This document shows positions 1-62,541 of a DNA stretch of 62,541 bases, piece after piece. Positions within the stretch are counted from its first letter, which is position 1. Every line of letters starts with the position of its first letter. The notes under the pieces are model-generated. The model was not told the origin of the DNA. It saw only the letters and a list, made by a program, of their open reading frames with translations, and did not search any database. The stretch lies in contig JAEUPJ010000052.1 of assembly GCA_016790285.1 (NCBI GenBank), positions 1 to 62,541 of the forward strand, in the 5' to 3' direction. The stretch comes from Roseateles sp. (lineage in GTDB: Bacteria; Pseudomonadota; Gammaproteobacteria; Burkholderiales; Burkholderiaceae_C). The position numbers were made by a program, and so were the translations under genes.

Positions 1-88
1 GCCACGGCAGCAGGGAAACCGGCACCGCAAAAGCCTTCAAAATCCACCCCAGCGTAACCCCTCGGGACGCCCGTTCCACCCACCTGTT

Positions 89-140
89 CCTGGCTCCATT
101 ACGGCGAACATCGGTGGCTCTATTACGGCGGTCGGTGACA
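89..140 (-). repeat. Tandem repeats resembling an IS21-family-like terminus
   Basis: Read on the minus strand, the motif CGCCGTAATRGAGCCA occurs twice (starting at 130 and at 106, period 24), and each copy is preceded by TGT (140 and 110). Ends beginning TGT with internally repeated blocks are typical of IS21-family elements, but no transposase lies inside the window, so the family is inference. The outermost TGT falls inside the ImmA-like gene, whose reading frame ends in the repeat. The element would extend off the left edge. Confidence 0.4.
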
Positions 141-395
141 CTGCCCGCGGTGCAGCATCCAGTGCCCAAACTCGTGGCCGATTGAGAAGCGGTCTCGACC
201 CGCGGCCGGCGCAGGCCGAATCGTGGCGATGGCGCGGTCGCCGTACCCCACCAGCGTAGCCGCGCATCCGTCCAAGTCCGCCCGCTGAACGCGCATACCG
301 TGCATGAGCGCGAGCGCTTCCACGTCCAGCTCCCCTGGCGCAGAAATGCCGCACTCCTCGACCAAGGCCTCAGCCCGTTCCCCGGGTTCGGTCAC
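123..395 (-). pseudogene. ImmA/IrrE-family metallopeptidase, 3'-truncated
   Basis: Ninety residues are readable. The zinc-protease motif HEFGH is at residues 74-78, inside SIGHEFGHWMLHRG, the usual ImmA/IrrE context. Family members continue well beyond this point and supply a third acidic zinc ligand; here the frame runs into IS-end-like repeats at position 140 and stops after a few unrelated residues (HRPP). I therefore call it truncated and probably inactive. Its start overlaps the end of the upstream gene by 4 bases (ATGA), so it is the third gene of the leftward sigma-like unit. ImmA/IrrE proteases usually relieve repression by cutting a partner protein; in some CBASS loci a related peptidase (CapP) cuts the repressor CapH. 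A comparable role here is inference. Confidence 0.7.
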
Positions 396-799
396 TTGCC
401 GTTCTCGGCTTTCGCGTCCGCCAGAACCTGCTGCATGGTTGCGTACAGCCGCAGGATGTCCTCGTCGGACATCTCGTTAAGCTCCCGAGCAGCAAGCGTG
501 AACCTGGTGTCGTTCGCAGCTGCAGCAATGAACGCACGCGCTTCGGCGACCGAAACGGGTGCTGGCATGGCGGCTTCCTCAGCTTCAGCGCCGCGGGCGA
601 GCGCGGCTTTGGCAGCAGCAAACTTGCGCTTTGCGACAGCCGTCTTCGCTGAGCGCACCAACGCGAGGCCGAATGCACGCGCCTCCTCTTCCGTTGTTCC
701 GGCCAGGACTTCCGAATCAGGCGTCGCCACCAGGTCACGGAACTGCGCCTCTAGGAAGGCTGCGGTCGGATGCTTGTTTGAACTTTGTCCCATGGTCAT
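392..799 (-). CDS. Unknown small protein between the sigma-like and ImmA-like genes
   Basis: This 135-residue protein matches no family I recognise. It is rich in Ala, Glu and Arg and is probably mostly helical, with no signal peptide or membrane segment. A central Ala/Lys/Arg-rich stretch (about residues 50-75) and an acidic C-terminal half are visible. It overlaps the sigma-like gene upstream (796-799) and the ImmA-like gene downstream (392-395) by 4 bases each, which points to translational coupling and one functional unit. By position it could be the partner that holds the sigma-like protein inactive and is cleaved by the peptidase, as an anti-sigma factor would be, but nothing in its sequence proves this. 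Confidence 0.6.
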   Translation of the reverse strand: MTMGQSSNKHPTAAFLEAQFRDLVATPDSEVLAGTTEEEARAFGLALVRSAKTAVAKRKFAAAKAALARGAEAEEAAMPAPVSVAEARAFIAAAANDTRFTLAARELNEMSDEDILRLYATMQQVLADAKAENGK

Positions 800-1377
800 T
801 GCCCCTTTTGTTGAAGGGAAGCAAGCTTGCGTTCCAGCTTCTTGCGGAGCGCGTCGAACTGCTTCTGGTCAAGGCCCAAAGCCGCAGCAGCTTCAGGTCC
901 GCTGAGACCCTCCATGCGTACTGTGAGCAGGTCCTCGAGCTCTTGGTCACTGGTCACGAGCTCCTCGAGGGCATCGAAGAGTTCTTGCGCCGCGGCGTAG
1001 TCCTCGGGAGTGTTCAGTTCGACAGCGTAGTCGAGATGCGGTTCGTCGTCTTCCGGTGCCTCGTCCAGCGTCGTGGTCTGCCGTCGACTGTCGATAGGTG
1101 CGTTCTTGACCTTCTTCCGCTCGTTGAAGGCCACGCCATCCATAGCGGTGGCCAGCGTGACGAGCGCCGGTACGCCACGTCGCCACCCTCGGTCTTCCCC
1201 AAGCAGTTTCTCCACGACCTTGTGCAGTAGGTCGTCACTCGACATCTCCGTCAGGCCGACCGCGCGCTCGCGAGCCAAGCTCCTCGCCCGCTCCCAGTCG
1301 GCGGGGGGCATAGCGTTCAACGCTGCCTCCACCTCTGCGCCGCTTAGGTACTCGTGTTTTTCGGACCTTGTCCGCAT
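796..1377 (-). CDS. Sigma-70-like (ECF-type) factor
   Basis: The 193-residue protein has a sigma-like layout. An N-terminal helical part (about 20-100) contains EMSSDDLLHKVVEKLL, reminiscent of region 2. An acidic linker follows, and the C-terminal part (about 130-190) carries GLSGPEAAAALGLDQKQFDALRKKL, which reads as a region-4 helix-turn-helix. There is no effector domain. A GAGAGG ribosome-binding site lies just before the ATG at 1377. The gene heads a tightly overlapping unit with an unknown protein and an ImmA-like peptidase, and it is divergent from the CBASS cap5 gene. A bipartite motif upstream of this gene recurs before cap5 and cdn, so a plausible role is to transcribe its own unit and the CBASS genes. 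Assignment to a specific sigma group is uncertain. Confidence 0.6.
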   Translation of the reverse strand: MRTRSEKHEYLSGAEVEAALNAMPPADWERARSLARERAVGLTEMSSDDLLHKVVEKLLGEDRGWRRGVPALVTLATAMDGVAFNERKKVKNAPIDSRRQTTTLDEAPEDDEPHLDYAVELNTPEDYAAAQELFDALEELVTSDQELEDLLTVRMEGLSGPEAAAALGLDQKQFDALRKKLERKLASLQQKGQ

Positions 1378-1393
1378 CGCTTGCCTCTCTCCC

Positions 1394-1423
1394 GTAGGAC
1401 TCTCGACGTGTAGTCAGTCGGAC
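1394..1423 (-). promoter_or_regulatory. Candidate promoter of the sigma-like unit (shared motif, copy 1)
   Basis: On the minus strand GTCCGACT (1423-1416) is followed, 19 bases from its start, by GAGAGTCCTAC (1404-1394). The same two boxes occur before cap5 and cdn with an 18-base offset. The second box ends 16 bases before the ATG at 1377, which leaves only a very short leader. Its place before the sigma-like gene suggests autoregulation. Confidence 0.5.
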
Positions 1424-1449
1424 GCTGGAAATTTATTTCTTTTGTGCGC

Positions 1450-1478
1450 GTCCAGACGCCCGTTCCTGAGAGTCTTAC
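1450..1478 (+). promoter_or_regulatory. Candidate promoter of cap5 (shared motif, copy 2)
   Basis: GTCCAGAC (1450-1457) is followed by GAGAGTCTTAC (1468-1478), offset 18. It is divergent from copy 1, with the two GTCC boxes 27 bases apart around an A/T-rich stretch. The box ends 91 bases before the chosen cap5 start at 1570, so a sizeable leader is implied. Confidence 0.5.
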
Positions 1479-1569
1479 CGACTGTACCGCCCGGCCACCG
1501 GTTCGTCAGTGGCCCGGTGGCTCGCTTGACCAGCGCCAAACTACACCTCGAAAGCGGCCCACGACCCCA

Positions 1570-2697
1570 ATGGCCACGAACCACAAACGACTGCCCATCC
1601 CGCTGCCGGTTCGGCACAGCCTCTGGATTGCCGCCGCTGGGCGATGCGAGTTCCGCGGCTGCAACGAACCGGTGTCGCGGGACTTCCTGACGAAGCGCAC
1701 CGCGTACGTTGGCGAGCTCGCACACATCGTGGGCGACAGCCCCGACGCCCCCCGCGGCGACCTCGTTCGCTCGAAGCAGCTCGCGCAAGACGAGCGAAAC
1801 CTGATGCTCATGTGCTACGGGTGCCACAAGCGCATTGACCGTCACGGCAAGGCCAATGGGTACAGCGAGGCTGACCTGCTGGCGATGAAACGGGAACACG
1901 AGGCTCGCGTGGAGCTCATTTATTCGTCCACGGGCGTCAAGCAGACACTGCCGGTGCTGATGACGTTTCCGATTGCGAGCCACACGCCAGTCATCGACAT
2001 CCGCGACATCAACCACGCCATCATCGAAAACTCGAAGTACAAGCGATTCCCGTCTGGGAGGCACGTTCACATCGACCGGAGCGACTTCGACATCACGGAC
2101 GGGTCACCTGACTTCTGGGCGCGGGCGGAGGCGACGCTCACGAGCATCTTCGAGACGCGGCTTCGACCAGAACTGACTGCCCGGCACGCTCCATCCCACC
2201 TGACCATCGCCGCGTTCGCGCCCATTCCCCTGCTCATGAAGCTCGGGGCGCTGCTGGGCGACAAGATGGACGCCAGCGTGCTGGACCTGCCGGTTGAGCG
2301 CTGGCTTTGGGATACGCGCACAGATGTCGCGGCGCCCAACTGGCAGTTTGACGTACCGGCGCAACTTCCGCGTGTCGTTGCAGTCGAGGTGGGCGTGTCG
2401 AGCCGGGTGACGGGTGCACTGCCGCCGGAAGGCGCGCCAGTTCTGAGGTTCGAGGCTGCGGCGCCCAATCGGGGAATCATCCGGACCGAGGCCCACCTGC
2501 AGGAGTTTCGAGCCCGCTGCAATGCGTTCTTCGTGGCGCTGACCGCGGCCGGCGCTCGCGTCGTGCACATCTTCCCCGCTACGCCCTTGTGCGCAAGCGT
2601 TGAGCTGGGAAGGCTGCTCTTGCCAAAGACGCTCGAAGAGGTCCACGTCTGGGACCGGCAAGCACCGACCTGGGTCCATGCCCTTCGCCTGAAGTAG
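1570..2697 (+). CDS. cap5: CBASS effector Cap5: HNH nuclease fused to SAVED sensor
   Basis: In CBASS, Cap5 is a DNA-degrading effector switched on when its SAVED domain binds the cyclic nucleotide made by the CD-NTase. From the ATG at 1570 it is 375 residues. The HNH domain (about 15-115) has paired cysteines RCEFRGC (26, 31) and MCYGC (82, 85), AHI with His52, and CHKRID with His86, the pattern of HNH nucleases with a structural zinc. The C-terminal half (about 190-370) has the SAVED signature VHIFPATPLCASVELGRLL and a final W-rich strand. An in-frame GTG upstream at 1444 would overlap the candidate promoter, so I prefer 1570, where homology begins. The next gene is the CD-NTase, 109 bases on. 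Confidence 0.88.
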   Translation: MATNHKRLPIPLPVRHSLWIAAAGRCEFRGCNEPVSRDFLTKRTAYVGELAHIVGDSPDAPRGDLVRSKQLAQDERNLMLMCYGCHKRIDRHGKANGYSEADLLAMKREHEARVELIYSSTGVKQTLPVLMTFPIASHTPVIDIRDINHAIIENSKYKRFPSGRHVHIDRSDFDITDGSPDFWARAEATLTSIFETRLRPELTARHAPSHLTIAAFAPIPLLMKLGALLGDKMDASVLDLPVERWLWDTRTDVAAPNWQFDVPAQLPRVVAVEVGVSSRVTGALPPEGAPVLRFEAAAPNRGIIRTEAHLQEFRARCNAFFVALTAAGARVVHIFPATPLCASVELGRLLLPKTLEEVHVWDRQAPTWVHALRLK

Positions 2698-2717
2698 CCC
2701 GGCGCCGCCACGACGGT

Positions 2718-2746
2718 GTCCAACTTCGACCGCTCGAGAGTCTTAC
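2718..2746 (+). promoter_or_regulatory. Candidate promoter of the CD-NTase gene (shared motif, copy 3)
   Basis: GTCCAACT (2718-2725) is followed by GAGAGTCTTAC (2736-2746), offset 18, exactly as before cap5. It lies in the 109-base gap between cap5 and the CD-NTase and ends 60 bases before the GTG start at 2807, so cdn and the E2 gene could be transcribed separately from cap5. Confidence 0.5.
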
Positions 2747-2806
2747 TGCCCAGGGCGCCCGGAAGTCGAGCGTGACGCCCAACCCCAGCTAGAAGAAGAG
2801 GTTAAC

Positions 2807-4027
2807 GTGCATCGCGACTTTCCCATGACCCTGCCCAGCAATGAAGATGCGCTCGTCGGCGCATCCGGCGCGCTGGCCGCCATCACCCAGGCGCACTCAC
2901 TGAGCGACACCGAACGCGAGCGGTTGAAGAGCAGCTACGAGTCCATCGGCGAGTTCCTGAGCGAGCACCCGTTCTTTGGCGGGCTCACCGTCGAGGTTCA
3001 TCCCCAGGGCTCGATGGCAATCGGCACGACGACCAAGCCGGAGGGCAAGGCGGAGTTTGACGTTGACCTGGTGGCCCGGCTGACCTCGTCGGCACAGCGG
3101 CAAGACGCGGTGTACCTGCTCCAACAGCTGGACGAGGCGATGGGTGAGTACGCCGAGCGGCACGACCTCAAGGTCGAGCCCAAGCGTCGGTGCACCCAAG
3201 TGCAGTACGCGAACGCCATGCATACCGACGTGACCCCGGTCATCGACTGGCCGAGCCATCTCGAGGCTTACGGCGATGTGGCGGGTCTGGTTCCGGACCG
3301 CGAGCGCGGGGAACATCTGGGGACCAACCCTCGTGGATACGTCCGCTTCTTCAACGACGCGGCGGCGCTCCTGCCGAAGTTCTCCTTGATGGAGTCACGC
3401 CAAGCGCTTGCCAAGGCTGACGTGCTGCCCCTGCCGGGGCCCTCGGCATGGGCAAGACCGCTGGCTCGCTATGTCCAGCTCTTCAAGATTCACAGGAACA
3501 TCCTGTTCGCCGCTCACCCGGAGCTCGCGCCGACCAGCACGTTCATCACGACGCAGGTGGCGTTGGCCTACGCTGACTTGGTGCGGCCGGGCGCGACCTT
3601 CCAATCCCCCGTTCACCTGCTGCTCGCCATCTTCGCGAAGATGCCGGAGTACGTCAGTGTGGGATACCGTGATGGCCGCGAGCACTGGGTGCTCTGCAAC
3701 CCGACGCACCGTAGGGAAAACCTTGCCGACCGTATGAACTCGGGTGACCGCCAGGACGCCTACCGTCAGTGGCGGGCGCGATTCGCCCACGACGTCGCCA
3801 GCTTGTCTGAGATGTACTTGCCGCACGGCGCAGGAGTAAAGGTCCTAGCCACCTCAGTCCAGAACAGCTTTGGGACCCGAGCTAGCAAGGCCTTGACGGA
3901 CTCGTACGCGGCCGGAGCGGCACGCGAGCGCGCCAACGGTATGACCCGCATCTACGTTCCGACAGCAGCTGGTGCGGCTGCGGTCTTGCCGATTGCTTCG
4001 CGCGCGCACACCTTCTACGGCGACTGA
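2807..4027 (+). CDS. CBASS CD-NTase (cGAS/DncV-like cyclic nucleotide synthase), CdnG-like
   Basis: This 406-residue enzyme would make the cyclic oligonucleotide alarm signal when phage is sensed. The nucleotidyltransferase core is clear: HPQGSMAIGT at 65-74 (GS at 68-69), the metal-binding pair D85/D87 in EFDVDLVARL, and a third acidic residue D141 in HTDVTPVIDW. The C-terminal part has LCNPTHRRENLADRMN, typical of the OAS/cGAS-like helical domain. Cap5 partnered by an E2-only module fits clade G, for which the Asticcacaulis CdnG-Cap5 pair uses 3',2'-cGAMP, but the clade and product here are inference. The GTG start is chosen because AAGAGG (2796-2801) sits 5 bases upstream; ATG at 2825 lacks this. 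Its stop overlaps the next start by one base (TGATG). Confidence 0.88.
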   Translation: MHRDFPMTLPSNEDALVGASGALAAITQAHSLSDTERERLKSSYESIGEFLSEHPFFGGLTVEVHPQGSMAIGTTTKPEGKAEFDVDLVARLTSSAQRQDAVYLLQQLDEAMGEYAERHDLKVEPKRRCTQVQYANAMHTDVTPVIDWPSHLEAYGDVAGLVPDRERGEHLGTNPRGYVRFFNDAAALLPKFSLMESRQALAKADVLPLPGPSAWARPLARYVQLFKIHRNILFAAHPELAPTSTFITTQVALAYADLVRPGATFQSPVHLLLAIFAKMPEYVSVGYRDGREHWVLCNPTHRRENLADRMNSGDRQDAYRQWRARFAHDVASLSEMYLPHGAGVKVLATSVQNSFGTRASKALTDSYAAGAARERANGMTRIYVPTAAGAAAVLPIASRAHTFYGD

Positions 4028-4464
4028 TGAGGTACGGGGGCGCATCCGCGGACAAGTCACTTGCGCTGCAGGCGATGCACCTGCAAGCGCTTGGGCTACC
4101 AGGAGCGCGTACCTCGATACCGGGCGGCCGCCAGCTCGAGTACGAGTTCGATGTCGCCCCCTTCCCGGGCGCGCGCACCTACAGGTGCCGAATCATGCTC
4201 AAGAAGGATGGCAGCTCGCCCAAGGCTTTCGTTCTGTCTCCCAACCTGCACGAGTTGGCCGAGGGGAAGAAGCTGCCGCACGTGTACCAGCATGACGGTA
4301 AGAGCTCACGCCTCTGCCTGTACTTCCCTGCCGACAACGAGTGGCTGCCGAACATGCTGCTGGCGGAGACCCTCGTCGCCTGGACCATCGACTGGCTACG
4401 GTTCTTCGAATTGTGGTTAGTGGACGGCGAGTGGCGAGGGGGAGGGCGGCACCCGGAAGCGTAG
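4027..4464 (+). CDS. CBASS E2-like protein (short type II, no E1 or JAB partner)
   Basis: This is a 145-residue E2 (ubiquitin-conjugating enzyme)-like protein. The segment LPHVYQHDGKSSRLCLYFP is laid out like the canonical E2 active-site strand (HPN..., G-x-ICL), which places the catalytic cysteine at C97; the following EWLPNMLLAETLVAWTIDWL matches the WSP...ll helix. In type II CBASS an E2, with or without an E1, attaches the CD-NTase C-terminus to a target and thereby primes it. No E1 (ThiF-like) or JAB peptidase gene is nearby, so this is the short variant. It is translationally coupled to the CD-NTase by a one-base stop/start overlap. The C-terminal GEWRGGGRHP is a conserved tail of this family. 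Confidence 0.78.
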   Translation: MRYGGASADKSLALQAMHLQALGLPGARTSIPGGRQLEYEFDVAPFPGARTYRCRIMLKKDGSSPKAFVLSPNLHELAEGKKLPHVYQHDGKSSRLCLYFPADNEWLPNMLLAETLVAWTIDWLRFFELWLVDGEWRGGGRHPEA

Positions 4465-4670
4465 CGGCTTCTCTCTTTCCGGTGCACTGCCGCTGCGGTC
4501 CGAAGGGCCTGATGTCGACGGCCTTCGGGCATCAGCGTGAGGGTGGTCCAATCTCCAGGCAAAGCGGCAAGTCCTGGGGGGCGGACCTAGCTGGATTTGG
4601 CGCTCGAAGGCGCAGGTGTCCCCATCCAATGCTTGGCGGCGGCGGCCGGGAGGCTCCCTGCGCTACGTGC

Positions 4671-4876
4671 TATACTGCGTAGACGGATGCTCGCTTGAGA
4701 TGCAGGTACTTTTGGTACACAGCACATAAGCGAAGTGCGCCACCCTCCGGCTGCAAGGTCGGGCGGGAGTCATCCGAGGGGCCATCGGCGATAATTGCCC
4801 TAGTTGAGCGGAGTGCTGCCCGTCATCAACTTAAGTCTAAGCAAACGGGCCCACGCTATGTGGGCTTTTGTTTTTC
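4671..4876 (+). ncRNA. Candidate structured leader or small RNA
   Basis: A good -10 hexamer TATACT (4671-4676), with only a weak -35, precedes about 195 bases with nested pairing. TCGCTT (4691-4696) pairs with AAGCGA (4728-4733); inside this, TGC pairs with GCA and GTAC with GTAC around a TTTTG loop. Further on, GCCCGT (4818-4823) pairs with ACGGGC (4845-4850), sharing two bases with the terminator stem that follows. The product could be a free-standing small RNA or an attenuator leader controlling the downstream two-gene unit. No RNA family is recognised and no reverse transcriptase is nearby. Confidence 0.42.
4849..4875 (+). terminator. Intrinsic terminator directly upstream of the PRTase-like operon
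   Basis: The stem GCCCAC (4849-4854) / GTGGGC (4860-4865) has loop GCTAT and is followed by TTTTGTTTTT (4866-4875). It ends only 11 bases before the ATG at 4887, an arrangement typical of attenuated leaders or of an sRNA gene abutting a coding region. Confidence 0.75.
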
Positions 4877-4886
4877 TGGAGCCCGC

Positions 4887-5792
4887 ATGACCCTTCCGAC
4901 GAGCGCCCCAACTAAAGAGGCCATCGAGCGGCTCCGTGCCGAACTGAATGAACGGCTGCTGGGTCTGGCTGATGATGAGATTGTTGGTGCGCAGCTAGGC
5001 ACCCACTTGAACAGGCTCTTGTCGCCGGCCTCGTACAAGTCATGGCTGAGCGCTGGGCAGAACCTGCGTTCGTTTGCTGAGTCTTACCTAGTCGGCCTCG
5101 TATCGTCGACGGGCCGGCGCAAGGGCTTGGACTACGTCTACGCGATTGAAGGCAAGGCTAAGCCCATTCTGCAGACCTTCAACGGCGACCTCTGGAAGGC
5201 CTTCTGCTCGACAAGGCCCGTTCAAAAAATCGCATACGACGGCGCAACAAGTACTCTGTCTCTTCTGCCCCTCAGTTCAGATGCAACCGAAGGCCATCTC
5301 ATTGCGTCATTAAGCCAAGTCGAGCACCAAGTTATCCGCGAGGGATTCATCGCTAAGCTGGGAAATGGCCACCGTGCAGTCGAGCAGCTGCAGGTCATCG
5401 CCAGCAATCACGGCGAGGGTGCCTATACAAACTGGGTTGGCGCTCTTAAGGCGGAGCCGGGGTTATTTCGGGAATGGGGCATTTTCCGAGTCGAGTCGAT
5501 AAAAGCCAAGTTCGCTGAGCGCTTGAGCGACTTGGCCCTGGATGAGCCGGCGCGCACTCGGCTGCTCCAAGAATTCGAGGCCGACTATCTGAGTCAGCGT
5601 AAGCCTTCCCGTGCGCTCGCGCAGCCCATTTCCCCTCAGGCGGTCGGCTCGTCACCAGCTGGCCGGAGCACAGATAGTGGGCATCGCGACTTGCTCATGA
5701 GAGCCATCGCCTCGCTCACCGACGAGCAGCTGGCGCGAATTCTCGTCCCGCTTGACCTAGTAGCGGCAATCGTCGGGCAGCGAAAGCAGTAA
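4887..5792 (+). CDS. Unknown protein paired with the PRTase-like gene; possible LOTUS-like N-terminus
   Basis: The protein is 301 residues and matches no family I can name with certainty. Residues about 10-85 (IERLRAELNERLL, then IVGAQLGTHLNRLLSP...LRSFAESYL) resemble the layout of an OST-HTH/LOTUS or other winged-helix domain that binds RNA or G-quadruplexes; this is a loose visual match. The middle is mixed alpha/beta, a Ser/Pro-rich linker spans about 235-262, and the C-terminus is a helical tail. The start at 4887 is preceded by GGA and follows a terminator; an in-frame upstream extension to 4695 would translate through the structured RNA and is rejected. The next gene starts 10 bases after its stop, so the two are co-expressed. 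Confidence 0.6.
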   Translation: MTLPTSAPTKEAIERLRAELNERLLGLADDEIVGAQLGTHLNRLLSPASYKSWLSAGQNLRSFAESYLVGLVSSTGRRKGLDYVYAIEGKAKPILQTFNGDLWKAFCSTRPVQKIAYDGATSTLSLLPLSSDATEGHLIASLSQVEHQVIREGFIAKLGNGHRAVEQLQVIASNHGEGAYTNWVGALKAEPGLFREWGIFRVESIKAKFAERLSDLALDEPARTRLLQEFEADYLSQRKPSRALAQPISPQAVGSSPAGRSTDSGHRDLLMRAIASLTDEQLARILVPLDLVAAIVGQRKQ

Positions 5793-5802
5793 CGAATTCA
5801 AG

Positions 5803-7086
5803 ATGCCCGGGCTTTGCGTTGCCATTCCGCACGAGGGGGCGGAGAGGCTTTTCAAGCAGTGGGACGAGCGAACCGCCGGGGGGTGGCGCAGTCGCGTTCG
5901 TGTTGAGTACTTGACTGCGGACAAGGAGGCCAACGACGGGATTGTGGGCGACTTGGCGAAGGGCCATGGCAACAGGGTCCTAGCCTCGCATCACCTGACG
6001 TCGGTGGCCTGCTCGCGCCTATATCGTAACGTTCAACGGCTCCAAGCCCACCGATTGTCGGAGGAGGTGTTGCGGAGTTTCGAGGCTGACGGTCTAGACT
6101 GGCGAAGCCGGGCTGCTAGAGAGTGCGCAAAAACTCCATTCAAGTGCATTTCTGCCGAGGAATGGGTGCGGCAGTTTGAACTGGTTGACCCTGCTAATGG
6201 GCGTAGAGCAGGGGCGGCTCTCTTGGCGCAGTTTCGAATCCTGGCTGCTCCGGAGTTGGCCGAGTGCTTTTCCAACCTCCCCGACGTTGACCTGCACGCC
6301 ACCTTCTACGGTGCAGACCCGCACAGTGGCGATTTGGCTCTGGTTCATGTTTTGTCCGCCAGAGTAAATAACGCAAAGCTTGGTGAGTGCACGAAACTTC
6401 CTAAGCTGAAGCCGGCCGCGAAAGTTCGCTTGTACTGCGATGGCTCCTGGAGTGGTGGAGAGACCCATCGCCGAATATCTTGCCTCTTCACATCGTGTGT
6501 GAAGAAGGCTAGTTCGCTAACGGTATCGAATAGCCTCGACGTTCACGTGGCTGTGATAACGGATGCGGCCAAAGCAACTATAGACGCCAAGCTGGCAGAT
6601 TTGGCGTCAAGCGGCCGAATTACGAAAGGTAAGGTCAAGGTCACCTTTCCACCTGGAAATCCTTTGACGGTGGCTGGTGTTTACACGGGGCAAAAGGGAT
6701 TGGCCTTTCAGGACGTACGGTTACTTGAGTATGTCGGGGAAGACCCATACTTGCTGAAACGCCTTTGCAAACGGATTGGCGAACAACTGGCCAAAGATAA
6801 AGCCCTCGGTACCAATGACATCGCCTCTTGTATCGGGTTTTCGCATAGTCTTCCGGGTGCAATGCTTCCTCTTTTCGCCCTAGGCGGGAAGAAGGTGACT
6901 GGCGCTGACGGACGGACGTTTGTTTGGAAGTCGCTACTGCACAGTGAGCACTTCTCAAGTGGGGCGCCTGACCAAGCTGGCTATCATTGCGAAGAGTGTC
7001 CGCTCGCCGATAGAGGCCAAGCAGGTGCTGGGGCTGGCGCTGGCGCCGCCCCTTCGCAGTCACCCGCGAGCACAGACGCAACGTGA
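5803..7086 (+). CDS. Phosphoribosyltransferase-like protein (PRTase-CE-like), probable defence effector
   Basis: The protein has 427 residues. KVRLYCDGSWSGGETHRR at about 207-224 resembles the PRPP-binding loop of type I phosphoribosyltransferases (hydrophobic strand, acidic pair, then a T/S-G loop), with DG in place of the usual DD. A CHC2-like cysteine cluster YHCEECP lies near 395-402, followed by a Gly/Ala-rich tail. PRTase-like proteins with such motifs (the PRTase-CE group) have been proposed from comparative genomics as components of prokaryotic conflict systems. Position 10 bases after an unknown gene, beside CBASS and next to mobile-element debris, supports a defence role. Its substrate and target are unknown. 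Base composition is noticeably lower in G+C than the core genes. Confidence 0.5.
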   Translation: MPGLCVAIPHEGAERLFKQWDERTAGGWRSRVRVEYLTADKEANDGIVGDLAKGHGNRVLASHHLTSVACSRLYRNVQRLQAHRLSEEVLRSFEADGLDWRSRAARECAKTPFKCISAEEWVRQFELVDPANGRRAGAALLAQFRILAAPELAECFSNLPDVDLHATFYGADPHSGDLALVHVLSARVNNAKLGECTKLPKLKPAAKVRLYCDGSWSGGETHRRISCLFTSCVKKASSLTVSNSLDVHVAVITDAAKATIDAKLADLASSGRITKGKVKVTFPPGNPLTVAGVYTGQKGLAFQDVRLLEYVGEDPYLLKRLCKRIGEQLAKDKALGTNDIASCIGFSHSLPGAMLPLFALGGKKVTGADGRTFVWKSLLHSEHFSSGAPDQAGYHCEECPLADRGQAGAGAGAGAAPSQSPASTDAT

Positions 7087-7135
7087 GTTCTCGAAACTCG
7101 CTGGTTGTGACGCTTGAGTATGCGTGTCGGGGCGC

Positions 7136-7231
7136 TTGGCAATTCAGTTCGTTCATCAGGTAGGCCATCGGTGCTGCCCGACGCTTCCGGATGAGGCGAA
7201 CGATTTTGGTAATGCGCTCGATGCTGACCAT
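7136..7231 (-). pseudogene. Remnant of a WYL-type transcription regulator (N-terminal wHTH only)
   Basis: From an ATG at 7231 the minus strand encodes a stretch beginning MVSIERITKIVRLI and continuing RKRRAAPMAYLMNELNC, which resembles the first helices of the DeoR-like HTH at the N-terminus of WYL regulators. After about 32 residues the similarity ends and the frame continues into the island without WYL features. I read this as a regulator gene cut by the island junction near 7135. The identification rests on about 30 residues from memory. Confidence 0.4.
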
Positions 7232-7352
7232 GGACGCGCGATGCTCCCCTGTGCGGGCCGCCTCGTAAGGGTCGGCTCTCTTTCGGTGGATATACCAAGC
7301 GAGGTGGCTAACTGGGTCGAGAGAGCCTGGATGCCTCCGCCGTAGAACACAT

Positions 7353-7592
7353 TGTCAGACCGCCAAAGTGCAGTAGCACCTATTGTCAATCTGGAGCGCA
7401 CTGCTCAGGAACTTGCGCAGTGTGCTTATGACCGATTCTTTGGCCGGCTTTCTGTAGGGTGGGCGCCCTGGAATGTCTTGCTGGCGCTTCAGAGGGCCTT
7501 CCTCGTGCAGTAGAACCCTTTGGCAGGGTTTCTGGAGCCAGCAAGCCCCGCCAGCGCAGAACCTAATGTTCAGAAACGCCAAAGTAGAACCG
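7353..7592. repeat. IS-end-like repeated motifs at the island's right edge
   Basis: Two copies of TGTYCAGAnnCGCCAAAGT-like sequence occur, beginning at 7353 and 7567. CAGTAGMACC recurs at 7371 and near 7509, with the related AAGTAGAACC at 7582. Several degenerate copies of a block beginning TGT are characteristic of transposase-binding ends such as those of IS21-family elements. No transposase is present, so this is a remnant if it is an IS at all. Confidence 0.35.
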
Positions 7593-7620
7593 TTTGGGCG
7601 AGGGTAGGGCCTTAATGTAA

Positions 7621-9318
7621 AAACTCATCTCGGTGGCCGACTGGGCGGTGTTCCGCGACACCGGCGTGGCGCACCTGCTCAGCGTGTCGGGCCTGCATGT
7701 CACGCTGTTCGCGTGGCTCGCGGCGGCGGTGGTGGCGCCGCTGTGGCGACGCAGCCCGTGGCTGTGCCTGCGGCTGCCCGCGCCCACGGCGGCGCGCTGG
7801 GTGGGTGTCGTGGCTGCCTTCGCCTATGCGCTGTTCTCGGGCTGGGGCGTGCCGGCGCAGCGCACGGTGCTGATGCTGGCCGCGGTGGCCGGGCTGCGGA
7901 GCCTGCAGCTGCGCTGGCCGTGGCCGCTCGTGCTGCTCACGGCCGGGGTGGTCGTGACGGCGATGGACCCCTGGGCCGTTCTCCAGCCGGGCTTCTGGCT
8001 GTCCTTCGGCGCGGTGGGCTTGCTGATGGCCACCGGTGGCGGGCTCGCGCGCAGCTGGCGGGCGCGCTTCGTGGCCGCGCTGCGCACCCAGGCCGTCGCC
8101 ACCGTGGGCCTGGCGCCGCTGAGCCTGATCTGCTTTTCCCAGCTGTCGCTCGTGGGCCTGCTGGCCAACCTCGTGGCCATCCCGGTCGTGAGCTTCGTGC
8201 TGATGCCGTTGGCGCTGCTGGGCGGGCTGGCGCCGCCGTTGTGGGCGCTGGCCGCACTGCTCACGCAGGCCCTGATGGCGTGGCTCGGGTGGCTGGCGCG
8301 CTGGCCGGCGGCGGTGTGGTGGCTGCCGCAGGCACCCGTCTGGGCCCAGGGCCTGGGGCTGCTCGGCGCGGGCTTGATGGTCATGCGCCTGCCGTGGCGG
8401 CTGCGCGCGGCAGGGTTGCTGATGACACTGCCCTTGCTGTGGCCGGCGGTCGACGTGCCGGCGCCGGGCGAGTTCGAGCTGCTGGCGCCTGACGTGGGCC
8501 AGGGCAATGCCGTGCTCGTGCGCACCCAGGGCCATGCACTGCTCTTCGACACCGGGCCGGTGTACGCGCCCGGCGCCGACGCCGGCGAGCGCGTGCTGCT
8601 GCCCCTGCTGCGCTCACAGGGCGTGCAGCAGCTGGACATGCTGCTGCTCAGCCACCGCGACACCGACCACGTCGGCGGCGCCGCGGCGCTGATGCAGGCC
8701 CTGCCCGTGGCCGAACTGCGCAGTTCCCTGGAGGCCGAGCACCCCTTGCTGCGCGCCGGGCCGCCGGTGCGGCGCTGCGAGGCCGGCCAGGCCTGGCAGT
8801 GGGACGGCGTGCGGTTCGAGGTGCTGCACCCCACGGCGGCGGACTACCGCGCCGGGCTCAAGCCCAACGACCTCTCTTGCGTGCTGCGCGTCACGTCTGC
8901 AGGGGGCCTGCGCGCGCTGCTGGCGGGCGATCTCGAAGCGGAGCAGGAACGCGCGCTCGTGCGCCGTGAGGCTGACCTCCACGCCGACGTGCTGCTGGTG
9001 CCGCACCACGGCAGCAAGACCTCGTCCAGCCCCGAGTTGCTGGCGGCGGTGCGGCCTGCGGTGGGCCTGGTGCAGGCGGGCTACCGCAGCCGCTTCGGCC
9101 ACCCGGCGCCGCCCGTGCTGGCGCGTTACCAGGCCGCGGGCATCCCGGTGGTGGCCACGCCGGCCTGCGGTGCGTGGCAGTGGCAGAGCGCCACGGGCCA
9201 GGGGCGCTGCCAGCGCGACGCCGTGCGCCGCTACTGGCAGGACCGTGTCGCGCCGGCCGTCAACCCGGTGCCGATGGGGCCGCCGCTGCCGGCATGGCCG
9301 GAGGCCGCTTTGCCTTGA
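7621..9318 (+). pseudogene. comEC: ComEC/Rec2 DNA uptake channel, 5'-truncated
   Basis: ComEC forms the inner-membrane channel for transforming DNA. The frame opens after a TAA at 7618 and shows similarity at once: DWAVFRDTGVAHLLSVSGLHVT is the start of the Competence domain, followed by several membrane helices. The C-terminal metallo-beta-lactamase-like domain follows, with SHRDTDHVGG, LLAGDLE and VPHHGSKTSSS. About 560 residues remain, where intact family members have roughly 750-850; the N-terminal membrane segment and OB-fold (DUF4131) part are missing. A GTG at 7633 could be called as a start but would give an incomplete protein. The truncation coincides with the edge of the defence island. 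The 3' end overlaps the convergent mltB-like gene. Confidence 0.85.
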
Positions 9319-10348
9319 CCGCGCGCCCGAGTTCGATCACGGCCAGTGCGTAGTAGGCCGACCAGTTGTAGCGCGTGACAACCCAGAAGTTCTGCGTGCC
9401 CAGCAGCACCGTGGGAGGCTTTTTCGGCCCGTTCTGCAGTTCGATGACTGCCATCAGGCCGTCATGCTCACGGGCGGCGTCTGACGGGCGGGCGCCGGCG
9501 GCGGCGAGCTCGGCCGCCGTGAAGCTGGGCTTGATGTCGGGTGCCAGCAGCCGTGCGCGCTCGCGCCGGTCAGCCGGGAGCTGCACGGTGTAGTGGGTCG
9601 TCTCCCCGGGCTTCCAGCCATAGGCGGCCAGGTAGTGCGCCACGCTGCCGATGGCGTCCACGGGGCTGGCCATGAGGTCGATGTGGCCGTCGCCGTCGAA
9701 ATCCACTGCATGCTGGCGCCAGCTGCCGGGCATGAACTGCGGCCAGCCCAGCGCGCCGGCATAGCTGCCGCGCACTTCGGCCGGGTCCAGGCCGTTCTCG
9801 CGGCAAAGCTTGAGGAACTCGGCCAGCTCGCTGCGGAAGAAGGCCTGCCGGTCGGCCGCGCGGGGGTGCTCGGTGGGGAAGTCGAACGCCAGCGTGGCCA
9901 GGGCGTCCAGCACCTTGAAGCCGCCGGTGATGCGGCCGTAGAAGGTCTCCACGCCGATGATGCCCACGATGACCTCGGCCGGCACGCCGTAGCGGCTCTC
10001 GGCGCGCGCGAGCGCCGCCTCGTGCTCGGCCCAGAAGGCCGCGCCCGCCTCCAGCCGCTTGGGCTCGATGAAGCGGTCGCGGTAGGCCGTCCAGTTCTTG
10101 GCCGTGCCCACGGCCGCGGGCAGGATGAGCTGCTTGACGCGGGGCAGGTCCAGGGCCTGGCTCAGCTGCTCGCGCAGCGCGGCGGCGTCCCACTGCTGGG
10201 CCGAGGCGAGTTCGTCGGCGAACGCAACCAATGCCGGCCGCGGGCCGAGGGGCTCGGGCGCGGGCAGTGGCTTGGCGCGGTGGGGTTTGGCGTGGGCGGC
10301 GGTGGCCAGCAGCAGGCTGGCGACGAGGAGGGCGGGTCGGAACTTCAC
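9260..10348 (-). CDS. mltB: Lytic murein transglycosylase, MltB-like
   Basis: This periplasmic enzyme cleaves peptidoglycan glycan strands, forming 1,6-anhydro-muropeptides. From a GTG at 10348 it is 362 residues with a clean signal peptide (MKFRPALLVASLLLATAAHA, cut after residue 20). The catalytic glutamate is E134 in GIIGVETFYGR, and the family signatures GSYAGALGWPQFMPGSW and DFDGDGHIDL follow. It lacks an obvious lipobox, so it is probably soluble or loosely bound. The start overlaps the stop of the upstream tgpA-like gene, making it the last gene of a moxR-DUF58-tgpA-mltB unit. A far longer open frame through this region joins unrelated proteins and is not real. Confidence 0.9.
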   Translation of the reverse strand: MKFRPALLVASLLLATAAHAKPHRAKPLPAPEPLGPRPALVAFADELASAQQWDAAALREQLSQALDLPRVKQLILPAAVGTAKNWTAYRDRFIEPKRLEAGAAFWAEHEAALARAESRYGVPAEVIVGIIGVETFYGRITGGFKVLDALATLAFDFPTEHPRAADRQAFFRSELAEFLKLCRENGLDPAEVRGSYAGALGWPQFMPGSWRQHAVDFDGDGHIDLMASPVDAIGSVAHYLAAYGWKPGETTHYTVQLPADRRERARLLAPDIKPSFTAAELAAAGARPSDAAREHDGLMAVIELQNGPKKPPTVLLGTQNFWVVTRYNWSAYYALAVIELGRAVKAKRPPAMPAAAAPSAPG

Positions 10349-12378
10349 GCGCGCAGCATACGGGCTGCCGCACGCAGCTCCGCCCAGCCGGGGGCGGGCG
10401 AGTCGGGCGCGTAGCGTGCGCGCTCCAGCTTTTCGAGCCACTGGGCGGCGGGCTCGGCCTTCTGGCCGTGCTGGCGGCGCAGGCTGCGCGCCCAGGCGGC
10501 CGGGCTCTCGTGGGCGGGCAGCTCCACTCCCGCGCGCCGCAGCAGGGCCGCGATGCGCGCGCGCTGGCGGCTCCAGGCGTCGTGGGGGCGGCTGCTCCAG
10601 CGGATCCAGCCCGCACCCGCGACGGACAGCACCAGGATGACCCCGGCCATCGCCTGGCCGAGCGCGGTCCAGTCGGGCTGGCTGAAACCCAGGCGCTTGA
10701 GGAGGTCGAACTGGTTCTGGCGCGAGTAGTTCAGCACCAGCTGCTGCCAGCGGTTGTTGACGGTCTCCCAGCCGTTGCGCACCGCGCGCCAGAGCGTCGG
10801 GTTGATCTGCCCCAGCACGCCCGGCTCCGGGCGCAGCGCCAGGCCTTGCGTGACGCGGTTGGGCGCCACGGCGGCCGTGGGGTCGCTGCGCACCCAGCCG
10901 CGGCCGTCGACCCAGTACTCGGCCCAGGCGTGCGCGTTGGCATTGCGCACGACGAGGTAGCCGTCCTGGGGTTCGGCGTCCCAGCCCTGGAAGCCCGTGA
11001 CGATGCGCGCCGGCACGTCCATGGCGCGCATCAGCACGACGAAGGCCGAGGCGAAGTGCTCGCAGAAGCCCAGCCGGCGGTCGAGCCAGAACTCGTCGAT
11101 CACGTGGGGCGATTCCACGCCGTAGCGGCCCGGCGTCAGCGTGTAGGTGAAGTCCTGGGTGCGGATGTGTTCCAGCAGGGCCGTGGCCAGCGCCTGCGCA
11201 CGCGCACCCGGCGGCAGGCCTGCGAACCGCGGCTCGGCCGCCAGCGCCGCGGCCCAGGCCAGGGTGCGCGGGTTGCGGCTGGCGGGGAGGTCGACGCCGG
11301 TGGCGCGCTGCAGGCGGTTGCGCCGCTCGCCGGCCTGCCAGCTGACATGCGCGGTGGCGTTCAAGCGCAGCCGCTCGGTGATCGGGCGGGGCGAGAGCCA
11401 CTGCAGCTCCGGGCCGCGCACCAGCGTCAGGTCGGGCAGGGCCAGCTCGGTGCCCACGGGCCCCGGGCTCATCTCCAGCAGCGGCAGCACGGGGATGCGC
11501 AGGGGCTCCAGCGTCATCTCGTAACGCAGCGGCGTGCCGACCGTGGCCAGGTCGTCGCGACCGCGCAGCCAGCCCTGGCTCGCGCGGCCGTCCGGGGCGC
11601 GCCAGGTCTTGCCGTCGAAGCGCGTCAGCACCGGGCCGCGGAAGTAGCGCTGGTCGGGCGGCGGCACGGCGCCCTCGAAGCGCAGGCGCATCGCGATGCT
11701 GTCGTCGTTGGCGATCTCGTTCATCGCGCCGAACTCGAGCTGGTTGGACAGGCCCGTCTTGCCGATGGCCTCGGTCGGCACGCCCCACAGCGGCGCGATG
11801 CGCGGGAAGAGCACGAACAGCAGCACCATCACCGGCAAACCCAGCGCGGTGGTGCTGGCCGCGCGCCGCGCCGCGATGCCGATGCTGGGTACGCCGCTGG
11901 CGTCGGTGGACGGCATCTGGGCCAGCACCACCGCGGCCAGCAGCCCCCACAGCGACAGCAGCGACCACACCGCCATCAGCAGCGACTGCGAGTACAGGAA
12001 CTGCGTCAGCACCAGGAAGAAGCCGAGGAAGAACACGACGAAGGCGTCGCGCCGCGCGCGCAGCTCCAGCGTCTTGAGCGCCATGAGCATGACGAGCAGC
12101 GTGATGCCGGCCTCGCGGCCAATGAGGGTGCGGTAGGTCAGCCAGGTCAGGCCCGCGTAGAGGGCGATCACGGCGCCCAGCCACCAGCGGCTGGGCAGGG
12201 CGGCCTGGCGCGCGGCGATCTGGGCGCGCCACACCAGCATCAGCGCGGTCAGGCCTGAACTCCAGATCGGCAGGTGGTCGGCGTGGGGCGCGATGACGGC
12301 GGTGATGACGGCCAGCAGGAAATAGCTGTCGCGCGCGTCGCGGGGCAGCCGGGCCCACCAGCGGGCGAGCGCCGTCAT
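10345..12378 (-). CDS. TgpA-like membrane transglutaminase (DUF3488 + transglutaminase core)
   Basis: The 677-residue protein begins with about six membrane helices (DUF3488 part). A periplasmic transglutaminase-like domain follows, with the catalytic Cys in LGFCEHFASAF, His in NAHAWAEYW and Asp in VRSDPTAAV. One more membrane helix near 565 and a cytoplasmic tail complete it, the architecture of Pseudomonas TgpA. Proteins of this type sit in conserved operons with a MoxR ATPase and a DUF58 protein, as here, and are thought to modify or process envelope proteins. Overlaps of 4 bases with the DUF58 gene and with mltB indicate tight coupling. Confidence 0.88.
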   Translation of the reverse strand: MTALARWWARLPRDARDSYFLLAVITAVIAPHADHLPIWSSGLTALMLVWRAQIAARQAALPSRWWLGAVIALYAGLTWLTYRTLIGREAGITLLVMLMALKTLELRARRDAFVVFFLGFFLVLTQFLYSQSLLMAVWSLLSLWGLLAAVVLAQMPSTDASGVPSIGIAARRAASTTALGLPVMVLLFVLFPRIAPLWGVPTEAIGKTGLSNQLEFGAMNEIANDDSIAMRLRFEGAVPPPDQRYFRGPVLTRFDGKTWRAPDGRASQGWLRGRDDLATVGTPLRYEMTLEPLRIPVLPLLEMSPGPVGTELALPDLTLVRGPELQWLSPRPITERLRLNATAHVSWQAGERRNRLQRATGVDLPASRNPRTLAWAAALAAEPRFAGLPPGARAQALATALLEHIRTQDFTYTLTPGRYGVESPHVIDEFWLDRRLGFCEHFASAFVVLMRAMDVPARIVTGFQGWDAEPQDGYLVVRNANAHAWAEYWVDGRGWVRSDPTAAVAPNRVTQGLALRPEPGVLGQINPTLWRAVRNGWETVNNRWQQLVLNYSRQNQFDLLKRLGFSQPDWTALGQAMAGVILVLSVAGAGWIRWSSRPHDAWSRQRARIAALLRRAGVELPAHESPAAWARSLRRQHGQKAEPAAQWLEKLERARYAPDSPAPGWAELRAAARMLRA

Positions 12379-13361
12379 GCCGCGAACCCCGCAAGCGCCT
12401 GCAGGCAGGCCTGGCGGTGCGGCCCGCCGAGCGAGGGGGGCAGCTCCTGGCCCGCCAGCCGCAGGCCATAGGGCTGGCCAAGCCGCTCGGCGGCCAGCAC
12501 CCAGGCCGTCAGCCGCGACAGCCGGGCCTCGACGTCGCGGCCCTGCGTGTCACGCCAGTCCAGCCACAGGTCCCGCGCCAGCGGCGACTCGGTCTCGCGC
12601 ACCCAGGGCGACAGGCCCTGCTCCAGCGCCAGGGCGGACTTGCGCCACAGGATCTGCTTGAGCGAGTCGCCCCGGCGGTAGTTGCGCACGCCGGAAAAGT
12701 CGGTGCCGGTCGCGCTCTGGCGCGTGGACGCGGCCTCGCCCGCGCCGGCTTCGGCCTGCGTGGGGAAGGGCGGCGGCGCGGCTTCGGCCTGCGGGTAGAC
12801 CCAGACCTGGCTGGCCGGGCGCCAGTAACTCCAGGCGCGGAAGAACCCCAGCGGGAAGCGCGTCGTCACGATGAGCCGGGGCAGGGCGTGCAGGCCGCGC
12901 CGCGCCGCGGGCAGCCGCAGCTTGAGCGTGGCATGCCCCAGGGCTGGCACGTCCACCCAGGCGGGTTCGGTGGCGCCGGTGTCCAGCTGGGCGCTCACCG
13001 CGATGCCGAACCGCGCGCTGCCAGGGTTGTGCAGGCGCAGCTCCAGCGCGTATTCGTCGCCCGCGTGCACGCCGTCCGGTGCCTTGAGGTCCATCTGCAG
13101 GCCCCGCAGGTTGGCGTGCGTCGTGTGCATGGACGCCAGGCCCGCGCCCGTCAGCGCGAAGGTGAGGGCGTAGCCCAGGCTGATCTGCTCGTTGATGCTG
13201 GCCAGCAGCAGCACCCCGAGCGTGCAGCAGAACGCGATGCCCGCCCAGGTCGGCACGATGTAGACGTTGCGCTGGGTGGTGAGGTGCACGTCGGCCACGG
13301 GCTGGCGGGCCTGCCACCAGGCCTGCCAGCGGCGGCGCACGGCGGCGCTGCCGAGGTTCAT
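12375..13361 (-). CDS. DUF58 domain protein
   Basis: This 328-residue protein has two N-terminal membrane helices (about 35-80). The conserved DUF58 core GTDFSGVRNYRRGD, then KQILWRKSA, lies around residues 215-240, where other family members begin a von Willebrand-like fold. Such proteins act with MoxR AAA ATPases, possibly in assembly or chaperoning of envelope complexes; the exact role is not known. The gene lies 46 bases after the MoxR gene and overlaps the tgpA-like start by 4 bases. Confidence 0.88.
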   Translation of the reverse strand: MNLGSAAVRRRWQAWWQARQPVADVHLTTQRNVYIVPTWAGIAFCCTLGVLLLASINEQISLGYALTFALTGAGLASMHTTHANLRGLQMDLKAPDGVHAGDEYALELRLHNPGSARFGIAVSAQLDTGATEPAWVDVPALGHATLKLRLPAARRGLHALPRLIVTTRFPLGFFRAWSYWRPASQVWVYPQAEAAPPPFPTQAEAGAGEAASTRQSATGTDFSGVRNYRRGDSLKQILWRKSALALEQGLSPWVRETESPLARDLWLDWRDTQGRDVEARLSRLTAWVLAAERLGQPYGLRLAGQELPPSLGGPHRQACLQALAGFAA

Positions 13362-13407
13362 CGCAGCCGCTCCGGGCGGGCGCCCGCCGGCCGTTGCGCG
13401 TGCCCGC

Positions 13408-14343
13408 TCATGGCAGAGGGATGGCCTCGATCATGGCGCGCACCTGTTCCCGGGCGCCGCGCCCGGCACCCGCGCGGGGTTGCAGGCGGTGGGCGATGGT
13501 CTGCGGCAGGATGGCCTGCACGTCGTCGGGCGAGACGTAGTCGCGCCCCTGAAGCAGGGCGCGTGCCCGGGCCGCGCGCAGCACCGCCAGCCCGGCGCGG
13601 GGCGACAGGCCTTCCACGAACCACTGGCCCGAACGCGTCGCGCCGATGAGGGCCTGCAGGTAGTCCAGCAGCGGCGGCGCGGCGTGCACGGCCTTCACGG
13701 CGGCCTGCACCTCGAGGAGCTCGTCCGGCGTCATGACCGGTTGCAGGCGCTTGAGCTGCTCGCGGCTGTCGCCACCCATCAGCAGCTCGCGCTCGGCGGC
13801 GGCGTCGGGGTAGCCGAGGGAGATGCACATCAGGAAGCGGTCCAGCTGCGACTCGGGCAGCGGGAAGGTGCCGAGCTGCTCGCTCGGGTTCTGCGTGGCG
13901 ATGACGAAAAAGGGCTGCGGCAGCGGGTGGCTGATGCCCTCGATGCTGACCTGGTGCTCTTCCATGGCCTCCAGCAGCGCGCTCTGCGTCTTGGGGCCGG
14001 CCCGGTTGATCTCGTCGGCCAGCAGCACCTGGGCGAAGACGGGGCCGGCGTGGAAGACGAAGCCGCCCTTCTCACGCTCGTAGACCGACACGCCGAGCAG
14101 GTCGCTGGGCAGCAGGTCGGCGGTGAACTGCAGGCGCGAGAACTTCAGGCCCAGTGAAATGGCCAGCGCGTGCGCCAGCGTCGTCTTGCCGACGCCGGGC
14201 AGGTCCTCGATCAGCAGGTGGCCGCCGGCGATGAGGCAGGCCAGGGAATCCGCGATCTGGGCCGGCTTGCCCTTGATGACCGTGCTAATCTGGTTTTGCA
14301 GCGCCAGCAATTGCGCCGCGGTTCGTGATGAGGCTTGCGTCAT
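13408..14343 (-). CDS. MoxR-family AAA+ ATPase
   Basis: A 311-residue AAA+ protein of the MoxR group. Walker A is LPGVGKTTLA (about 48-57), Walker B is VLLADEINRA (about 110), and sensor-type motifs ATQNPSEQLG and LPESQLDRF follow. The start at 14343 places the usual short N-terminus before the Q-rich helix; an alternative ATG 12 bases upstream is possible. It leads the leftward operon with DUF58, tgpA-like and mltB-like genes and probably energises folding or maturation of a partner, perhaps through the DUF58 protein. It is divergent from the deacetylase gene with only 31 bases between starts. Confidence 0.9.
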   Translation of the reverse strand: MTQASSRTAAQLLALQNQISTVIKGKPAQIADSLACLIAGGHLLIEDLPGVGKTTLAHALAISLGLKFSRLQFTADLLPSDLLGVSVYEREKGGFVFHAGPVFAQVLLADEINRAGPKTQSALLEAMEEHQVSIEGISHPLPQPFFVIATQNPSEQLGTFPLPESQLDRFLMCISLGYPDAAAERELLMGGDSREQLKRLQPVMTPDELLEVQAAVKAVHAAPPLLDYLQALIGATRSGQWFVEGLSPRAGLAVLRAARARALLQGRDYVSPDDVQAILPQTIAHRLQPRAGAGRGAREQVRAMIEAIPLP

Positions 14344-14374
14344 GGGCTGCACCATAGCAAGAGACAAGCATTCC

Positions 14375-15310
14375 ATGCCGACTGCGTATTTCAATCCCCC
14401 CGAGTGCCGCCGCCACGACATGGGCGACGGCCACCCCGAGTGCCCGGAGCGCCTGGCTGCCATCGACGACTGGCTGATCGGCTCCGGCCTGAACCAGGCG
14501 CTGCAGTACGTGGACGCCCGCCCGGCCGACCTCAAGGACGTGGAACTCGCCCACACCCACGGCTACGTGGCCGAGATCGGCGCGCTGCTGCGCGAGTGTG
14601 CCGAGAAGGGCGAGCGCCTCGCGGTGGACCCCGACACCTCGGCCAACGCCCACACCTGGGCGGCCGCCCTGCACGCCGCGGGCGCTGCGGTGCAGGCGAC
14701 CGACCTCGTCATCGACGGCGGCGCCGACAACGCCTTCTGCTCGGTGCGCCCGCCCGGCCACCACGCCACGCGCGACCAGAGCATGGGCTTTTGCTTCTTC
14801 AACAACGTCGCGATCGCCGCGCGGCATGCGCTGGACCGGCGCGGCCTCAAACGCGTGGCCATCGTCGACTTCGACGTGCACCACGGCAACGGCACCGAGG
14901 ACATCATCGCGGGCGACGACCGCGTGCTGATGGTGAGCCTCTTCCAGCACCCGCTCTACCCTTACAGCGGCGCCGTGCCCAAGGGCACCAACATGGTCAA
15001 CGTGCCGCTGCCCGCCTACACGCGCGGCGCCGAGGTGCGGGAGATCGTCGAGGCCATGTGGCTGCCGGCGCTGGAGCGCTTCAAGCCGCAGATGATCTTC
15101 GTGTCGGCGGGCTTCGACGCCCACCGCGACGACGACCTGGGCCAGCTGGGCCTCGTCGAGGCCGACTACGAATGGATCACCCTGCGCCTGAAGGACGTGG
15201 CCGCGCGCCACGCCAAGGGGCGCATCGTGTCGGTGCTGGAAGGCGGCTACAACCTGCATGCGCTGGCGCGCAGCGTCGGCGTGCACCTGCGCGTGCTGGC
15301 TGACGTCTAA
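14375..15310 (+). CDS. Histone deacetylase superfamily (acetylpolyamine/protein deacetylase-like)
   Basis: This 311-residue zinc amidohydrolase has the complete HDAC core: RPPGHHA with the catalytic His pair, GFCFFNNVAIAA, VDFDVHHGNGT with the zinc Asp and His, FVSAGFDAHRDD, and the final EGGYNL. Bacterial members remove acetyl groups from acetylpolyamines, small molecules or lysines; the substrate cannot be told from sequence. The start is at the ATG followed by PTAYFNPPECRRHDMGDGHPE, the family's usual N-terminus; upstream in-frame ATGs overlap the divergent MoxR gene and are rejected. Confidence 0.9.
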   Translation: MPTAYFNPPECRRHDMGDGHPECPERLAAIDDWLIGSGLNQALQYVDARPADLKDVELAHTHGYVAEIGALLRECAEKGERLAVDPDTSANAHTWAAALHAAGAAVQATDLVIDGGADNAFCSVRPPGHHATRDQSMGFCFFNNVAIAARHALDRRGLKRVAIVDFDVHHGNGTEDIIAGDDRVLMVSLFQHPLYPYSGAVPKGTNMVNVPLPAYTRGAEVREIVEAMWLPALERFKPQMIFVSAGFDAHRDDDLGQLGLVEADYEWITLRLKDVAARHAKGRIVSVLEGGYNLHALARSVGVHLRVLADV

Positions 15311-15359
15311 TCCCATTCCCTGATGCACGCCCGGCCCCCTGGCCGGGTGTGGCCTGCCG

Positions 15360-16673
15360 ATGAATTCCATGCACCAACCCCTGAGCCTGGCCGAACTGCA
15401 GGCCTTGCTGACCCGTGTCTTCAGCCCCGACGCCCTGGGCGAATGGGCGCTCCTGCTGTCTTGCCTCGCGGTGGCGGGGCTGTTCGCCTGGGCGCTCTCG
15501 CGCGCAGTGACCCAGCGCCCCAACAGCGTCTTTTTCGGCGAGCGCGTCATCGACGGCGCCCTGTTCCCGCTGCTGGCCCTGGCGCTGGCCTTCGGCGCAC
15601 GACGGCTGCTGCCGCTGTGGGGCCTGGCGCCGGCCCTGTTCAAGCTGGCGCTCCCCGTGCTGGTCTCGCTGGCCGTCATCCGCGTGATCGCGCGCGTGCT
15701 GACCGCGGCATGGCCCAACTCGTCGCCGATCCGGCTGGTGGAGCGCATCGGCTCCTGGGCGGTGTGGATCGGGGCTGTGCTCTGGGTGACCGGGCTGCTG
15801 CCGGTCATCATGGACGAGCTCGACGACATCGGCTGGAAGTTCGGCACCGTCAAGCTCACGCTGCGCAACCTCATCGAGGGCGGGCTCACGGCGGCGCTGG
15901 TGCTGGTGGTGGCCTTGTGGATCTCGGCGGCGATCGAGTCGCGCTTGATGCTGCGGGAGTCCATGGACCTGTCCATGCGCAAGATCGCCGCCAACGCCAT
16001 CCGCGCGCTGCTGCTGTTCGTGGGCCTGCTGTTCGCGCTGTCGGCCGCGGGCATCGACCTCACGGCGCTGGGCGTGCTGGGCGGCGCGCTCGGCGTGGGC
16101 CTGGGCTTTGGCCTGCAGAAGCTGGCGGCCAACTACGTCAGCGGCTTCGTCATCCTGGCCGAGCGCAGTTTGCGCATCGGTGACATGGTCAAGGTCGACG
16201 GCTTCGAGGGCCGCGTGACCGACATCAAGACCCGCTACACCGTCATCCGCAGCCTGGGCGGCAAGGAAGCCATCGTCCCCAACGAGGTGCTCATCACGCA
16301 GCGCGTGGAGAACTCGTCGCTCGCCGACCCGCGCGTGCTGCTGTCGACCGTCGTGCAGGTGGACTACGACTGCGACGTCGACGCCGTCATGGCGGCGCTG
16401 TCCGAAGCCGTGGTGAAGGTGCCCCGGGTGCTCAGCGACCCGGGGCCGTCGGTGCAGCTCAGCCGCTTTGCCGACAGCGGCCTGGAGCTGAGCGTCTTCT
16501 TCTGGATCGCCGACCCCGAGAACGGCAGCGGTGGCGTCCGCTCGGACGTCAACCTCGCCATCCTGCGCACCCTGCAACGCCTGGGCGTGGACATCCCCTA
16601 CCCGCAGCAGGTGCAGCGCCACCCCAAGGGCGCGCCGGTTGAGCCCTCGGCGCAGCCGGCGGCGGGCGGCTAG
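15360..16673 (+). CDS. MscS-family mechanosensitive ion channel
   Basis: The 437-residue protein has about six membrane helices before the pore-forming helix (ALGVLGGALGVGLGFGLQKLAANYVSGF, around 235-262). The cytosolic MscS beta and alpha/beta domains follow (GDMVKVDGFEGRVTDIKTRYTVIRS, IVPNEVLITQRVENSS). It would release solutes during osmotic downshock. The extra N-terminal helices make it longer than E. coli MscS (286 residues). The last four bases overlap the convergent dehydrogenase gene. Confidence 0.9.
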   Translation: MNSMHQPLSLAELQALLTRVFSPDALGEWALLLSCLAVAGLFAWALSRAVTQRPNSVFFGERVIDGALFPLLALALAFGARRLLPLWGLAPALFKLALPVLVSLAVIRVIARVLTAAWPNSSPIRLVERIGSWAVWIGAVLWVTGLLPVIMDELDDIGWKFGTVKLTLRNLIEGGLTAALVLVVALWISAAIESRLMLRESMDLSMRKIAANAIRALLLFVGLLFALSAAGIDLTALGVLGGALGVGLGFGLQKLAANYVSGFVILAERSLRIGDMVKVDGFEGRVTDIKTRYTVIRSLGGKEAIVPNEVLITQRVENSSLADPRVLLSTVVQVDYDCDVDAVMAALSEAVVKVPRVLSDPGPSVQLSRFADSGLELSVFFWIADPENGSGGVRSDVNLAILRTLQRLGVDIPYPQQVQRHPKGAPVEPSAQPAAGG

Positions 16674-17683
16674 AAGTCGGCGTCCAGCACCACGCGGTAG
16701 CGGGCCTTGCCGCTGCGCAGGTGCTCGATCGCGTCGTTCACGCGGCTCATCGGGAAGCGCTCCACCTGCGGCAGCACCTGGTGCCGGGCGGCGAAGTCCA
16801 GCATCGTCGCGAGCACCGAGGGCGGCGGCGTGGGCGAGGCAGAGAGGCCCTTCTGCCAGCTCAGCAGGCCGCCGCTGCGCAGGGCCATGGCTTCGGTGAC
16901 CACGCCCACGAGGTGCATGCGACCCTTGGGTGCCAGGGTGGCGATGAGGGCGTCCCAGTTCAGCGCCGCTCCCACGGTGATGAGCAGGAAATCCAGGCTG
17001 CCTGCTGCGGCCTTGAGCTCGGCCTTGTCGACGCTGGACAGCGTCTTGTGTGCGCCGAGCGCCAGGGCTTCGTCGCGCTTGGAGGCGCTGGACGTGAAGG
17101 CCGTGACCTCGCAGCCCCAGGCCCGCGCGAACTTCACCGCCAGGTGCCCCAGGCCGCCGATGCCGACGACGCCGACGCGGTCGGTCGGCTTGATGGCGTG
17201 CAGCACGAAAGGCAGGAAGACGGTGCCGCCGCCGCACATCAGCGGGCCGACAGCGGCCGGGTCGAGGGCGTCGGGGATGGGGATGGCCCAGCTCCAGTGG
17301 GAGCGCAGCCGATCGGCGAAACCGCCGTGGCGGCCGATGAGCGTGGGCTGGCGCTTGGCGCACAGGTGCTGCTCGCCGCCGAGGCAGAAATTGCAGTGCG
17401 TGCAGCTGCCGGTGTGCCAGCCGACGCCGACGCGCTGGCCGATCTGCCGGCCCTTGGCATGGGCGCCGAGCGCCGTGATGCGCCCGACGACCTCATGCCC
17501 TGGCACGACGGGGTAGGCGGCGGGGAACCACTCGCTGTCGATCATCGCCAGGTCGGAGTGGCAGATGCCGCAGTGCTCGATGCTGATCTCGACGTCCTCG
17601 TCGCCCAGTGGGCCGGGGTCGAAGCTGAACGCCTGAAGCGGGCCGCCAGCGGTGTGGGCGGCGTAGGCACGGAACGGGGTCAT
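16670..17683 (-). CDS. Zinc-dependent NAD(P) alcohol dehydrogenase (cinnamyl-alcohol type, YahK-like)
   Basis: This 337-residue medium-chain dehydrogenase has catalytic zinc ligands in CGICHSD and GHEVVGRI, a structural zinc cluster CTHCNFCLGGEQHLC, and the nucleotide-binding GIGGLGHLAVKFA. These define the cinnamyl-alcohol dehydrogenase group, which reduces aldehydes to alcohols, usually with NADPH. It is single in its transcription direction, between a channel gene and a chalcone isomerase-like gene 78 bases upstream, so no pathway can be inferred. Confidence 0.9.
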   Translation of the reverse strand: MTPFRAYAAHTAGGPLQAFSFDPGPLGDEDVEISIEHCGICHSDLAMIDSEWFPAAYPVVPGHEVVGRITALGAHAKGRQIGQRVGVGWHTGSCTHCNFCLGGEQHLCAKRQPTLIGRHGGFADRLRSHWSWAIPIPDALDPAAVGPLMCGGGTVFLPFVLHAIKPTDRVGVVGIGGLGHLAVKFARAWGCEVTAFTSSASKRDEALALGAHKTLSSVDKAELKAAAGSLDFLLITVGAALNWDALIATLAPKGRMHLVGVVTEAMALRSGGLLSWQKGLSASPTPPPSVLATMLDFAARHQVLPQVERFPMSRVNDAIEHLRSGKARYRVVLDADF

Positions 17684-17761
17684 GGGGGCTCCTCGGGAAG
17701 GCCGGTCTCGGGCGACCTTGGCCTTATTGTGGAGCGCGCGCCTGCCCCGTGCCGGAAAGGG

Positions 17762-18388
17762 TCAGCGGGCTTCCGCCGCGGTGAGGCCCAGCAGGCCGTC
17801 ACGCGTGGTGTCGCGCACCTTGGGGCCGATCCACACCTTCATCATCATCGGGAAGAAGGCTTCGCCCTGGATGGTTTCGCCGATCTTCTGGCCGTTGAGC
17901 GTGAATTCGGTGCTGGCGGTGGCGGGGAGGTAGTCGATGACGACCTTGTCGCCCTTGTTGATGCGCGGGATCGTGCTGAACACCGTGCCGAGCTGCGCCG
18001 TGGAGATGATGTTGGCGCGGAACTCCTCGGTGCTGACGTTCTGGCGGATGCGGTCCAGCAGCGCGTTGGAGAGGTCACGCGCACTGACCGTGCGCACCAT
18101 GTAGAACTGGATGCGCTTGGGGCCCTTGACGGTGGTCGCCGTCTCGGTGGTCTTCTGCTTGCTCGGCAGGTAAAAGCCCACGACCGAGGAGCGCGTGGAC
18201 AGGATGCTGGACGACGCCACGCCGTTGAGCACCAGGTTCTGGCCGCCGACGGTCGCGGTTTCCGGGAAGGCGTAGCCGTCCACCTGCACGTCGGACGCGA
18301 GCGCCGTGGCAGCGTGCAGTGCCAGGGCAGAGAGGGCCAGGCCGGCCAGCAGCGGGCGGCGGGAGATGCGGGGGAGGGAGTTCGGCAT
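17762..18388 (-). CDS. Chalcone isomerase-like exported protein
   Basis: The 208-residue protein has an arginine-containing signal peptide (SRRPLLAGLALSALALHAATALA). A chalcone-isomerase-like fold follows (VDGYAFPETATVGGQNLVLNGV, SSVVGFYLP, IQFYMVRTVSARDL, IDYLPATASTEFTLNG). Bacterial members of this family are secreted or periplasmic and mostly of unknown function; plant-type flavonoid chemistry should not be assumed. The start is at the ATG just before PNSLPRISRRP, since a longer frame to 18484 would only add low-quality residues. Confidence 0.8.
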   Translation of the reverse strand: MPNSLPRISRRPLLAGLALSALALHAATALASDVQVDGYAFPETATVGGQNLVLNGVASSSILSTRSSVVGFYLPSKQKTTETATTVKGPKRIQFYMVRTVSARDLSNALLDRIRQNVSTEEFRANIISTAQLGTVFSTIPRINKGDKVVIDYLPATASTEFTLNGQKIGETIQGEAFFPMMMKVWIGPKVRDTTRDGLLGLTAAEAR

Positions 18389-18647
18389 GACCGTCCTTCT
18401 TGATTGGGGGTTCGGGGCCAGCCCGCACAGGGGCAGCTCACCGTGTCGTCTCGGGCCGGCAGTGTCTCGCGACTGGCTGGCCATCGCGCCTGCGCGGCGG
18501 GCTGAAACCGGAAGTAATGCAGGGTTTACCCGACTTCTTCGGCCGTCGCGAGCGGGCCGTTTGCGCTTGCGCTGGCAACATGCCGGCCACTGTCACGCGG
18601 CGCCCTTGCGGGTTGCGCCGACGCCTGCCTCAACCAAGAAAGTACCC

Positions 18648-19658
18648 ATGACCATGCGCATTTCCGCGACCCTGGCCGCCGTGGCCTGCCTGTATGCAGG
18701 CGCTGCATCCGCCACCGAAAACGGCCAGCTCCGTGCCCTGCTGGGTGCGCCGAGCTACGAACTGACGACGCCCCAGTTCCCGGGCGCCTACGGCCAGATC
18801 TGGCTGCAGCACTACAGCGCCAGCAAGCTGCGCGGCAATGACGGCAAGTCGCCCGTGACCGACACCGCCACCCCGCTGGGCACGCTGCCGGTGCGGGCCG
18901 ACGGCGACATCGAGGCCACCGTGCTGGTGCCGCGCTTCACCTACATCACCGAGACGCTGGTGCAGGAAGGGCGCCTGGGCTTCTCGGCCACGCTGCCGCT
19001 GATCCACCAGCGCAACGACGTCACGCTGAGCACCACGCTGCCGGCCGGCCTGCCCGCGGGCACGGTGGCCGCGGTGAACGGCCTGCTGGCGCAGGGCTCG
19101 GCCCAGCGCAGCGGCAGCAAGAGCGGCCAGGGCGACCTGGACGTCACCGCCTTCGTGGACTGGCAGGGCGACGACGGCCGCACGGCGCTCGGCGTCAGCG
19201 TGGTGGCCCCGACGGGCAGCTACGTCGCCGGTCGTGCGGTCAACCCCGGTGCCGGCAAGTACTGGACGGTCCGCCCGCTGCTGATCGCCTCGCGCGTGTG
19301 GGAGAGCGGCCTGGAGCTGGGCGTGCGTGCCACCTACTCGGTCAACACTCGCAACTCCGACACCCAGGTCCGCTCGGGCCAGTACCTGCACGCCGACTGG
19401 GCCGCCATGTACCGTGTCGACGACAGCTGGCGCGCCGGCCTGCAGGGCTACGTGGTGCGTCAATTCACCGGCGACGACGGCCCGGGCGTGGCCAGCCACG
19501 GCAACAAGGCGCGTGTCTACTCCATCGGCCCGATGGTGGCCTACCAGTCCGAGAGCGGCATCTGGGCGCTGGACTTCAAGGTGATGCAGGAGTTCGGCGT
19601 GCGCAACCGCCCGCAGGGCCAGCTCGCCTGGCTGCGCCTGAACCTGCGCCTGGATTGA
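18648..19658 (+). CDS. Outer-membrane beta-barrel protein (phenol/MetA-degradation-associated family)
   Basis: The protein has 336 residues with a signal peptide ending near ASATE. Alternating amphipathic strands run throughout, and it ends in a basic/hydrophobic strand (LAWLRLNLRLD) typical of a barrel terminus. Segments such as FTYITETLVQEGRLGFSATLPLI and the late VYSIGPMVAYQSESGIWALDFKVMQEF fit the SphA/Phenol_MetA_deg transporter-like family, which is often linked to uptake of aromatic compounds. The substrate is not deducible. Two ATGs (18648, 18654) are close together; I use the first. Confidence 0.7.
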   Translation: MTMRISATLAAVACLYAGAASATENGQLRALLGAPSYELTTPQFPGAYGQIWLQHYSASKLRGNDGKSPVTDTATPLGTLPVRADGDIEATVLVPRFTYITETLVQEGRLGFSATLPLIHQRNDVTLSTTLPAGLPAGTVAAVNGLLAQGSAQRSGSKSGQGDLDVTAFVDWQGDDGRTALGVSVVAPTGSYVAGRAVNPGAGKYWTVRPLLIASRVWESGLELGVRATYSVNTRNSDTQVRSGQYLHADWAAMYRVDDSWRAGLQGYVVRQFTGDDGPGVASHGNKARVYSIGPMVAYQSESGIWALDFKVMQEFGVRNRPQGQLAWLRLNLRLD

Positions 19659-19704
19659 GCCAGGACGCGCTGACGACGTCCTCCGACGTCAGCCAGCGCA
19701 ACCC

Positions 19705-20166
19705 TCACACCTCGGTGCCGTAGACGATGAAGCCGTCGTGGCGAGCGACGCGGTCGTACAGCGCCCGGCCGGCGGTGTTGGTGGTGTGGGTCTGCCAATA
19801 GACGCGGCGGCCCCCCGCTGCGCGAACAGCGGCATACACGCCCTCGATGAGCGCCCGGCCGATGCCGCGGCCACGGGCTTCGGGCGTCGTGAACAGGTCC
19901 TGCAGGTAGCAGGTCGGCTCGATCCGCGTGGTGCTGCGGTGAAACAGGTAGTGCACGAGGCCCAGCAGCGAGCCGTCTTCAGCGACGGCGACCAGGGCGT
20001 GCACGGGCTCGTAGGCGTCGAAGAAGCGCGCCCACGTCATGTCGGTGATGGCGGCGGGCAGGGCGGTTTCGCCGGCGCGGCCGTAGAAGGCGTTGTAGCC
20101 GTCCCAGAGGGGTTGCCAGGCGGCGCGGTCATTGCGCTGGATAGCGCGGATGGTCGGGGTGTTCAT
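19705..20166 (-). CDS. GNAT-family N-acetyltransferase
   Basis: This 153-residue acetyl-CoA-dependent acetyltransferase has the GNAT core: YLQDLFTTPEARGRGIGRALI is motif A with the R/Q-x-x-G-x-G/A loop that binds acetyl-CoA, and VYWQTHTTNTAGRALYDRV is motif B. It resembles the group annotated as spermidine or diamine acetyltransferase-like, but the substrate is not certain. It is convergent with the preceding barrel gene and probably monocistronic. Confidence 0.85.
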   Translation of the reverse strand: MNTPTIRAIQRNDRAAWQPLWDGYNAFYGRAGETALPAAITDMTWARFFDAYEPVHALVAVAEDGSLLGLVHYLFHRSTTRIEPTCYLQDLFTTPEARGRGIGRALIEGVYAAVRAAGGRRVYWQTHTTNTAGRALYDRVARHDGFIVYGTEV

Positions 20167-20252
20167 CGTGAAGCATTGTGGAGGCGATCCATACATTGCA
20201 TTCACCATGGGCGCGCAGAGTGTGGGTCCTGTCATCTCCACAAAGGATCGCC

Positions 20253-20534
20253 ATGAAGAATGCCTTCTACGCCACGGTGCTGCTCGCATCGGCCGCTGCA
20301 TTTGCCCAACCCCAGGGTGGCCCGCCACCCGGCGGCGAGCATCGCGGCCCGCCTCCTGAGGCGCTGGCCGCCTGCAAGACCGCCAAGGCCGGGGCGGACT
20401 GCAGCTTCACGCAGGGCGAGCGCACCGTGAAGGGCAGCTGCTGGGCGCCTGAAGGCAAGCCGATGGCCTGCCGGCCCAAGGACATGCCGCCCCCACCGCC
20501 GGGCGGGGCGTCGGCGCCGCCGCCCAAGCGCTGA
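20253..20534 (+). CDS. Small exported Pro-rich protein
   Basis: This is a 93-residue protein with a signal peptide (MKNAFYATVLLASAAAFAQ), a Gly/Pro linker, a central part with three cysteines (AACKTAKAGADCSF, GSCWAPEGKPMACRP) and a Pro-rich tail. Such short periplasmic proteins are common in Burkholderiales but I know no function. AAAGGA lies just before the ATG. It is convergent with the class I fumarase gene. Confidence 0.65.
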   Translation: MKNAFYATVLLASAAAFAQPQGGPPPGGEHRGPPPEALAACKTAKAGADCSFTQGERTVKGSCWAPEGKPMACRPKDMPPPPPGGASAPPPKR

Positions 20535-20545
20535 CCCGCGCGGGA

Positions 20546-22087
20546 TCAGCCGGCCGTGACCGGGATCCCGATGCCCTTGCCGGAAGCGATGCGCTCCTTC
20601 CAGTCGGCCGGGCCGGTGATGTGGGCGCTGGTGCCGCTGGCGTCCACCGCCACGGTCACCGGCATGTCGACGACGTCGAACTCGTAGATGGCTTCCATGC
20701 CCAGGTCGGCAAAGCCCACGACCTTGGCGCCCTTGATCGCCTTGCTGACGAGGTAGGCCGCGCCGCCCACGGCCATCAGGTAGGCGCTCTTGTGGTTCTT
20801 GATGGACTCGATGGCGACCGGGCCGCGCTCGGCCTTGCCCACCATGGCGATGAGGCCGGTCTTGGCCAACATCATGTCGGTGAACTTGTCCATGCGGGTG
20901 GCGGTGGTCGGGCCGGCGGGGCCGACGACCTCGTCGCGCACCGGGTCCACGGGGCCGACGTAGTAGATGACGCGGTTGGTGAAGTCCACCGGCAGCGGCT
21001 CACCCTTGGCGAGCATGTCCTGGATGCGCTTGTGGGCGGCGTCGCGGCCGGTGAGCATCTTGCCGTTGAGCAGCAGCGTGTCGCCCGGCTTCCAGCTGGC
21101 CACTTCGGCCGGCGTCAGCGTGTTGAGGTCCACGCGCTTGCTCTTGTTGTAGTCCGGCGCCCAGTTCACGTCGGGCCACAGGTCCAGGCTCGGCGGCTCG
21201 ATGTAGCTCGGGCCGCTGCCGTCCAGCACGAAGTGCGCATGACGCGTGGCCGCGCAGTTCGGGATCATCGCGATGGGCTTGCTGGCGGCGTGCGTCGGGA
21301 AGGTCTTGATCTTCACGTCCAGCACGGTGGTCAGGCCGCCCAGGCCCTGGGCGCCGATGCCCAGCGCGTTGACCTTCTGGTAGAGCTCGATGCGCAGCTC
21401 CTCGAGCTTGTTCTGCGGGCCGCGTTGCAGCAGCTCGTACATGTCGATGTCTTCCATCAGCGCCTGCTTGGCCAGCAGGGCGGCCTTCTCGGCCGTGCCG
21501 CCGACGCCGATGCCCAGCATGCCCGGCGGGCACCAGCCTGCACCCATGGTGGGCACGGTCTTGAGCACCCAGTCGACGATGTCGTCGCTCGGGTTGAGCA
21601 TGTAGACCTTGCTCTTGTTCTCGGAGCCGCCGCCCTTGGCTGCGACGATGACGTCCACCGTGTTGCCGGGCACCACGTCCATCTGCACCACGGCGGGCGT
21701 GTTGTCCTTGGTGTTCTTGCGCGCAAAGATGGGGTCGTCCAGGACGCTGGCGCGCAGCTTGTTGTCGGGGTTCAGGTAGCCGCGGCGCACGCCCTCGTTG
21801 ACGGCGTCCTCGATGCTGCCGGCGAAGCCCTCCCAGCGCACGTCCATGCCGATCTTCAGGAACACGTTGACGATGCCGGTGTCCTGGCAGATGGGCCGCT
21901 TGCCTTCGGCGCACATGCGGCTGTTGGTCAAGATCTGCGCGATGGCGTCCTTGGCGGCGGGCGAGGCTTCGGCCTCGTAGGCGCGGGCCAGGTGGGCGAT
22001 GTAGTCGGCCGGGTGGTAGTAGCTGATGTACTGCAGGGCGGCGGCGACGCTGTCCACCAGGTCGTCGTACTTGATCGTGGTGCTCAT
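20546..22087 (-). CDS. Class I fumarate hydratase (iron-sulfur, two-domain)
   Basis: The 513-residue enzyme interconverts fumarate and L-malate in the TCA cycle using an oxygen-labile [4Fe-4S] cluster. The cluster cysteines fit C67 (RPICQDTG), C186 (GWCPPGMLGIGVGG) and C278 (IPNCAATRHA). Residues about 10-290 form the alpha domain and 300-513 the beta domain (GPAGPTTATRMDKF, MVGKAERG). The start is the ATG at 22087; a longer frame to 22174 lacks homology. Together with fumC (23378) the cell has both the oxygen-sensitive and the stable enzyme, a common arrangement in aerobic proteobacteria. Confidence 0.93.
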   Translation of the reverse strand: MSTTIKYDDLVDSVAAALQYISYYHPADYIAHLARAYEAEASPAAKDAIAQILTNSRMCAEGKRPICQDTGIVNVFLKIGMDVRWEGFAGSIEDAVNEGVRRGYLNPDNKLRASVLDDPIFARKNTKDNTPAVVQMDVVPGNTVDVIVAAKGGGSENKSKVYMLNPSDDIVDWVLKTVPTMGAGWCPPGMLGIGVGGTAEKAALLAKQALMEDIDMYELLQRGPQNKLEELRIELYQKVNALGIGAQGLGGLTTVLDVKIKTFPTHAASKPIAMIPNCAATRHAHFVLDGSGPSYIEPPSLDLWPDVNWAPDYNKSKRVDLNTLTPAEVASWKPGDTLLLNGKMLTGRDAAHKRIQDMLAKGEPLPVDFTNRVIYYVGPVDPVRDEVVGPAGPTTATRMDKFTDMMLAKTGLIAMVGKAERGPVAIESIKNHKSAYLMAVGGAAYLVSKAIKGAKVVGFADLGMEAIYEFDVVDMPVTVAVDASGTSAHITGPADWKERIASGKGIGIPVTAG

Positions 22088-22180
22088 GGTGTCCCGAGGG
22101 GCTCGATGTGGAATCCTCGGAATTATCGGGGAGGGTGCCTGACGCCAAGCTTGGCTGCGGCGGGCCCACCCCAAAAGAGA

Positions 22181-22212
22181 ACGCCCCTGGCAACTCGCGT
22201 TGCCAGGGGCGT
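22181..22212 (-). terminator. Strong hairpin terminator after the PEP-CTERM gene
   Basis: A perfect 14-base-pair stem (22181-22194 with 22199-22212) closes a TCGC loop. On the minus strand it is followed by TTCTCTTTTG, giving an intrinsic terminator for the leftward gene that ends at 22269. Confidence 0.8.
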
Positions 22213-22268
22213 GGGTGTCAGCGTGTCAGCCGACCGTCACCGCCGCAGCGGCGACAGGTCGTGCGTGA

Positions 22269-23090
22269 TCAGGCGCTCTTGCGACGACGGGCAGCAGCCA
22301 CGCCGGCCAGGGCCAGGCCGACCAGGGCGATGGAGGCAGGTTCCGGCACCGTGCCGCCGACCGAGCCGATGGCGACCGAGGCGAAGCGCAGCGTGCCGCC
22401 GGCAACCAGGAATTCACCGAAGCCGTCACCGAAGAAGGTGATCTTGCTGAAGGTGCCCGACGCGTCGATGGCGCCGATGAAGTTGGTGAAGCTGCCTTCC
22501 AGGGCGACGCCCGGGTTGTCGTTGGCGCTCAGGGCGTTGGCGGGCAGGGTGGCGGCGCCACCGTCGAAGGCGATCCACAGGCCCGAGCCTTGGGCGGCAA
22601 CGCCATAGGCGGACTGCACGGCGGCAGAGCGGGTGTTGCCGGTGCAGCAGGTGGCCCAGTCACCGATTTCGAAGCCGAAGGCGTTGACCGGCGACGAGAA
22701 CGTGAAGGTCAGGCCGCTGGTGAAGCCGTCGATGTCGGGCTTGCCATTGGCGCCGCCGCCCAGGCCGTGCTGGGGGCTGATGTCCCAGGCGTCGCCCGAC
22801 AGGCTGCGCACGCCGTCGTTGTACACGCCGGCATTGGCAGCGGCAGCGGAGCCGTTGGAGGTGCGGGTGACGGTGACGGTGGCGGCGTTGCCGTTCAGGT
22901 CGACGTAGTTGAACGAGCTCGCGCCGCTGGTCACTTGAGCGGTGACGACGGAAGCGCCCGTGCCGGTGATGACGTTGTCGAACGTCGAGATGTTCGGGAG
23001 GGCCAGGTTGTAGACGACCGGGGCGGCGGTGGCCGAGGTCACGGCCGCGAAGGCGACGGCGACGGCAGCAGCAAACTTCTGGAAGCGCAT
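22269..23090 (-). CDS. PEP-CTERM sorted exported protein
   Basis: This 273-residue protein has a signal peptide (MRFQKFAAAVAVAFAAVTSATAA) and a C-terminal sorting tag: VPEPASIALVGLALAGVAAA, then RRRKSA. Exosortase cleaves such tags and places the protein on or beyond the cell surface, often in biofilm matrix. The body is rich in Ser, Thr and Gly with a NAFGFEIGDW motif and two adjacent cysteines. A sigma-54 promoter (23141-23156) stands 51 bases before the start, as expected for genes under PrsK/PrsR control. No exosortase gene is in the window. Confidence 0.85.
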   Translation of the reverse strand: MRFQKFAAAVAVAFAAVTSATAAPVVYNLALPNISTFDNVITGTGASVVTAQVTSGASSFNYVDLNGNAATVTVTRTSNGSAAAANAGVYNDGVRSLSGDAWDISPQHGLGGGANGKPDIDGFTSGLTFTFSSPVNAFGFEIGDWATCCTGNTRSAAVQSAYGVAAQGSGLWIAFDGGAATLPANALSANDNPGVALEGSFTNFIGAIDASGTFSKITFFGDGFGEFLVAGGTLRFASVAIGSVGGTVPEPASIALVGLALAGVAAARRRKSA

Positions 23091-23140
23091 TGTTAGATCT
23101 CCACTTGGTAGGTAGGCGGGTTTAAAGCCGATGAGCTCTA

Positions 23141-23156
23141 AGCAGAGTTTGTGCCA
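23141..23156 (-). promoter_or_regulatory. Sigma-54 (RpoN) promoter of the PEP-CTERM gene
   Basis: On the minus strand the sequence TGGCACAAACTCTGCT has the invariant GG and GC exactly 10 bases apart and matches the consensus TGGCACRN4TTGCW at all but one fixed position. Two inverted repeats upstream, CACCTCA...TGAGGTG (23196-23218) and CCCC-AATATT-GGGG-like (23258-23275), could bind the enhancer protein. Confidence 0.7.
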
Positions 23157-23377
23157 TCGCAAAAAAGTCTTTTAATATCAATAACTTGTAAAATTCACCT
23201 CAGAGTTTTGGTGAGGTGCTGTAAATCGCTTCGACACCCCATAAATGAGGTTCAAGCACCCCCAATATTTGGGGTAGAACTTTTCCAGGAAGCGGTATTG
23301 CGGCGCGATATCCGCAACGGCGCGGCTCGGTGCGCCGATCGCTATGCTTGCCCGTGCAACCCCGACGAGAGCTCAGC

Positions 23378-24763
23378 ATGGCCACCCGCATCGAACGTGA
23401 CACCTTCGGCCCGATCGAAGTCCCCGAAGACCGCCTGTGGGGGGCGCAGACGCAGCGCTCGCTGCAGAACTTCGACATCTCCGGCGAACGCCAGGCGCCG
23501 GAGCTGATCCGGGCGTTGGCCCGCGTGAAGCGGGCGTCTGCGGTCGTCAACCACGCGCTGGGGCTGCAGGACGCGCGCCGGACGGAGGCCATCGTCGCCG
23601 CGGCGGACGAGGTGATCGCGGGCCTGCATGCCGATGAGTTCCCGCTGGTGGTCTGGCAGACGGGGTCTGGCACCCAGACCAACATGAATGTCAACGAGGT
23701 GCTCGCCAACCGCGCGAGTGAGCTGCTGGGCGGCGCGCGCGGGGAGGGGCGGCTCGTGCACCCCAACGACGACGTCAACCGCAGCCAGAGCAGCAACGAC
23801 GTCTTCCCGACCGCCATGCACGTGGCGGCCGTGCAGGCGCTGCAGGAACGGCTGCTGCCCCCGCTGCGCGCCCTGCGCACGACGTTGCAGCAGAAGGCCG
23901 AGGCGTTTGACGGCATCGTGAAGATCGGCCGCACCCATCTGCAGGATGCGACGCCGCTGACGCTCGGCCAGGAGATTTCAGGCTGGGTGGCGCAGCTGGC
24001 GCACGGCGAGCGCCACGTGCTCGCCGCGCTGCCGCACCTGTACGAGCTTGCGCTGGGCGGCACGGCCGTGGGCACGGGCCTGAACGCGCCGCGCGGCTAC
24101 GCGGAGCAGGTGGCGGCCGAGCTGGCCCGGCTGACCGGCTACCCCTTCGTGACCGCACCCAACAAGTTCGAGGCCATGGCCTCGTGCGACGCCCTCGTGC
24201 ACGCCCACGGCGCGCTCAAGACGCTCGCCGCCAGCATGAACAAGATCGCCAACGATGTGCGTTGGCTCGCCAGCGGCCCGCGCAGCGGCATTGGCGAGAT
24301 CAGCATCCCGGAGAACGAGCCGGGCTCGTCCATCATGCCGGGCAAGGTCAACCCCACGCAGAGCGAGGCGGTGACGATGCTGGCCGCGCAGGTGATGGGC
24401 AACGACGTGGCCATCAACATCGGGGGCGCGTCGGGCAACTTCGAGCTCAACGTGTTCCGCCCGATGGTGATCCACAACTTCCTGCAAACTGTGCGGCTGC
24501 TGGCCGACGGGATGGCCAGCTTCAACCGCCACTGCGCCGTGGGCATCGAGCCCAACGAGGCGCGCATCGCCGAGCTGGTCGCGCGGTCGTTGATGCTCGT
24601 GACGGCACTCAACACCCACATCGGCTACGACAAGGCCGCGCAGATCGCCAAGAAGGCGCACAAGGAAGGCACCAGCCTGCGCGAGGCGGCGCTGGCCCTC
24701 GGCCATGTGACGGCCGAGCAGTTCGATGCGTGGGTGGTGCCGGGGGAGATGGTGGGGCGGTGA
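23378..24763 (+). CDS. fumC: Class II fumarate hydratase
   Basis: The 461-residue enzyme is the iron-independent, oxygen-stable fumarase of the TCA cycle. Diagnostic segments are [38 protein letters not shown] and the superfamily signature [17 protein letters not shown] with the mobile catalytic serine loop. The length matches the family. It is divergent from the PEP-CTERM gene and convergent with the YqhA-like gene. It complements the class I enzyme encoded nearby, probably under iron limitation or oxidative stress. Confidence 0.95.
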
Positions 24764-24787
24764 GGGGGTGACGCGCCGCCGCGCCGT

Positions 24788-25414
24788 TCAGTGCGACTTG
24801 GATTCCTGGTGCGACAGCAGCCGGTCGGTGTAGGCGATCGCCATGGCCGACAGCAGGAAGGCGACGTGGATGAGCGTCTGCCACATCAAGGTCTGCTCCT
24901 TGTAGTTGTCGGCGTTGATGAAGGTCTTCAACAGGTGGATGGAGCTGATCCCGATGATGGCCGTGGCCAGCTTGACCTTGAGCACCGAGGCGTTCACGTG
25001 GCTGAGCCATTCCGGCTGATCGGGGTGGCCGTCCAGGTCCATGCGCGACACGAAGGTCTCGTAGCCGCCGACGATCACCATGATCAGCAGGTTGGAGATC
25101 ATCACCACGTCGATCAGGCCCAGCACCACCAGCATCAGGATGGTTTCGTTGAGTTTCGCGATGGGCTCGTAACCGATGATGACCTGAGTGGCCACGTCCC
25201 TGATTGGCGCGCTCTTGTAGCCAATGCTCTTCACCAACAGCTCCAGCGCATGCTGGCTGCCGAACGCCGCCTCGATCAAGTGCACCAGCTCTGTCCAGAA
25301 CTGGAACACGTAGACCGCCTGCGCCAGGATGAGACCCAGGTACAGCGGCAGCTGCAGCCAGCGGCTGGCAAAGATCAGGCGGGGCAGGGGGCGCAGCTGG
25401 GGATCGTTTCTCAT
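24788..25414 (-). CDS. YqhA/UPF0114-type membrane protein (TIGR00645)
   Basis: The 208-residue protein has about four membrane helices (for example LQLPLYLGLILAQAVYVFQF, MLVVLGLIDVVMISNLLIMVIVGGYE, and a late AFLLSAMAIAYTDRLL). It matches the UPF0114 family through FVSRMDLDGHPDQPEWLSHVNASVLKVKLA. Function is unknown. The start is the ATG before RNDPQLRPLPRLIFASRWLQ; the upstream frame to 25468 is not conserved-looking. It is divergent from acsA. Confidence 0.85.
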   Translation of the reverse strand: MRNDPQLRPLPRLIFASRWLQLPLYLGLILAQAVYVFQFWTELVHLIEAAFGSQHALELLVKSIGYKSAPIRDVATQVIIGYEPIAKLNETILMLVVLGLIDVVMISNLLIMVIVGGYETFVSRMDLDGHPDQPEWLSHVNASVLKVKLATAIIGISSIHLLKTFINADNYKEQTLMWQTLIHVAFLLSAMAIAYTDRLLSHQESKSH

Positions 25415-25530
25415 GGACGGCAGCAAGGCTGGCGGGCTGAAGGGGCGCCGGATTGTGACCGATCTCACGGCGTCAGGGCATCGTCAGTCGCCCGCCGCAC
25501 AGTGCGCCCAAGCAACTTCAGGAGACACCC

Positions 25531-27492
25531 GTGAGCACGCTGAAAACCTACGCCCCCACCGCCGAGTGGGTCGCCAACGCCCACGTCAAGGGCGAAGCGG
25601 GCTACGCCGCGCTGGTGGCCGAGGCCGAGCGCGACTACGCCGGCTACTGGGCGCGCCTGGCCCGCGAGCTGGTCACGTGGCAGACCCCGTTCACCAAGAC
25701 GCTCAACGACAGCGAGGCACCGTTCTTCAAGTGGTTCGAGGACGGCAAGCTCAACGTCTCCTACAACTGCCTGGACCGTCACGTGGAGGCCGGCAAGGGC
25801 GGCAAGACAGCCCTGATCTTCGAGGCGGACGATGGCGCCGTCACGCGCGTGACCTATGCCGAGCTGCTGGCCAAGGTCAGCCAGCTTGCCAACGCGCTGA
25901 AGGCGCGCGGCATCAGCAAGGGCGACCGCGTCGTCATCTACATGCCCATGTCGGTGGAGGGCGTGGTGGCCATGCAGGCCTGCGCGCGCATCGGTGCCAC
26001 GCACTCGGTCGTGTTCGGCGGCTTCTCGGCGCAGAGCCTGCGCGACCGCATCCAGGACGCTGGCGCCGTGGCCCTGATCTGCGCGGACGAGCAGCAGCGC
26101 GGCGGCAAGGCGCTGCCGCTGAAGGCCATCGTCGACGAAGCCCTGGCCGACAACGCCTGCCCCACGCTGAAGGACGTCATCGTCTACAAGCGCACCGGCG
26201 GCAACGTCGCCTGGGTCGAGGGGCGTGACCTCTGGCTGCACGACCTGATGGCCGCCCAACCGAGCACCTGCGCCCCCGAGTGGGTGGAGGCCGAGCATCC
26301 CCTCTTCCTGCTCTACACGTCCGGCTCCACCGGCAAGCCCAAGGGCGTGCAGCACAGCAGCGGAGGCTACCTGCTGCATGCGGCCCTCACCACCAAGTGG
26401 ACCTTCGACCTGAAGGACGACGACGTCTTCTGGTGCACCGCCGACATCGGCTGGGTGACCGGCCACAGCTACATCACGTACGGGCCGCTGGCCTTGGGCG
26501 GCACCGAGATCGTTTTCGAAGGCGTGCCCACCTACCCGGACGCCGGCCGCTTCTGGCAGATGATCGCCAAGCACAAGGTCACCATCTTCTACACGGCGCC
26601 CACCGCCATCCGCTCGCTGATCAAGGCCGCCGAGACCAACGAGTCGGTCCACCCGAAGAACTACGACCTGAGTTCGCTGCGCCTGCTGGGTTCGGTGGGT
26701 GAACCCATCAACCCGGCCGCGTGGGAGTGGTACCACGAGCATGTGGGCGGCGGCGTGTGCCCCATCGTCGACACCTTCTGGCAGACCGAAACCGGCGGCC
26801 ACATGATCACGCCCCTGCCCGGCGTCACGACGCTCGTGCCGGGCTCCTGCACGCTGCCTTTCCCGGGCATCACCGCGGCCATCGTCGACGAGACCGGCAA
26901 CGACGTCCCGAACGGGCAGGGCGGCATCCTGGTCGTGAAGAAGCCGTGGCCCAGCATGATCCGCACGATCTGGGGCGACCCCGAGCGTTTCAAGAAGAGC
27001 TACTACCCGTCCGAGCTCAAGGGCTACTACCTGGCGGGGGACGGTGCCATCCGCGACGCCGAGACCGGCTACTTCACCATCACCGGCCGCATCGACGACG
27101 TGCTCAACGTCTCTGGCCACCGCATGGGCACGATGGAGATCGAGTCGGCGCTGGTCAGCTGCACCGAACTCGTGGCCGAGGCCGCGGTCGTCGGCCGCCC
27201 GGACGACACCACCGGCGAGGCCATCTGCGCCTTCGTCGTGCTCAAGCGCCCGCGCCCGAGCGGGGACGAGGCCAAGGCCATCGCCAAGCAGCTGCGCGAC
27301 CATGTCGCCAAGGAGATCGGCCCGATCGCCAAGCCCAAGGACATCCGCTTCGGCGACAACCTGCCCAAGACGCGCTCCGGCAAGATCATGCGCCGACTGC
27401 TGCGCTCGGTCGCCAAGGGCGAGACGGTGACGCAGGACACCAGCACGCTGGAGAACCCGGCCATCCTGGAGCAGCTCGGCCAGGCTTACTGA
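25531..27492 (+). CDS. acsA: Acetyl-CoA synthetase
   Basis: The 653-residue enzyme activates acetate with ATP and CoA through acetyl-AMP. The adenylate-forming signature [20 protein letters not shown], the A5-like [11 protein letters not shown] and the C-terminal TRSGKIMRR are present; K618 is the lysine that is acetylated to silence the enzyme in related proteins. The GTG start at 25531 follows AGGAGA at a normal distance. It could use the acetate released by the malonate decarboxylase encoded at 42298-48270, an inference from content rather than from linkage. A strong terminator follows. Confidence 0.95.
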
Positions 27493-27511
27493 GCCCCCTC
27501 GCGCCTCAGCG

Positions 27512-27539
27512 AAAAGGCCGCCCTCGGGCGGCCTTTTTT
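27512..27539. terminator. Bidirectional terminator between acsA and the convergent PEP-CTERM gene
   Basis: The 8-bp stem GGCCGCCC (27516-27523) / GGGCGGCC (27526-27533) is flanked by AAAA on the left and TTTTTT on the right, so it can end transcription from both sides. Confidence 0.85.
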
Positions 27540-27562
27540 CTCTTCTGCTCAGGTTGCCAATG

Positions 27563-28939
27563 TCAGCATGCCTGTCGGGCGCGGACCCGGCGGCCGAGCA
27601 CGGCCAGGCCGGCCAGCAGCATGGCCACCGTGGCCGGCTCGGGCACCGGCGAGACGTCCAGCGCCTGGTCCAGGTGGATCTTCAGGAACTCCGTGTTGTC
27701 CGAGGTCAGCGCACGCCCGCCGCCGCCGGGGAAGTTGTTGTCGTTGACGACGAGCAGCGTGTGCGCGTCGATGACGTGCACGTTCTCGATCGTGACGTAG
27801 GGGAAGGTGAAGGTCGTGCTGCCGTCGCCATTGAGGTCGTTGGGGTCGGCAATCGCCATCAGGTCGACGAGCTCGGTCTTCTCGACGGTGCCGTCGGCGC
27901 CGACCTTGTTCAGGTCGATCTTGTAGAGCTTCTTGAACGGCGTGCCGCCGCCGGTGGCCGTGGCGCCATTGCGCTCGATCACGATGAACTCGTGATCGTT
28001 GATCGCCGTCATGTCACCGATGTTGGTGCCATTGACATCGAGCTTGTAGACCCAGCTCTGCGTCGTGTAGAGGTTGCTGTCGATGTTGAACTCGTTGATG
28101 CGCAGGGTCTTGGCGGCGTCGCCCGTGACGGTGCCTTCGAGCAGCGTGTAGAGCCGGTCGCCGGCGCGGTTGATGGCCAGGCCCTCGAAGCCGCGTGAGC
28201 CGCCCAGGTTGGCGGGCGTGCTGCCGCGGTAGGCGTTCTCCGGGGCGAAGACGCCCGGCAGGCTCACGTCGCGCGCGAGCACCTTGCCGCTTGCGTCGGT
28301 CCTGACGAGATAAGGCCCGAACTCGTCCCCGAACCAGAGGTGGCCGTTCTTGTCCTGGCGCACGCTCTCGGTGTCGAGGTCGGCACCGGTGAGCAGCTTG
28401 CCGCTGCGGATGCTGGCATCCACCGCGATGCCGCCGGGGTTGCGGGTGGCGTTGCCGTTGTAGTACTGCGCGAAGTCGGCCTGGATGGAAAAACCGAGCT
28501 GGCGGTTGGGGTCGCTCAGCGTGATGCGGGTGGACGCATCGAAGCCGGTGCGCGCGGCGCCCGTGTTCCAGTCGGCTGCGGACACCGTGCCGCTGCCGCC
28601 TTGGGCGGTGCGGAAGTCCGGCAGGACGGCGTACATGCGCAGCAGGGCGTCCGCCGAGCTGGCCTGGGTGCCGAAACCGTTGTCCACGAGGAAGCGGTAG
28701 CTGCCGCCCGCGCCAGCGAGCACGCCGGAGAAGCCTTGCACAGGCTGCAGGCCCAGGTAAGGCGGGTTGTTGGCCGGGCTCGCGGCGTTGGTGAAGCCGA
28801 ACTGGCCCGAGGTGGGGCCGTCGGCATAGGTCGCGGCGGGCATCTGGGCCCAGCCTTCGAGGGTGGGTGCGGCCTGGGCGGCGGCACACAGGGCGGCGGC
28901 CAGGGCTGCGGCGGTCAACATCAAACGGGGCGGATTCAT
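27563..28939 (-). CDS. Esterase-like phytase-family protein with PEP-CTERM tag
   Basis: This 458-residue exported protein has a signal peptide ending near AAAQAAP. The body resembles the phytase-like esterase family (DTESVRQDKNGHLWFGDEFGPYLVRTD, GGSRGFEGLAINRAGDRLYTLLEGT, INDHEFIVIERNG), a beta-propeller type. The sorting tag is VPEPATVAMLLAGLAVLG, followed by arginines. It is probably a surface or extracellular phosphoesterase; the actual substrate is not known. I did not find a sigma-54 promoter before it, unlike the other PEP-CTERM gene here. Confidence 0.85.
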   Translation of the reverse strand: MNPPRLMLTAAALAAALCAAAQAAPTLEGWAQMPAATYADGPTSGQFGFTNAASPANNPPYLGLQPVQGFSGVLAGAGGSYRFLVDNGFGTQASSADALLRMYAVLPDFRTAQGGSGTVSAADWNTGAARTGFDASTRITLSDPNRQLGFSIQADFAQYYNGNATRNPGGIAVDASIRSGKLLTGADLDTESVRQDKNGHLWFGDEFGPYLVRTDASGKVLARDVSLPGVFAPENAYRGSTPANLGGSRGFEGLAINRAGDRLYTLLEGTVTGDAAKTLRINEFNIDSNLYTTQSWVYKLDVNGTNIGDMTAINDHEFIVIERNGATATGGGTPFKKLYKIDLNKVGADGTVEKTELVDLMAIADPNDLNGDGSTTFTFPYVTIENVHVIDAHTLLVVNDNNFPGGGGRALTSDNTEFLKIHLDQALDVSPVPEPATVAMLLAGLAVLGRRVRARQAC

Positions 28940-29063
28940 GGTGATGGCCTGGAACGGTGTTGCAGAACAGCCTGCGCAGCCGATTCTTGGAAGACGCCAT
29001 GACCCGCGCGTGAAGCCCGGCTCCCGCCCTGTTGACGTTCTAGGGGGAGGCGGGGCGCAAAAG

Positions 29064-29140
29064 AAAACAGGCCCCGCAGGGCCTGTGATCAAAACGAGCC
29101 CCGCAGGGCCTGTGACAAAAACAAGCCCCGCAAGGCCTGT
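29064..29140 (-). repeat. Three tandem terminator hairpins (about 27-bp units) after the cytochrome c gene
   Basis: Read on the minus strand, three units of the form ACAGGCCYTGCGGGGCYYG followed by a T run occur in a row, with cores starting on the plus strand at 29071, 29098 and 29124. Each can fold as a GC stem followed by T-rich sequence; the last reads into TTTTCTTTTG. They lie just downstream of the leftward cytochrome c gene (ends 29162). A triplicated terminator is unusual and looks like tandem duplication. Confidence 0.7.
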
Positions 29141-29161
29141 GGGTGGTGAGTTCCGAACGGC

Positions 29162-29464
29162 TTACTTGACCGTCAGCACCCACTTGGCCAGCGTCTCGGC
29201 TTCGGCCGGGCTGACCTGGGTGTTGGCGGGCATCGGCACGGGGCCCCAGACGCCGGAGCCGCCCTTGACAATCTTCTCGGCCAGCTTCTTGTAGGCGTCC
29301 TTGTCCTTGGCGTACTTCGCGGCCACGTCCTTGTACGCGGGGCCAACCAGCTTCTTGTCCATGGCGTGGCAGGCCATGCAATTCTTCTTCTGCGCCAGTT
29401 CCGGGCTGGCAAATGCCGCAGGCGCTGCGACCAGGGCGAGGCTGAGGATCACGACAGACTTCAT
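29162..29464 (-). CDS. Small periplasmic c-type cytochrome (c551/c552-like)
   Basis: The 100-residue protein has a signal peptide (MKSVVILSLALVAAPAAFA) and a single heme site NCMACHAMD (C29, C32, H33). The distal methionine lies in WGPVPMPANTQVS (M78), as in Pseudomonas c551-type electron carriers. It shuttles electrons in the periplasm, for example to a terminal oxidase. Three tandem terminators follow it. Confidence 0.92.
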   Translation of the reverse strand: MKSVVILSLALVAAPAAFASPELAQKKNCMACHAMDKKLVGPAYKDVAAKYAKDKDAYKKLAEKIVKGGSGVWGPVPMPANTQVSPAEAETLAKWVLTVK

Positions 29465-29524
29465 GCTTACCTTTCTAGGGCGTTGAACTACAGTGCCTGC
29501 AAAGATACCTGAAGGAGAGCCCGC

Positions 29525-29785
29525 ATGGGTTTCGTATTGCTGGGTGCGCTGTTCGTGGTGTTGCGTCTGGGCGGCTGGGTGCAGTTCCACAAGGACGATT
29601 TCTGGGCCTGGGTCATCGTGCTCTCGCCGTTCCTGGGCGCGGCGTTGTGGTGGATGTGGGCGGACGCCTCCGGGCGCACGCAGCGCAAGGCCATGCAGGC
29701 CATGGATGCCCGCAAGGCCGCACGGCGCGAGCAGCACATGGTGGCGCTCGGGCAGTCCAAGCCGGGTGGTCGCAAGAAGCGCTGA
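29525..29785 (+). CDS. Small Trp-rich membrane protein (TIGR04438-like)
   Basis: This 86-residue protein has two hydrophobic segments rich in Trp (LLGALFVVLRLGGWVQF, FWAWVIVLSPFLGAALWWMWADASG) and a basic C-terminal tail. It fits the small Trp-rich protein family of beta-proteobacteria; function is unknown. AGGAG precedes the ATG. It is divergent from the cytochrome c gene. Confidence 0.8.
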   Translation: MGFVLLGALFVVLRLGGWVQFHKDDFWAWVIVLSPFLGAALWWMWADASGRTQRKAMQAMDARKAARREQHMVALGQSKPGGRKKR

Positions 29786-29891
29786 CGCTGGCCGACGGCC
29801 TGCCGGCCGTGACTGAAGTCACATCGGGCAAACCCGGGCGTCCGCGCGTGCAGGTGTCGCGTTCAATGCGCACCCACTTGGAGACCCCCGC

Positions 29892-30875
29892 ATGACGCTT
29901 CGCCTTCTTCCCCTTGCCCTGGCCCTGGTGGCGGGCGCCGCCCAGGCCGAACTGCTGAAGGACCCGCAGTGGCAGGCCTGGCTGGATGCCGGCAAGACCG
30001 CCGATCTCGCCCGCGCGGCCCAGGCGCGCACCAAGGTCCAGCCGGAGGACGACCAGGCCGCCGTCGCCCTGGCCCTGGCGGCCGTGGACGAGAACGATGC
30101 CGGCCGCCTGGAGGCGTCGCTGCCCGCGCTGCAGGCCTGCGCCGACAAGCGCCCCCAGGCCATCTGCAGCTACGCGCTCGGCCGCGTCTACGGCCAGCAG
30201 GCGATGACGGCCAGCGTCTTCAAGATGCCGGGCCTGGCCAGCAAGACCAAGGAGCAGTTCGTCAAGGCTGTGGAGCTCGACCCGGGCCTGTACGAAGCCC
30301 GCGTCGGCCTCACCCAGTTCTACCTGATGGCGCCCGGCTTTGCGGGCGGCAGCGTGCCCAAGGCCAGGGAGCTGGCGGCCGAAGTGCAGCCTCGCCAGCC
30401 CGAGCAGGCCAAGCTGCTGCGCGCGCTGCTGGCGATGAACGAGAAGGACTGGAGCTCGGCCGAGCGTGAACTCAACAGCGTGAAGGCGGGAGATGACCGC
30501 ACCGTCACGCGCGAGCTGCGCGGCAACTGGTCGCGCCTGGGCTTCGAGTTCATGGAGCAGAAGAACCTGCCCAAGGCCCGCGGCATCTTCGAGGCCCTGC
30601 AGCGCGACTACCCCGGCCACGCCGCCGGCCCCTACGGCCTGGGCCGCGTGCTGGTGGAGTTGGGCCAGCCCGACGAGGCGGTGAAGGCGCTGGAGCGCGC
30701 CCGCACGCTCGAGGGCGCCGAGCGCATGCCCATCGACCACCGCCTGGGCCAGGCCCTCATCGCCAAGGGTGACAAGGCCGCGGCCAAGGCGGCGCTGGAG
30801 CGCTTCGTGCAGAACAAGCGCGCCAACCCGCGGAACATCGAGGACGCCAAGAAGCTGCTCGCCGGCCTGGCCTGA
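29892..30875 (+). CDS. Exported tetratricopeptide-repeat protein
   Basis: The 327-residue protein has a signal peptide (MTLRLLPLALALVAGAAQA) and helical pairs of the TPR type throughout (for example AICSYALGRVYGQQAM, FVKAVELDPGLYEARVGLTQF, AGPYGLGRVLVELGQPDEAVKALERA). It is probably a periplasmic scaffold; no catalytic motif is present. It lies alone 66 bases before lgt, in the same direction. Confidence 0.8.
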   Translation: MTLRLLPLALALVAGAAQAELLKDPQWQAWLDAGKTADLARAAQARTKVQPEDDQAAVALALAAVDENDAGRLEASLPALQACADKRPQAICSYALGRVYGQQAMTASVFKMPGLASKTKEQFVKAVELDPGLYEARVGLTQFYLMAPGFAGGSVPKARELAAEVQPRQPEQAKLLRALLAMNEKDWSSAERELNSVKAGDDRTVTRELRGNWSRLGFEFMEQKNLPKARGIFEALQRDYPGHAAGPYGLGRVLVELGQPDEAVKALERARTLEGAERMPIDHRLGQALIAKGDKAAAKAALERFVQNKRANPRNIEDAKKLLAGLA

Positions 30876-30941
30876 ACGCCGGTGCAGGGCGGGGGAGGGC
30901 GCTGGCTATGATGCGCGCCGCTTCCCCTACTCCCCCGGACC

Positions 30942-31751
30942 ATGCTCGTCCACCCGCAGTTCGACCCCATCGCCCTCCAAGTCGGCCCGCTGGCCGTGCA
31001 CTGGTACGGCATCACCTACCTGATCGCCTTCGGGCTCTTCCTGTGGCTGGCCAGCCGGCGGGCGCGCATGCCCCAGCACATGGCCGTGGGCTGGACGCGC
31101 CAGGACGTCGACGACGTGCTCTTCTACGGCGTGCTCGGCGTCGTGCTGGGCGGGCGGCTGGGCTACTGCCTCTTCTACAAGCCGGACTACTACATCCACC
31201 ACCTGGCGGAGGTCTTCGCCGTCTGGAAGGGTGGCATGTCCTTCCACGGCGGGTTGCTGGGCGTGCTGCTCGGGCTGTGGTTCTTCGGGCGGCGGCGTTC
31301 GCGCAGCTTCTTCGAGGTGGCCGACCTGATCGCGCCCTGCGTGCCCACGGGCATTGCGGCCGTGCGGCTCGGGAATTTCATCAACGGCGAGCTCTGGGGC
31401 CGCCCGGCGCCAGCAGACTTGCCTTGGGCCATGATCTTTCCGCAGGCGCAGGACGGCGGCATCGCGCGCCACCCGTCGCAGCTCTACCAGGCGGCGGGCG
31501 AGGGCCTGCTGCTGTTCATCATCCTGTGGCTGTATGCGCGCAAGCCGCGCGCCACCGGGCAGATCTCGGGCGTGTTCATGATGGGCTATGGCGCGCTGCG
31601 CTTCGCGGCCGAATACTTCCGCGAGCCCGATGACTTCCTCGGCCTGCGCGCCCTGAACTGGAGCCAGGGCCAGTGGCTGAGCCTGCCGATGATCCTCGCT
31701 GGCGCGGCCATCTTTGTCTGGGCCACGCGCCGCAACCAACGTCCTGCCTGA
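30942..31751 (+). CDS. lgt: Prolipoprotein diacylglyceryl transferase
   Basis: This inner-membrane enzyme adds diacylglycerol from phosphatidylglycerol to the lipobox cysteine, the first step of lipoprotein maturation. It has 269 residues and about seven membrane helices. Signature segments are [34 protein letters not shown] and [14 protein letters not shown] with the essential arginine and asparagine. The gene after it, dnaQ, starts 8 bases beyond the stop. Confidence 0.95.
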
Positions 31752-31759
31752 GCACGGCC

Positions 31760-32488
31760 ATGCGACAGATCTTCTTCGACACCGAAACCACCGGCCTGGA
31801 AGCCGACAAGGGCGACCGCATCATCGAAATCGGCTGCGTGGAGATGCTCAACCGGCAGCTCACCGGCAACAACCTGCACCTCTACATCAACCCCGAGCGC
31901 GCCAGCCACGAAGACGCGCTGAAGGTCCACGGCCTGACCGAGGCCTTCCTGTCGGACAAGCCCAAGTTCGCCGAGATCGTCGACCAGCTGCTGGCCTTCC
32001 TGGCCGGTGCGGAGCTCGTCATCCACAACGCGCCGTTCGACATCGGCTTCGTCAATGCCGAGCTCAAGCGACTCAAGCGTGGCGTGCTCACCGACCACGT
32101 GGCCGGCGTGCGCGACACGCTGCTGATGGCGCGCGACCTCTACCCGGGCAAGGCCAACTCGCTGGACGCCCTGTGCCGGCGGCTGGAGGTGGACAACACC
32201 AAGCGCGTGCTGCACGGCGCGCTGCTGGACGCGGAACTGCTGGCCGATGTCTACATCCGCCTGACCCGTGGCCAGGATGCGCTGCTGATGGACGACCACG
32301 GCGACAGCAGCGGCAGCGATGGCCATGCGTCCGTGCAAGCCGTGGACCTGAGCCGTTTTGCGCTGCCGGTCCTGCGGGCTTCTGACGCTGAAGCCCAGGC
32401 GCACGCCAAGCTGCTGGTGGACCTGGACAAGGCGGCTGGCGGCGCGTGCAAATGGCGTTCTCTCCAACCCGCAGAACCCGTGGCATAA
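31760..32488 (+). CDS. dnaQ: DNA polymerase III epsilon subunit (3'-5' proofreading exonuclease)
   Basis: The 242-residue DEDDh exonuclease has Exo I FDTETTGLE near the start, Exo II VIHNAPFDIGFVNAEL, and Exo III with LHGALLDAELLADVYI containing the His and last Asp. The final residues act as the contact to the polymerase subunit. The start is ATG RQIFFDTETTG; the open frame extends upstream into lgt but adds no homology. It is followed by two tRNA-Val genes. Confidence 0.95.
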   Translation: MRQIFFDTETTGLEADKGDRIIEIGCVEMLNRQLTGNNLHLYINPERASHEDALKVHGLTEAFLSDKPKFAEIVDQLLAFLAGAELVIHNAPFDIGFVNAELKRLKRGVLTDHVAGVRDTLLMARDLYPGKANSLDALCRRLEVDNTKRVLHGALLDAELLADVYIRLTRGQDALLMDDHGDSSGSDGHASVQAVDLSRFALPVLRASDAEAQAHAKLLVDLDKAAGGACKWRSLQPAEPVA

Positions 32489-32543
32489 TCGCGGGCTTCC
32501 CGGAGACGGGGCCGCAAGTCGGAAGCAATTTCGGCGGTTTTCA

Positions 32544-32618
32544 GGGCGGTTAGCTCAGCGGTAGAGCACTGCCTTCACACGGCAGGGGTCGCAGGTTCGA
32601 ACCCTGCACCGCCCACCA
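32544..32618 (+). tRNA. tRNA-Val (CAC), copy 1
   Basis: A 75-base cloverleaf with encoded CCA. The acceptor stem is GGGCGGT/ACCGCCC, the anticodon stem CTGCC/GGCAG has loop TTCACAC, giving anticodon CAC for valine GUG, and the T arm contains GGTTCGAACC. Confidence 0.97.
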
Positions 32619-32658
32619 ACACCTCGTTGGTGACCTGAAAACCAGCGCCCAAGAATTC

Positions 32659-32733
32659 GGGCGGTTAGCTCAGCGGTAGAGCACTGCCTTCACACGGCAG
32701 GGGTCGCAGGTTCGAACCCTGCACCGCCCACCA
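32659..32733 (+). tRNA. tRNA-Val (CAC), copy 2
   Basis: Identical in all 75 bases to copy 1, 40 bases downstream, with anticodon CAC and encoded CCA. Co-transcription is likely, with one terminator after this copy. Confidence 0.97.
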
Positions 32734-32739
32734 GTCAAG

Positions 32740-32774
32740 AGCCCCTGCAGGTCAGCGACCCGCAGGGGCTTTTT
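32740..32774 (+). terminator. Intrinsic terminator after the tRNA-Val pair
   Basis: AGCCCCTGC (32740-32748) pairs with GCAGGGGCT (32762-32770), followed by TTTT. Confidence 0.85.
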
Positions 32775-32841
32775 GCTGCCCGGCTGCGGCGGCAGGCCAA
32801 GCCCCGGATGATCGCGCCCGCCTCGTGATCCTCGCCACCGC

Positions 32842-33021
32842 ATGCCCTCGCACGACACCGCCTTCAAGGGCAACAAGTCCCACCTGCCCAGCAAGCCCTG
32901 CCAGGCCTGTGGGCGGCCCATGAGCTGGCGCAAGGCGTGGGCTCGAAACTGGGACGAGGTGAAGTACTGCAGCGAACGCTGCCGCCGCGACGGCGCCGCC
33001 AAGGGAGCCCGCGGTGGCTGA
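32842..33021 (+). CDS. DUF2256 zinc-ribbon-like small protein
   Basis: The 59-residue protein has the DUF2256 pattern LPSKPCQACGRPMSWRKAW, then WDEVKYCSERCR, with two CxxC-type pairs that should bind metal. Proteins of this family frequently sit next to cryptochrome/photolyase genes, as here; the role is unknown. Its last 8 bases overlap the GTG start of the photolyase-like gene. Confidence 0.85.
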   Translation: MPSHDTAFKGNKSHLPSKPCQACGRPMSWRKAWARNWDEVKYCSERCRRDGAAKGARGG

Positions 33022-34555
33022 GCCGCTGCGCCAACTCGTGCTCGTGCTGGGGGACCAGCTCGACCTTGACGCCGCCGCCTTCGACGGCTTCGACCCGACG
33101 CAGGACGCCGTCTGGATGGCCGAAGTGGCCGAGGAGTCCACCCACGTCTGGAGCAGCCAGCCGCGCATCGCCGTGTTCCTGGCAGCCATGCGGCACTTTG
33201 CGGTCGCGCTGCGGCAGTCGGGGCGGCCGCTGCACTACCGCCGCCTGGACGAGGCCACCACGCGAGAGAGCCTGGCGGCGCAGCTTCAGGCCGACATTGC
33301 GACCCTGCAGCCCCAGGCCCTCGTGCTGACGCGCCCGGGCGACTGGCGCGTCCTGCAGGCGTTGCAGGCGGTCGCCACCAAGGCGGGCCTGCCGCTGGTG
33401 CTGCGCGAGGACCGCCACTTCTTCACCACCCCGGCCGACTTCGCGGCCCATGCCCGCGGCCGCAAAGGCCTGCGCATGGAGTATTTCTACCGCGAGCTGC
33501 GCAAGCGCTTCGGCGTGCTGATGGACGCCGGCCAGCCGCTGGGTGGCGACTGGAACTACGACGCCGAGAACCGCGAGGCCTTCGGCCCGGCCGGGCCCGG
33601 TTTCGACCTGCCTCAGCCGCCGCGCTTCGAGCCGGATGCGCTCACTCGGGAGGCCATCTCGCTCGTGCGCGAGCGCTTCGGCAGCCACCCGGGCCGCCTC
33701 GACAGCTTTGCCTGGCCGCTCACACGTGCGCAGGCGCTGCAAGCGCTGGACGCCTTCGTCCGCGAGCGGCTGCCGCTCTTCGGCCCCTACCAGGACGCCA
33801 TCTGGCCCGGTGAGCCCTGGCTTTATCACGCGCAGCTCTCTGCGGCACTCAACCTCAAGCTGCTCACGCCGCACGAAGTGGTGGCCGCCGCCGAAGCCGA
33901 GGTGCGCGCCGGCCGGGTGCCGATCGCCAGCGGGGAGGGATTCATCCGCCAGATCCTCGGCTGGCGGGAGTACGTGCGCGGCATCTACTGGACGCGCATG
34001 CCGGCCTACGCCGAAGGCAACGCCCTCGACGCCCGCCACGACCTGCCCGGCTGGTACTGGACGGGCGACACCGACATGGCCTGCCTGCGCGACGCCATCA
34101 CCCAGACCCTGGACCATGGCTACGCCCACCACATCCAGCGCCTGATGGTGACCGGCCTGTTCGCGCTGCTCTACGGCGTGGAGCCGGCCCAGGTGCATGC
34201 GTGGTACCTGAGCGTGTACGTGGACGCGGTGGAGTGGGTGGAGCTGCCCAACACCCTGGGCATGAGCCAGTACGCTGACGGCGGCCTCATGGCCAGCAAG
34301 CCCTACATCGCCAGCGGCAAGTACATCTCGCGCCAGAGCCCGCTGTGCGGGAGCTGCCGCTACCGGCCTGAGGAACGCGTGGGCGAGCGGGCCTGCCCGT
34401 TCACGACGCTGTACTGGGACTTCCTGCTGCGTCACGAGCAGCGCTTTGCCGACCACCCGCGGCTGGCCCTGCAGGTGCGCGGCGTGGCACGCGTGGGCGA
34501 CGCCGAGCGCGAACGCATCCGCACGCAGGCGGTGGCCATCCGGGCCGGTCGCTGA
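33014..34555 (+). CDS. Iron-sulfur bacterial cryptochrome/photolyase (PhrB, (6-4) photolyase type)
   Basis: This 513-residue flavoprotein of the FeS-BCP group is expected to repair (6-4) photoproducts or to act as a light sensor. The N-terminal antenna fold begins LVLVLGDQLD. The C-terminal helical FAD domain contains GWREYVRGIYW, and the four cluster cysteines fit C357 (DMACLRD), C445 and C448 (LCGSC) and C461 (ACPF), as in Agrobacterium PhrB. The GTG start lies within the end of the DUF2256 gene. The stop overlaps the next ATG by one base, so the three genes form one light-response operon. Confidence 0.9.
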   Translation: MAEPLRQLVLVLGDQLDLDAAAFDGFDPTQDAVWMAEVAEESTHVWSSQPRIAVFLAAMRHFAVALRQSGRPLHYRRLDEATTRESLAAQLQADIATLQPQALVLTRPGDWRVLQALQAVATKAGLPLVLREDRHFFTTPADFAAHARGRKGLRMEYFYRELRKRFGVLMDAGQPLGGDWNYDAENREAFGPAGPGFDLPQPPRFEPDALTREAISLVRERFGSHPGRLDSFAWPLTRAQALQALDAFVRERLPLFGPYQDAIWPGEPWLYHAQLSAALNLKLLTPHEVVAAAEAEVRAGRVPIASGEGFIRQILGWREYVRGIYWTRMPAYAEGNALDARHDLPGWYWTGDTDMACLRDAITQTLDHGYAHHIQRLMVTGLFALLYGVEPAQVHAWYLSVYVDAVEWVELPNTLGMSQYADGGLMASKPYIASGKYISRQSPLCGSCRYRPEERVGERACPFTTLYWDFLLRHEQRFADHPRLALQVRGVARVGDAERERIRTQAVAIRAGR

Positions 34556-35691
34556 TGGCGCAAGACCTGGCCCCGACGCGCGAGGCCGCCCTGGCCCGGC
34601 TGGCTGCCGTCGACGCAGCCGCCTATGCGCGCACGCGCAACCACCTGCAAGGCGCCGTCACGGGGCTGTCGCCTTACCTCACCCACGGCCTGCTGACCGT
34701 GCCCGAATGCCTGCGGGCCCTGGCACTGCCGCCGCAGCACAAGCTCGTCCAGGAGTTCGGCTGGCGCGAGTTCTTCCACCACGTCTGGGGCCACCGCGGG
34801 GACGCCATCCTGCACAGCCTGCATGAAGGCCCCTTGCCCGACAGCGCCTACGCGCCCGAGTTGCCCGAGGACATCCGCCGCGGCGCGACGGGCGTGCCCG
34901 TCATCGACGAGGCCGTGCGAACGCTCTACGCCAGCGGGACGCTGCACAACCACGCGCGCATGTGGCTCGCGAGCTACGTGGTGCACGGGCGCAAGGTGCA
35001 CTGGCGCGCAGGGGCCGACTGGCTCTACGCCCACCTGCTCGACGGCGACCTCGCCAGCAACCACCTGAGCTGGCAATGGGTGGCCGGCACCGGCAGCCAC
35101 AAGCCCTACCTGTTCGATGCCGCCAACGTCGCGCGGTTTGCGCCCGCCGCGTGGCACAGCGAGGGCAGCGCCATCGACCTGGGGTATGACGGCTGGGAAG
35201 CCCTTGCACGCGGGTCGGGGCGGCTGCCTGCCGGCATGGGCAGGGGTGTGGACGAGCCACCGCTGCTGCATCGGCCGGCCTGCGGCACCGCGCCGGCTGC
35301 GCTGGCGGCGCACGACGTCTGGCTGGCCCATCCCTGGGCCCTGGGTGACGCACCACCGGGCGCCGAGGTCGTGGGCGTCGTCATCACCGATGCGCATGCC
35401 GACCGGCCCTGGAGCGCGCGGCGCTGGGACTGGGTGCTCGCGCGCCTGGCGCAGATCTCCGGGCGCCTGTGGGTGGGAACCGCTGCCGAGGTGGCCGGCG
35501 CCTTGCAAGGCGTGCCGCGGGTGCGCACGCAGGCCAATGCGCACATCGACCGCTGGCTGCCCGCAGCCGCCGAGAGGGTCACCGAGCCACGGCATTTCCC
35601 GCATGTCACCCCCGTGTGCGGGTCGTTTTCCCGGTGGTGGAGCGCCGTTGGCCCGCGCGGGCGCGAGGTTGGCACCCCATTTGCTTTGTAG
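34555..35691 (+). CDS. Photolyase FAD-domain protein with the antenna-like domain at the C-terminus
   Basis: The 378-residue protein starts directly with the photolyase FAD-binding helical domain (LVQEFGWREFFHHVWGHRG, GVPVIDEAVRTLYASGTLHNHARMWLASY, LASNHLSWQWVAGTGSHKPYLFDAANVARF), features seen near the C-terminus of ordinary photolyases. After residue 240 comes an alpha/beta-like part (HDVWLAHPWALGDAPPGAEVVGVVI, WDWVLARLAQI) that resembles the antenna domain normally found first. The gene thus looks like a permuted photolyase. Catalytic ability is not proven. It is co-transcribed with the FeS cryptochrome. Confidence 0.75.
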   Translation: MAQDLAPTREAALARLAAVDAAAYARTRNHLQGAVTGLSPYLTHGLLTVPECLRALALPPQHKLVQEFGWREFFHHVWGHRGDAILHSLHEGPLPDSAYAPELPEDIRRGATGVPVIDEAVRTLYASGTLHNHARMWLASYVVHGRKVHWRAGADWLYAHLLDGDLASNHLSWQWVAGTGSHKPYLFDAANVARFAPAAWHSEGSAIDLGYDGWEALARGSGRLPAGMGRGVDEPPLLHRPACGTAPAALAAHDVWLAHPWALGDAPPGAEVVGVVITDAHADRPWSARRWDWVLARLAQISGRLWVGTAAEVAGALQGVPRVRTQANAHIDRWLPAAAERVTEPRHFPHVTPVCGSFSRWWSAVGPRGREVGTPFAL

Positions 35692-35742
35692 GCCTGTCAA
35701 AGCGTTTCGATGGAAGCGCTCAACCCTAGGCTGCAAAGCGAC

Positions 35743-36114
35743 ATGACCACAAAAGAAGACATCCGCATCGTCCTGGTCGACGACGACCGTGACGCCTGCG
35801 AGAGCCTGAGCGAGGTGCTGCAGTTCGATGGCTACAGCGTGCGGTTCGCCATGACCGCACAGGAGGCCATCAAGGCCGTGGAGGAGTACCAACCCATTTG
35901 CGCACTGGTTGACCTGGGTCTGCCTGACCTGGATGGATGTGAGCTCTCGCGCCAGCTGCGCGAGCGCTACGGCCCCGACCTCGTCCTGATCGCGGTCACC
36001 GGCCGCGCGGGTGCGCAGGAGCACGACAAGGCCATGGCCTGCGGCATCGACCACGTGCTCAGCAAGCCGCTTTCCCTGGAGCGGCTGAGGTCGTTTTTCC
36101 CGCCCCGCGGCTGA
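35743..36114 (+). CDS. Stand-alone receiver (response regulator) domain
   Basis: The 123-residue receiver has only the REC fold: acidic cluster D13-D15, phospho-acceptor D57 in CALVDLGLPD, T86 and K108 in LSKPL. Lacking an output domain, it probably acts as a phosphate carrier or sink for the hybrid kinase encoded 80 bases downstream. I choose the ATG before TTKEDIRIVLVDDD; an ATG 33 bases upstream would add a non-family extension. Confidence 0.85.
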   Translation: MTTKEDIRIVLVDDDRDACESLSEVLQFDGYSVRFAMTAQEAIKAVEEYQPICALVDLGLPDLDGCELSRQLRERYGPDLVLIAVTGRAGAQEHDKAMACGIDHVLSKPLSLERLRSFFPPRG

Positions 36115-36194
36115 TTTGTCGGCAAGTTTTACCGATGGTGGCCCGCGCCTGAGCTTCGCGGCACACCGGTACGCGTCACTTCACAGGATCCTCC

Positions 36195-39674
<3,480 letters not shown>

Positions 39675-39682
39675 ACCCCGCC

Positions 39683-40501
39683 ATGCCCCAAGCGCTCTTC
39701 GATCTGGAGCTGCGCCTCCTGATGGAGGCCATCTACAACCGCTACAACCACGACTTCCGCGAATACTCCGGCGCGTCGCAGAAGCGCCGCGTGCAGTACG
39801 CGATGGAGCAGCTCGGCTGCGACTCGGTGTCGGCCCTGCAGGGCCTCGTGCTGCGCGACGAGCACGCCTTCGCGCGGCTGCTGGAGATGCTGACCATCCC
39901 GTTCACGGAGATGTTCCGGGAGCCGGACTTCTTCCTGGCGCTGCGCCGGCACGTCGTGCCCGTGCTGCACACCTACCCGTCGCTCAAGATCTGGGTGGCG
40001 GGCTGCGCCAGCGGCGAGGAGGTCTACTCGCTGGCCATCCTGTTGCGCGAGGAAGGGCTGCTGGAGCGCAGCATCATCTACGCCACCGACATCAACCCGG
40101 CGGCCCTGGAGCGTGCCCGCCAGGGCATTTTTCCGATTGCGGAGCTGCAGCAGTACACGCGCAACTACCAGGCCGCCGGCGGCACGCGGGCCTTCTCCGA
40201 CTACTACACGGCGGCCTACAACGCCGCGCGCTTCGACCGCGAGCTGTGCCGCCACGTGACCTTTGCCGACCACAGCCTGGCCACCGACCACGTGTTCTCG
40301 GAGATGCACCTGATCTGCTGCCGCAACGTGCTCATCTACTTCAACCGCAAGCTGCAGGACCGGGCCTTCGGGCTGTTCGCCGAGTCGCTTTGCCACCGCG
40401 GCTTCCTGGGCCTGGGCAGCAAGGAGACGCTGGACTTCTCCTCGCACGGCAAGGACTTCGAGCCGGTGGCCGCCCGTGAGCGCCTCTACCGCAAGCGTTG
40501 A
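39683..40501 (+). CDS. CheR-type methyltransferase
   Basis: The 272-residue enzyme transfers methyl groups from S-adenosylmethionine, in chemotaxis to receptor glutamates. It shows an N-terminal helical part (LMEAIYNRYNHDFREYSGASQKRRV), the SAM-binding motif WVAGCASGEEVYSLAIL and the typical CRNVLIYFN. It starts 8 bases after the hybrid kinase and ends just before the CheB gene. No chemoreceptor or CheA is present, so it probably acts in a non-canonical signalling system with the neighbouring kinases. Confidence 0.88.
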   Translation: MPQALFDLELRLLMEAIYNRYNHDFREYSGASQKRRVQYAMEQLGCDSVSALQGLVLRDEHAFARLLEMLTIPFTEMFREPDFFLALRRHVVPVLHTYPSLKIWVAGCASGEEVYSLAILLREEGLLERSIIYATDINPAALERARQGIFPIAELQQYTRNYQAAGGTRAFSDYYTAAYNAARFDRELCRHVTFADHSLATDHVFSEMHLICCRNVLIYFNRKLQDRAFGLFAESLCHRGFLGLGSKETLDFSSHGKDFEPVAARERLYRKR

Positions 40502-40503
40502 CG

Positions 40504-41121
40504 ATGGCCGCCCGCCGCACGCCCCCCGCACGCATCGCGCGACCCCGCGCGGAGCTCGTCGTCGTGGGCGCCTCCGCAGGTGGCGTTTCGGCCTTGATGG
40601 CGCTGCTCGCGCCGCTGCCGCCGAACTTTCCCGTGCCCGTCGTGGCCATCCTGCACCTGCTGCCGCGCCGCGAGAGCCGCCTGTGCCACGTGCTCGGCGG
40701 CCTGCTGGCCCTGCCGGTGCGGGAGCCGCGCGACAAGGAGGCTATCGAGCCCGGCCACGTGTACGTCGCAAGCCCCGACTACCATCTCCTCATCGAGCTG
40801 GACCGCAGCTTCTCCTTCAGCGGCGAGCCCCCCGTGAGCTTTGCGCGCCCCTCCATTGACGTGCTGATGACGTCCGCGGCCGATGCCTACGGGCCGGGGC
40901 TGGTCGGCATGCTGCTGACGGGGGCCAACATGGACGGCGCCGAAGGCATGGCCGCGATCAAGGCGCGCGGCGGGCTGACGCTGGTGCAGGACCCGGCCGA
41001 CGCTGAAGTGCCCACCATGCCCCAGTCCGCCATCGACCGCTGCACGCCCGACCACATCCTGCCCCTCCAAGACATGCCCCAACTGCTGCTTCGACTCGCC
41101 CGCGCGGGAGCCCCTCCATGA
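40504..41121 (+). CDS. CheB-type methylesterase domain protein
   Basis: The 205-residue protein contains only the methylesterase domain, without the N-terminal receiver of classical CheB. The catalytic triad fits S24 (VGASAGGV), H51 (ILHLLPRR) and D144 (LLTGANMDGAEG). I use ATG at 40504 rather than the TTG six bases upstream. It follows CheR after 2 bases and overlaps the next gene by 4 bases (ATGA). Confidence 0.88.
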   Translation: MAARRTPPARIARPRAELVVVGASAGGVSALMALLAPLPPNFPVPVVAILHLLPRRESRLCHVLGGLLALPVREPRDKEAIEPGHVYVASPDYHLLIELDRSFSFSGEPPVSFARPSIDVLMTSAADAYGPGLVGMLLTGANMDGAEGMAAIKARGGLTLVQDPADAEVPTMPQSAIDRCTPDHILPLQDMPQLLLRLARAGAPP

Positions 41122-42317
41122 CCGGCTCCCCGACCGACGACGTCGTCAAGCTGCTCATCGTCGACGACCTGCCTGAGAACCTGCTCGCGCTGGAGGCGCT
41201 GTTGCGCGAGGACGGGCTGGAGATCCACGCCGCCGGCTCGGGCGAGGACGCGCTCTCGCTGCTGCTGGAACACGACTTCGCCCTGGCGCTGCTGGACGTG
41301 CAGATGCCCGAGATGACGGGGTTCGAGCTGGCCGAGCTCATCCGCGGCAGCTCGCGCACCGCGCACCTGCCCATCGTCTTCGTGAGCGCGGCCGACCACG
41401 AGCCGTCCTACACCTTCCGAGGCTACGAGAACGGCGCGGTGGACTTTCTCTTCAAACCGCTCGACGCGCTGGCCGTGAAGAGCAAGGTGCGTGTGTTCAC
41501 CGAGCTTTACCGCAAGCGGCGCGAGCTTCGCCGCCAGCTCATCCAGGTCGAGACGGCGCATGCCCGGCAGGAGCAGCTGCTCGCCGAGCTGCAGCAGACC
41601 CAGGGCGAGCTGCAGCGGGCTCTGCGCATGCGCGACGAGTTCATGTCCATGGTCTCGCACGAGCTGCGCACGCCTCTGGGCGTGATGACGCTGGACCAGA
41701 GCGTTCGCCGCGACCGCCTGGAGCGCGGCGACCTGGCCTATTTCAGCGCCGAGCGGCTGCGCACGATGGTGGCGCGCGACTCGCGCCAGCTGCGCAGCAT
41801 GACCCGGCTCATCGACGACATGCTGGACGTCTCCCGCATCCAGCACGGCAAGCTCAGCATCCGGCCGCGCGAGACCGACCTGGGCGAGCTGGCCAGCCAC
41901 ATCGTCGAGGACTTCGGCGTGCACTTCGGCAGCGTGCCGCTGTCTCTCGACGCCGAGCCGGGCGTCGTCGGCGAGTGGGACGACAGCCGCATCGGCCAGG
42001 TGCTCGTGAACCTGCTCAACAACGCCCTGCGCTACGGCGAAGGGCAGCCGGTCAAGGTGGAGGTCGGCCGCACGGCCGACGGCATGGCGCGGCTGGCCGT
42101 GTCGGACCAGGGCGTGGGCATCTCGCCGGAGGACCAGGAGCGCATCTTCGAGCAGTTCGAGCGAGGCCCCACCGCCGGCAGCGCCCCCGGCATGGGCCTG
42201 GGGCTCTTCATCAGCCGCCACTTCGTGCGCGCGCATGGTGGCGACATCCGGCTGTGCAGCGCGCCGGGCGAGGGCGCCTGCTTCGAGGTGCTGCTGCCTA
42301 TGCCAGCTGCTGCCTGA
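41118..42317 (+). CDS. Receiver-histidine kinase fusion
   Basis: The 399-residue soluble kinase begins with a REC domain (D60 in ALLDVQMPEMTG, FKPL lysine near 113). A coiled linker (about 125-170), HisKA with H181 in FMSMVSHELRTPL and a HATPase domain (NNALRYG, GMGLGLFISRHFV) follow. REC at the N-terminus suggests it receives phosphate from another kinase of the cluster. Its last 20 bases overlap the end of the convergent mdcH gene, so the two ends share sequence on opposite strands. Confidence 0.88.
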   Translation: MTGSPTDDVVKLLIVDDLPENLLALEALLREDGLEIHAAGSGEDALSLLLEHDFALALLDVQMPEMTGFELAELIRGSSRTAHLPIVFVSAADHEPSYTFRGYENGAVDFLFKPLDALAVKSKVRVFTELYRKRRELRRQLIQVETAHARQEQLLAELQQTQGELQRALRMRDEFMSMVSHELRTPLGVMTLDQSVRRDRLERGDLAYFSAERLRTMVARDSRQLRSMTRLIDDMLDVSRIQHGKLSIRPRETDLGELASHIVEDFGVHFGSVPLSLDAEPGVVGEWDDSRIGQVLVNLLNNALRYGEGQPVKVEVGRTADGMARLAVSDQGVGISPEDQERIFEQFERGPTAGSAPGMGLGLFISRHFVRAHGGDIRLCSAPGEGACFEVLLPMPAAA

Positions 42318-43209
42318 CCCAGTCGACAAGCCCCTGCGCACTGCGGAACTCGTCGGCCGAGCGGGCCGGGATGCCCGGGTGGCGCTCGCGCCACATGGCC
42401 GCCAGCGTGGCCCCCGGGCCCACCTCCAGCACGCAACGTGCGCCGCGCTCGGCCAGGTTGTCCATGCATTCGTCCCAGCGCACGGTGGCGGCGATCTGGG
42501 CCGACAAGGCCTGCGCGAGTGACGCGAGCTGCCGGCTGGCGGTGCCCGTGAAATTGCAGACCACGGCCGTGCGCGGTGGCCGCAGCGCCACCGTGGCCAG
42601 GTGCTGCGCGAAGGCCTCGGCGGCGGCGGCCATCCAGGGCGTGTGCGAGGCGACCGCGATCGGCAGCCGCGTGCAGCGCAGGCCGGCCGCCGTCCAGGCC
42701 GCCGCGGCGCTGTCCAGCAGCAGCGCGGGGCCGCCGACGAGGGCGCGCTCCGGTCCGATGCGGATGGCCACGGCCAGGCCCGGCGCCAGCTCGGCCAGCG
42801 CTGCGGCGCGCGGCCCCTGGACCGACAGCAACCCGCCCGCGTGGCCGGCCGCGGCAGCGTCCATCGCGCGGGCGCGGTGGGCGGCCAGGTCCAGGGCCGT
42901 GGGCACGTCGTACACACCTGCCGCCGCGAACGCGGCCAGTTCGCCCACGCTGTAGCCCGCGATGGCGACGGGCGCGGGCAACGCCCCGGCAACGGCCTGC
43001 CACGCCGCCAGGCTCACGCCGGTCAGCAGTGGCTGTGCGACCGCGTTGGTGTGCAGCCAGGCCGTGTCCTGCGAGCGCGTGCGCCAGTCCGCGCCGAGAG
43101 GCTGGGCGAGCGCGGCCAGTGCGGGGGCTGCAGCGGGGCAACCGTCCAGCCAGGGCAGCATCTGGGCGTGCTGCGCGCCCTGGCCGGGGAAGAGCAGGGC
43201 CAGGCCCAT
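42298..43209 (-). CDS. mdcH: Malonate decarboxylase, MdcH malonyl transferase (epsilon)
   Basis: MdcH loads malonyl from malonyl-CoA onto the carrier protein to start the decarboxylase cycle. The 303-residue protein has the acyltransferase fold with LLFPGQGAQ and the nucleophile S88 in GYSVGE; fatty-acid malonyl transferases usually have GHSLGE. The catalytic His is likely in ASHTPWM. It ends the leftward mdc operon and overlaps the convergent receiver-kinase gene by 20 bases. Confidence 0.9.
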   Translation of the reverse strand: MGLALLFPGQGAQHAQMLPWLDGCPAAAPALAALAQPLGADWRTRSQDTAWLHTNAVAQPLLTGVSLAAWQAVAGALPAPVAIAGYSVGELAAFAAAGVYDVPTALDLAAHRARAMDAAAAGHAGGLLSVQGPRAAALAELAPGLAVAIRIGPERALVGGPALLLDSAAAAWTAAGLRCTRLPIAVASHTPWMAAAAEAFAQHLATVALRPPRTAVVCNFTGTASRQLASLAQALSAQIAATVRWDECMDNLAERGARCVLEVGPGATLAAMWRERHPGIPARSADEFRSAQGLVDWVRQQLA

Positions 43210-44046
43210 TCAGCCCATGCGCTGCAGCCAGCAGGCCGCGGCGAGCGTGTCGGCCGAGCCGCCGGGGGAGAGGCGCAGGCGCATGAAGTCGCGGCCGATG
43301 TCGGCGGCCGCCACCAGGCCGCCGTGGCGGCCAGAGCCACCGGATGCGAGAAAGCGCTGCGCCGTCGTCTGGGCGTGGCGCAGGCCCGTGAGCCCGCCGC
43401 GGTGCGCGAGGTTGCTGTCGTCCAGCACGGCCATGGTGGCGAAGAGCGTGTCCAGGTGGGCCGGCGTGCGGGCCAGGCCCCGCGCGAGGGCTCCACGCAG
43501 CGCGGGCTCGGCGGTCTCGAACAGCGTCGGAAAGCCGAGTGCCGCCTCCGCGGACGCACTGCGCAGCTGGTAGCGCCGGGCGGCGATACCGCCGGGCAAC
43601 GTGGACGGCCGCTCGGCGCGCGCCGCCAGCGCCTGGCCCCAGCGCTCGCGCAGCACCTCGCGCAGCTCGCCGGGCGTGGCACGGCGCCCCACGGCGCCCG
43701 CTGCCGCACACAGCAGGCCGAGCATGAAGATGGCGCCGCGGTGCGTGTTCACGCCGCGCGTGGCTGCCAGCATGCGTGCTTCGGCCGCGATGCCGCAGCG
43801 CTCCAGCGCCTCGAACGGCGCGCCCGCCGCGCCCAGCTCGGCAATGCGCACGAAGTAGCCGCGCAGCGCCAGCAGGCTGCGCATGAAGGTCTGCGCATCC
43901 ATGTCGTCATGGCTGCCGCGGCAGGTGAGGGTGACGAGGCCGGGCTTGGGCGACAGTGCCAGCTCGTCGTAGAGCGACAGCGTGGCGGCGCGGCCGATGT
44001 CCTGCGCCGTCAGCGCCAGTGGTGCATGGGCGGCCTGGGCGTTCAT
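43210..44046 (-). CDS. mdcB: Triphosphoribosyl-dephospho-CoA synthase MdcB
   Basis: MdcB makes the precursor of the carrier's prosthetic group from ATP and dephospho-CoA, in the same reaction as citrate lyase CitG. The 278-residue protein has the CitG/MdcB hallmarks: YDELALSPKPGLVTLTCRGSHDDMD, RGVNTHRGAIFMLGLLCAA and DSNLAHRGG. It overlaps mdcG by 4 bases and abuts mdcH directly. Confidence 0.92.
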   Translation of the reverse strand: MNAQAAHAPLALTAQDIGRAATLSLYDELALSPKPGLVTLTCRGSHDDMDAQTFMRSLLALRGYFVRIAELGAAGAPFEALERCGIAAEARMLAATRGVNTHRGAIFMLGLLCAAAGAVGRRATPGELREVLRERWGQALAARAERPSTLPGGIAARRYQLRSASAEAALGFPTLFETAEPALRGALARGLARTPAHLDTLFATMAVLDDSNLAHRGGLTGLRHAQTTAQRFLASGGSGRHGGLVAAADIGRDFMRLRLSPGGSADTLAAACWLQRMG

Positions 44047-44711
44047 GCGGCCACCGGCAGGGGCTCGAAGGCGGCCAGCGCCTGCACCGTGCTGGCGCCC
44101 TGCAGCCGCTTGACGAGCAGGCCGCGCGTGCGCCCCTCGCGCCACGCCTGCCACTCGCGCCAGGCCACGGCGGTGTCGCCGGGGAAGACGAGCTCGCCGT
44201 CCAGCCGCACCGGGCCGCTCCAGCGGGCCAGCAATGCCACGGCGGCGTCGGCCTCGGCCGTGCCCGCCACGCCCAGCCACAGGTCCAGGTCGGACCCGGC
44301 GCGCAGGTGCTCCAGGCCGGTGAGCGCCTGCCAGCCGTGGCTGCCGTAGGCCCGCGCGGCGAGGCCCTCGCGGTGCAGGGCCTGGGCCAACGACCTGGCG
44401 CCGGCCCGGGCCGAGGCGGGCAGCTGCGCCACAACGCGCTCCAGCAGCGGGAACTCGTCGAAGTACGCCACATCCGCCTGCGGCAGCTGCAGCGCGAGCC
44501 GCCGGTACGCCCAGCGCGCCGGTGCGCACAGGCCCAGCGCCACCTGGCCCTCGCCCAGGGACGCCGACTGGCGCGTGACCACCAGCGGCAGCCGGTGGCC
44601 GGCCCAGTGCTTGAGGCACTGGCGGGCGTCGTCGTCCCAGGGGCGTGCCAGCACGTGCTGCCAGCCCTCGCGCGACAGCCAGGCGATCTGGTGGCGGTGC
44701 AGGGGCGTCAT
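44043..44711 (-). CDS. mdcG: Phosphoribosyl-dephospho-CoA transferase MdcG
   Basis: MdcG attaches the prosthetic group made by MdcB to the serine of the MdcC carrier protein. The 222-residue protein carries the nucleotidyltransferase motif GSDLDLWL (D141, D143), and the N-terminal HRHQIAWLS fits the family. It begins 5 bases after the mdcE stop and overlaps mdcB by 4 bases. Confidence 0.9.
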   Translation of the reverse strand: MTPLHRHQIAWLSREGWQHVLARPWDDDARQCLKHWAGHRLPLVVTRQSASLGEGQVALGLCAPARWAYRRLALQLPQADVAYFDEFPLLERVVAQLPASARAGARSLAQALHREGLAARAYGSHGWQALTGLEHLRAGSDLDLWLGVAGTAEADAAVALLARWSGPVRLDGELVFPGDTAVAWREWQAWREGRTRGLLVKRLQGASTVQALAAFEPLPVAA

Positions 44712-44716
44712 GGCAG

Positions 44717-45418
44717 TCAGGCGGCGTCCAGCACCAGGCGGGTCACGGAGGCGGCCAGCCGCCGGCCGCCGCGGGCAGCACCTTCGGCCGCGCGCCGGTC
44801 GTCGGTGGGGGCGGTGGCCAGTGCATTGCGCAGCGCCTGCGCGAGGTCGCCCTGCCAGAGCTGGCGCACGCCGCCCATGGCCACGTAGTTGCGCACGCCC
44901 GGGGCGAACACGGGGTTGGACTCGGACAGCTCGGCCAGCAGCGACTCCGGCAGCTTCGTGACGCGGGCCATGGCCGGCAGGCGCATGACGCGGATCTCCG
45001 CCTCGGGCAGGGCATCGCAGGCGTCGGCGATGAGGCCGGAGGTGATGAAGCCGCCGGACAGCGCCTGGTCGTAGACGAGCCCGAGCACGCGGTGGCCGCG
45101 GCGGCGCGCGAGGTCGAGGCACTGGCCCAGGTGGGCCATGGCGCGGTTGATGCCGAGCAGCTCGTCACGGCGGCGCAGCTGCTGGCCCTGGGTGTCGATG
45201 AGCAGCAGCAGCGGGCGGCCCGGGTGGTGCGCCATCAGGTCGAGCACGGCGCGGGCCTGCTGCAGCGCGAGCTGCACGCCGATGGCGGCGTGGGCGGTGG
45301 TGCCGATGACGCTCAGCGGCGCGCCGTCGAACGTGACCTCGCCGTGCAGGAAGTCGCCCTCGCGCGTGATGCCGTGGTCGGCGCCGAAGAGCTGCGTTGC
45401 CAGGGTTTGCCAGTCCAT
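44717..45418 (-). CDS. mdcE: Malonate decarboxylase gamma subunit (MdcE)
   Basis: Together with MdcD this subunit forms the carboxy-lyase that removes CO2 from malonyl-carrier, with a fold like the carboxyltransferase of acetyl-CoA carboxylase. The 233-residue protein shows LLLLIDTQGQQLRRRDELLGINRAMAHL and VYDQALSGGFITSGLIADACDALPEAEIRVM, typical for MdcE. Its start shares one base with the mdcD stop. Confidence 0.9.
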   Translation of the reverse strand: MDWQTLATQLFGADHGITREGDFLHGEVTFDGAPLSVIGTTAHAAIGVQLALQQARAVLDLMAHHPGRPLLLLIDTQGQQLRRRDELLGINRAMAHLGQCLDLARRRGHRVLGLVYDQALSGGFITSGLIADACDALPEAEIRVMRLPAMARVTKLPESLLAELSESNPVFAPGVRNYVAMGGVRQLWQGDLAQALRNALATAPTDDRRAAEGAARGGRRLAASVTRLVLDAA

Positions 45419-46278
45419 CAGTGCACTCCCAGGGCGGTGACGGCCGCCACGTCCAGGTCGGGCACGCGCGCCGCATCGGGCACGCCGATCGCGGCCCACA
45501 GCTCGACGGCCTCGGCACCCGTGAACGCCAGGCGCGCGGTGAGCCGGGCGTGCTCGGCCTCGAGCAGCGCCAGCGTGACGGGGTGGCTGGCCTGCAGCGC
45601 GGCGATGGCGGCGGCGCGGAAGGCCGCGACGTCGTCCTCCACGAGCGCGTCGCAGTCGCCCGTGAGCCAGCGGTGCTTGCCGCCGGTGGTGCGCCACACG
45701 AGGGCGCGGTCGCGCGAGTCGAACTCCTCCACGCCGTGCGAGGCCTCGATGACCTCGGGGCCCGACATGGCCAGCCGGCCGATGTCGCTCATGACGACGT
45801 GATCAGCGCAGCGGGCCACGATGCCCATGCCGCCGAAGCAGCCGCCCGTGCCGCCGATCAGCACGATGACCGGGATGCCCGCCGCGCGCACGTCCAGCAG
45901 CGCGCGCATGACCTCCGAGACGGCGATCAGCCCCGCGTTGGCTTCATGCAGGCGCACGCCGCCGGATTCGGCCAGCAGCAGCACCGCGGTGGGCCGGTCG
46001 CGCAGCGCACGCTGCAGCAGGCCCACGAGCTTGGCGCCGTGCACCTCGCCCACGCCGCCGCCCATGAACTGGCCCTCCTGCGCCGCCACGAACACGGGGC
46101 TGCCCGCCAGCGTCGCGCGGCCGATGGCCACGCCGTCGTCGAAGGCCGAGGGCACGCCCAGGGCGGCGAGGTGGGGGCTGGTGAGCTTGCGCGAGGGCGG
46201 CAGCCACTCGTGGAAGCTGCCTTCGTCCAGCAGCAGCGCCAGGCGCTCGCGCGCGGAGCATTCGGCAAAGGAGATCAT
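45418..46278 (-). CDS. mdcD: Malonate decarboxylase beta subunit (MdcD)
   Basis: This 286-residue carboxy-lyase subunit has the crotonase/carboxyltransferase oxyanion-hole motifs GGVGEVHGAKLVG and GGTGGCFGGMG and the segment LLLAESGGVRLHEANAG. It pairs with MdcE. Overlap with mdcC upstream is 4 bases and with mdcE one base, so stoichiometric translation is likely. Confidence 0.93.
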   Translation of the reverse strand: MISFAECSARERLALLLDEGSFHEWLPPSRKLTSPHLAALGVPSAFDDGVAIGRATLAGSPVFVAAQEGQFMGGGVGEVHGAKLVGLLQRALRDRPTAVLLLAESGGVRLHEANAGLIAVSEVMRALLDVRAAGIPVIVLIGGTGGCFGGMGIVARCADHVVMSDIGRLAMSGPEVIEASHGVEEFDSRDRALVWRTTGGKHRWLTGDCDALVEDDVAAFRAAAIAALQASHPVTLALLEAEHARLTARLAFTGAEAVELWAAIGVPDAARVPDLDVAAVTALGVH

Positions 46279-46589
46279 GGTTGCAGCTCCTGGGCGGCCT
46301 GGTCCAGGCGCAGGCTCACGACCGCGGGTGTCGCGCCCATGTCGTGGATGCTGACCTGCACACCGGCGAGTGGGTGGCGGGCATGGAAGTCGCGCACGAC
46401 GGCGACCCAGATCGCGCCGAAGCCGCGCGCCGAGGTCTCGATGTGAAAGCAGCAGTCGCTGCCGGGCGCGGGCTCCATCAGCACCTCCAGGTTGCCCGAG
46501 CCCACCACGCCGACGAGCACCGGCATGAAGCTGCCGGCCGGGCGCGTGCCGGTGAATCGGTAGTCCAGGTTTTCGAGTCCGGGTTGCAT
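46275..46589 (-). CDS. mdcC: Malonate decarboxylase acyl carrier protein (delta, MdcC)
   Basis: The 104-residue carrier bears the phosphoribosyl-dephospho-CoA group on a serine, most likely S31 in GVVGSGNLEVL. The acyl group travels on this arm between MdcH, MdcA and the MdcDE lyase. It follows mdcA by 10 bases. Confidence 0.92.
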   Translation of the reverse strand: MQPGLENLDYRFTGTRPAGSFMPVLVGVVGSGNLEVLMEPAPGSDCCFHIETSARGFGAIWVAVVRDFHARHPLAGVQVSIHDMGATPAVVSLRLDQAAQELQP

Positions 46590-46599
46590 GGCGGCTCCC

Positions 46600-48270
46600 T
46601 CACCAGTTGCGAAAGCGCTTCGGGGGCGCGTACAGGCCGCCGGAGGCGCGCACGAGGTCGCGCATGCTGCGCGCGGCCAGCAGGTTGCGCGTGGCCTCGC
46701 GCGGGTCGATGCCGAGGTCGGCCGGGCGGCGGATGACGCCGCGGTCGCGCAGGTTCTCCACCATGCGAGCGTCGCGGGCCAGGCCCACCGCCGTGTAGCC
46801 CGCCACGCCGCGGATGGCCTGCTCGCGCTCTTCGTCGGTGCGGCACAGCAGCAGGTTGGCGATGCCTTCCTCGGTCAGCACGTGGCTCACGTCCTCGCCG
46901 TAGATCATGATGGGGGGCAGGGCCATGCCGGCCTGTTCCTGCAGCGTCCAGGCGTCGAGCCGCTCCACAAAGGCGGGCTGCATGTGCTCGCGGAAGGTCT
47001 CCACCATCTGCACGACGAGCTTCTGGCCACGCGGTGTGCCGGCGGCTCCTTGGCGACCCGCGCGGGCCTCGCCGCCGGCCTTGAGCCACGCCGGGCTGGC
47101 GTGGCGGCGCCCGCGGGCGTCGGCCCCCATGTTGGGTGCGCCACCGAAGCCCGTGATGCGGCCGAGCGTGGCAGTGGAGCTGTTGCCCTGCAGGTCCATC
47201 TGCAGCGTGGAGCCGATGAACAGGTCACAGGCGTAGTGGCCCGCCGCCTGGCAGAAGGCGCGGTTGCTGCGCAGGCTGCCGTCGGCGCCCGTGAAGAACA
47301 CGTCGGAGCGGGCGCGGATGTAGTCCTCCATGCCCAGCTCGGAGCCGAAGGAGTGGATGGACTCCACCCAGCCCGCCTCGATGGCCGGGATGAGCGCCGG
47401 GTGCGGGTTCAGCGCCCAGTGCCGGCAGATCTTGCCCTTCAGGCCCAGCTGCTCGCCGTAGGTGGGCAGCAGCAGCTCGATGGCGGCGGTGTCGAAGCCG
47501 ATGCCGTGGTTCAGCCGCTGCACGCCGTACTCGGCGTAGATGCCCTTGATGGCCATCATCGCCATCAGCACCTGGATCTCGCTGATCTGCGCCGGGTCGC
47601 GCGTGAAGAGCGGCTCGACGAGGTTGGGGCGGGGCGCGGGAATGACGAAGTCCACCCAGTCGGCGGGGATGTCGATGCGGGGCAGGGTGTCGAGCACCTC
47701 GTTGACCTGGGCGATGACGATGCCGCCGGAGAACGCGGTGGCCTCGACGATGGCCGGCGTGTCCTCGGTGTTGGGGCCGGTGTAGAGGTTGCCCTGCCGG
47801 TCGGCCGCCTGTGCAGCCACGAGGGCGACCTTGGGCGTGAGGTCGACGAAGTAGCGGGCAAAGAGCTCCAGGTAGGTGTGGATGGCACCGATCTCGATGC
47901 CGCCACTGCCCACGAGCCGCGCCAGGCGCGCGCCCTGGGGGCCGGAGAAGGAGAAGTCGAGCCGACGGGCGACGCCGCTCTCGAACACGTCCAGGTGCGC
48001 GGGCAGGGCCAGCACGGACTGCACCATGTGCAGGTCGTGCACCCACTGCACGTCCACCTGCGTGAGTGCCTCGGCCAGGAAGTCGGCCTGCTTCTGGTTG
48101 TTGCCTTCCAGGCAGACGCGGTCGCCCGGCTGCAGCACGGCCTCCAGCAGCGCGACTGCGGCATCCGTCGCCACATGGCGGCCGCGCAGTTGCGGGCCCA
48201 GGGCGGCAGCGGCGCGCGCAAGGCGCTCGCGCCGCTGGCGGTCGCGCAGGTTCCAGGCGGGAGCGTTCAT
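46600..48270 (-). CDS. mdcA: Malonate decarboxylase alpha subunit (MdcA), acetyl-carrier:malonate transferase
   Basis: MdcA exchanges acetyl for malonate on the carrier, releasing acetate. It is a 556-residue member of the CoA-transferase superfamily, with the characteristic run LEGNNQKQADFLAEALTQVD near residue 75. Segments such as SGGIVIAQVNEVLDTLPRIDIP and GFGGAPNMGADARGRRHASPAW also fit. It is the first mdc gene after the TRAP transporter genes, 10 bases from the permease gene. Confidence 0.95.
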   Translation of the reverse strand: MNAPAWNLRDRQRRERLARAAAALGPQLRGRHVATDAAVALLEAVLQPGDRVCLEGNNQKQADFLAEALTQVDVQWVHDLHMVQSVLALPAHLDVFESGVARRLDFSFSGPQGARLARLVGSGGIEIGAIHTYLELFARYFVDLTPKVALVAAQAADRQGNLYTGPNTEDTPAIVEATAFSGGIVIAQVNEVLDTLPRIDIPADWVDFVIPAPRPNLVEPLFTRDPAQISEIQVLMAMMAIKGIYAEYGVQRLNHGIGFDTAAIELLLPTYGEQLGLKGKICRHWALNPHPALIPAIEAGWVESIHSFGSELGMEDYIRARSDVFFTGADGSLRSNRAFCQAAGHYACDLFIGSTLQMDLQGNSSTATLGRITGFGGAPNMGADARGRRHASPAWLKAGGEARAGRQGAAGTPRGQKLVVQMVETFREHMQPAFVERLDAWTLQEQAGMALPPIMIYGEDVSHVLTEEGIANLLLCRTDEEREQAIRGVAGYTAVGLARDARMVENLRDRGVIRRPADLGIDPREATRNLLAARSMRDLVRASGGLYAPPKRFRNW

Positions 48271-48280
48271 CGTGGCCTCC

Positions 48281-49642
48281 TCAGTGCGGCGCGGCCACGG
48301 CGCCCATGACGGCGTTGGGCAGGCCCGTCGCGATGCCCGGGAAGATGCAGATCATCAGCACCGCCAGCAGCATCAGCACGACGAAGGGCAGCACACCCCA
48401 GATGATGTCGCGCAGCTCGATGTCGGGCGCGATGTTCTTGATGACGAAGATGTTCAGGCCCACCGGCGGGTGGATGAGGCCGGTCTCCATGACGATGGTC
48501 ATCAGGATGCCGAACCAGATCAGGTCGAACCCCGCGGCCTTGAGCGGCGGCAGGATGATGGGCGCCGTCATCAGGATGATGCTGACCGGCGGCAGGAAGA
48601 AGCCCAGCAGGATCACCATCAGCAGCACCGCCGCGAGCAGCACCCACTTGGACAGCTGCATGCCGACGATCCACTCCGCCGCGGCCTGGCTGATGTGCAG
48701 GTAGCTCATCACGTAAGAGAAGAGCAGCGACATGCCGATGATGAACATCAGCATCGTCGACTCCTTCAGCGTGGCGCTGAGGATGGGCGCCACGTCGCGC
48801 GGGCGCCAGACGCCGTAGATGGTGGCGATCAAGAGCAGCGCGAGCAGGGCGCCCAGGCCTGCCGTCTCGGAGGGCGTGGCGAAGCCGCCGTACAGCGCCA
48901 CCATCACGCCGATGAGCAGCAGCACGAAGGGCACCACGCGCGGCAGCATCTCGAACTTCTGGCGGTTGGTGAAGGTCTCGTTGGCGAGCAGCGCGGAGGC
49001 GGCGCCGCTGCGCTTGAACTCGGCCTCGGCCAGCGCGTGCTCCTTGCGGTAGCGCAGCGCCGCATACACCGCGAACAGCGCCACCAGCAGCACGCCTGGC
49101 ATGATGCCGGCCAGGAACAGCCGCCCGAGCGACTGCTCGGCCGCGACGGCGTACAGGATCATCGTGATCGACGGCGGCAGCAGGATGCCCAGCGTGCCGC
49201 CCGCGGCGATGATGCCGGCCGCGAAACCGGGCGAGTAGCCGCGCTTGCGCATCTCCGGGATGCCGGCGCTGCCGATGGCCGAGCAGGTGGCGGGGCTGGA
49301 GCCGGCCATGGCGGCGAACAGCGCGCAGGCGAAGACATTGGCGATGCCCAGGCCGCCGGGGATGCGCCCCATCCAGACGTGCATGGCGGCGTACAGGTCC
49401 TGGCCCGCGCGGGACTTGCCGATGGCCGCGCCCTTCAGGATGAAGAGCGGGATGGACAGCAGCGTGATGCTGGCCATTTCCTCGTAGACGTTCTGCGTGA
49501 CCGTGTCCAGCGCCGAGGCGGGCATGAAGAAGGCCATGAAGAGGGTGGCGACGCTGCCGAGCGCAAACGCGATCGGCGCACCGGAGAACATGAACAGCAG
49601 CGTGACGATGCCGAACAGCGAACCGAGGGCGAGCATGCTCAT
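48281..49642 (-). CDS. TRAP transporter large permease (DctM-like)
   Basis: The 453-residue inner-membrane protein has about 12-13 helices and is the Na+-coupled permease of a TRAP system. Family segments include GAPIAFALGSVATLF, AMAGSSPATCSAIGSAGIPEM, GGTLGILLPPSITMILYAV and HPPVGLNIFV. It overlaps the small permease gene by 4 bases. Linkage to mdc genes points to malonate as substrate, as in Rhizobium MatPQM. Confidence 0.92.
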   Translation of the reverse strand: MSMLALGSLFGIVTLLFMFSGAPIAFALGSVATLFMAFFMPASALDTVTQNVYEEMASITLLSIPLFILKGAAIGKSRAGQDLYAAMHVWMGRIPGGLGIANVFACALFAAMAGSSPATCSAIGSAGIPEMRKRGYSPGFAAGIIAAGGTLGILLPPSITMILYAVAAEQSLGRLFLAGIMPGVLLVALFAVYAALRYRKEHALAEAEFKRSGAASALLANETFTNRQKFEMLPRVVPFVLLLIGVMVALYGGFATPSETAGLGALLALLLIATIYGVWRPRDVAPILSATLKESTMLMFIIGMSLLFSYVMSYLHISQAAAEWIVGMQLSKWVLLAAVLLMVILLGFFLPPVSIILMTAPIILPPLKAAGFDLIWFGILMTIVMETGLIHPPVGLNIFVIKNIAPDIELRDIIWGVLPFVVLMLLAVLMICIFPGIATGLPNAVMGAVAAPH

Positions 49643-50208
49643 CGGGCGCCTCCTTGGGGTTTGAAGAGACCGTTCAGGCGGGCGGTCAGCTGCACGAGCA
49701 GCTGCAGGCTCAGCAGCGTCATGCCCAGGGCCATCAGGCCGTAGGGGATCCACAGCGGCGGCGCCCAGGACGACGAGGTCGTCTGCCCCTCGGCCCAGGC
49801 CTCGTGGAAGAGCGTCCAGGACTTCCACGCGAAGAAGGTGCAGAAGGCCGTGCACAGCAGGTCCACCAGCGCCAGGCGCAGCCGGTTGACGGCGCGCGGC
49901 AGCAGGCTCGCCACCGCCTCGATGCCGACGTGGCCGCGCAGCTGCTGCACGAAGGCGCCGCACAGGAAGGTGGCGCCCACGAGGCAGAACACCGCGGCCT
50001 CGTCCTGCCAGTCGGTGGACGCCTGCATGACGTAGCGCGAGACGACGCTGTAGGTGAGCACGCAGGAGGCCACCAGCAGGGCCAGCATGCCCAGCACCAC
50101 CATGCCGTGGTTGAGCGCGTGCAGCAGCCGGGCCACGGGCTGCAGCAGCGCGGGCGTGTCGGGGTCGATGCCGGCGACGGCCGGCTTGAGTTCGAAGCCG
50201 TGGCTCAT
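49639..50208 (-). CDS. TRAP transporter small permease (DctQ-like)
   Basis: This 189-residue protein has four membrane helices with the DctQ pattern (VVSRYVMQASTDWQDEAAVFCLVGATFLCGAFVQQ, then HVGIEAV and LRLALVDLL). It pairs with the large permease, which it overlaps by 4 bases, and follows the binding-protein gene by 7 bases. Confidence 0.9.
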   Translation of the reverse strand: MSHGFELKPAVAGIDPDTPALLQPVARLLHALNHGMVVLGMLALLVASCVLTYSVVSRYVMQASTDWQDEAAVFCLVGATFLCGAFVQQLRGHVGIEAVASLLPRAVNRLRLALVDLLCTAFCTFFAWKSWTLFHEAWAEGQTTSSSWAPPLWIPYGLMALGMTLLSLQLLVQLTARLNGLFKPQGGAR

Positions 50209-50215
50209 GGCGGCC

Positions 50216-51235
50216 TCAGAGCAGCTTCTGCGCGGCCTTGAGGATGGCGGCGCAGGACTCGTTCTTGTCGCCGAAGTCCTTCCAGGCGGTGTCACGAGCG
50301 ATGGCCTGCCACTTCTTGAGCGTGGGCTCGTCCATGTCGTAGACCTTGGCGCCGGCCTTGGCGTAGATGTCGGCGGCGGTCTTGTCATCGGCCTTGGCCG
50401 CGTCGCGGGCGAAGACTTCCATCTCGGCGCCCACGGCCATGACGATGTCCTGCTGGGCCTTGGGCAGCTTGTTGAAGACCTCCTTGGAGATCATCAGCGG
50501 CTCGAACATGAACCAGTAGGTGCGCTGGCGGCCCGAGGTCAGGTGCTTGGCGATCTCCTCGAGCTTGAAGGAGATGAAGCTGGTGGACGAGGTCATGGCC
50601 GCGTCCATCGCGCCCGTCTGCATGGCGGCGTAGATCTCGTTGGAGGGCAGCGTGATGACGGAGGCCCCCGCGGTCTTGAGCATCATGTCCATCTCGCGGC
50701 TGCCGCCACGCACCTTCAGGCCCTTGGCGTCGTCGGGCGTGACGAGCGGGCGCGCACGGCTGGCGACGCCACCGGCCTGCCAGACCCAGCTGACGATGAT
50801 CACGCCCTTGTCGTCCAGCACCTTGGACAGCAGCTTGCCGACCTCGGCCGTCTTCCAGGCGGCACCCTGCTCATAACTGGGCACCAGAGCGGGCATCAGG
50901 CCGGCGTTCGTCTCGGCGACCTCACCCCCGGCGTAGGACAGCGGCACGAGGCTCATGTCCAGCGCGCCCTTGCGCAGCGCCGAGAACTGCGCGTTGGTCT
51001 TCATGAGCGACGAGCCCGGGTAGACCGAGGCCTTGAGGGCGCCGCTGGTGCGCTTTTCCACCTCGGCGGCGAACTTGCGGCACAGGCGGTCGCGGAAGTC
51101 GCCCTCGGTGAGCGATCCGCTCGGGAACTGGTGCGAGATCTTGAGGCTGCCAGCCTGCGCGAAGGCGCTGGGCAGGCCGGACGTGGTGGCGGTGGCGGCG
51201 GCGGCGGCCATCCACTGGCGACGGGTGAAGTTCAT
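50216..51235 (-). CDS. TRAP transporter substrate-binding protein (DctP-like), probably for malonate
   Basis: The 339-residue periplasmic protein has a signal peptide with a twin arginine (TRRQWMAAAAATATTSGLPSAFA). The DctP fold follows, with VYPGSSLMKTNAQFSALRKGALDMSLVPL, the substrate-arginine region KGLKVRGGSREMDMMLKTAGAS and ALQTG-like MQTGAMDAAMTS. It leads the transporter-mdc operon and lies 117 bases after the LysR gene in the same direction; that gap contains an inverted repeat CGACC-N17-GGTCG (51322-51348), a possible regulator site. Confidence 0.9.
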   Translation of the reverse strand: MNFTRRQWMAAAAATATTSGLPSAFAQAGSLKISHQFPSGSLTEGDFRDRLCRKFAAEVEKRTSGALKASVYPGSSLMKTNAQFSALRKGALDMSLVPLSYAGGEVAETNAGLMPALVPSYEQGAAWKTAEVGKLLSKVLDDKGVIIVSWVWQAGGVASRARPLVTPDDAKGLKVRGGSREMDMMLKTAGASVITLPSNEIYAAMQTGAMDAAMTSSTSFISFKLEEIAKHLTSGRQRTYWFMFEPLMISKEVFNKLPKAQQDIVMAVGAEMEVFARDAAKADDKTAADIYAKAGAKVYDMDEPTLKKWQAIARDTAWKDFGDKNESCAAILKAAQKLL

Positions 51236-51352
51236 GGCTTGTCTCCGGACTCCGCCTGTTCGTGGCGGTATGCGGCGCAGTGTCAAAGCGCCGCCCGGGA
51301 CGATCAATCAACCTCCGGTGCCGACCATTACGCTGGCCGCAACGGTCGTGGG

Positions 51353-52279
51353 TTAACCCTGGGCTGCCAGCAGTTCCGCCGAGTGGCTGCGGCAGGCGGC
51401 CAGCAGCGATAGCAGGTTGGGGTCGCGCTCGCGGGTGCGCAGGAAGACGACGCTGATCTTCTGGCGCATCTGGAACTGCGGCAGCAGCGGCACGAGGCAC
51501 ACATTGCGCGGCAGCACGCCGCGGATGCGCCCAGGCAGCAGCGTGCAGCCGATGCCCCCGCCCACCAGGTTCATGAGCGAGAAGATGTCGTTGGTGGTCA
51601 TGGCCACGTTGGGCTCGAAACCGGCCACGCGGAAGGCGTCCAGGAAACGGTCGTGCGTGACGTAGCCCTCGTTGAGCGACACGAAGCGCTCGTCGGCGCA
51701 GCGGCTCAGGTCGACCTCTTTCAGCTGCGCATAGGGCGAGCCCGCCGGGGCGGCGAAGAAGATCTCGTCCTCGAACAGCAACTGGGTCTCGACGTCGGCG
51801 GCGCCTTCCGGGGCACCCATGACCGTGGCGTCCAGCGCGCCCTCGCGCAGCTTGCGCAAAAGCTCGCTGTTGGAGCCGAGTACCAGCTCCGTCTGGATGT
51901 CAGGCTTGCGCAGGCGCAGCGCCATGATGAGGGCGGGCACCGTGCCGCTGGTCAGGGAGTACAGCGAGCCGATGCGGATGCGGTCGGCGGCGTAGCCGGC
52001 GATCTCGCGCGTGGCGCGGATGCCGTGCGCCATGCTCTGCAGCACCTCGCGGGCCACGTCGGCGAGCGCGTGGGCGGCGTCATTGGGCTGCAGGTTGCGG
52101 CCTTCCAGGCGGAAGAGGCTGCAGCGGGTGCCAGTCTCCAGCGAATGCAGGGCGCGGTGCACGCTGACCGTGCTGACGCCCAGACGCTCGGCCGCACGCG
52201 CGAGGCTGCCGGCCTCCATGAAGGCCAGCAGGATCTCGAGCTTGCGGAACGTGATCTCTTCGTCGATGCGGTCGAGCAT
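51353..52279 (-). CDS. LysR-type regulator, probably of malonate use (MdcR-like)
   Basis: A 308-residue LysR protein with the N-terminal helix-turn-helix (RKLEILLAFMEAGSLARAAERLGVSTVSVHRALHSLE) and a C-terminal effector-binding domain. Its position ahead of the TRAP-mdc operon in the same direction, and the general resemblance to malonate regulators, make activation of that operon by malonate or malonyl-CoA the best guess. Confidence 0.85.
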   Translation of the reverse strand: MLDRIDEEITFRKLEILLAFMEAGSLARAAERLGVSTVSVHRALHSLETGTRCSLFRLEGRNLQPNDAAHALADVAREVLQSMAHGIRATREIAGYAADRIRIGSLYSLTSGTVPALIMALRLRKPDIQTELVLGSNSELLRKLREGALDATVMGAPEGAADVETQLLFEDEIFFAAPAGSPYAQLKEVDLSRCADERFVSLNEGYVTHDRFLDAFRVAGFEPNVAMTTNDIFSLMNLVGGGIGCTLLPGRIRGVLPRNVCLVPLLPQFQMRQKISVVFLRTRERDPNLLSLLAACRSHSAELLAAQG

Positions 52280-52312
52280 GGGCCGGCATCCTAGCGCCGG
52301 CACCGGGCGGCG

Positions 52313-52891
52313 TCAGATGTGGGCCGCCGCCAGGCCACCCAGCACGCAGCCCACGCCGCCTACGACGATGGTCGCCCACTCCATCCAGCGGCGCTTGGTG
52401 AGCAGCGCGATGGCGGCCAGCGCGATGGAGACCTGCAGCGCGGTCGTCGCCTGGGCCCAGCGGTGGTGCATGTGCAGCTGCTGTTCGCTCTTCTCGTCGA
52501 AGTGCTTCGATTCCTCTTCCAGCTTCTCGGCGTTGGCCTTGATGTCGGCCTTTTCCTTCTCGTAGCGCGCGATCTTGTCGCGGTACTTGCCCTTCTGCTC
52601 TTCGCTGGGTGTCAGTTCCAGGGCCAGTTCAGCGAGGTTCTGCTTGCTGCTCTTGGACTGGTAGTAGTTCCACTGGTTGCTGGCCTCGGTCTTCTTGATG
52701 GCCGCGTCGTTCTTCAGGATGCCGGCATTGGCCTGCGTGGCGCCGCCCATGTAGGAGAAGAAGGCCCCGACCGTGGCCAGGATGGCCGTGATGACCGCGA
52801 GTTGACCCGCGAAGCCCTGGGGCTCGTGTTGGGCGGCATGCTCCAGTTCGTGGTCGTGCGGGCCGTGGACGTGGAAGCCGTGTCCGGACAT
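52313..52891 (-). CDS. DUF4337 membrane protein
   Basis: This 192-residue protein has a His-rich N-terminus (HGFHVHGPHDHELEHAAQHEP), one membrane helix, a charged coiled-coil stretch (about 85-140) and two C-terminal helices. It fits the DUF4337 family of unknown function. It begins 6 bases after the folA stop and may be cotranscribed with thyA-folA. Confidence 0.85.
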   Translation of the reverse strand: MSGHGFHVHGPHDHELEHAAQHEPQGFAGQLAVITAILATVGAFFSYMGGATQANAGILKNDAAIKKTEASNQWNYYQSKSSKQNLAELALELTPSEEQKGKYRDKIARYEKEKADIKANAEKLEEESKHFDEKSEQQLHMHHRWAQATTALQVSIALAAIALLTKRRWMEWATIVVGGVGCVLGGLAAAHI

Positions 52892-52897
52892 GGAAAG

Positions 52898-53392
52898 TTA
52901 CTCCTTGCGAAGGTAGTCGACAAAATCAAAACGGAGGCCGCTGGCGCCGGTGTGCGCCTCGCGCGCGACCTCGGTGAAGCGCTCGCGCGGCCAGGCCGGG
53001 AAGTGGCGGTCGGCGTCGGGGAACGCGGCGTCCACCTCGGTCAGCACCAGGCGGTCGGCCAGCGGCAGGGCGAGGGCGTAGATCTCGCCGCCACCGATGA
53101 CGCACACCTCGGGCTCGCCGTTGCAGGCCGCCAGGGCCGCTTCCAGCGTGAGGAACACGTCGGCCCCGGGAAGTTCCCGCGTGCTGCGGCTGACGACGAG
53201 GTTGCGCCGGCCCGGCAGGGGGCGAAAGCGCGCCGGGATCGAGTCCCAGGTCTTGCGGCCCATGATGACGGGCTTGCCGAGGGTGACCGCCTTGAACCGC
53301 GCCAGGTCTTCGGGCAGGTGCCACAGCAGCGCGTTGTCGCGCCCGATGGCGCCGTCCCGGGCGACCGCAGCGACCAGCGTGATGCGGCTCAT
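52898..53392 (-). CDS. folA: Dihydrofolate reductase
   Basis: This 164-residue enzyme regenerates tetrahydrofolate from dihydrofolate with NADPH. The trimethoprim target region is intact: [37 protein letters not shown], and [23 protein letters not shown]. It overlaps thyA upstream by 4 bases, so the dihydrofolate made by ThyA is produced and recycled from one transcript. A longer apparent frame covering thyA in another phase is a shadow. Confidence 0.96.
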
Positions 53393-54216
53393 ACGGCCAC
53401 CGGCGCTTTGATGGCGGGGTGAGGGTCGTAGCCGGTCAGCTCGAAATCCTCGTACGCGTAGTCGAAGATCGACGCCGGCCGGCGCTTGATCGTCATCGTC
53501 GGGTAGGGCCGCGGCTCGCGGGCGAGCTGTGTCTGCACCTGCTCGACGTGGTTGTCGTAGATGTGGCAGTCGCCACCCGTCCAGATGAAGTCGCCGAGCG
53601 CCAGGTCGCACTGCTGGGCAAGCATCATCGTCAGCAGCGCGTAGGACGCGATGTTGAAGGGCACCCCCAGGAAGATGTCGGCGCTGCGCTGGTAGAGCTG
53701 GCAGCTGAGCTTGCCCCGACCGCCGGGCGTCTCCGCTGGGGCCACGTAGAACTGGAAAAAAGCGTGGCACGGCATCAGCGCCATCTTGGGCAGCTCGGCC
53801 ACGTTCCAGGCGCTGACGATGATGCGGCGGCTGTCGGGGTTGGTCTTGAGCTGCTTCACCACCTCGGCGATCTGGTCGATGTGGCCGCCGTCCGGCGTGG
53901 GCCAGCTGCGCCACTGCACGCCATAGACCGGGCCGAGGTCGCCATCGGGCGCCGCCCATTCGTCCCAGATCGTGACGCCGCGCTCCTGCAGCCACTTGGC
54001 ATTGCCGTCGCCGCGCAGGAACCACAGCAGCTCCAGGATGATGGACTTCAGGTGCACCTTCTTGGTGGTCACCAGCGGGAAGCCCTGGCTCAGGTCGAAG
54101 CGCATCTGGTGCCCGAACACGCTGCGGGTGCCGGTGCCGGTGCGGTCGCTTTTTTGGACGCCATGCTCGTAGACATGGCGCATGAAGTCTTCGTATTGAC
54201 GGGGGGGCGTGCTCAT
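53389..54216 (-). CDS. thyA: Thymidylate synthase
   Basis: The 275-residue enzyme methylates dUMP to dTMP with methylene-tetrahydrofolate. The catalytic cysteine lies in [17 protein letters not shown], the N-terminus [24 protein letters not shown] is canonical, and [20 protein letters not shown] is the dUMP region. It ends within the folA start (4-base overlap). Confidence 0.97.
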
Positions 54217-54265
54217 GGGGGCGCATTCTCCGTCGTCCGGCGGGGTGGCCCGCCTCCCCAGGCTG

Positions 54266-54871
54266 TCAGGGGGCCAGCAGCACCTGCAGCAGACGGCGCA
54301 TGACGGGCGCCATGACCGGGATGCGCTTGTGCTGGTCGGGCAGGCGCACGCTCAGTGCGGTGAGGCCGTTGAAAAGCGCGGCCAGCAGCAGCGCCCGCCC
54401 CTCGATCTCCCCGTCCGGCAGTTCGGCCGCCGCCGGGCCCAGGGTCTGGCGGATCAGCCCGAGCGCCTTGGCATGCACCAGGGCCTGGCTGGCGTGCATG
54501 ACGGCGGCCAGTCGCGGGTTGCGGCTGGCTTCGGCCAGCACCTCCAGCTCCAGCGCCGCGTCGGCCACCTGGCTGTGCTCGTCGATGGCCTTGTCCGTCT
54601 CGCGCAGCATGGCCTGCAGCACGTCGACCTCCTGCTGCAGCTCGCCGATGCGCTGCACGACGTCTTCGCAGTCCCGCTCGACGATGGCCGCGATGATCTC
54701 GTCCTTGTTCTCGAACAGGTTGTAGATGTGGCCGGGGCTCATGCCCGCCAGCTTGGCGATCTCGGCCATGCTGGCGGCGTGGAAGCCCCGGCGGCGGAAG
54801 GCGTCGGAGGCGGCGTCCAGCACCTGCTGGCGGCGGGCGAGGGCGCGTTCGGTGGGGGCGGCGGTGGTCAT
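54266..54871 (-). CDS. TetR/AcrR-type regulator of the RND efflux operon
   Basis: The 201-residue protein has an N-terminal DNA-binding domain ([42 protein letters not shown], a classical TetR helix-turn-helix) and an all-helical ligand domain. It is the last gene of the leftward unit adaptor-pump-channel-regulator, 14 bases after the channel gene. Two palindromic sites GAATGA-N4-TCATTC at the operon promoter are the likely operators, which would make it autoregulated. Confidence 0.88.
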
Positions 54872-54885
54872 GGTGGGCGGGCGGG

Positions 54886-56343
54886 TCAAGCGCCCGATTG
54901 TCGCGTTGCCGTGGCCGCCGTCGTGTCGGCCAGCGCGCCGCCGCCGAGCGCCTTGTAGAGCGTGACGCGGTTGAGCTGCTGTGCGAGCTGCACCTGCACC
55001 AGGCCCTGCTGGGCGGCGTAGAGCGAGCGCTGGGCGTCCAGCGTGGCCAGGCGGTCGTCCACGCCGGCCTTGAAGCGCGCCTCGGCCAGGCGCAGCGCAT
55101 CGGCCGTCTGGGCGACGAGGCGCTGCTGGGCCTGCGCCTGCTGGCCCAGCGTGGCGCGTTCGGCCAGGCCGTCGGCCACCTCGCGGAAGGCCGACTGGAT
55201 GGCCTTCTCGTACTGCGCCACGGCGATGTCGCGGTCGACCTGCGCGGTCTTGAGCTGTGCACGGTTGCGCCCGGCGTCGAAGATCGGCAGGCTGACCTGC
55301 GGCGCGAAGCTCCAGAAGCCCGTGCCCGCGCGGAAGAGCCCATCCAGCGCGCTGCTGGCCGTGCCCGCACTGGCCGTGAGGCTGATGCGCGGGAAGAAGG
55401 CCGCGCGGGCGGCGCCGATCTGCGCTTCGGCGGCCTGCAGGCTGCGCTCGGCCTGCTGCACGTCGGGGCGCTGCAGCAGCACCTCCGACGGCAGGCCGGC
55501 CGGGAGTTCGGCCGTGAGCGTGGCGGGTCTGGCGCTGCCCGCCACCGGCCAATGGCCCGCTTGCAGCGGCGAGCCGACCAGCAGCTCCAGCGCATTGCGG
55601 TCGCTGGCGACCTGGCGTGTGAGGCTGGCCAGGTCGGCGCGGGCCTGCTCGACGGTGGCCTCGGCCTGGCGCAGGTCCAGCGTGCTGGACACGCCCCCGG
55701 CCTGCAGGCGCTGCGCCAGGCGCAGGCTGTCCTCGCGGGCCTTCAGGGTCTGCTCGGTGAGCTGCAGGCGCTCCTGGTCGGCGGCCAGCGTCAGCCAGCT
55801 GCCGGCCACCTGGGCGACGAGGCTGATCTGCGCGTTGCGCCGGCCGTCTTCGGTGGCGAGGTACTGCTGCAGCGCGGCGTCGGTGAGGCTCTTCACGCGG
55901 CCGAAGAGGTCCAGCTCGAAGGCGCTCACGCCGAGCGTGGCGGTGTACTGGCGGCTGATGGCAGCCTCGCCCGTGCCGGTGAGGCCGCCGGGCAGGCGCT
56001 GGGCCTGCTGGCTGCCGCCTGCAGCCACGGTGGGCAGCTGGTCGGCCCGCTGCACGCCGTACTGGGCCTGGGCGCGTTGCACGTTGAGCACGGCCACGCG
56101 CAGGTCGCGGTTCTGGGCCAGGGCCAGCTCGATCACCTCGCGCAGCCGCGCATCGGTGACGAACTCGCGCCAGCCGAGGTCCGCGGCGGCGCGGGCGTCG
56201 GCACTACCGGTGGCCGGCGCGTGCCAGTCCGCCGCGACGGGGGCGGCCGGGCGCTCGTGCGCCGGGGCCAGGGAGACGCAGCCGACGAGCGCGAGGCTCA
56301 CGGTCAGCAGCGTGGGCAGGAAGAAGTTCAGCGTGGGGCGCAT
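54886..56343 (-). CDS. Outer-membrane efflux channel lipoprotein (NodT/OprM-like)
   Basis: The 485-residue channel has a lipoprotein signal peptide with lipobox ALVGC, followed by the outer-membrane efflux protein repeats (DLGWREFVTDARLREVIELALAQNRDLRVAVLNV, SAFELDLFGRVKSLTDAALQQYLA, FRAGTGFWSFAPQVSLPIFDAGRNRAQL). It connects the RND pump to the outside. The start is ATG before RPTLNFFLPTLL; it follows the pump gene by 1 base. Confidence 0.93.
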   Translation of the reverse strand: MRPTLNFFLPTLLTVSLALVGCVSLAPAHERPAAPVAADWHAPATGSADARAAADLGWREFVTDARLREVIELALAQNRDLRVAVLNVQRAQAQYGVQRADQLPTVAAGGSQQAQRLPGGLTGTGEAAISRQYTATLGVSAFELDLFGRVKSLTDAALQQYLATEDGRRNAQISLVAQVAGSWLTLAADQERLQLTEQTLKAREDSLRLAQRLQAGGVSSTLDLRQAEATVEQARADLASLTRQVASDRNALELLVGSPLQAGHWPVAGSARPATLTAELPAGLPSEVLLQRPDVQQAERSLQAAEAQIGAARAAFFPRISLTASAGTASSALDGLFRAGTGFWSFAPQVSLPIFDAGRNRAQLKTAQVDRDIAVAQYEKAIQSAFREVADGLAERATLGQQAQAQQRLVAQTADALRLAEARFKAGVDDRLATLDAQRSLYAAQQGLVQVQLAQQLNRVTLYKALGGGALADTTAATATRQSGA

Positions 56344-56344
56344 G

Positions 56345-59300
56345 TCAGAGGCCCTCCGTGGAAGCCGCAGGCAGCGAGGCCGGCGACGGGGTTGCAACAG
56401 GGGCCGCAGCCGTGCGGCCGGGGAAGAAGCGCCGCACGACGACGAAGAACACCGGCACGAACAGCAGGCCGAGCACGGTCGCCGAGATCACGCCGCCCAG
56501 CACGCCGGTGCCGATGGCGTTCTGGCTGCCGGAGCCGGCGCCGGTGGCCAGGGCCAGCGGCAGCACGCCCAGGCCGAAGGCCAGCGACGTCATCAGGATG
56601 GGCCGCAGCCGCAGGCGCACCGCTTCCAGCGTGGCGGAGACGGCGTCCTTGCCGGCTTCCATCTGCGCCTTGGCGAACTCCACGATCAGGATGGCGTTCT
56701 TGGCCGAGAGGCCGATGGTGGTGAGCAGGCCCACCTGGAAGTACACGTCGTTGGACAGCCCCCGGCCCATGGCCGCCAGCAGCGCGCCGATGACGCCCAG
56801 CGGCACCACCAGCATCACCGCGAACGGCACCGACCAGCTCTCGTACAGCGCCGCCAGGCACAGGAACACCACCAGCAGCGACAGCGCGTACAGCATCGGC
56901 GCCTGGCCGCCGGTGAGCCGCTCCTGGTAGGACAGGCCCGTCCAGCTCAGGCCCACGCCCTGGGGCAGCTTGGCGGCCATCTCCTGCACCGCCTGCATGG
57001 CGGCGCCCGAGCTCAGGCCCGGTGCAGGCTGGCCCAGCACTTCCACGGCGGGCAGGCCGTTGTAGCGCTCCAGGCGCGGCGAGCCCAGCTCCCAGCGCGC
57101 GGTGCCGAAGGCCGAGAACGGCACCATCTGGCCCGAGGCGTTGCGCACGCGCCAGCTGTCCAGGTCCTCGGGCTGCATGCGGTAGGGCGCGTCGGCCTGC
57201 ATGTAGACCTTCTTCACGCGGCCCCGGTCGATGAAGTCATTCACGTAACTGCCGCCCCAGGCGGTGGCGAGCATGCTGTTGATGTCGGTGACCGACAGGC
57301 CCAGCGCGCCGGCCTTGGCGGTGTCGATGTCCAGGCGCAGCTGCGGCGCGTCTTCCAGGCCGTTGGGGCGCACGGCCACCAGGCGCTTGTCTTGCGCGGC
57401 CATGCCCAGGAACTGGTTGCGGGCGGCCATCAGCGTCTCGCGGCCCAGGCCCGCCTGGTCTTGCAGGTAGGCGTCGAAGCCGTTGGCGTTGCCCAGCTCC
57501 AGCACCGCAGGCGGCGCGAAGGCGAAGGCCATGGCGTCGCGGAACTGCATGAACTGGCCCATGGCGCGGCCGGCGATGGCCTGCACCGAGTGCGCGGCGC
57601 CCTTGCGCTCGGACCAGTCCTTCATCTTCACGAAGGCGATGGCCATGTTCTCGCCCTGGCCCGCGAAGCTGAAACCGGTGACGGCGAAGACCGACTCCAC
57701 GTCCTGCTTCTCGTTCTGCAGGAAGTGGTCTTCCACGCGCTTGACCACCTCCAGCGTGCGGCTCTGCGTGGCACCGGCCGGCAGCTGGATCTGCGAGAAC
57801 AGGATGCCCTGGTCTTCTTCCGGCAGGAAGGCCGTGGGCAGGCGCAGGAACAGCACCGCCATGCCCACCACGATGAGGCCGTAGACGACCAGCTGGCGGC
57901 CCCAGCGGCGCAGCATGCGGGCGACGAGGCCCTCGTAGCGCGCCGTGGTGGCGTCAAAGCCGCGGTTGAAGGCGCCGAAGAAGCCGCGCGTGGCGGGGCC
58001 CCCGTGCCCGGCGCCAACCGGCTTGAGCAGCGTGGCGCACAGGGCCGGCGTCAGCACCATGGCCACCAGCACCGACAGCACCATGGCCGACACGATCGTG
58101 ATGGAGAACTGCCGGTAGATGACGCCCGTGGACCCGCCGAAGAAGGCCATGGGCACGAACACCGCCGACAGCACCATGGCGATGCCCACCAGCGCGCCGC
58201 TGATCTGGCCCATGGACTTGCGCGTGGCCTCCTTGGGCGACAGGCCCTCCTCGGTCATCACGCGCTCGACGTTCTCCACGACGACGATCGCGTCGTCCAC
58301 CAGCAGGCCGATGGCCAGCACCAGGCCGAACATCGTCAGCGTATTGATGGAGAAGCCCGCTGCGCCCATGACGCCAAACGTGCCCAGCAGCACCACCGGC
58401 ACGGCGATGGTCGGGATCAGCGTGGCGCGGAAGTTCTGCAGGAAGAGGTACATGACCAGGAACACCAGCACCACGGCCTCGGCCAGCGTCTTCACCACTT
58501 CCTCGATGGAGACCTGCACGAACGGCGTGCTGTCGTAGGGCACCACGGCCTTCATGCCCGCGGGCATGAAGCCTTCCAGGCGCTTGACCTCGGCCTCCAC
58601 GGCCTTGGCGGTGGCCAGCGCGTTGGCGCCGGTGGCCAGCTTCACGGCCACGCCTGCGGCGGGCTTGCCGTTGTAGCGGGAGACGGTGGCGTAGCTCTCG
58701 GCGCCCAGCTCCACGCGGGCCACGTCACGCAGGTGCACGGTGGCGCCGCTGGCCTGGGTCTTGAGCACGATGTTGCGGAACTGCTCGGGCGTCTGCAGGC
58801 GCGTCTGCGCCGTGATGGTGGCGTTGAGCTGCTGGCCCACGTTGGCAGGCGCTGCGCCGAGCTGGCCGGCCGAGACCTGGGCGTTCTGCGCCTGGATGGC
58901 GGCGGAGACGTCGTCGGGTGTCAGGCCGTACTGCGCGAGTTGTGTCGGGTTCAGCCAGATGCGCATGGCGTACTGCGCACCGAACAGCTGCACCTCGCCC
59001 ACGCCGTCCACGCGGCTGAGCGAGTCCAGCACGTTGCTGGACACGTAGTCGGCCAGGTCCACCTGCGAGAGCTTGCCGTCTTCGGACACGAAGCCCAGCA
59101 CGAGCAGGAAGTTGATGGTGGACTTGGTCACCGTCACGCCCTGGCGCTGCACCTCCTGCGGCAGCAGTGGCGTGGCGGCCTGCAGCTTGTTCTGCACCTG
59201 CACCTGGGCGATGTCGGGGTTGGTGCCGGCATTGAAGGTGACGGTGATGGTGGCGTTGCCCTGGGAGTCGGACGTGGACGACATGTAGGTCATGCCGTCC

Positions 59301-59515
59301 AGCCCCTTGAGCTTTTGCTCGATGACCTGGGTGACGGTGTCTTCCAGCGTCTTGGCAGATGCGCCGGGGTAGCGGGCGTTGATGCTGACCTGCGGCGGCG
59401 CGATGCTCGGGTACTGCGACACCGGCAGCGACCGGATGGACAGCGCACCGGCCAGCATGATGACGATGGCCAGCACCCACGCGAAGATGGGGCGGTCGAT
59501 GAAGAAGCGGGACAT
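56345..59515 (-). CDS. RND multidrug efflux permease (HAE1 family, AcrB/MexB-like)
   Basis: This 1056-residue inner-membrane, proton-driven pump has the family start [21 protein letters not shown]. Helix 4 has the proton-relay aspartates in [24 protein letters not shown], and two large periplasmic loops and a second set of helices ([21 protein letters not shown]) are present. Substrates are unknown; AcrB-like pumps usually extrude lipophilic drugs, dyes and detergents. It is encoded between the adaptor and the channel, 18 bases and 1 base away. Confidence 0.95.
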
Positions 59516-59533
59516 GTCGTGGCTCCTTCTCGA

Positions 59534-60742
59534 TCAGTGGGCCGCAGCCGGCGCCGAGGCGGCAGCCGCCGGGGCCACGCCCTGCACCGGCGCGCCCGGG
59601 CGCAGGCGCTGCAGGCCGTCCACGATGAGCTGCTCACCGGCGGCCAGTCCACTGGTCACCAGCCATTGGCCTTGCACGACGCCGGCGGTCTGCAGCACGC
59701 GGGCCTCGGCCTTGCCGTCCTTGATGACCATGGCAGTGGCGTTGCCGCGCGCGTCGCGCGAGACGGCGGCTTGCGGGGCGAGCAGGGCCTGGGCCTGGGT
59801 GCCCGTCTGCACCTGGGCGCGCACGTACATGCCCGGCAGCAGCTGGCGCTTGGGGTTGGGGAACTGGGCGCGCAGCGTGACGCTGCCGCTGGCCGGGTCC
59901 ACCTGCAGCTCCGAGAACTGCAGCTTGCCTTCCAGCGGGTAGGTGCTGCCGTCTTCCAGCACCAGCGTGACGCGGGCCTGGCCGGCGGCGTCGCGCTGCA
60001 GCGTGCCGTCGGCCAGCTGGCGCTGCAGGCGCAGCAGCTCGGCGCTGGTCTGCGTGACGTCCACGTAGATGGGGTCGAGCTGCTGCACGGTGGCCAGGGC
60101 GGTGGCCTGGTTGGCGGTCACCAGCGCGCCCGGCGTGACGGCCGAGCGGCCGATGCGGCCGGCCACGGGCGCCGTCACGCGGGTGCGGTCGAGGTCGATC
60201 TGCGCGGTGCGCACGGCGGCCTTGGCGGCCTCCACGTCGGCCTGGGCCTGTTGCAGCGCCGCGCGGGCGTCGTCGCGCAGCTGCTGGCTCACGGCGTCGA
60301 CGGCGGCGAGCTGGTCGTACCGGCCGGCCTTGAGCCGGGCGGTGGTGGCATTGGCCTCGGCCTTGGCGAGGGCGGCCTTGGCGCTGTCCAGCGCGGCCTG
60401 GTAGCTGGCCGGGTCGATCTGGTAGAGCAGCTGGCCGGCCTTCACGTCGCTGCCCTCGGCAAAGCTGCGGGTCTTGACGAGCCCCGTCACCTGCGGCCGC
60501 ACCTCGGCCACCTGCGTGGCCACCGTGCGGCCGGCCAGCTCGGTGTTCAGCGCCACGCGCTGGGCTTGCAGCGTGATGACGCCCACGGGCGCCGGCCCTT
60601 GCGCGGGCGGCCCACCCTGGGCGTCGGCCGGGCTGCAGGCGGTGAGCACCGCCGCCGCTGTGACGGAGAGCGCCAGCGTGACCAGCAAGGGCCAGCGCTG
60701 GGCGGCGGAGGGCAGGGGGGTGGGTGTTGTCGTGGTCGGCAT
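59534..60742 (-). CDS. RND efflux periplasmic adaptor lipoprotein (AcrA/MexA-like)
   Basis: The 402-residue membrane-fusion protein has a lipobox-like AAVLTACSPADAQ, split lipoyl half-motifs (VRPQVTGLVKTRSFAEGSDVKAGQLLYQID and TRVTAPVAGRIGRSAVTPGALV), a long alpha hairpin between them and the beta-barrel part. It links pump and channel. The gene is the first of the operon; its promoter lies about 100 bases upstream with two TetR-type palindromes. Confidence 0.93.
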   Translation of the reverse strand: MPTTTTPTPLPSAAQRWPLLVTLALSVTAAAVLTACSPADAQGGPPAQGPAPVGVITLQAQRVALNTELAGRTVATQVAEVRPQVTGLVKTRSFAEGSDVKAGQLLYQIDPASYQAALDSAKAALAKAEANATTARLKAGRYDQLAAVDAVSQQLRDDARAALQQAQADVEAAKAAVRTAQIDLDRTRVTAPVAGRIGRSAVTPGALVTANQATALATVQQLDPIYVDVTQTSAELLRLQRQLADGTLQRDAAGQARVTLVLEDGSTYPLEGKLQFSELQVDPASGSVTLRAQFPNPKRQLLPGMYVRAQVQTGTQAQALLAPQAAVSRDARGNATAMVIKDGKAEARVLQTAGVVQGQWLVTSGLAAGEQLIVDGLQRLRPGAPVQGVAPAAAASAPAAAH

Positions 60743-60828
60743 GGCGCGCTCCTGAGGCGACTTGAATGAGGGTTCGGCGGGCGCCCGGGCCGGGTCAGGC
60801 GGAGGGCAACGTCGAGAAGCTGTTGGCT

Positions 60829-60844
60829 GAATGAGCGTTCATTC
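60829..60844. promoter_or_regulatory. Operator 1 for the TetR repressor
   Basis: A perfect GAATGA-N4-TCATTC palindrome (N4 is GCGT) overlaps the -10 box of the efflux promoter, so bound repressor would block RNA polymerase. Confidence 0.75.
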
Positions 60845-60868
60845 TATTGATTGGCGGAGCTGCGGCAA
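60841..60868 (-). promoter_or_regulatory. Sigma-70 promoter of the efflux operon
   Basis: On the minus strand TTGCCG (60868-60863) and TAGAAT (60846-60841) are separated by 16 bases, matching -35 and -10 at four and five of six positions. It lies about 100 bases before the adaptor start, with an operator overlapping the -10 and a second operator upstream of the -35. Confidence 0.65.
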
Positions 60869-60873
60869 GAAAA

Positions 60874-60889
60874 GAATGAATGCCCATTC
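60874..60889. promoter_or_regulatory. Operator 2 for the TetR repressor (one mismatch)
   Basis: GAATGA-ATGC-CCATTC matches the perfect palindrome of operator 1 in all but one base of the right half and lies 45 bases away from it, just upstream of the -35 box. Confidence 0.65.
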
Positions 60890-61140
60890 AGTTCCGTGGG
60901 GTCATTTCGGTGGCGGCCGTGATGGATGCCACAGGCGGGCCGGTGGCCGGCACCGGCAGGCGGCGAAACGGCGGCCTCGTGGGGTAGGGGAGCTGGGCGA
61001 TCGGGCCCGCCCCATCCGGCGCGGCGAACGCTGGCGGAGGGCCAACGCCACTCGGCCAGAGGGCATGCCCTCCCATGACGGGGGGACGGTTCGGGGCGAT
61101 CGGCATGGCCCGGCGCCGCCCGCTGCGCCATCATGCGGCG

Positions 61141-61950
61141 ATGCGGCCTTATGCCTACTTCCGCGCGCACCCGGCGCTGCAAGCCGTTGTGAGCGGCTTC
61201 TCCCAGCGGTCCTTCGACAACGCGCAGGCGCCAGGCATCGCGCTGCCGGCCCGCACCGACACCTTCATCGAGTTCTACCTGGCCGAGACCTACCACGTGC
61301 GGATGTCCAACGCGCCGGCGGCCGCGCGCGTGCCCGAGACCACGCTGGTGGCGCCCCACACCCGCCCCGGCACCGAGCTCTACATCCGCGGTCGCATCGA
61401 CACCTTCACCATCCACTTCACGCCCACCGGCTGCCACCGCCTGTTCGGCTGCGACCTGCAGCCCCTGCACGACCAGGGCGTGCCGGCGTTCGACGTCCTC
61501 GGCTCACCCCTGCGCGCGCTGCGCGACGCGCTGGCCGTGCACGGCGACTGGCTCGCCCGTGTGGAGGCGGCCCAAGGCTGGTTGCTCGACCGCCTGGCCC
61601 GCGTGCGCCCGGCAGACGCCCTCGACGCCGCCGCCCTGGTGCTCGCCGACCCCACCCAGCCCGCACGCCTGCGCGACCTCGCCGCACAAGCCGGCTGCAG
61701 CGAACGCCACCTGACCCGCACCCTCGGCCAACGCCTGGGCGCCGCGCCCCGCCTCTACGCCCGCATCGCCCGCTTCCAGGCCATGCTCAAAGCCCACCAG
61801 GCGCACCCGAACCTCCCCATCGCCCACCTCGCCCAGCTCGCCCACTACTTCGACCACGCGCACCTGGTGCGCGACTGCCAGGCGTTCACGGGGAAGGCGC
61901 CGGGGGCGTTTGTGAAGGAGTGGCAGGGGCCGGAGAGGGCGGGGTTGTGA
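61141..61950 (+). CDS. AraC-family transcription regulator
   Basis: This 269-residue protein ends in an AraC-type double helix-turn-helix (PARLRDLAAQAGCSERHLTRTLGQRLGAAPRLYARIARFQAML, then LAQLAHYFDHAHLVRDCQAFTGKAPGAF). The N-terminal part (YFRAHPALQAVVSGFSQRSF...FIEFYLAETYHV) looks like the DUF6597-type sensor found in such regulators. The target is unknown; it is divergent from the efflux operon. The start is ATG at 61141; a longer frame to 61075 is not family-like. Confidence 0.88.
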   Translation: MRPYAYFRAHPALQAVVSGFSQRSFDNAQAPGIALPARTDTFIEFYLAETYHVRMSNAPAAARVPETTLVAPHTRPGTELYIRGRIDTFTIHFTPTGCHRLFGCDLQPLHDQGVPAFDVLGSPLRALRDALAVHGDWLARVEAAQGWLLDRLARVRPADALDAAALVLADPTQPARLRDLAAQAGCSERHLTRTLGQRLGAAPRLYARIARFQAMLKAHQAHPNLPIAHLAQLAHYFDHAHLVRDCQAFTGKAPGAFVKEWQGPERAGL

Positions 61951-62231
61951 GGGGAGGGGAGGCGGTGGCTGCCGGAAGTGGCAGGTGCATCGCGGCTGGC
62001 TGGCAAAAGGGGTATGCGTCCGGCCAACTCACCTTGAACCATTGGGCTGAGGCAGCGAGCACGGTGTCCACCAACGCAATGAACTGACCCCCAGAAGTTG
62101 GACTGCCAGTGTCCGTGTCTGGGCGATGATCTGCAACTGGGTTGAGCAAGTACTTGGATACGACATTGCAGCGCCAGCCGTCTCAAAGTTTGGACTTTGT
62201 CTGCCTCGCATGACGGCAATAAGGACCAGAG
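61951..62231. other. 281-base stretch of mobile-element debris
   Basis: No gene can be supported. It includes an IS3-type terminal sequence at 62085-62103 and open frames on both strands without recognisable similarity. Confidence 0.45.
62085..62103. mobile_element. IS3-family-like terminal sequence
   Basis: TGACCCCCAGAAGTTGGAC resembles the inverted-repeat end common in IS3-family elements. No transposase or matching second end is visible, so it would be a leftover end. Confidence 0.35.
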
Positions 62232-62400
62232 ATGCAGACTTGGTATCGCGTGACCGTACGGATCGAGCCTGTTGGGGCGGAGGTCACGACGCTTCACAGC
62301 AGAGGACGAGGCAGCAACGTCGAGCACTGGTTCGATGGAGCGGCGCGCTACACGCTTTTCTTGCGTCCGCCGGAGGAGCGTCAATCGTCAATACAGCTTC
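62232..62400 (+). pseudogene. Small unknown gene interrupted by an IS66-family element
   Basis: From the ATG at 62232 about 56 codons read as MQTWYRVTVRIEPVGAEVTT, then HSRGRGSNVEHWFDG, before the sequence passes into the IS end at 62401. The protein is unknown to me; the alternating hydrophobic pattern of its start suggests a beta-rich domain. The open frame continues a few codons into the IS but that part is not original. Confidence 0.45.
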
Positions 62401-62541
62401 GTAAGCGTCCGGCAATCCCATCTTGAGAACGGTCGTCGCAGCGATAACGATGCTGTCCAGTTAAGCAAATAGCTGGACACGATGGAAGCCGAACAGAGTC
62501 GCAAGCGCAGTCGCTACAGCCGTGAGTTGAAGGCCCGGATC
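62401..62541 (+). mobile_element. Left end of an IS66-family insertion sequence
   Basis: The sequence from 62401 begins GTAAGCGTCCGG, matching the GTAAGCG start typical of IS66-family ends, and is followed by a small transposase-like gene start at 62482. An inverted repeat TGTCCAG...CTGGACA (62454-62479) lies between. The element runs off the right edge. Confidence 0.6.
62482..62541 (+). CDS. Transposase accessory protein (IS66 TnpA / IS3 OrfA-like), partial
   Basis: Twenty codons are visible: MEAEQSRKRSRYSRELKARI. The basic start followed by YSRELKARI is how the helix-turn-helix protein of IS66 (TnpA) or IS3 (OrfA) begins. The IS66-like end 81 bases upstream favours IS66. The gene continues beyond the window. 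Confidence 0.55.
   Translation, partial: MEAEQSRKRSRYSRELKARI

Follow-up and report, generated by a model that had tools for sequence, protein, structure and literature searches.

In the window, by which we mean the whole 62,541-nucleotide stretch of Roseateles sp. DNA analysed here, a gene for a sigma-like protein diverges from a CBASS operon, and the question raised by the locus is what reads the short two-box sites that stand before both. The earlier note had described three such sites, each a GTCCR box followed by GAGAGTCYTAC, and all three are present as it described them, at 1423-1394 on the minus strand and at 1450-1478 and 2718-2746 on the plus strand, with offsets of 19, 18 and 18, in intergenic positions and in the orientations given there. 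The 11-base second box also agrees, reading GAGAGTCTTAC in two copies and GAGAGTCCTAC in one. The features of the region are the following.

1..141, no strand assigned: terminal part of a repeat, probably an insertion sequence, lying at the contig edge and interrupting capP; positions 1-125 occur in seven genome copies
123..395, minus: CapP/ImmA-type (M78) protease, N-terminal 90 aa, with an HEFGH motif (PADLOC capP 9.1e-20)
392..799, minus: 'mid' protein, 135 aa (P0002), proposed anti-sigma with a CapH-like C-terminal part (PADLOC capH profile)
796..1377, minus: ECF-type sigma factor, divergent member, 193 aa (P0001; TIGR02937 E 0.0029, below its cut-off)
1394..1423, minus: predicted promoter of the sigma-mid-CapP operon, -35-like GTCCG at 1423-1419
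1399-1394, minus: -10-like TCCTAC of that predicted promoter, inside GAGAGTCCTAC
1450..1478, plus: predicted cap5 promoter, -35-like GTCCA and -10-like TCTTAC inside GAGAGTCTTAC
1570..2697, plus: cap5, HNH-SAVED effector of CBASS (PADLOC effector 4.3e-101, Pfam SAVED 2e-22)
2718..2746, plus: second predicted CBASS-operon promoter, upstream of the CD-NTase gene, GTCCA and GAGAGTCTTAC
2807..4027, plus: CD-NTase of CBASS (PADLOC cyclase 1.2e-100)
4027..4464, plus: E2-like protein of CBASS (PADLOC E2 3.9e-45)

The sigma-side site stops 17 positions short of the sigma ATG (1377), the cap5-side site lies upstream of the cap5 ATG at 1570, and the third occupies the gap between cap5 (end 2697) and the CD-NTase gene (start 2807). 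The mechanical open reading frame of cap5 begins at GTG 1444, and the start is taken as ATG 1570 because the PADLOC match begins at residue 48. Before the sigma gene, the predicted -35 and -10 boxes stand at the 16-18 bp spacing that an ECF sigma factor's own promoter would have. CD-NTase, effector and E2 together make up a CBASS with E2; no E1 is found among the eight proteins scanned from 123-7086, and the system, having no adjoining E1, is one that we take to be type II short. Downstream of it, two genes at 4887-7086, the second of which weakly matches PRTase-CE / PRTase_III-A (PADLOC 0.002), may form another candidate defence pair. On the other side, the mid and sigma genes share 4 bases of overlap and capP is cut just after its HEFGH motif. 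Homology to the corresponding locus of Ideonella benzenivorans (L056) starts at 142, which together with the seven copies of positions 1-125 indicates that capP is interrupted by a repeat, probably an insertion sequence. Since CapP is broken in this strain, its defence switch may be stuck, or locked.

The statistical weight of the sites belongs to the pair of boxes. The pattern GTCCR-N(12-18)-GAGAGTCYTAC has three exact matches in the window and none in 100 dinucleotide shuffles, while the second box alone, at up to two mismatches, falls below expectation with 5 window matches against 12. A wider regulon was sought in the strain's own genome (5.88 Mb) by exact and mismatch searches and none was found: no further exact copy occurs with spacers of 13-16, and at up to three mismatches with a fixed offset of 18 there are 38 matches where the reversed control gives 129, and the closest one apart from the three sites, on contig C47, carries two mismatches, so that there is no sign of a wider motif family. 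All three sites are kept in L056, where the sigma protein is 96% identical and the CD-NTase-side copy lies at 5632-5660; between the two loci there is 1 change in 45 box positions versus 22 in about 255 other intergenic positions, changes too few to prove selection.

The gene adjoining the boxes belongs to a divergent ECF-type sigma family, an assignment that is weak for P0001 alone and convincing for the family. Individually, P0001 stays under the curated sigma cut-offs, with 17.2 bits against the 42.9 of TIGR02937 and nothing above cut-off in Pfam. Among the 27 family members, 16 match TIGR02937 at E<=0.01 and 6 match Pfam Sigma70_r2, and the 27-row family profile retrieves ten PDB sequences at E<=1, all of them sigma factors, four at E<=0.001 and the best at 6.1e-6. 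An AlphaFold model built from five rows, of moderate confidence (pLDDT 72, pTM 0.44), shows two four-helix blocks (4+4 helices), and model and family profile agree with sigma2 and sigma4 domains joined by a linker. The top ten Foldseek entries for this model are all sigma factors, the best at E 0.0028 and none at E<=0.001, with TM-scores of about 0.3 for the top entries; the low TM may reflect a free arrangement of the two domains. A single-protein scan of viral contigs gives no relative.

The sigma gene is part of a conserved trio. All 29 loci of the main set, including the window with its cut protease gene, carry genes for sigma, mid and protease, a count that speaks of linkage and not of frequency, the loci having been found through sigma searches and a search of plasmids with the protease of L005. 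Three further loci (L097, L099, L100) bring the trio to 32 loci, and 21 of the 32 come from a deliberate search of the plasmid collection. Searches with P0001 alone find, besides its own genome, three of 299 family genomes (L005, L007, L008) and one of 369 class genomes (L010), the first profile finds none in the 398 genomes of the phylum sample, and the class of G691 and the family of G1324 give 1 of 385 and 3 of 40 genomes, all these genome-sample counts being lower bounds. Removed before counting were L059, L005 and L034 (same locus as L058) and L103 (copy of L041), whereas L044 and L054 were left out of the protein alignments only. L103, a copy of the Cereibacter locus, has its mid and protease annotated as several fragments. 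No sigma or mid gene accompanies any of the 30 capP-profile loci of the phylum sample; in L067, the one control capP locus looked at, the gene before the protease is by eye an HTH protein. L015/L027 have a weak mid match, and the protease is absent.

The operons beside the trio are of many kinds. By annotation or profile, CBASS genes adjoin it in the window, L056, L041, L046, L049, L055 and L060 (the last with a phospholipase effector and E1-E2), and ThiF or multiubiquitin genes, read here as Bub-like, in L013, L032, L043, L044, L047, L050, L051 and L057. In L042, ThiF stands with a patatin in what could be CBASS, a BilB-like protein lies beside the trio in L097, L099 has a Thoeris-type TIR protein (PADLOC ThsB 1.4e-129) and L040 a 'Beta' protein. 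DUF2188 or DUF3892 genes are found in L036, L037, L038, L053 and L054 (there behind IS21, the first element behind the outward site), and by eye also in L031, L033 and L099. The neighbour operon is without an assigned type in L039, L045, L048, L058 and L100, and behind the outward site of L052 no divergent gene is annotated. Behind the promoter, a 92-aa gene comes first in the divergent direction in L037 (4573-4851), L038 (4592-4870), L039 (4559-4837) and L041 (4570-4848), on the minus strand in all four; its copies are 65-78% identical, and in L041 it precedes the CBASS genes. An L053 gene of equal length is unrelated to it. In L058, the 313-aa protein encoded at 838-1779 (minus) behind the promoter unit matches nothing in Pfam or PADLOC within the limits applied, and its position suggests a candidate defence gene.

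The third member of the trio is a CapP-type M78 protease. The window fragment with its HEFGH motif already matches the PADLOC capP profile, and the intact 278-aa protease of L056 matches it over the full length (4.5e-61) and the solved CapP, PDB 7t5t, at 2.6e-8. A profile of the trio proteases scores 3.5e-19 to 8.8e-36 with 29 of the 30 capP loci of the phylum sample and 4.9e-80 to 3.6e-109 with three trio loci outside its training, which places the trio proteases, by sequence, in a clade separate from other CapP, with L013 (1e-37) as the exception. The thirtieth capP locus, L086, encodes a trio-clade protease at 1477-2163 (minus; 5.3e-85) with sigma and mid absent nearby. No cyclic-nucleotide sensor is recognised in the trio protease, and phage records hold no relative of the L005 protease.

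The check that the earlier note had named, a search for the motif at homologous loci, comes out positive in L056, L057, L058 and L060, which belong to the window's sigma clade: each has GTCC and, 20-21 bases on, GAGTC, before the sigma gene and before the divergent operon, with two such sites ahead of the patatin operon of L060. In more distant trio loci the GTCC-type box is followed by another kind of second box, alike on both sides; in other clades it is GCATA-like and in the same register, GCATAG replacing the TCYTAC of the window. The five GAGTC-type loci, a label set by the analyst, form one sigma clade with support of 100/100 among 27 rows, L100 (GAGAGC) lying outside that tree. An outward-facing pair of GTCC-type units, one of them before the sigma gene, could be placed by hand in 28 of the 32 loci. 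Across these 28 the gap between the two GTCC boxes ranges from 4 to 181 bp, and each GTCC keeps 22-24 bases from its own second-box core, plus or minus 1 being part of the site choice. L013, L032, L045 and L050 were not placed as outward pairs: there is no convincing pair in L032 or L045 and only one good site in L050, and L013, on a Planctomycetes plasmid, has tandem units, at 3828 before sigma and at 6042 before its ThiF-containing operon, the first genes of which are unannotated. Two loci with unusual boxes, L042 (TTCTGAAA/GGCATAG) and L047 (TCGGAATC/CGCANACA), show the same departure in both of their units.

Three comparisons put numbers to this pattern. When a matrix is built with the tested clade omitted and 220 bp are scanned (p floor 0.005), p<=0.05 is reached in 25 of 29 loci in the sigma direction, where L032, L042, L058 and L060 are missed and the match of L045 is without GTCC, and in 18 of 29 in the divergent direction. 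The divergent misses are the window, L013, L032, L042, L043, L044, L045, L056, L057, L058 and L060; in L043 and L044 the site lies outside the stretch that was scanned, and the window, whose divergent site has p 0.229 with the other clades' matrix, and four clade members have the GAGTC type. For loci outside the matrix training, the sigma and divergent p values are 0.018 and 0.002 (L097), 0.002 and 0.002 (L099) and 0.130 and 0.024 (L100). Sigma relatives without the protease (L027-L030, L035, L098) have no promoter unit, with none of 12 tests at p<=0.05, and across 2.5-3.8 kb of each of the 30 control capP loci the top matrix scores per strand run from 3.6 to 16.3, L089 being the highest. A motif-blind test, asking for a matching outward pair of two 8-base boxes within 300 bp, is significant at p<=0.05 in 15 of 29 loci and returns the promoter pair in 13 of these 15, the significant pair of L057 and L058 being another alignment; the window's own pair, at p 0.50, does not reach significance here. 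Within a locus, finally, 8.25 of 11 second-box positions agree, versus 5.05 between groups, and 7.96 of 10 first-box positions, versus 6.15 (24 loci having a site on either side; sites entered by hand for this and the spacing comparison, three of which the twin test had supplied), with a permutation p of 5e-5, the floor, for each box. The agreement persists when each group is reduced to one locus (18) and when the three twin-test loci are dropped (21).

Of the 27 mid proteins, 19 match the PADLOC capH profile (E<=0.1), the best at 5.8e-8; in the window protein the match covers residues 56-127 and profile positions 43-99 only, and in L053 a weak match (6.2e-4) extends over positions 3-99 of 103, nearly the whole profile. 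Comparison with Pfam, PDB sequences and PDB folds gives nothing convincing, neither a known anti-sigma domain nor a fold match, and the structure model is of low confidence. P0002 has no HTH match in Pfam at E<=1, and HTH models match one member each of the 27, the HTH_VI case being L013. This Planctomycetes-plasmid protein, Pla86 (4492-5058), runs on into a CapH-like HTH segment as a chimera of two controller types, and a two-sequence search with the profile of the 28 other mids finds its N-terminal segment kept at residues 12-61 (i-E 1.6e-5), as expected if the N-terminal part serves sigma. Mid is probably an anti-sigma that CapP cleaves, of which the N-terminal part would bind sigma and the CapH-like part would be the protease target.

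What the boxes are is best answered from their variation. That the second box differs by clade, agrees within a locus and stands at variable distance from its partner fits promoters read by the cognate sigma and not a palindromic operator, and to this reading we give a probability of about 0.85. Autoregulation of the sigma operon and control of the adjacent operon are, on the same motif evidence from homologous loci, well supported. The boxes might instead be operators at which a repressor, the CapH-like mid, acts over housekeeping promoters, with the sigma-like protein a bystander. In favour of this, GTCC boxes standing back to back give several loci a palindromic look, mid resembles CapH by profile (in L053 weakly, over nearly all of it), and CapH, CapW and CapS are all described as repressors in PMC13373217. 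A palindromic operator is, however, set aside as the main reading on account of the 4-181 bp variation between GTCC boxes, across which each unit keeps its internal distance; there are lone units too, the tandem ones of L013 and the one ahead of the window's CD-NTase gene, and HTH matches are wanting in P0002 and nearly so in its family. We regard the operator explanation as improbable. That some other sigma factor of the host reads the promoters, leaving the local protein a different role, would accommodate the weakness of P0001 by curated cut-offs, but it sits poorly with the lack of any other exact motif copy in the genome, with second-box variants that agree within loci, with a window type that tracks one sigma clade and with the absence of units beside the six sigma relatives that have no protease; it is very improbable.

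A closer competitor accepts the sigma-read promoters and changes what lies upstream of them: as a variant inside the best explanation, CapP might degrade sigma itself, or mid might be an adaptor or activator. The lack of a recognised anti-sigma domain or fold in mid would be explained in this way, but the gene order sigma-mid-protease, the CapH-like part of mid and the N-terminal segment that the Pla86 mid keeps joined to its CapH-like HTH segment all speak for mid as anti-sigma, and the variant is judged unlikely. The earlier note's proposal of sigma-read promoters, autoregulation and local control is well supported, with a refinement of both its ends: the regulator would be the trio and not the sigma factor alone, and it would serve many kinds of operon, CBASS being one of them.

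Under the preferred reading of the boxes as cognate-sigma promoters, free ECF-type sigma would start its own operon and the neighbouring defence operon, in the window CBASS from two promoters. Mid would otherwise hold sigma as an anti-sigma, until a danger signal, such as the single-stranded DNA suggested by analogy with CapH+CapP, activates CapP; active CapP would then cut mid, and the freed sigma would set off a positive-feedback burst of defence expression. Promoters, sigma family, trio and within-locus agreement are the parts supported by sequence. Activation by proteolysis is likely by analogy, and that it works through release of sigma we consider somewhat better than an even bet. Control by a private sigma factor would, if true, follow a different logic, silent by default, triggered by proteolysis, self-amplifying and insulated from host promoters, and this insulation may help the module to function after plasmid transfer to new hosts. 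It would also offer sigma/promoter pairs that are orthogonal by nature and can be tested as a set, and a short DNA signature that predicts candidate defence operons. The wider finding, as far as gene neighbourhoods tell, is a sigma/mid/CapP module that serves many operon kinds. We lean towards seeing in it a fourth class of immune-operon controller, in which CapP frees a private ECF sigma from a CapH-like anti-sigma and each operon has orthogonal promoters co-evolving with its sigma; on balance, this class would span Pseudomonadota and a Planctomycetes plasmid and CBASS, ubiquitin-like, Thoeris-type and YegP-like operons.

No description of the sigma/mid/CapP arrangement was found in searchable papers, preprints being outside that scope, and one could exist elsewhere. 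The local controllers described for CBASS and Bub operons, in the parts of PMC13373217 and PMC9122588 that concern them, are CapW/BrxR, CapH+CapP and CapK+CapS, all of them repressors. Like CapK+CapS and CapW/BrxR, the trio is a modular controller beside CBASS, Bub, Thoeris and YegP-type genes; these two, however, are repressors released by phosphorylation or ligand, and neither brings a sigma factor in the account of PMC13373217. CapH+CapP, an N-terminal-HTH repressor with an M78 protease that, once activated by ssDNA, cleaves its partner (as cited in PMC13373217), are the closest relatives: the trio protease resembles CapP from end to end in L056, directly follows a small protein resembling CapH and adjoins the same operon kinds, CBASS and Bub. 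The trio differs in adding a sigma factor, in having no recognised HTH in the small protein, Pla86 excepted, in a protease clade that is separate but for L013, and in a control that would be activation through private promoters instead of a repressor. Closest in logic is CalpL/CalpT/CalpS, the protease/anti-sigma/ECF-sigma cascade of type III CRISPR set out in the sections of PMC11417357 and PMC12751052 on that system, which likewise ties a protease, an anti-sigma (proposed in the trio) and an ECF-type sigma factor to antiviral defence. There the protease is a Lon-SAVED protein sensing cA4, whereas that of the trio is an M78 metalloprotease of CapP type, and the targets of the trio would be the sigma factor's own operon and the adjacent CBASS, ubiquitin-like or TIR operon.
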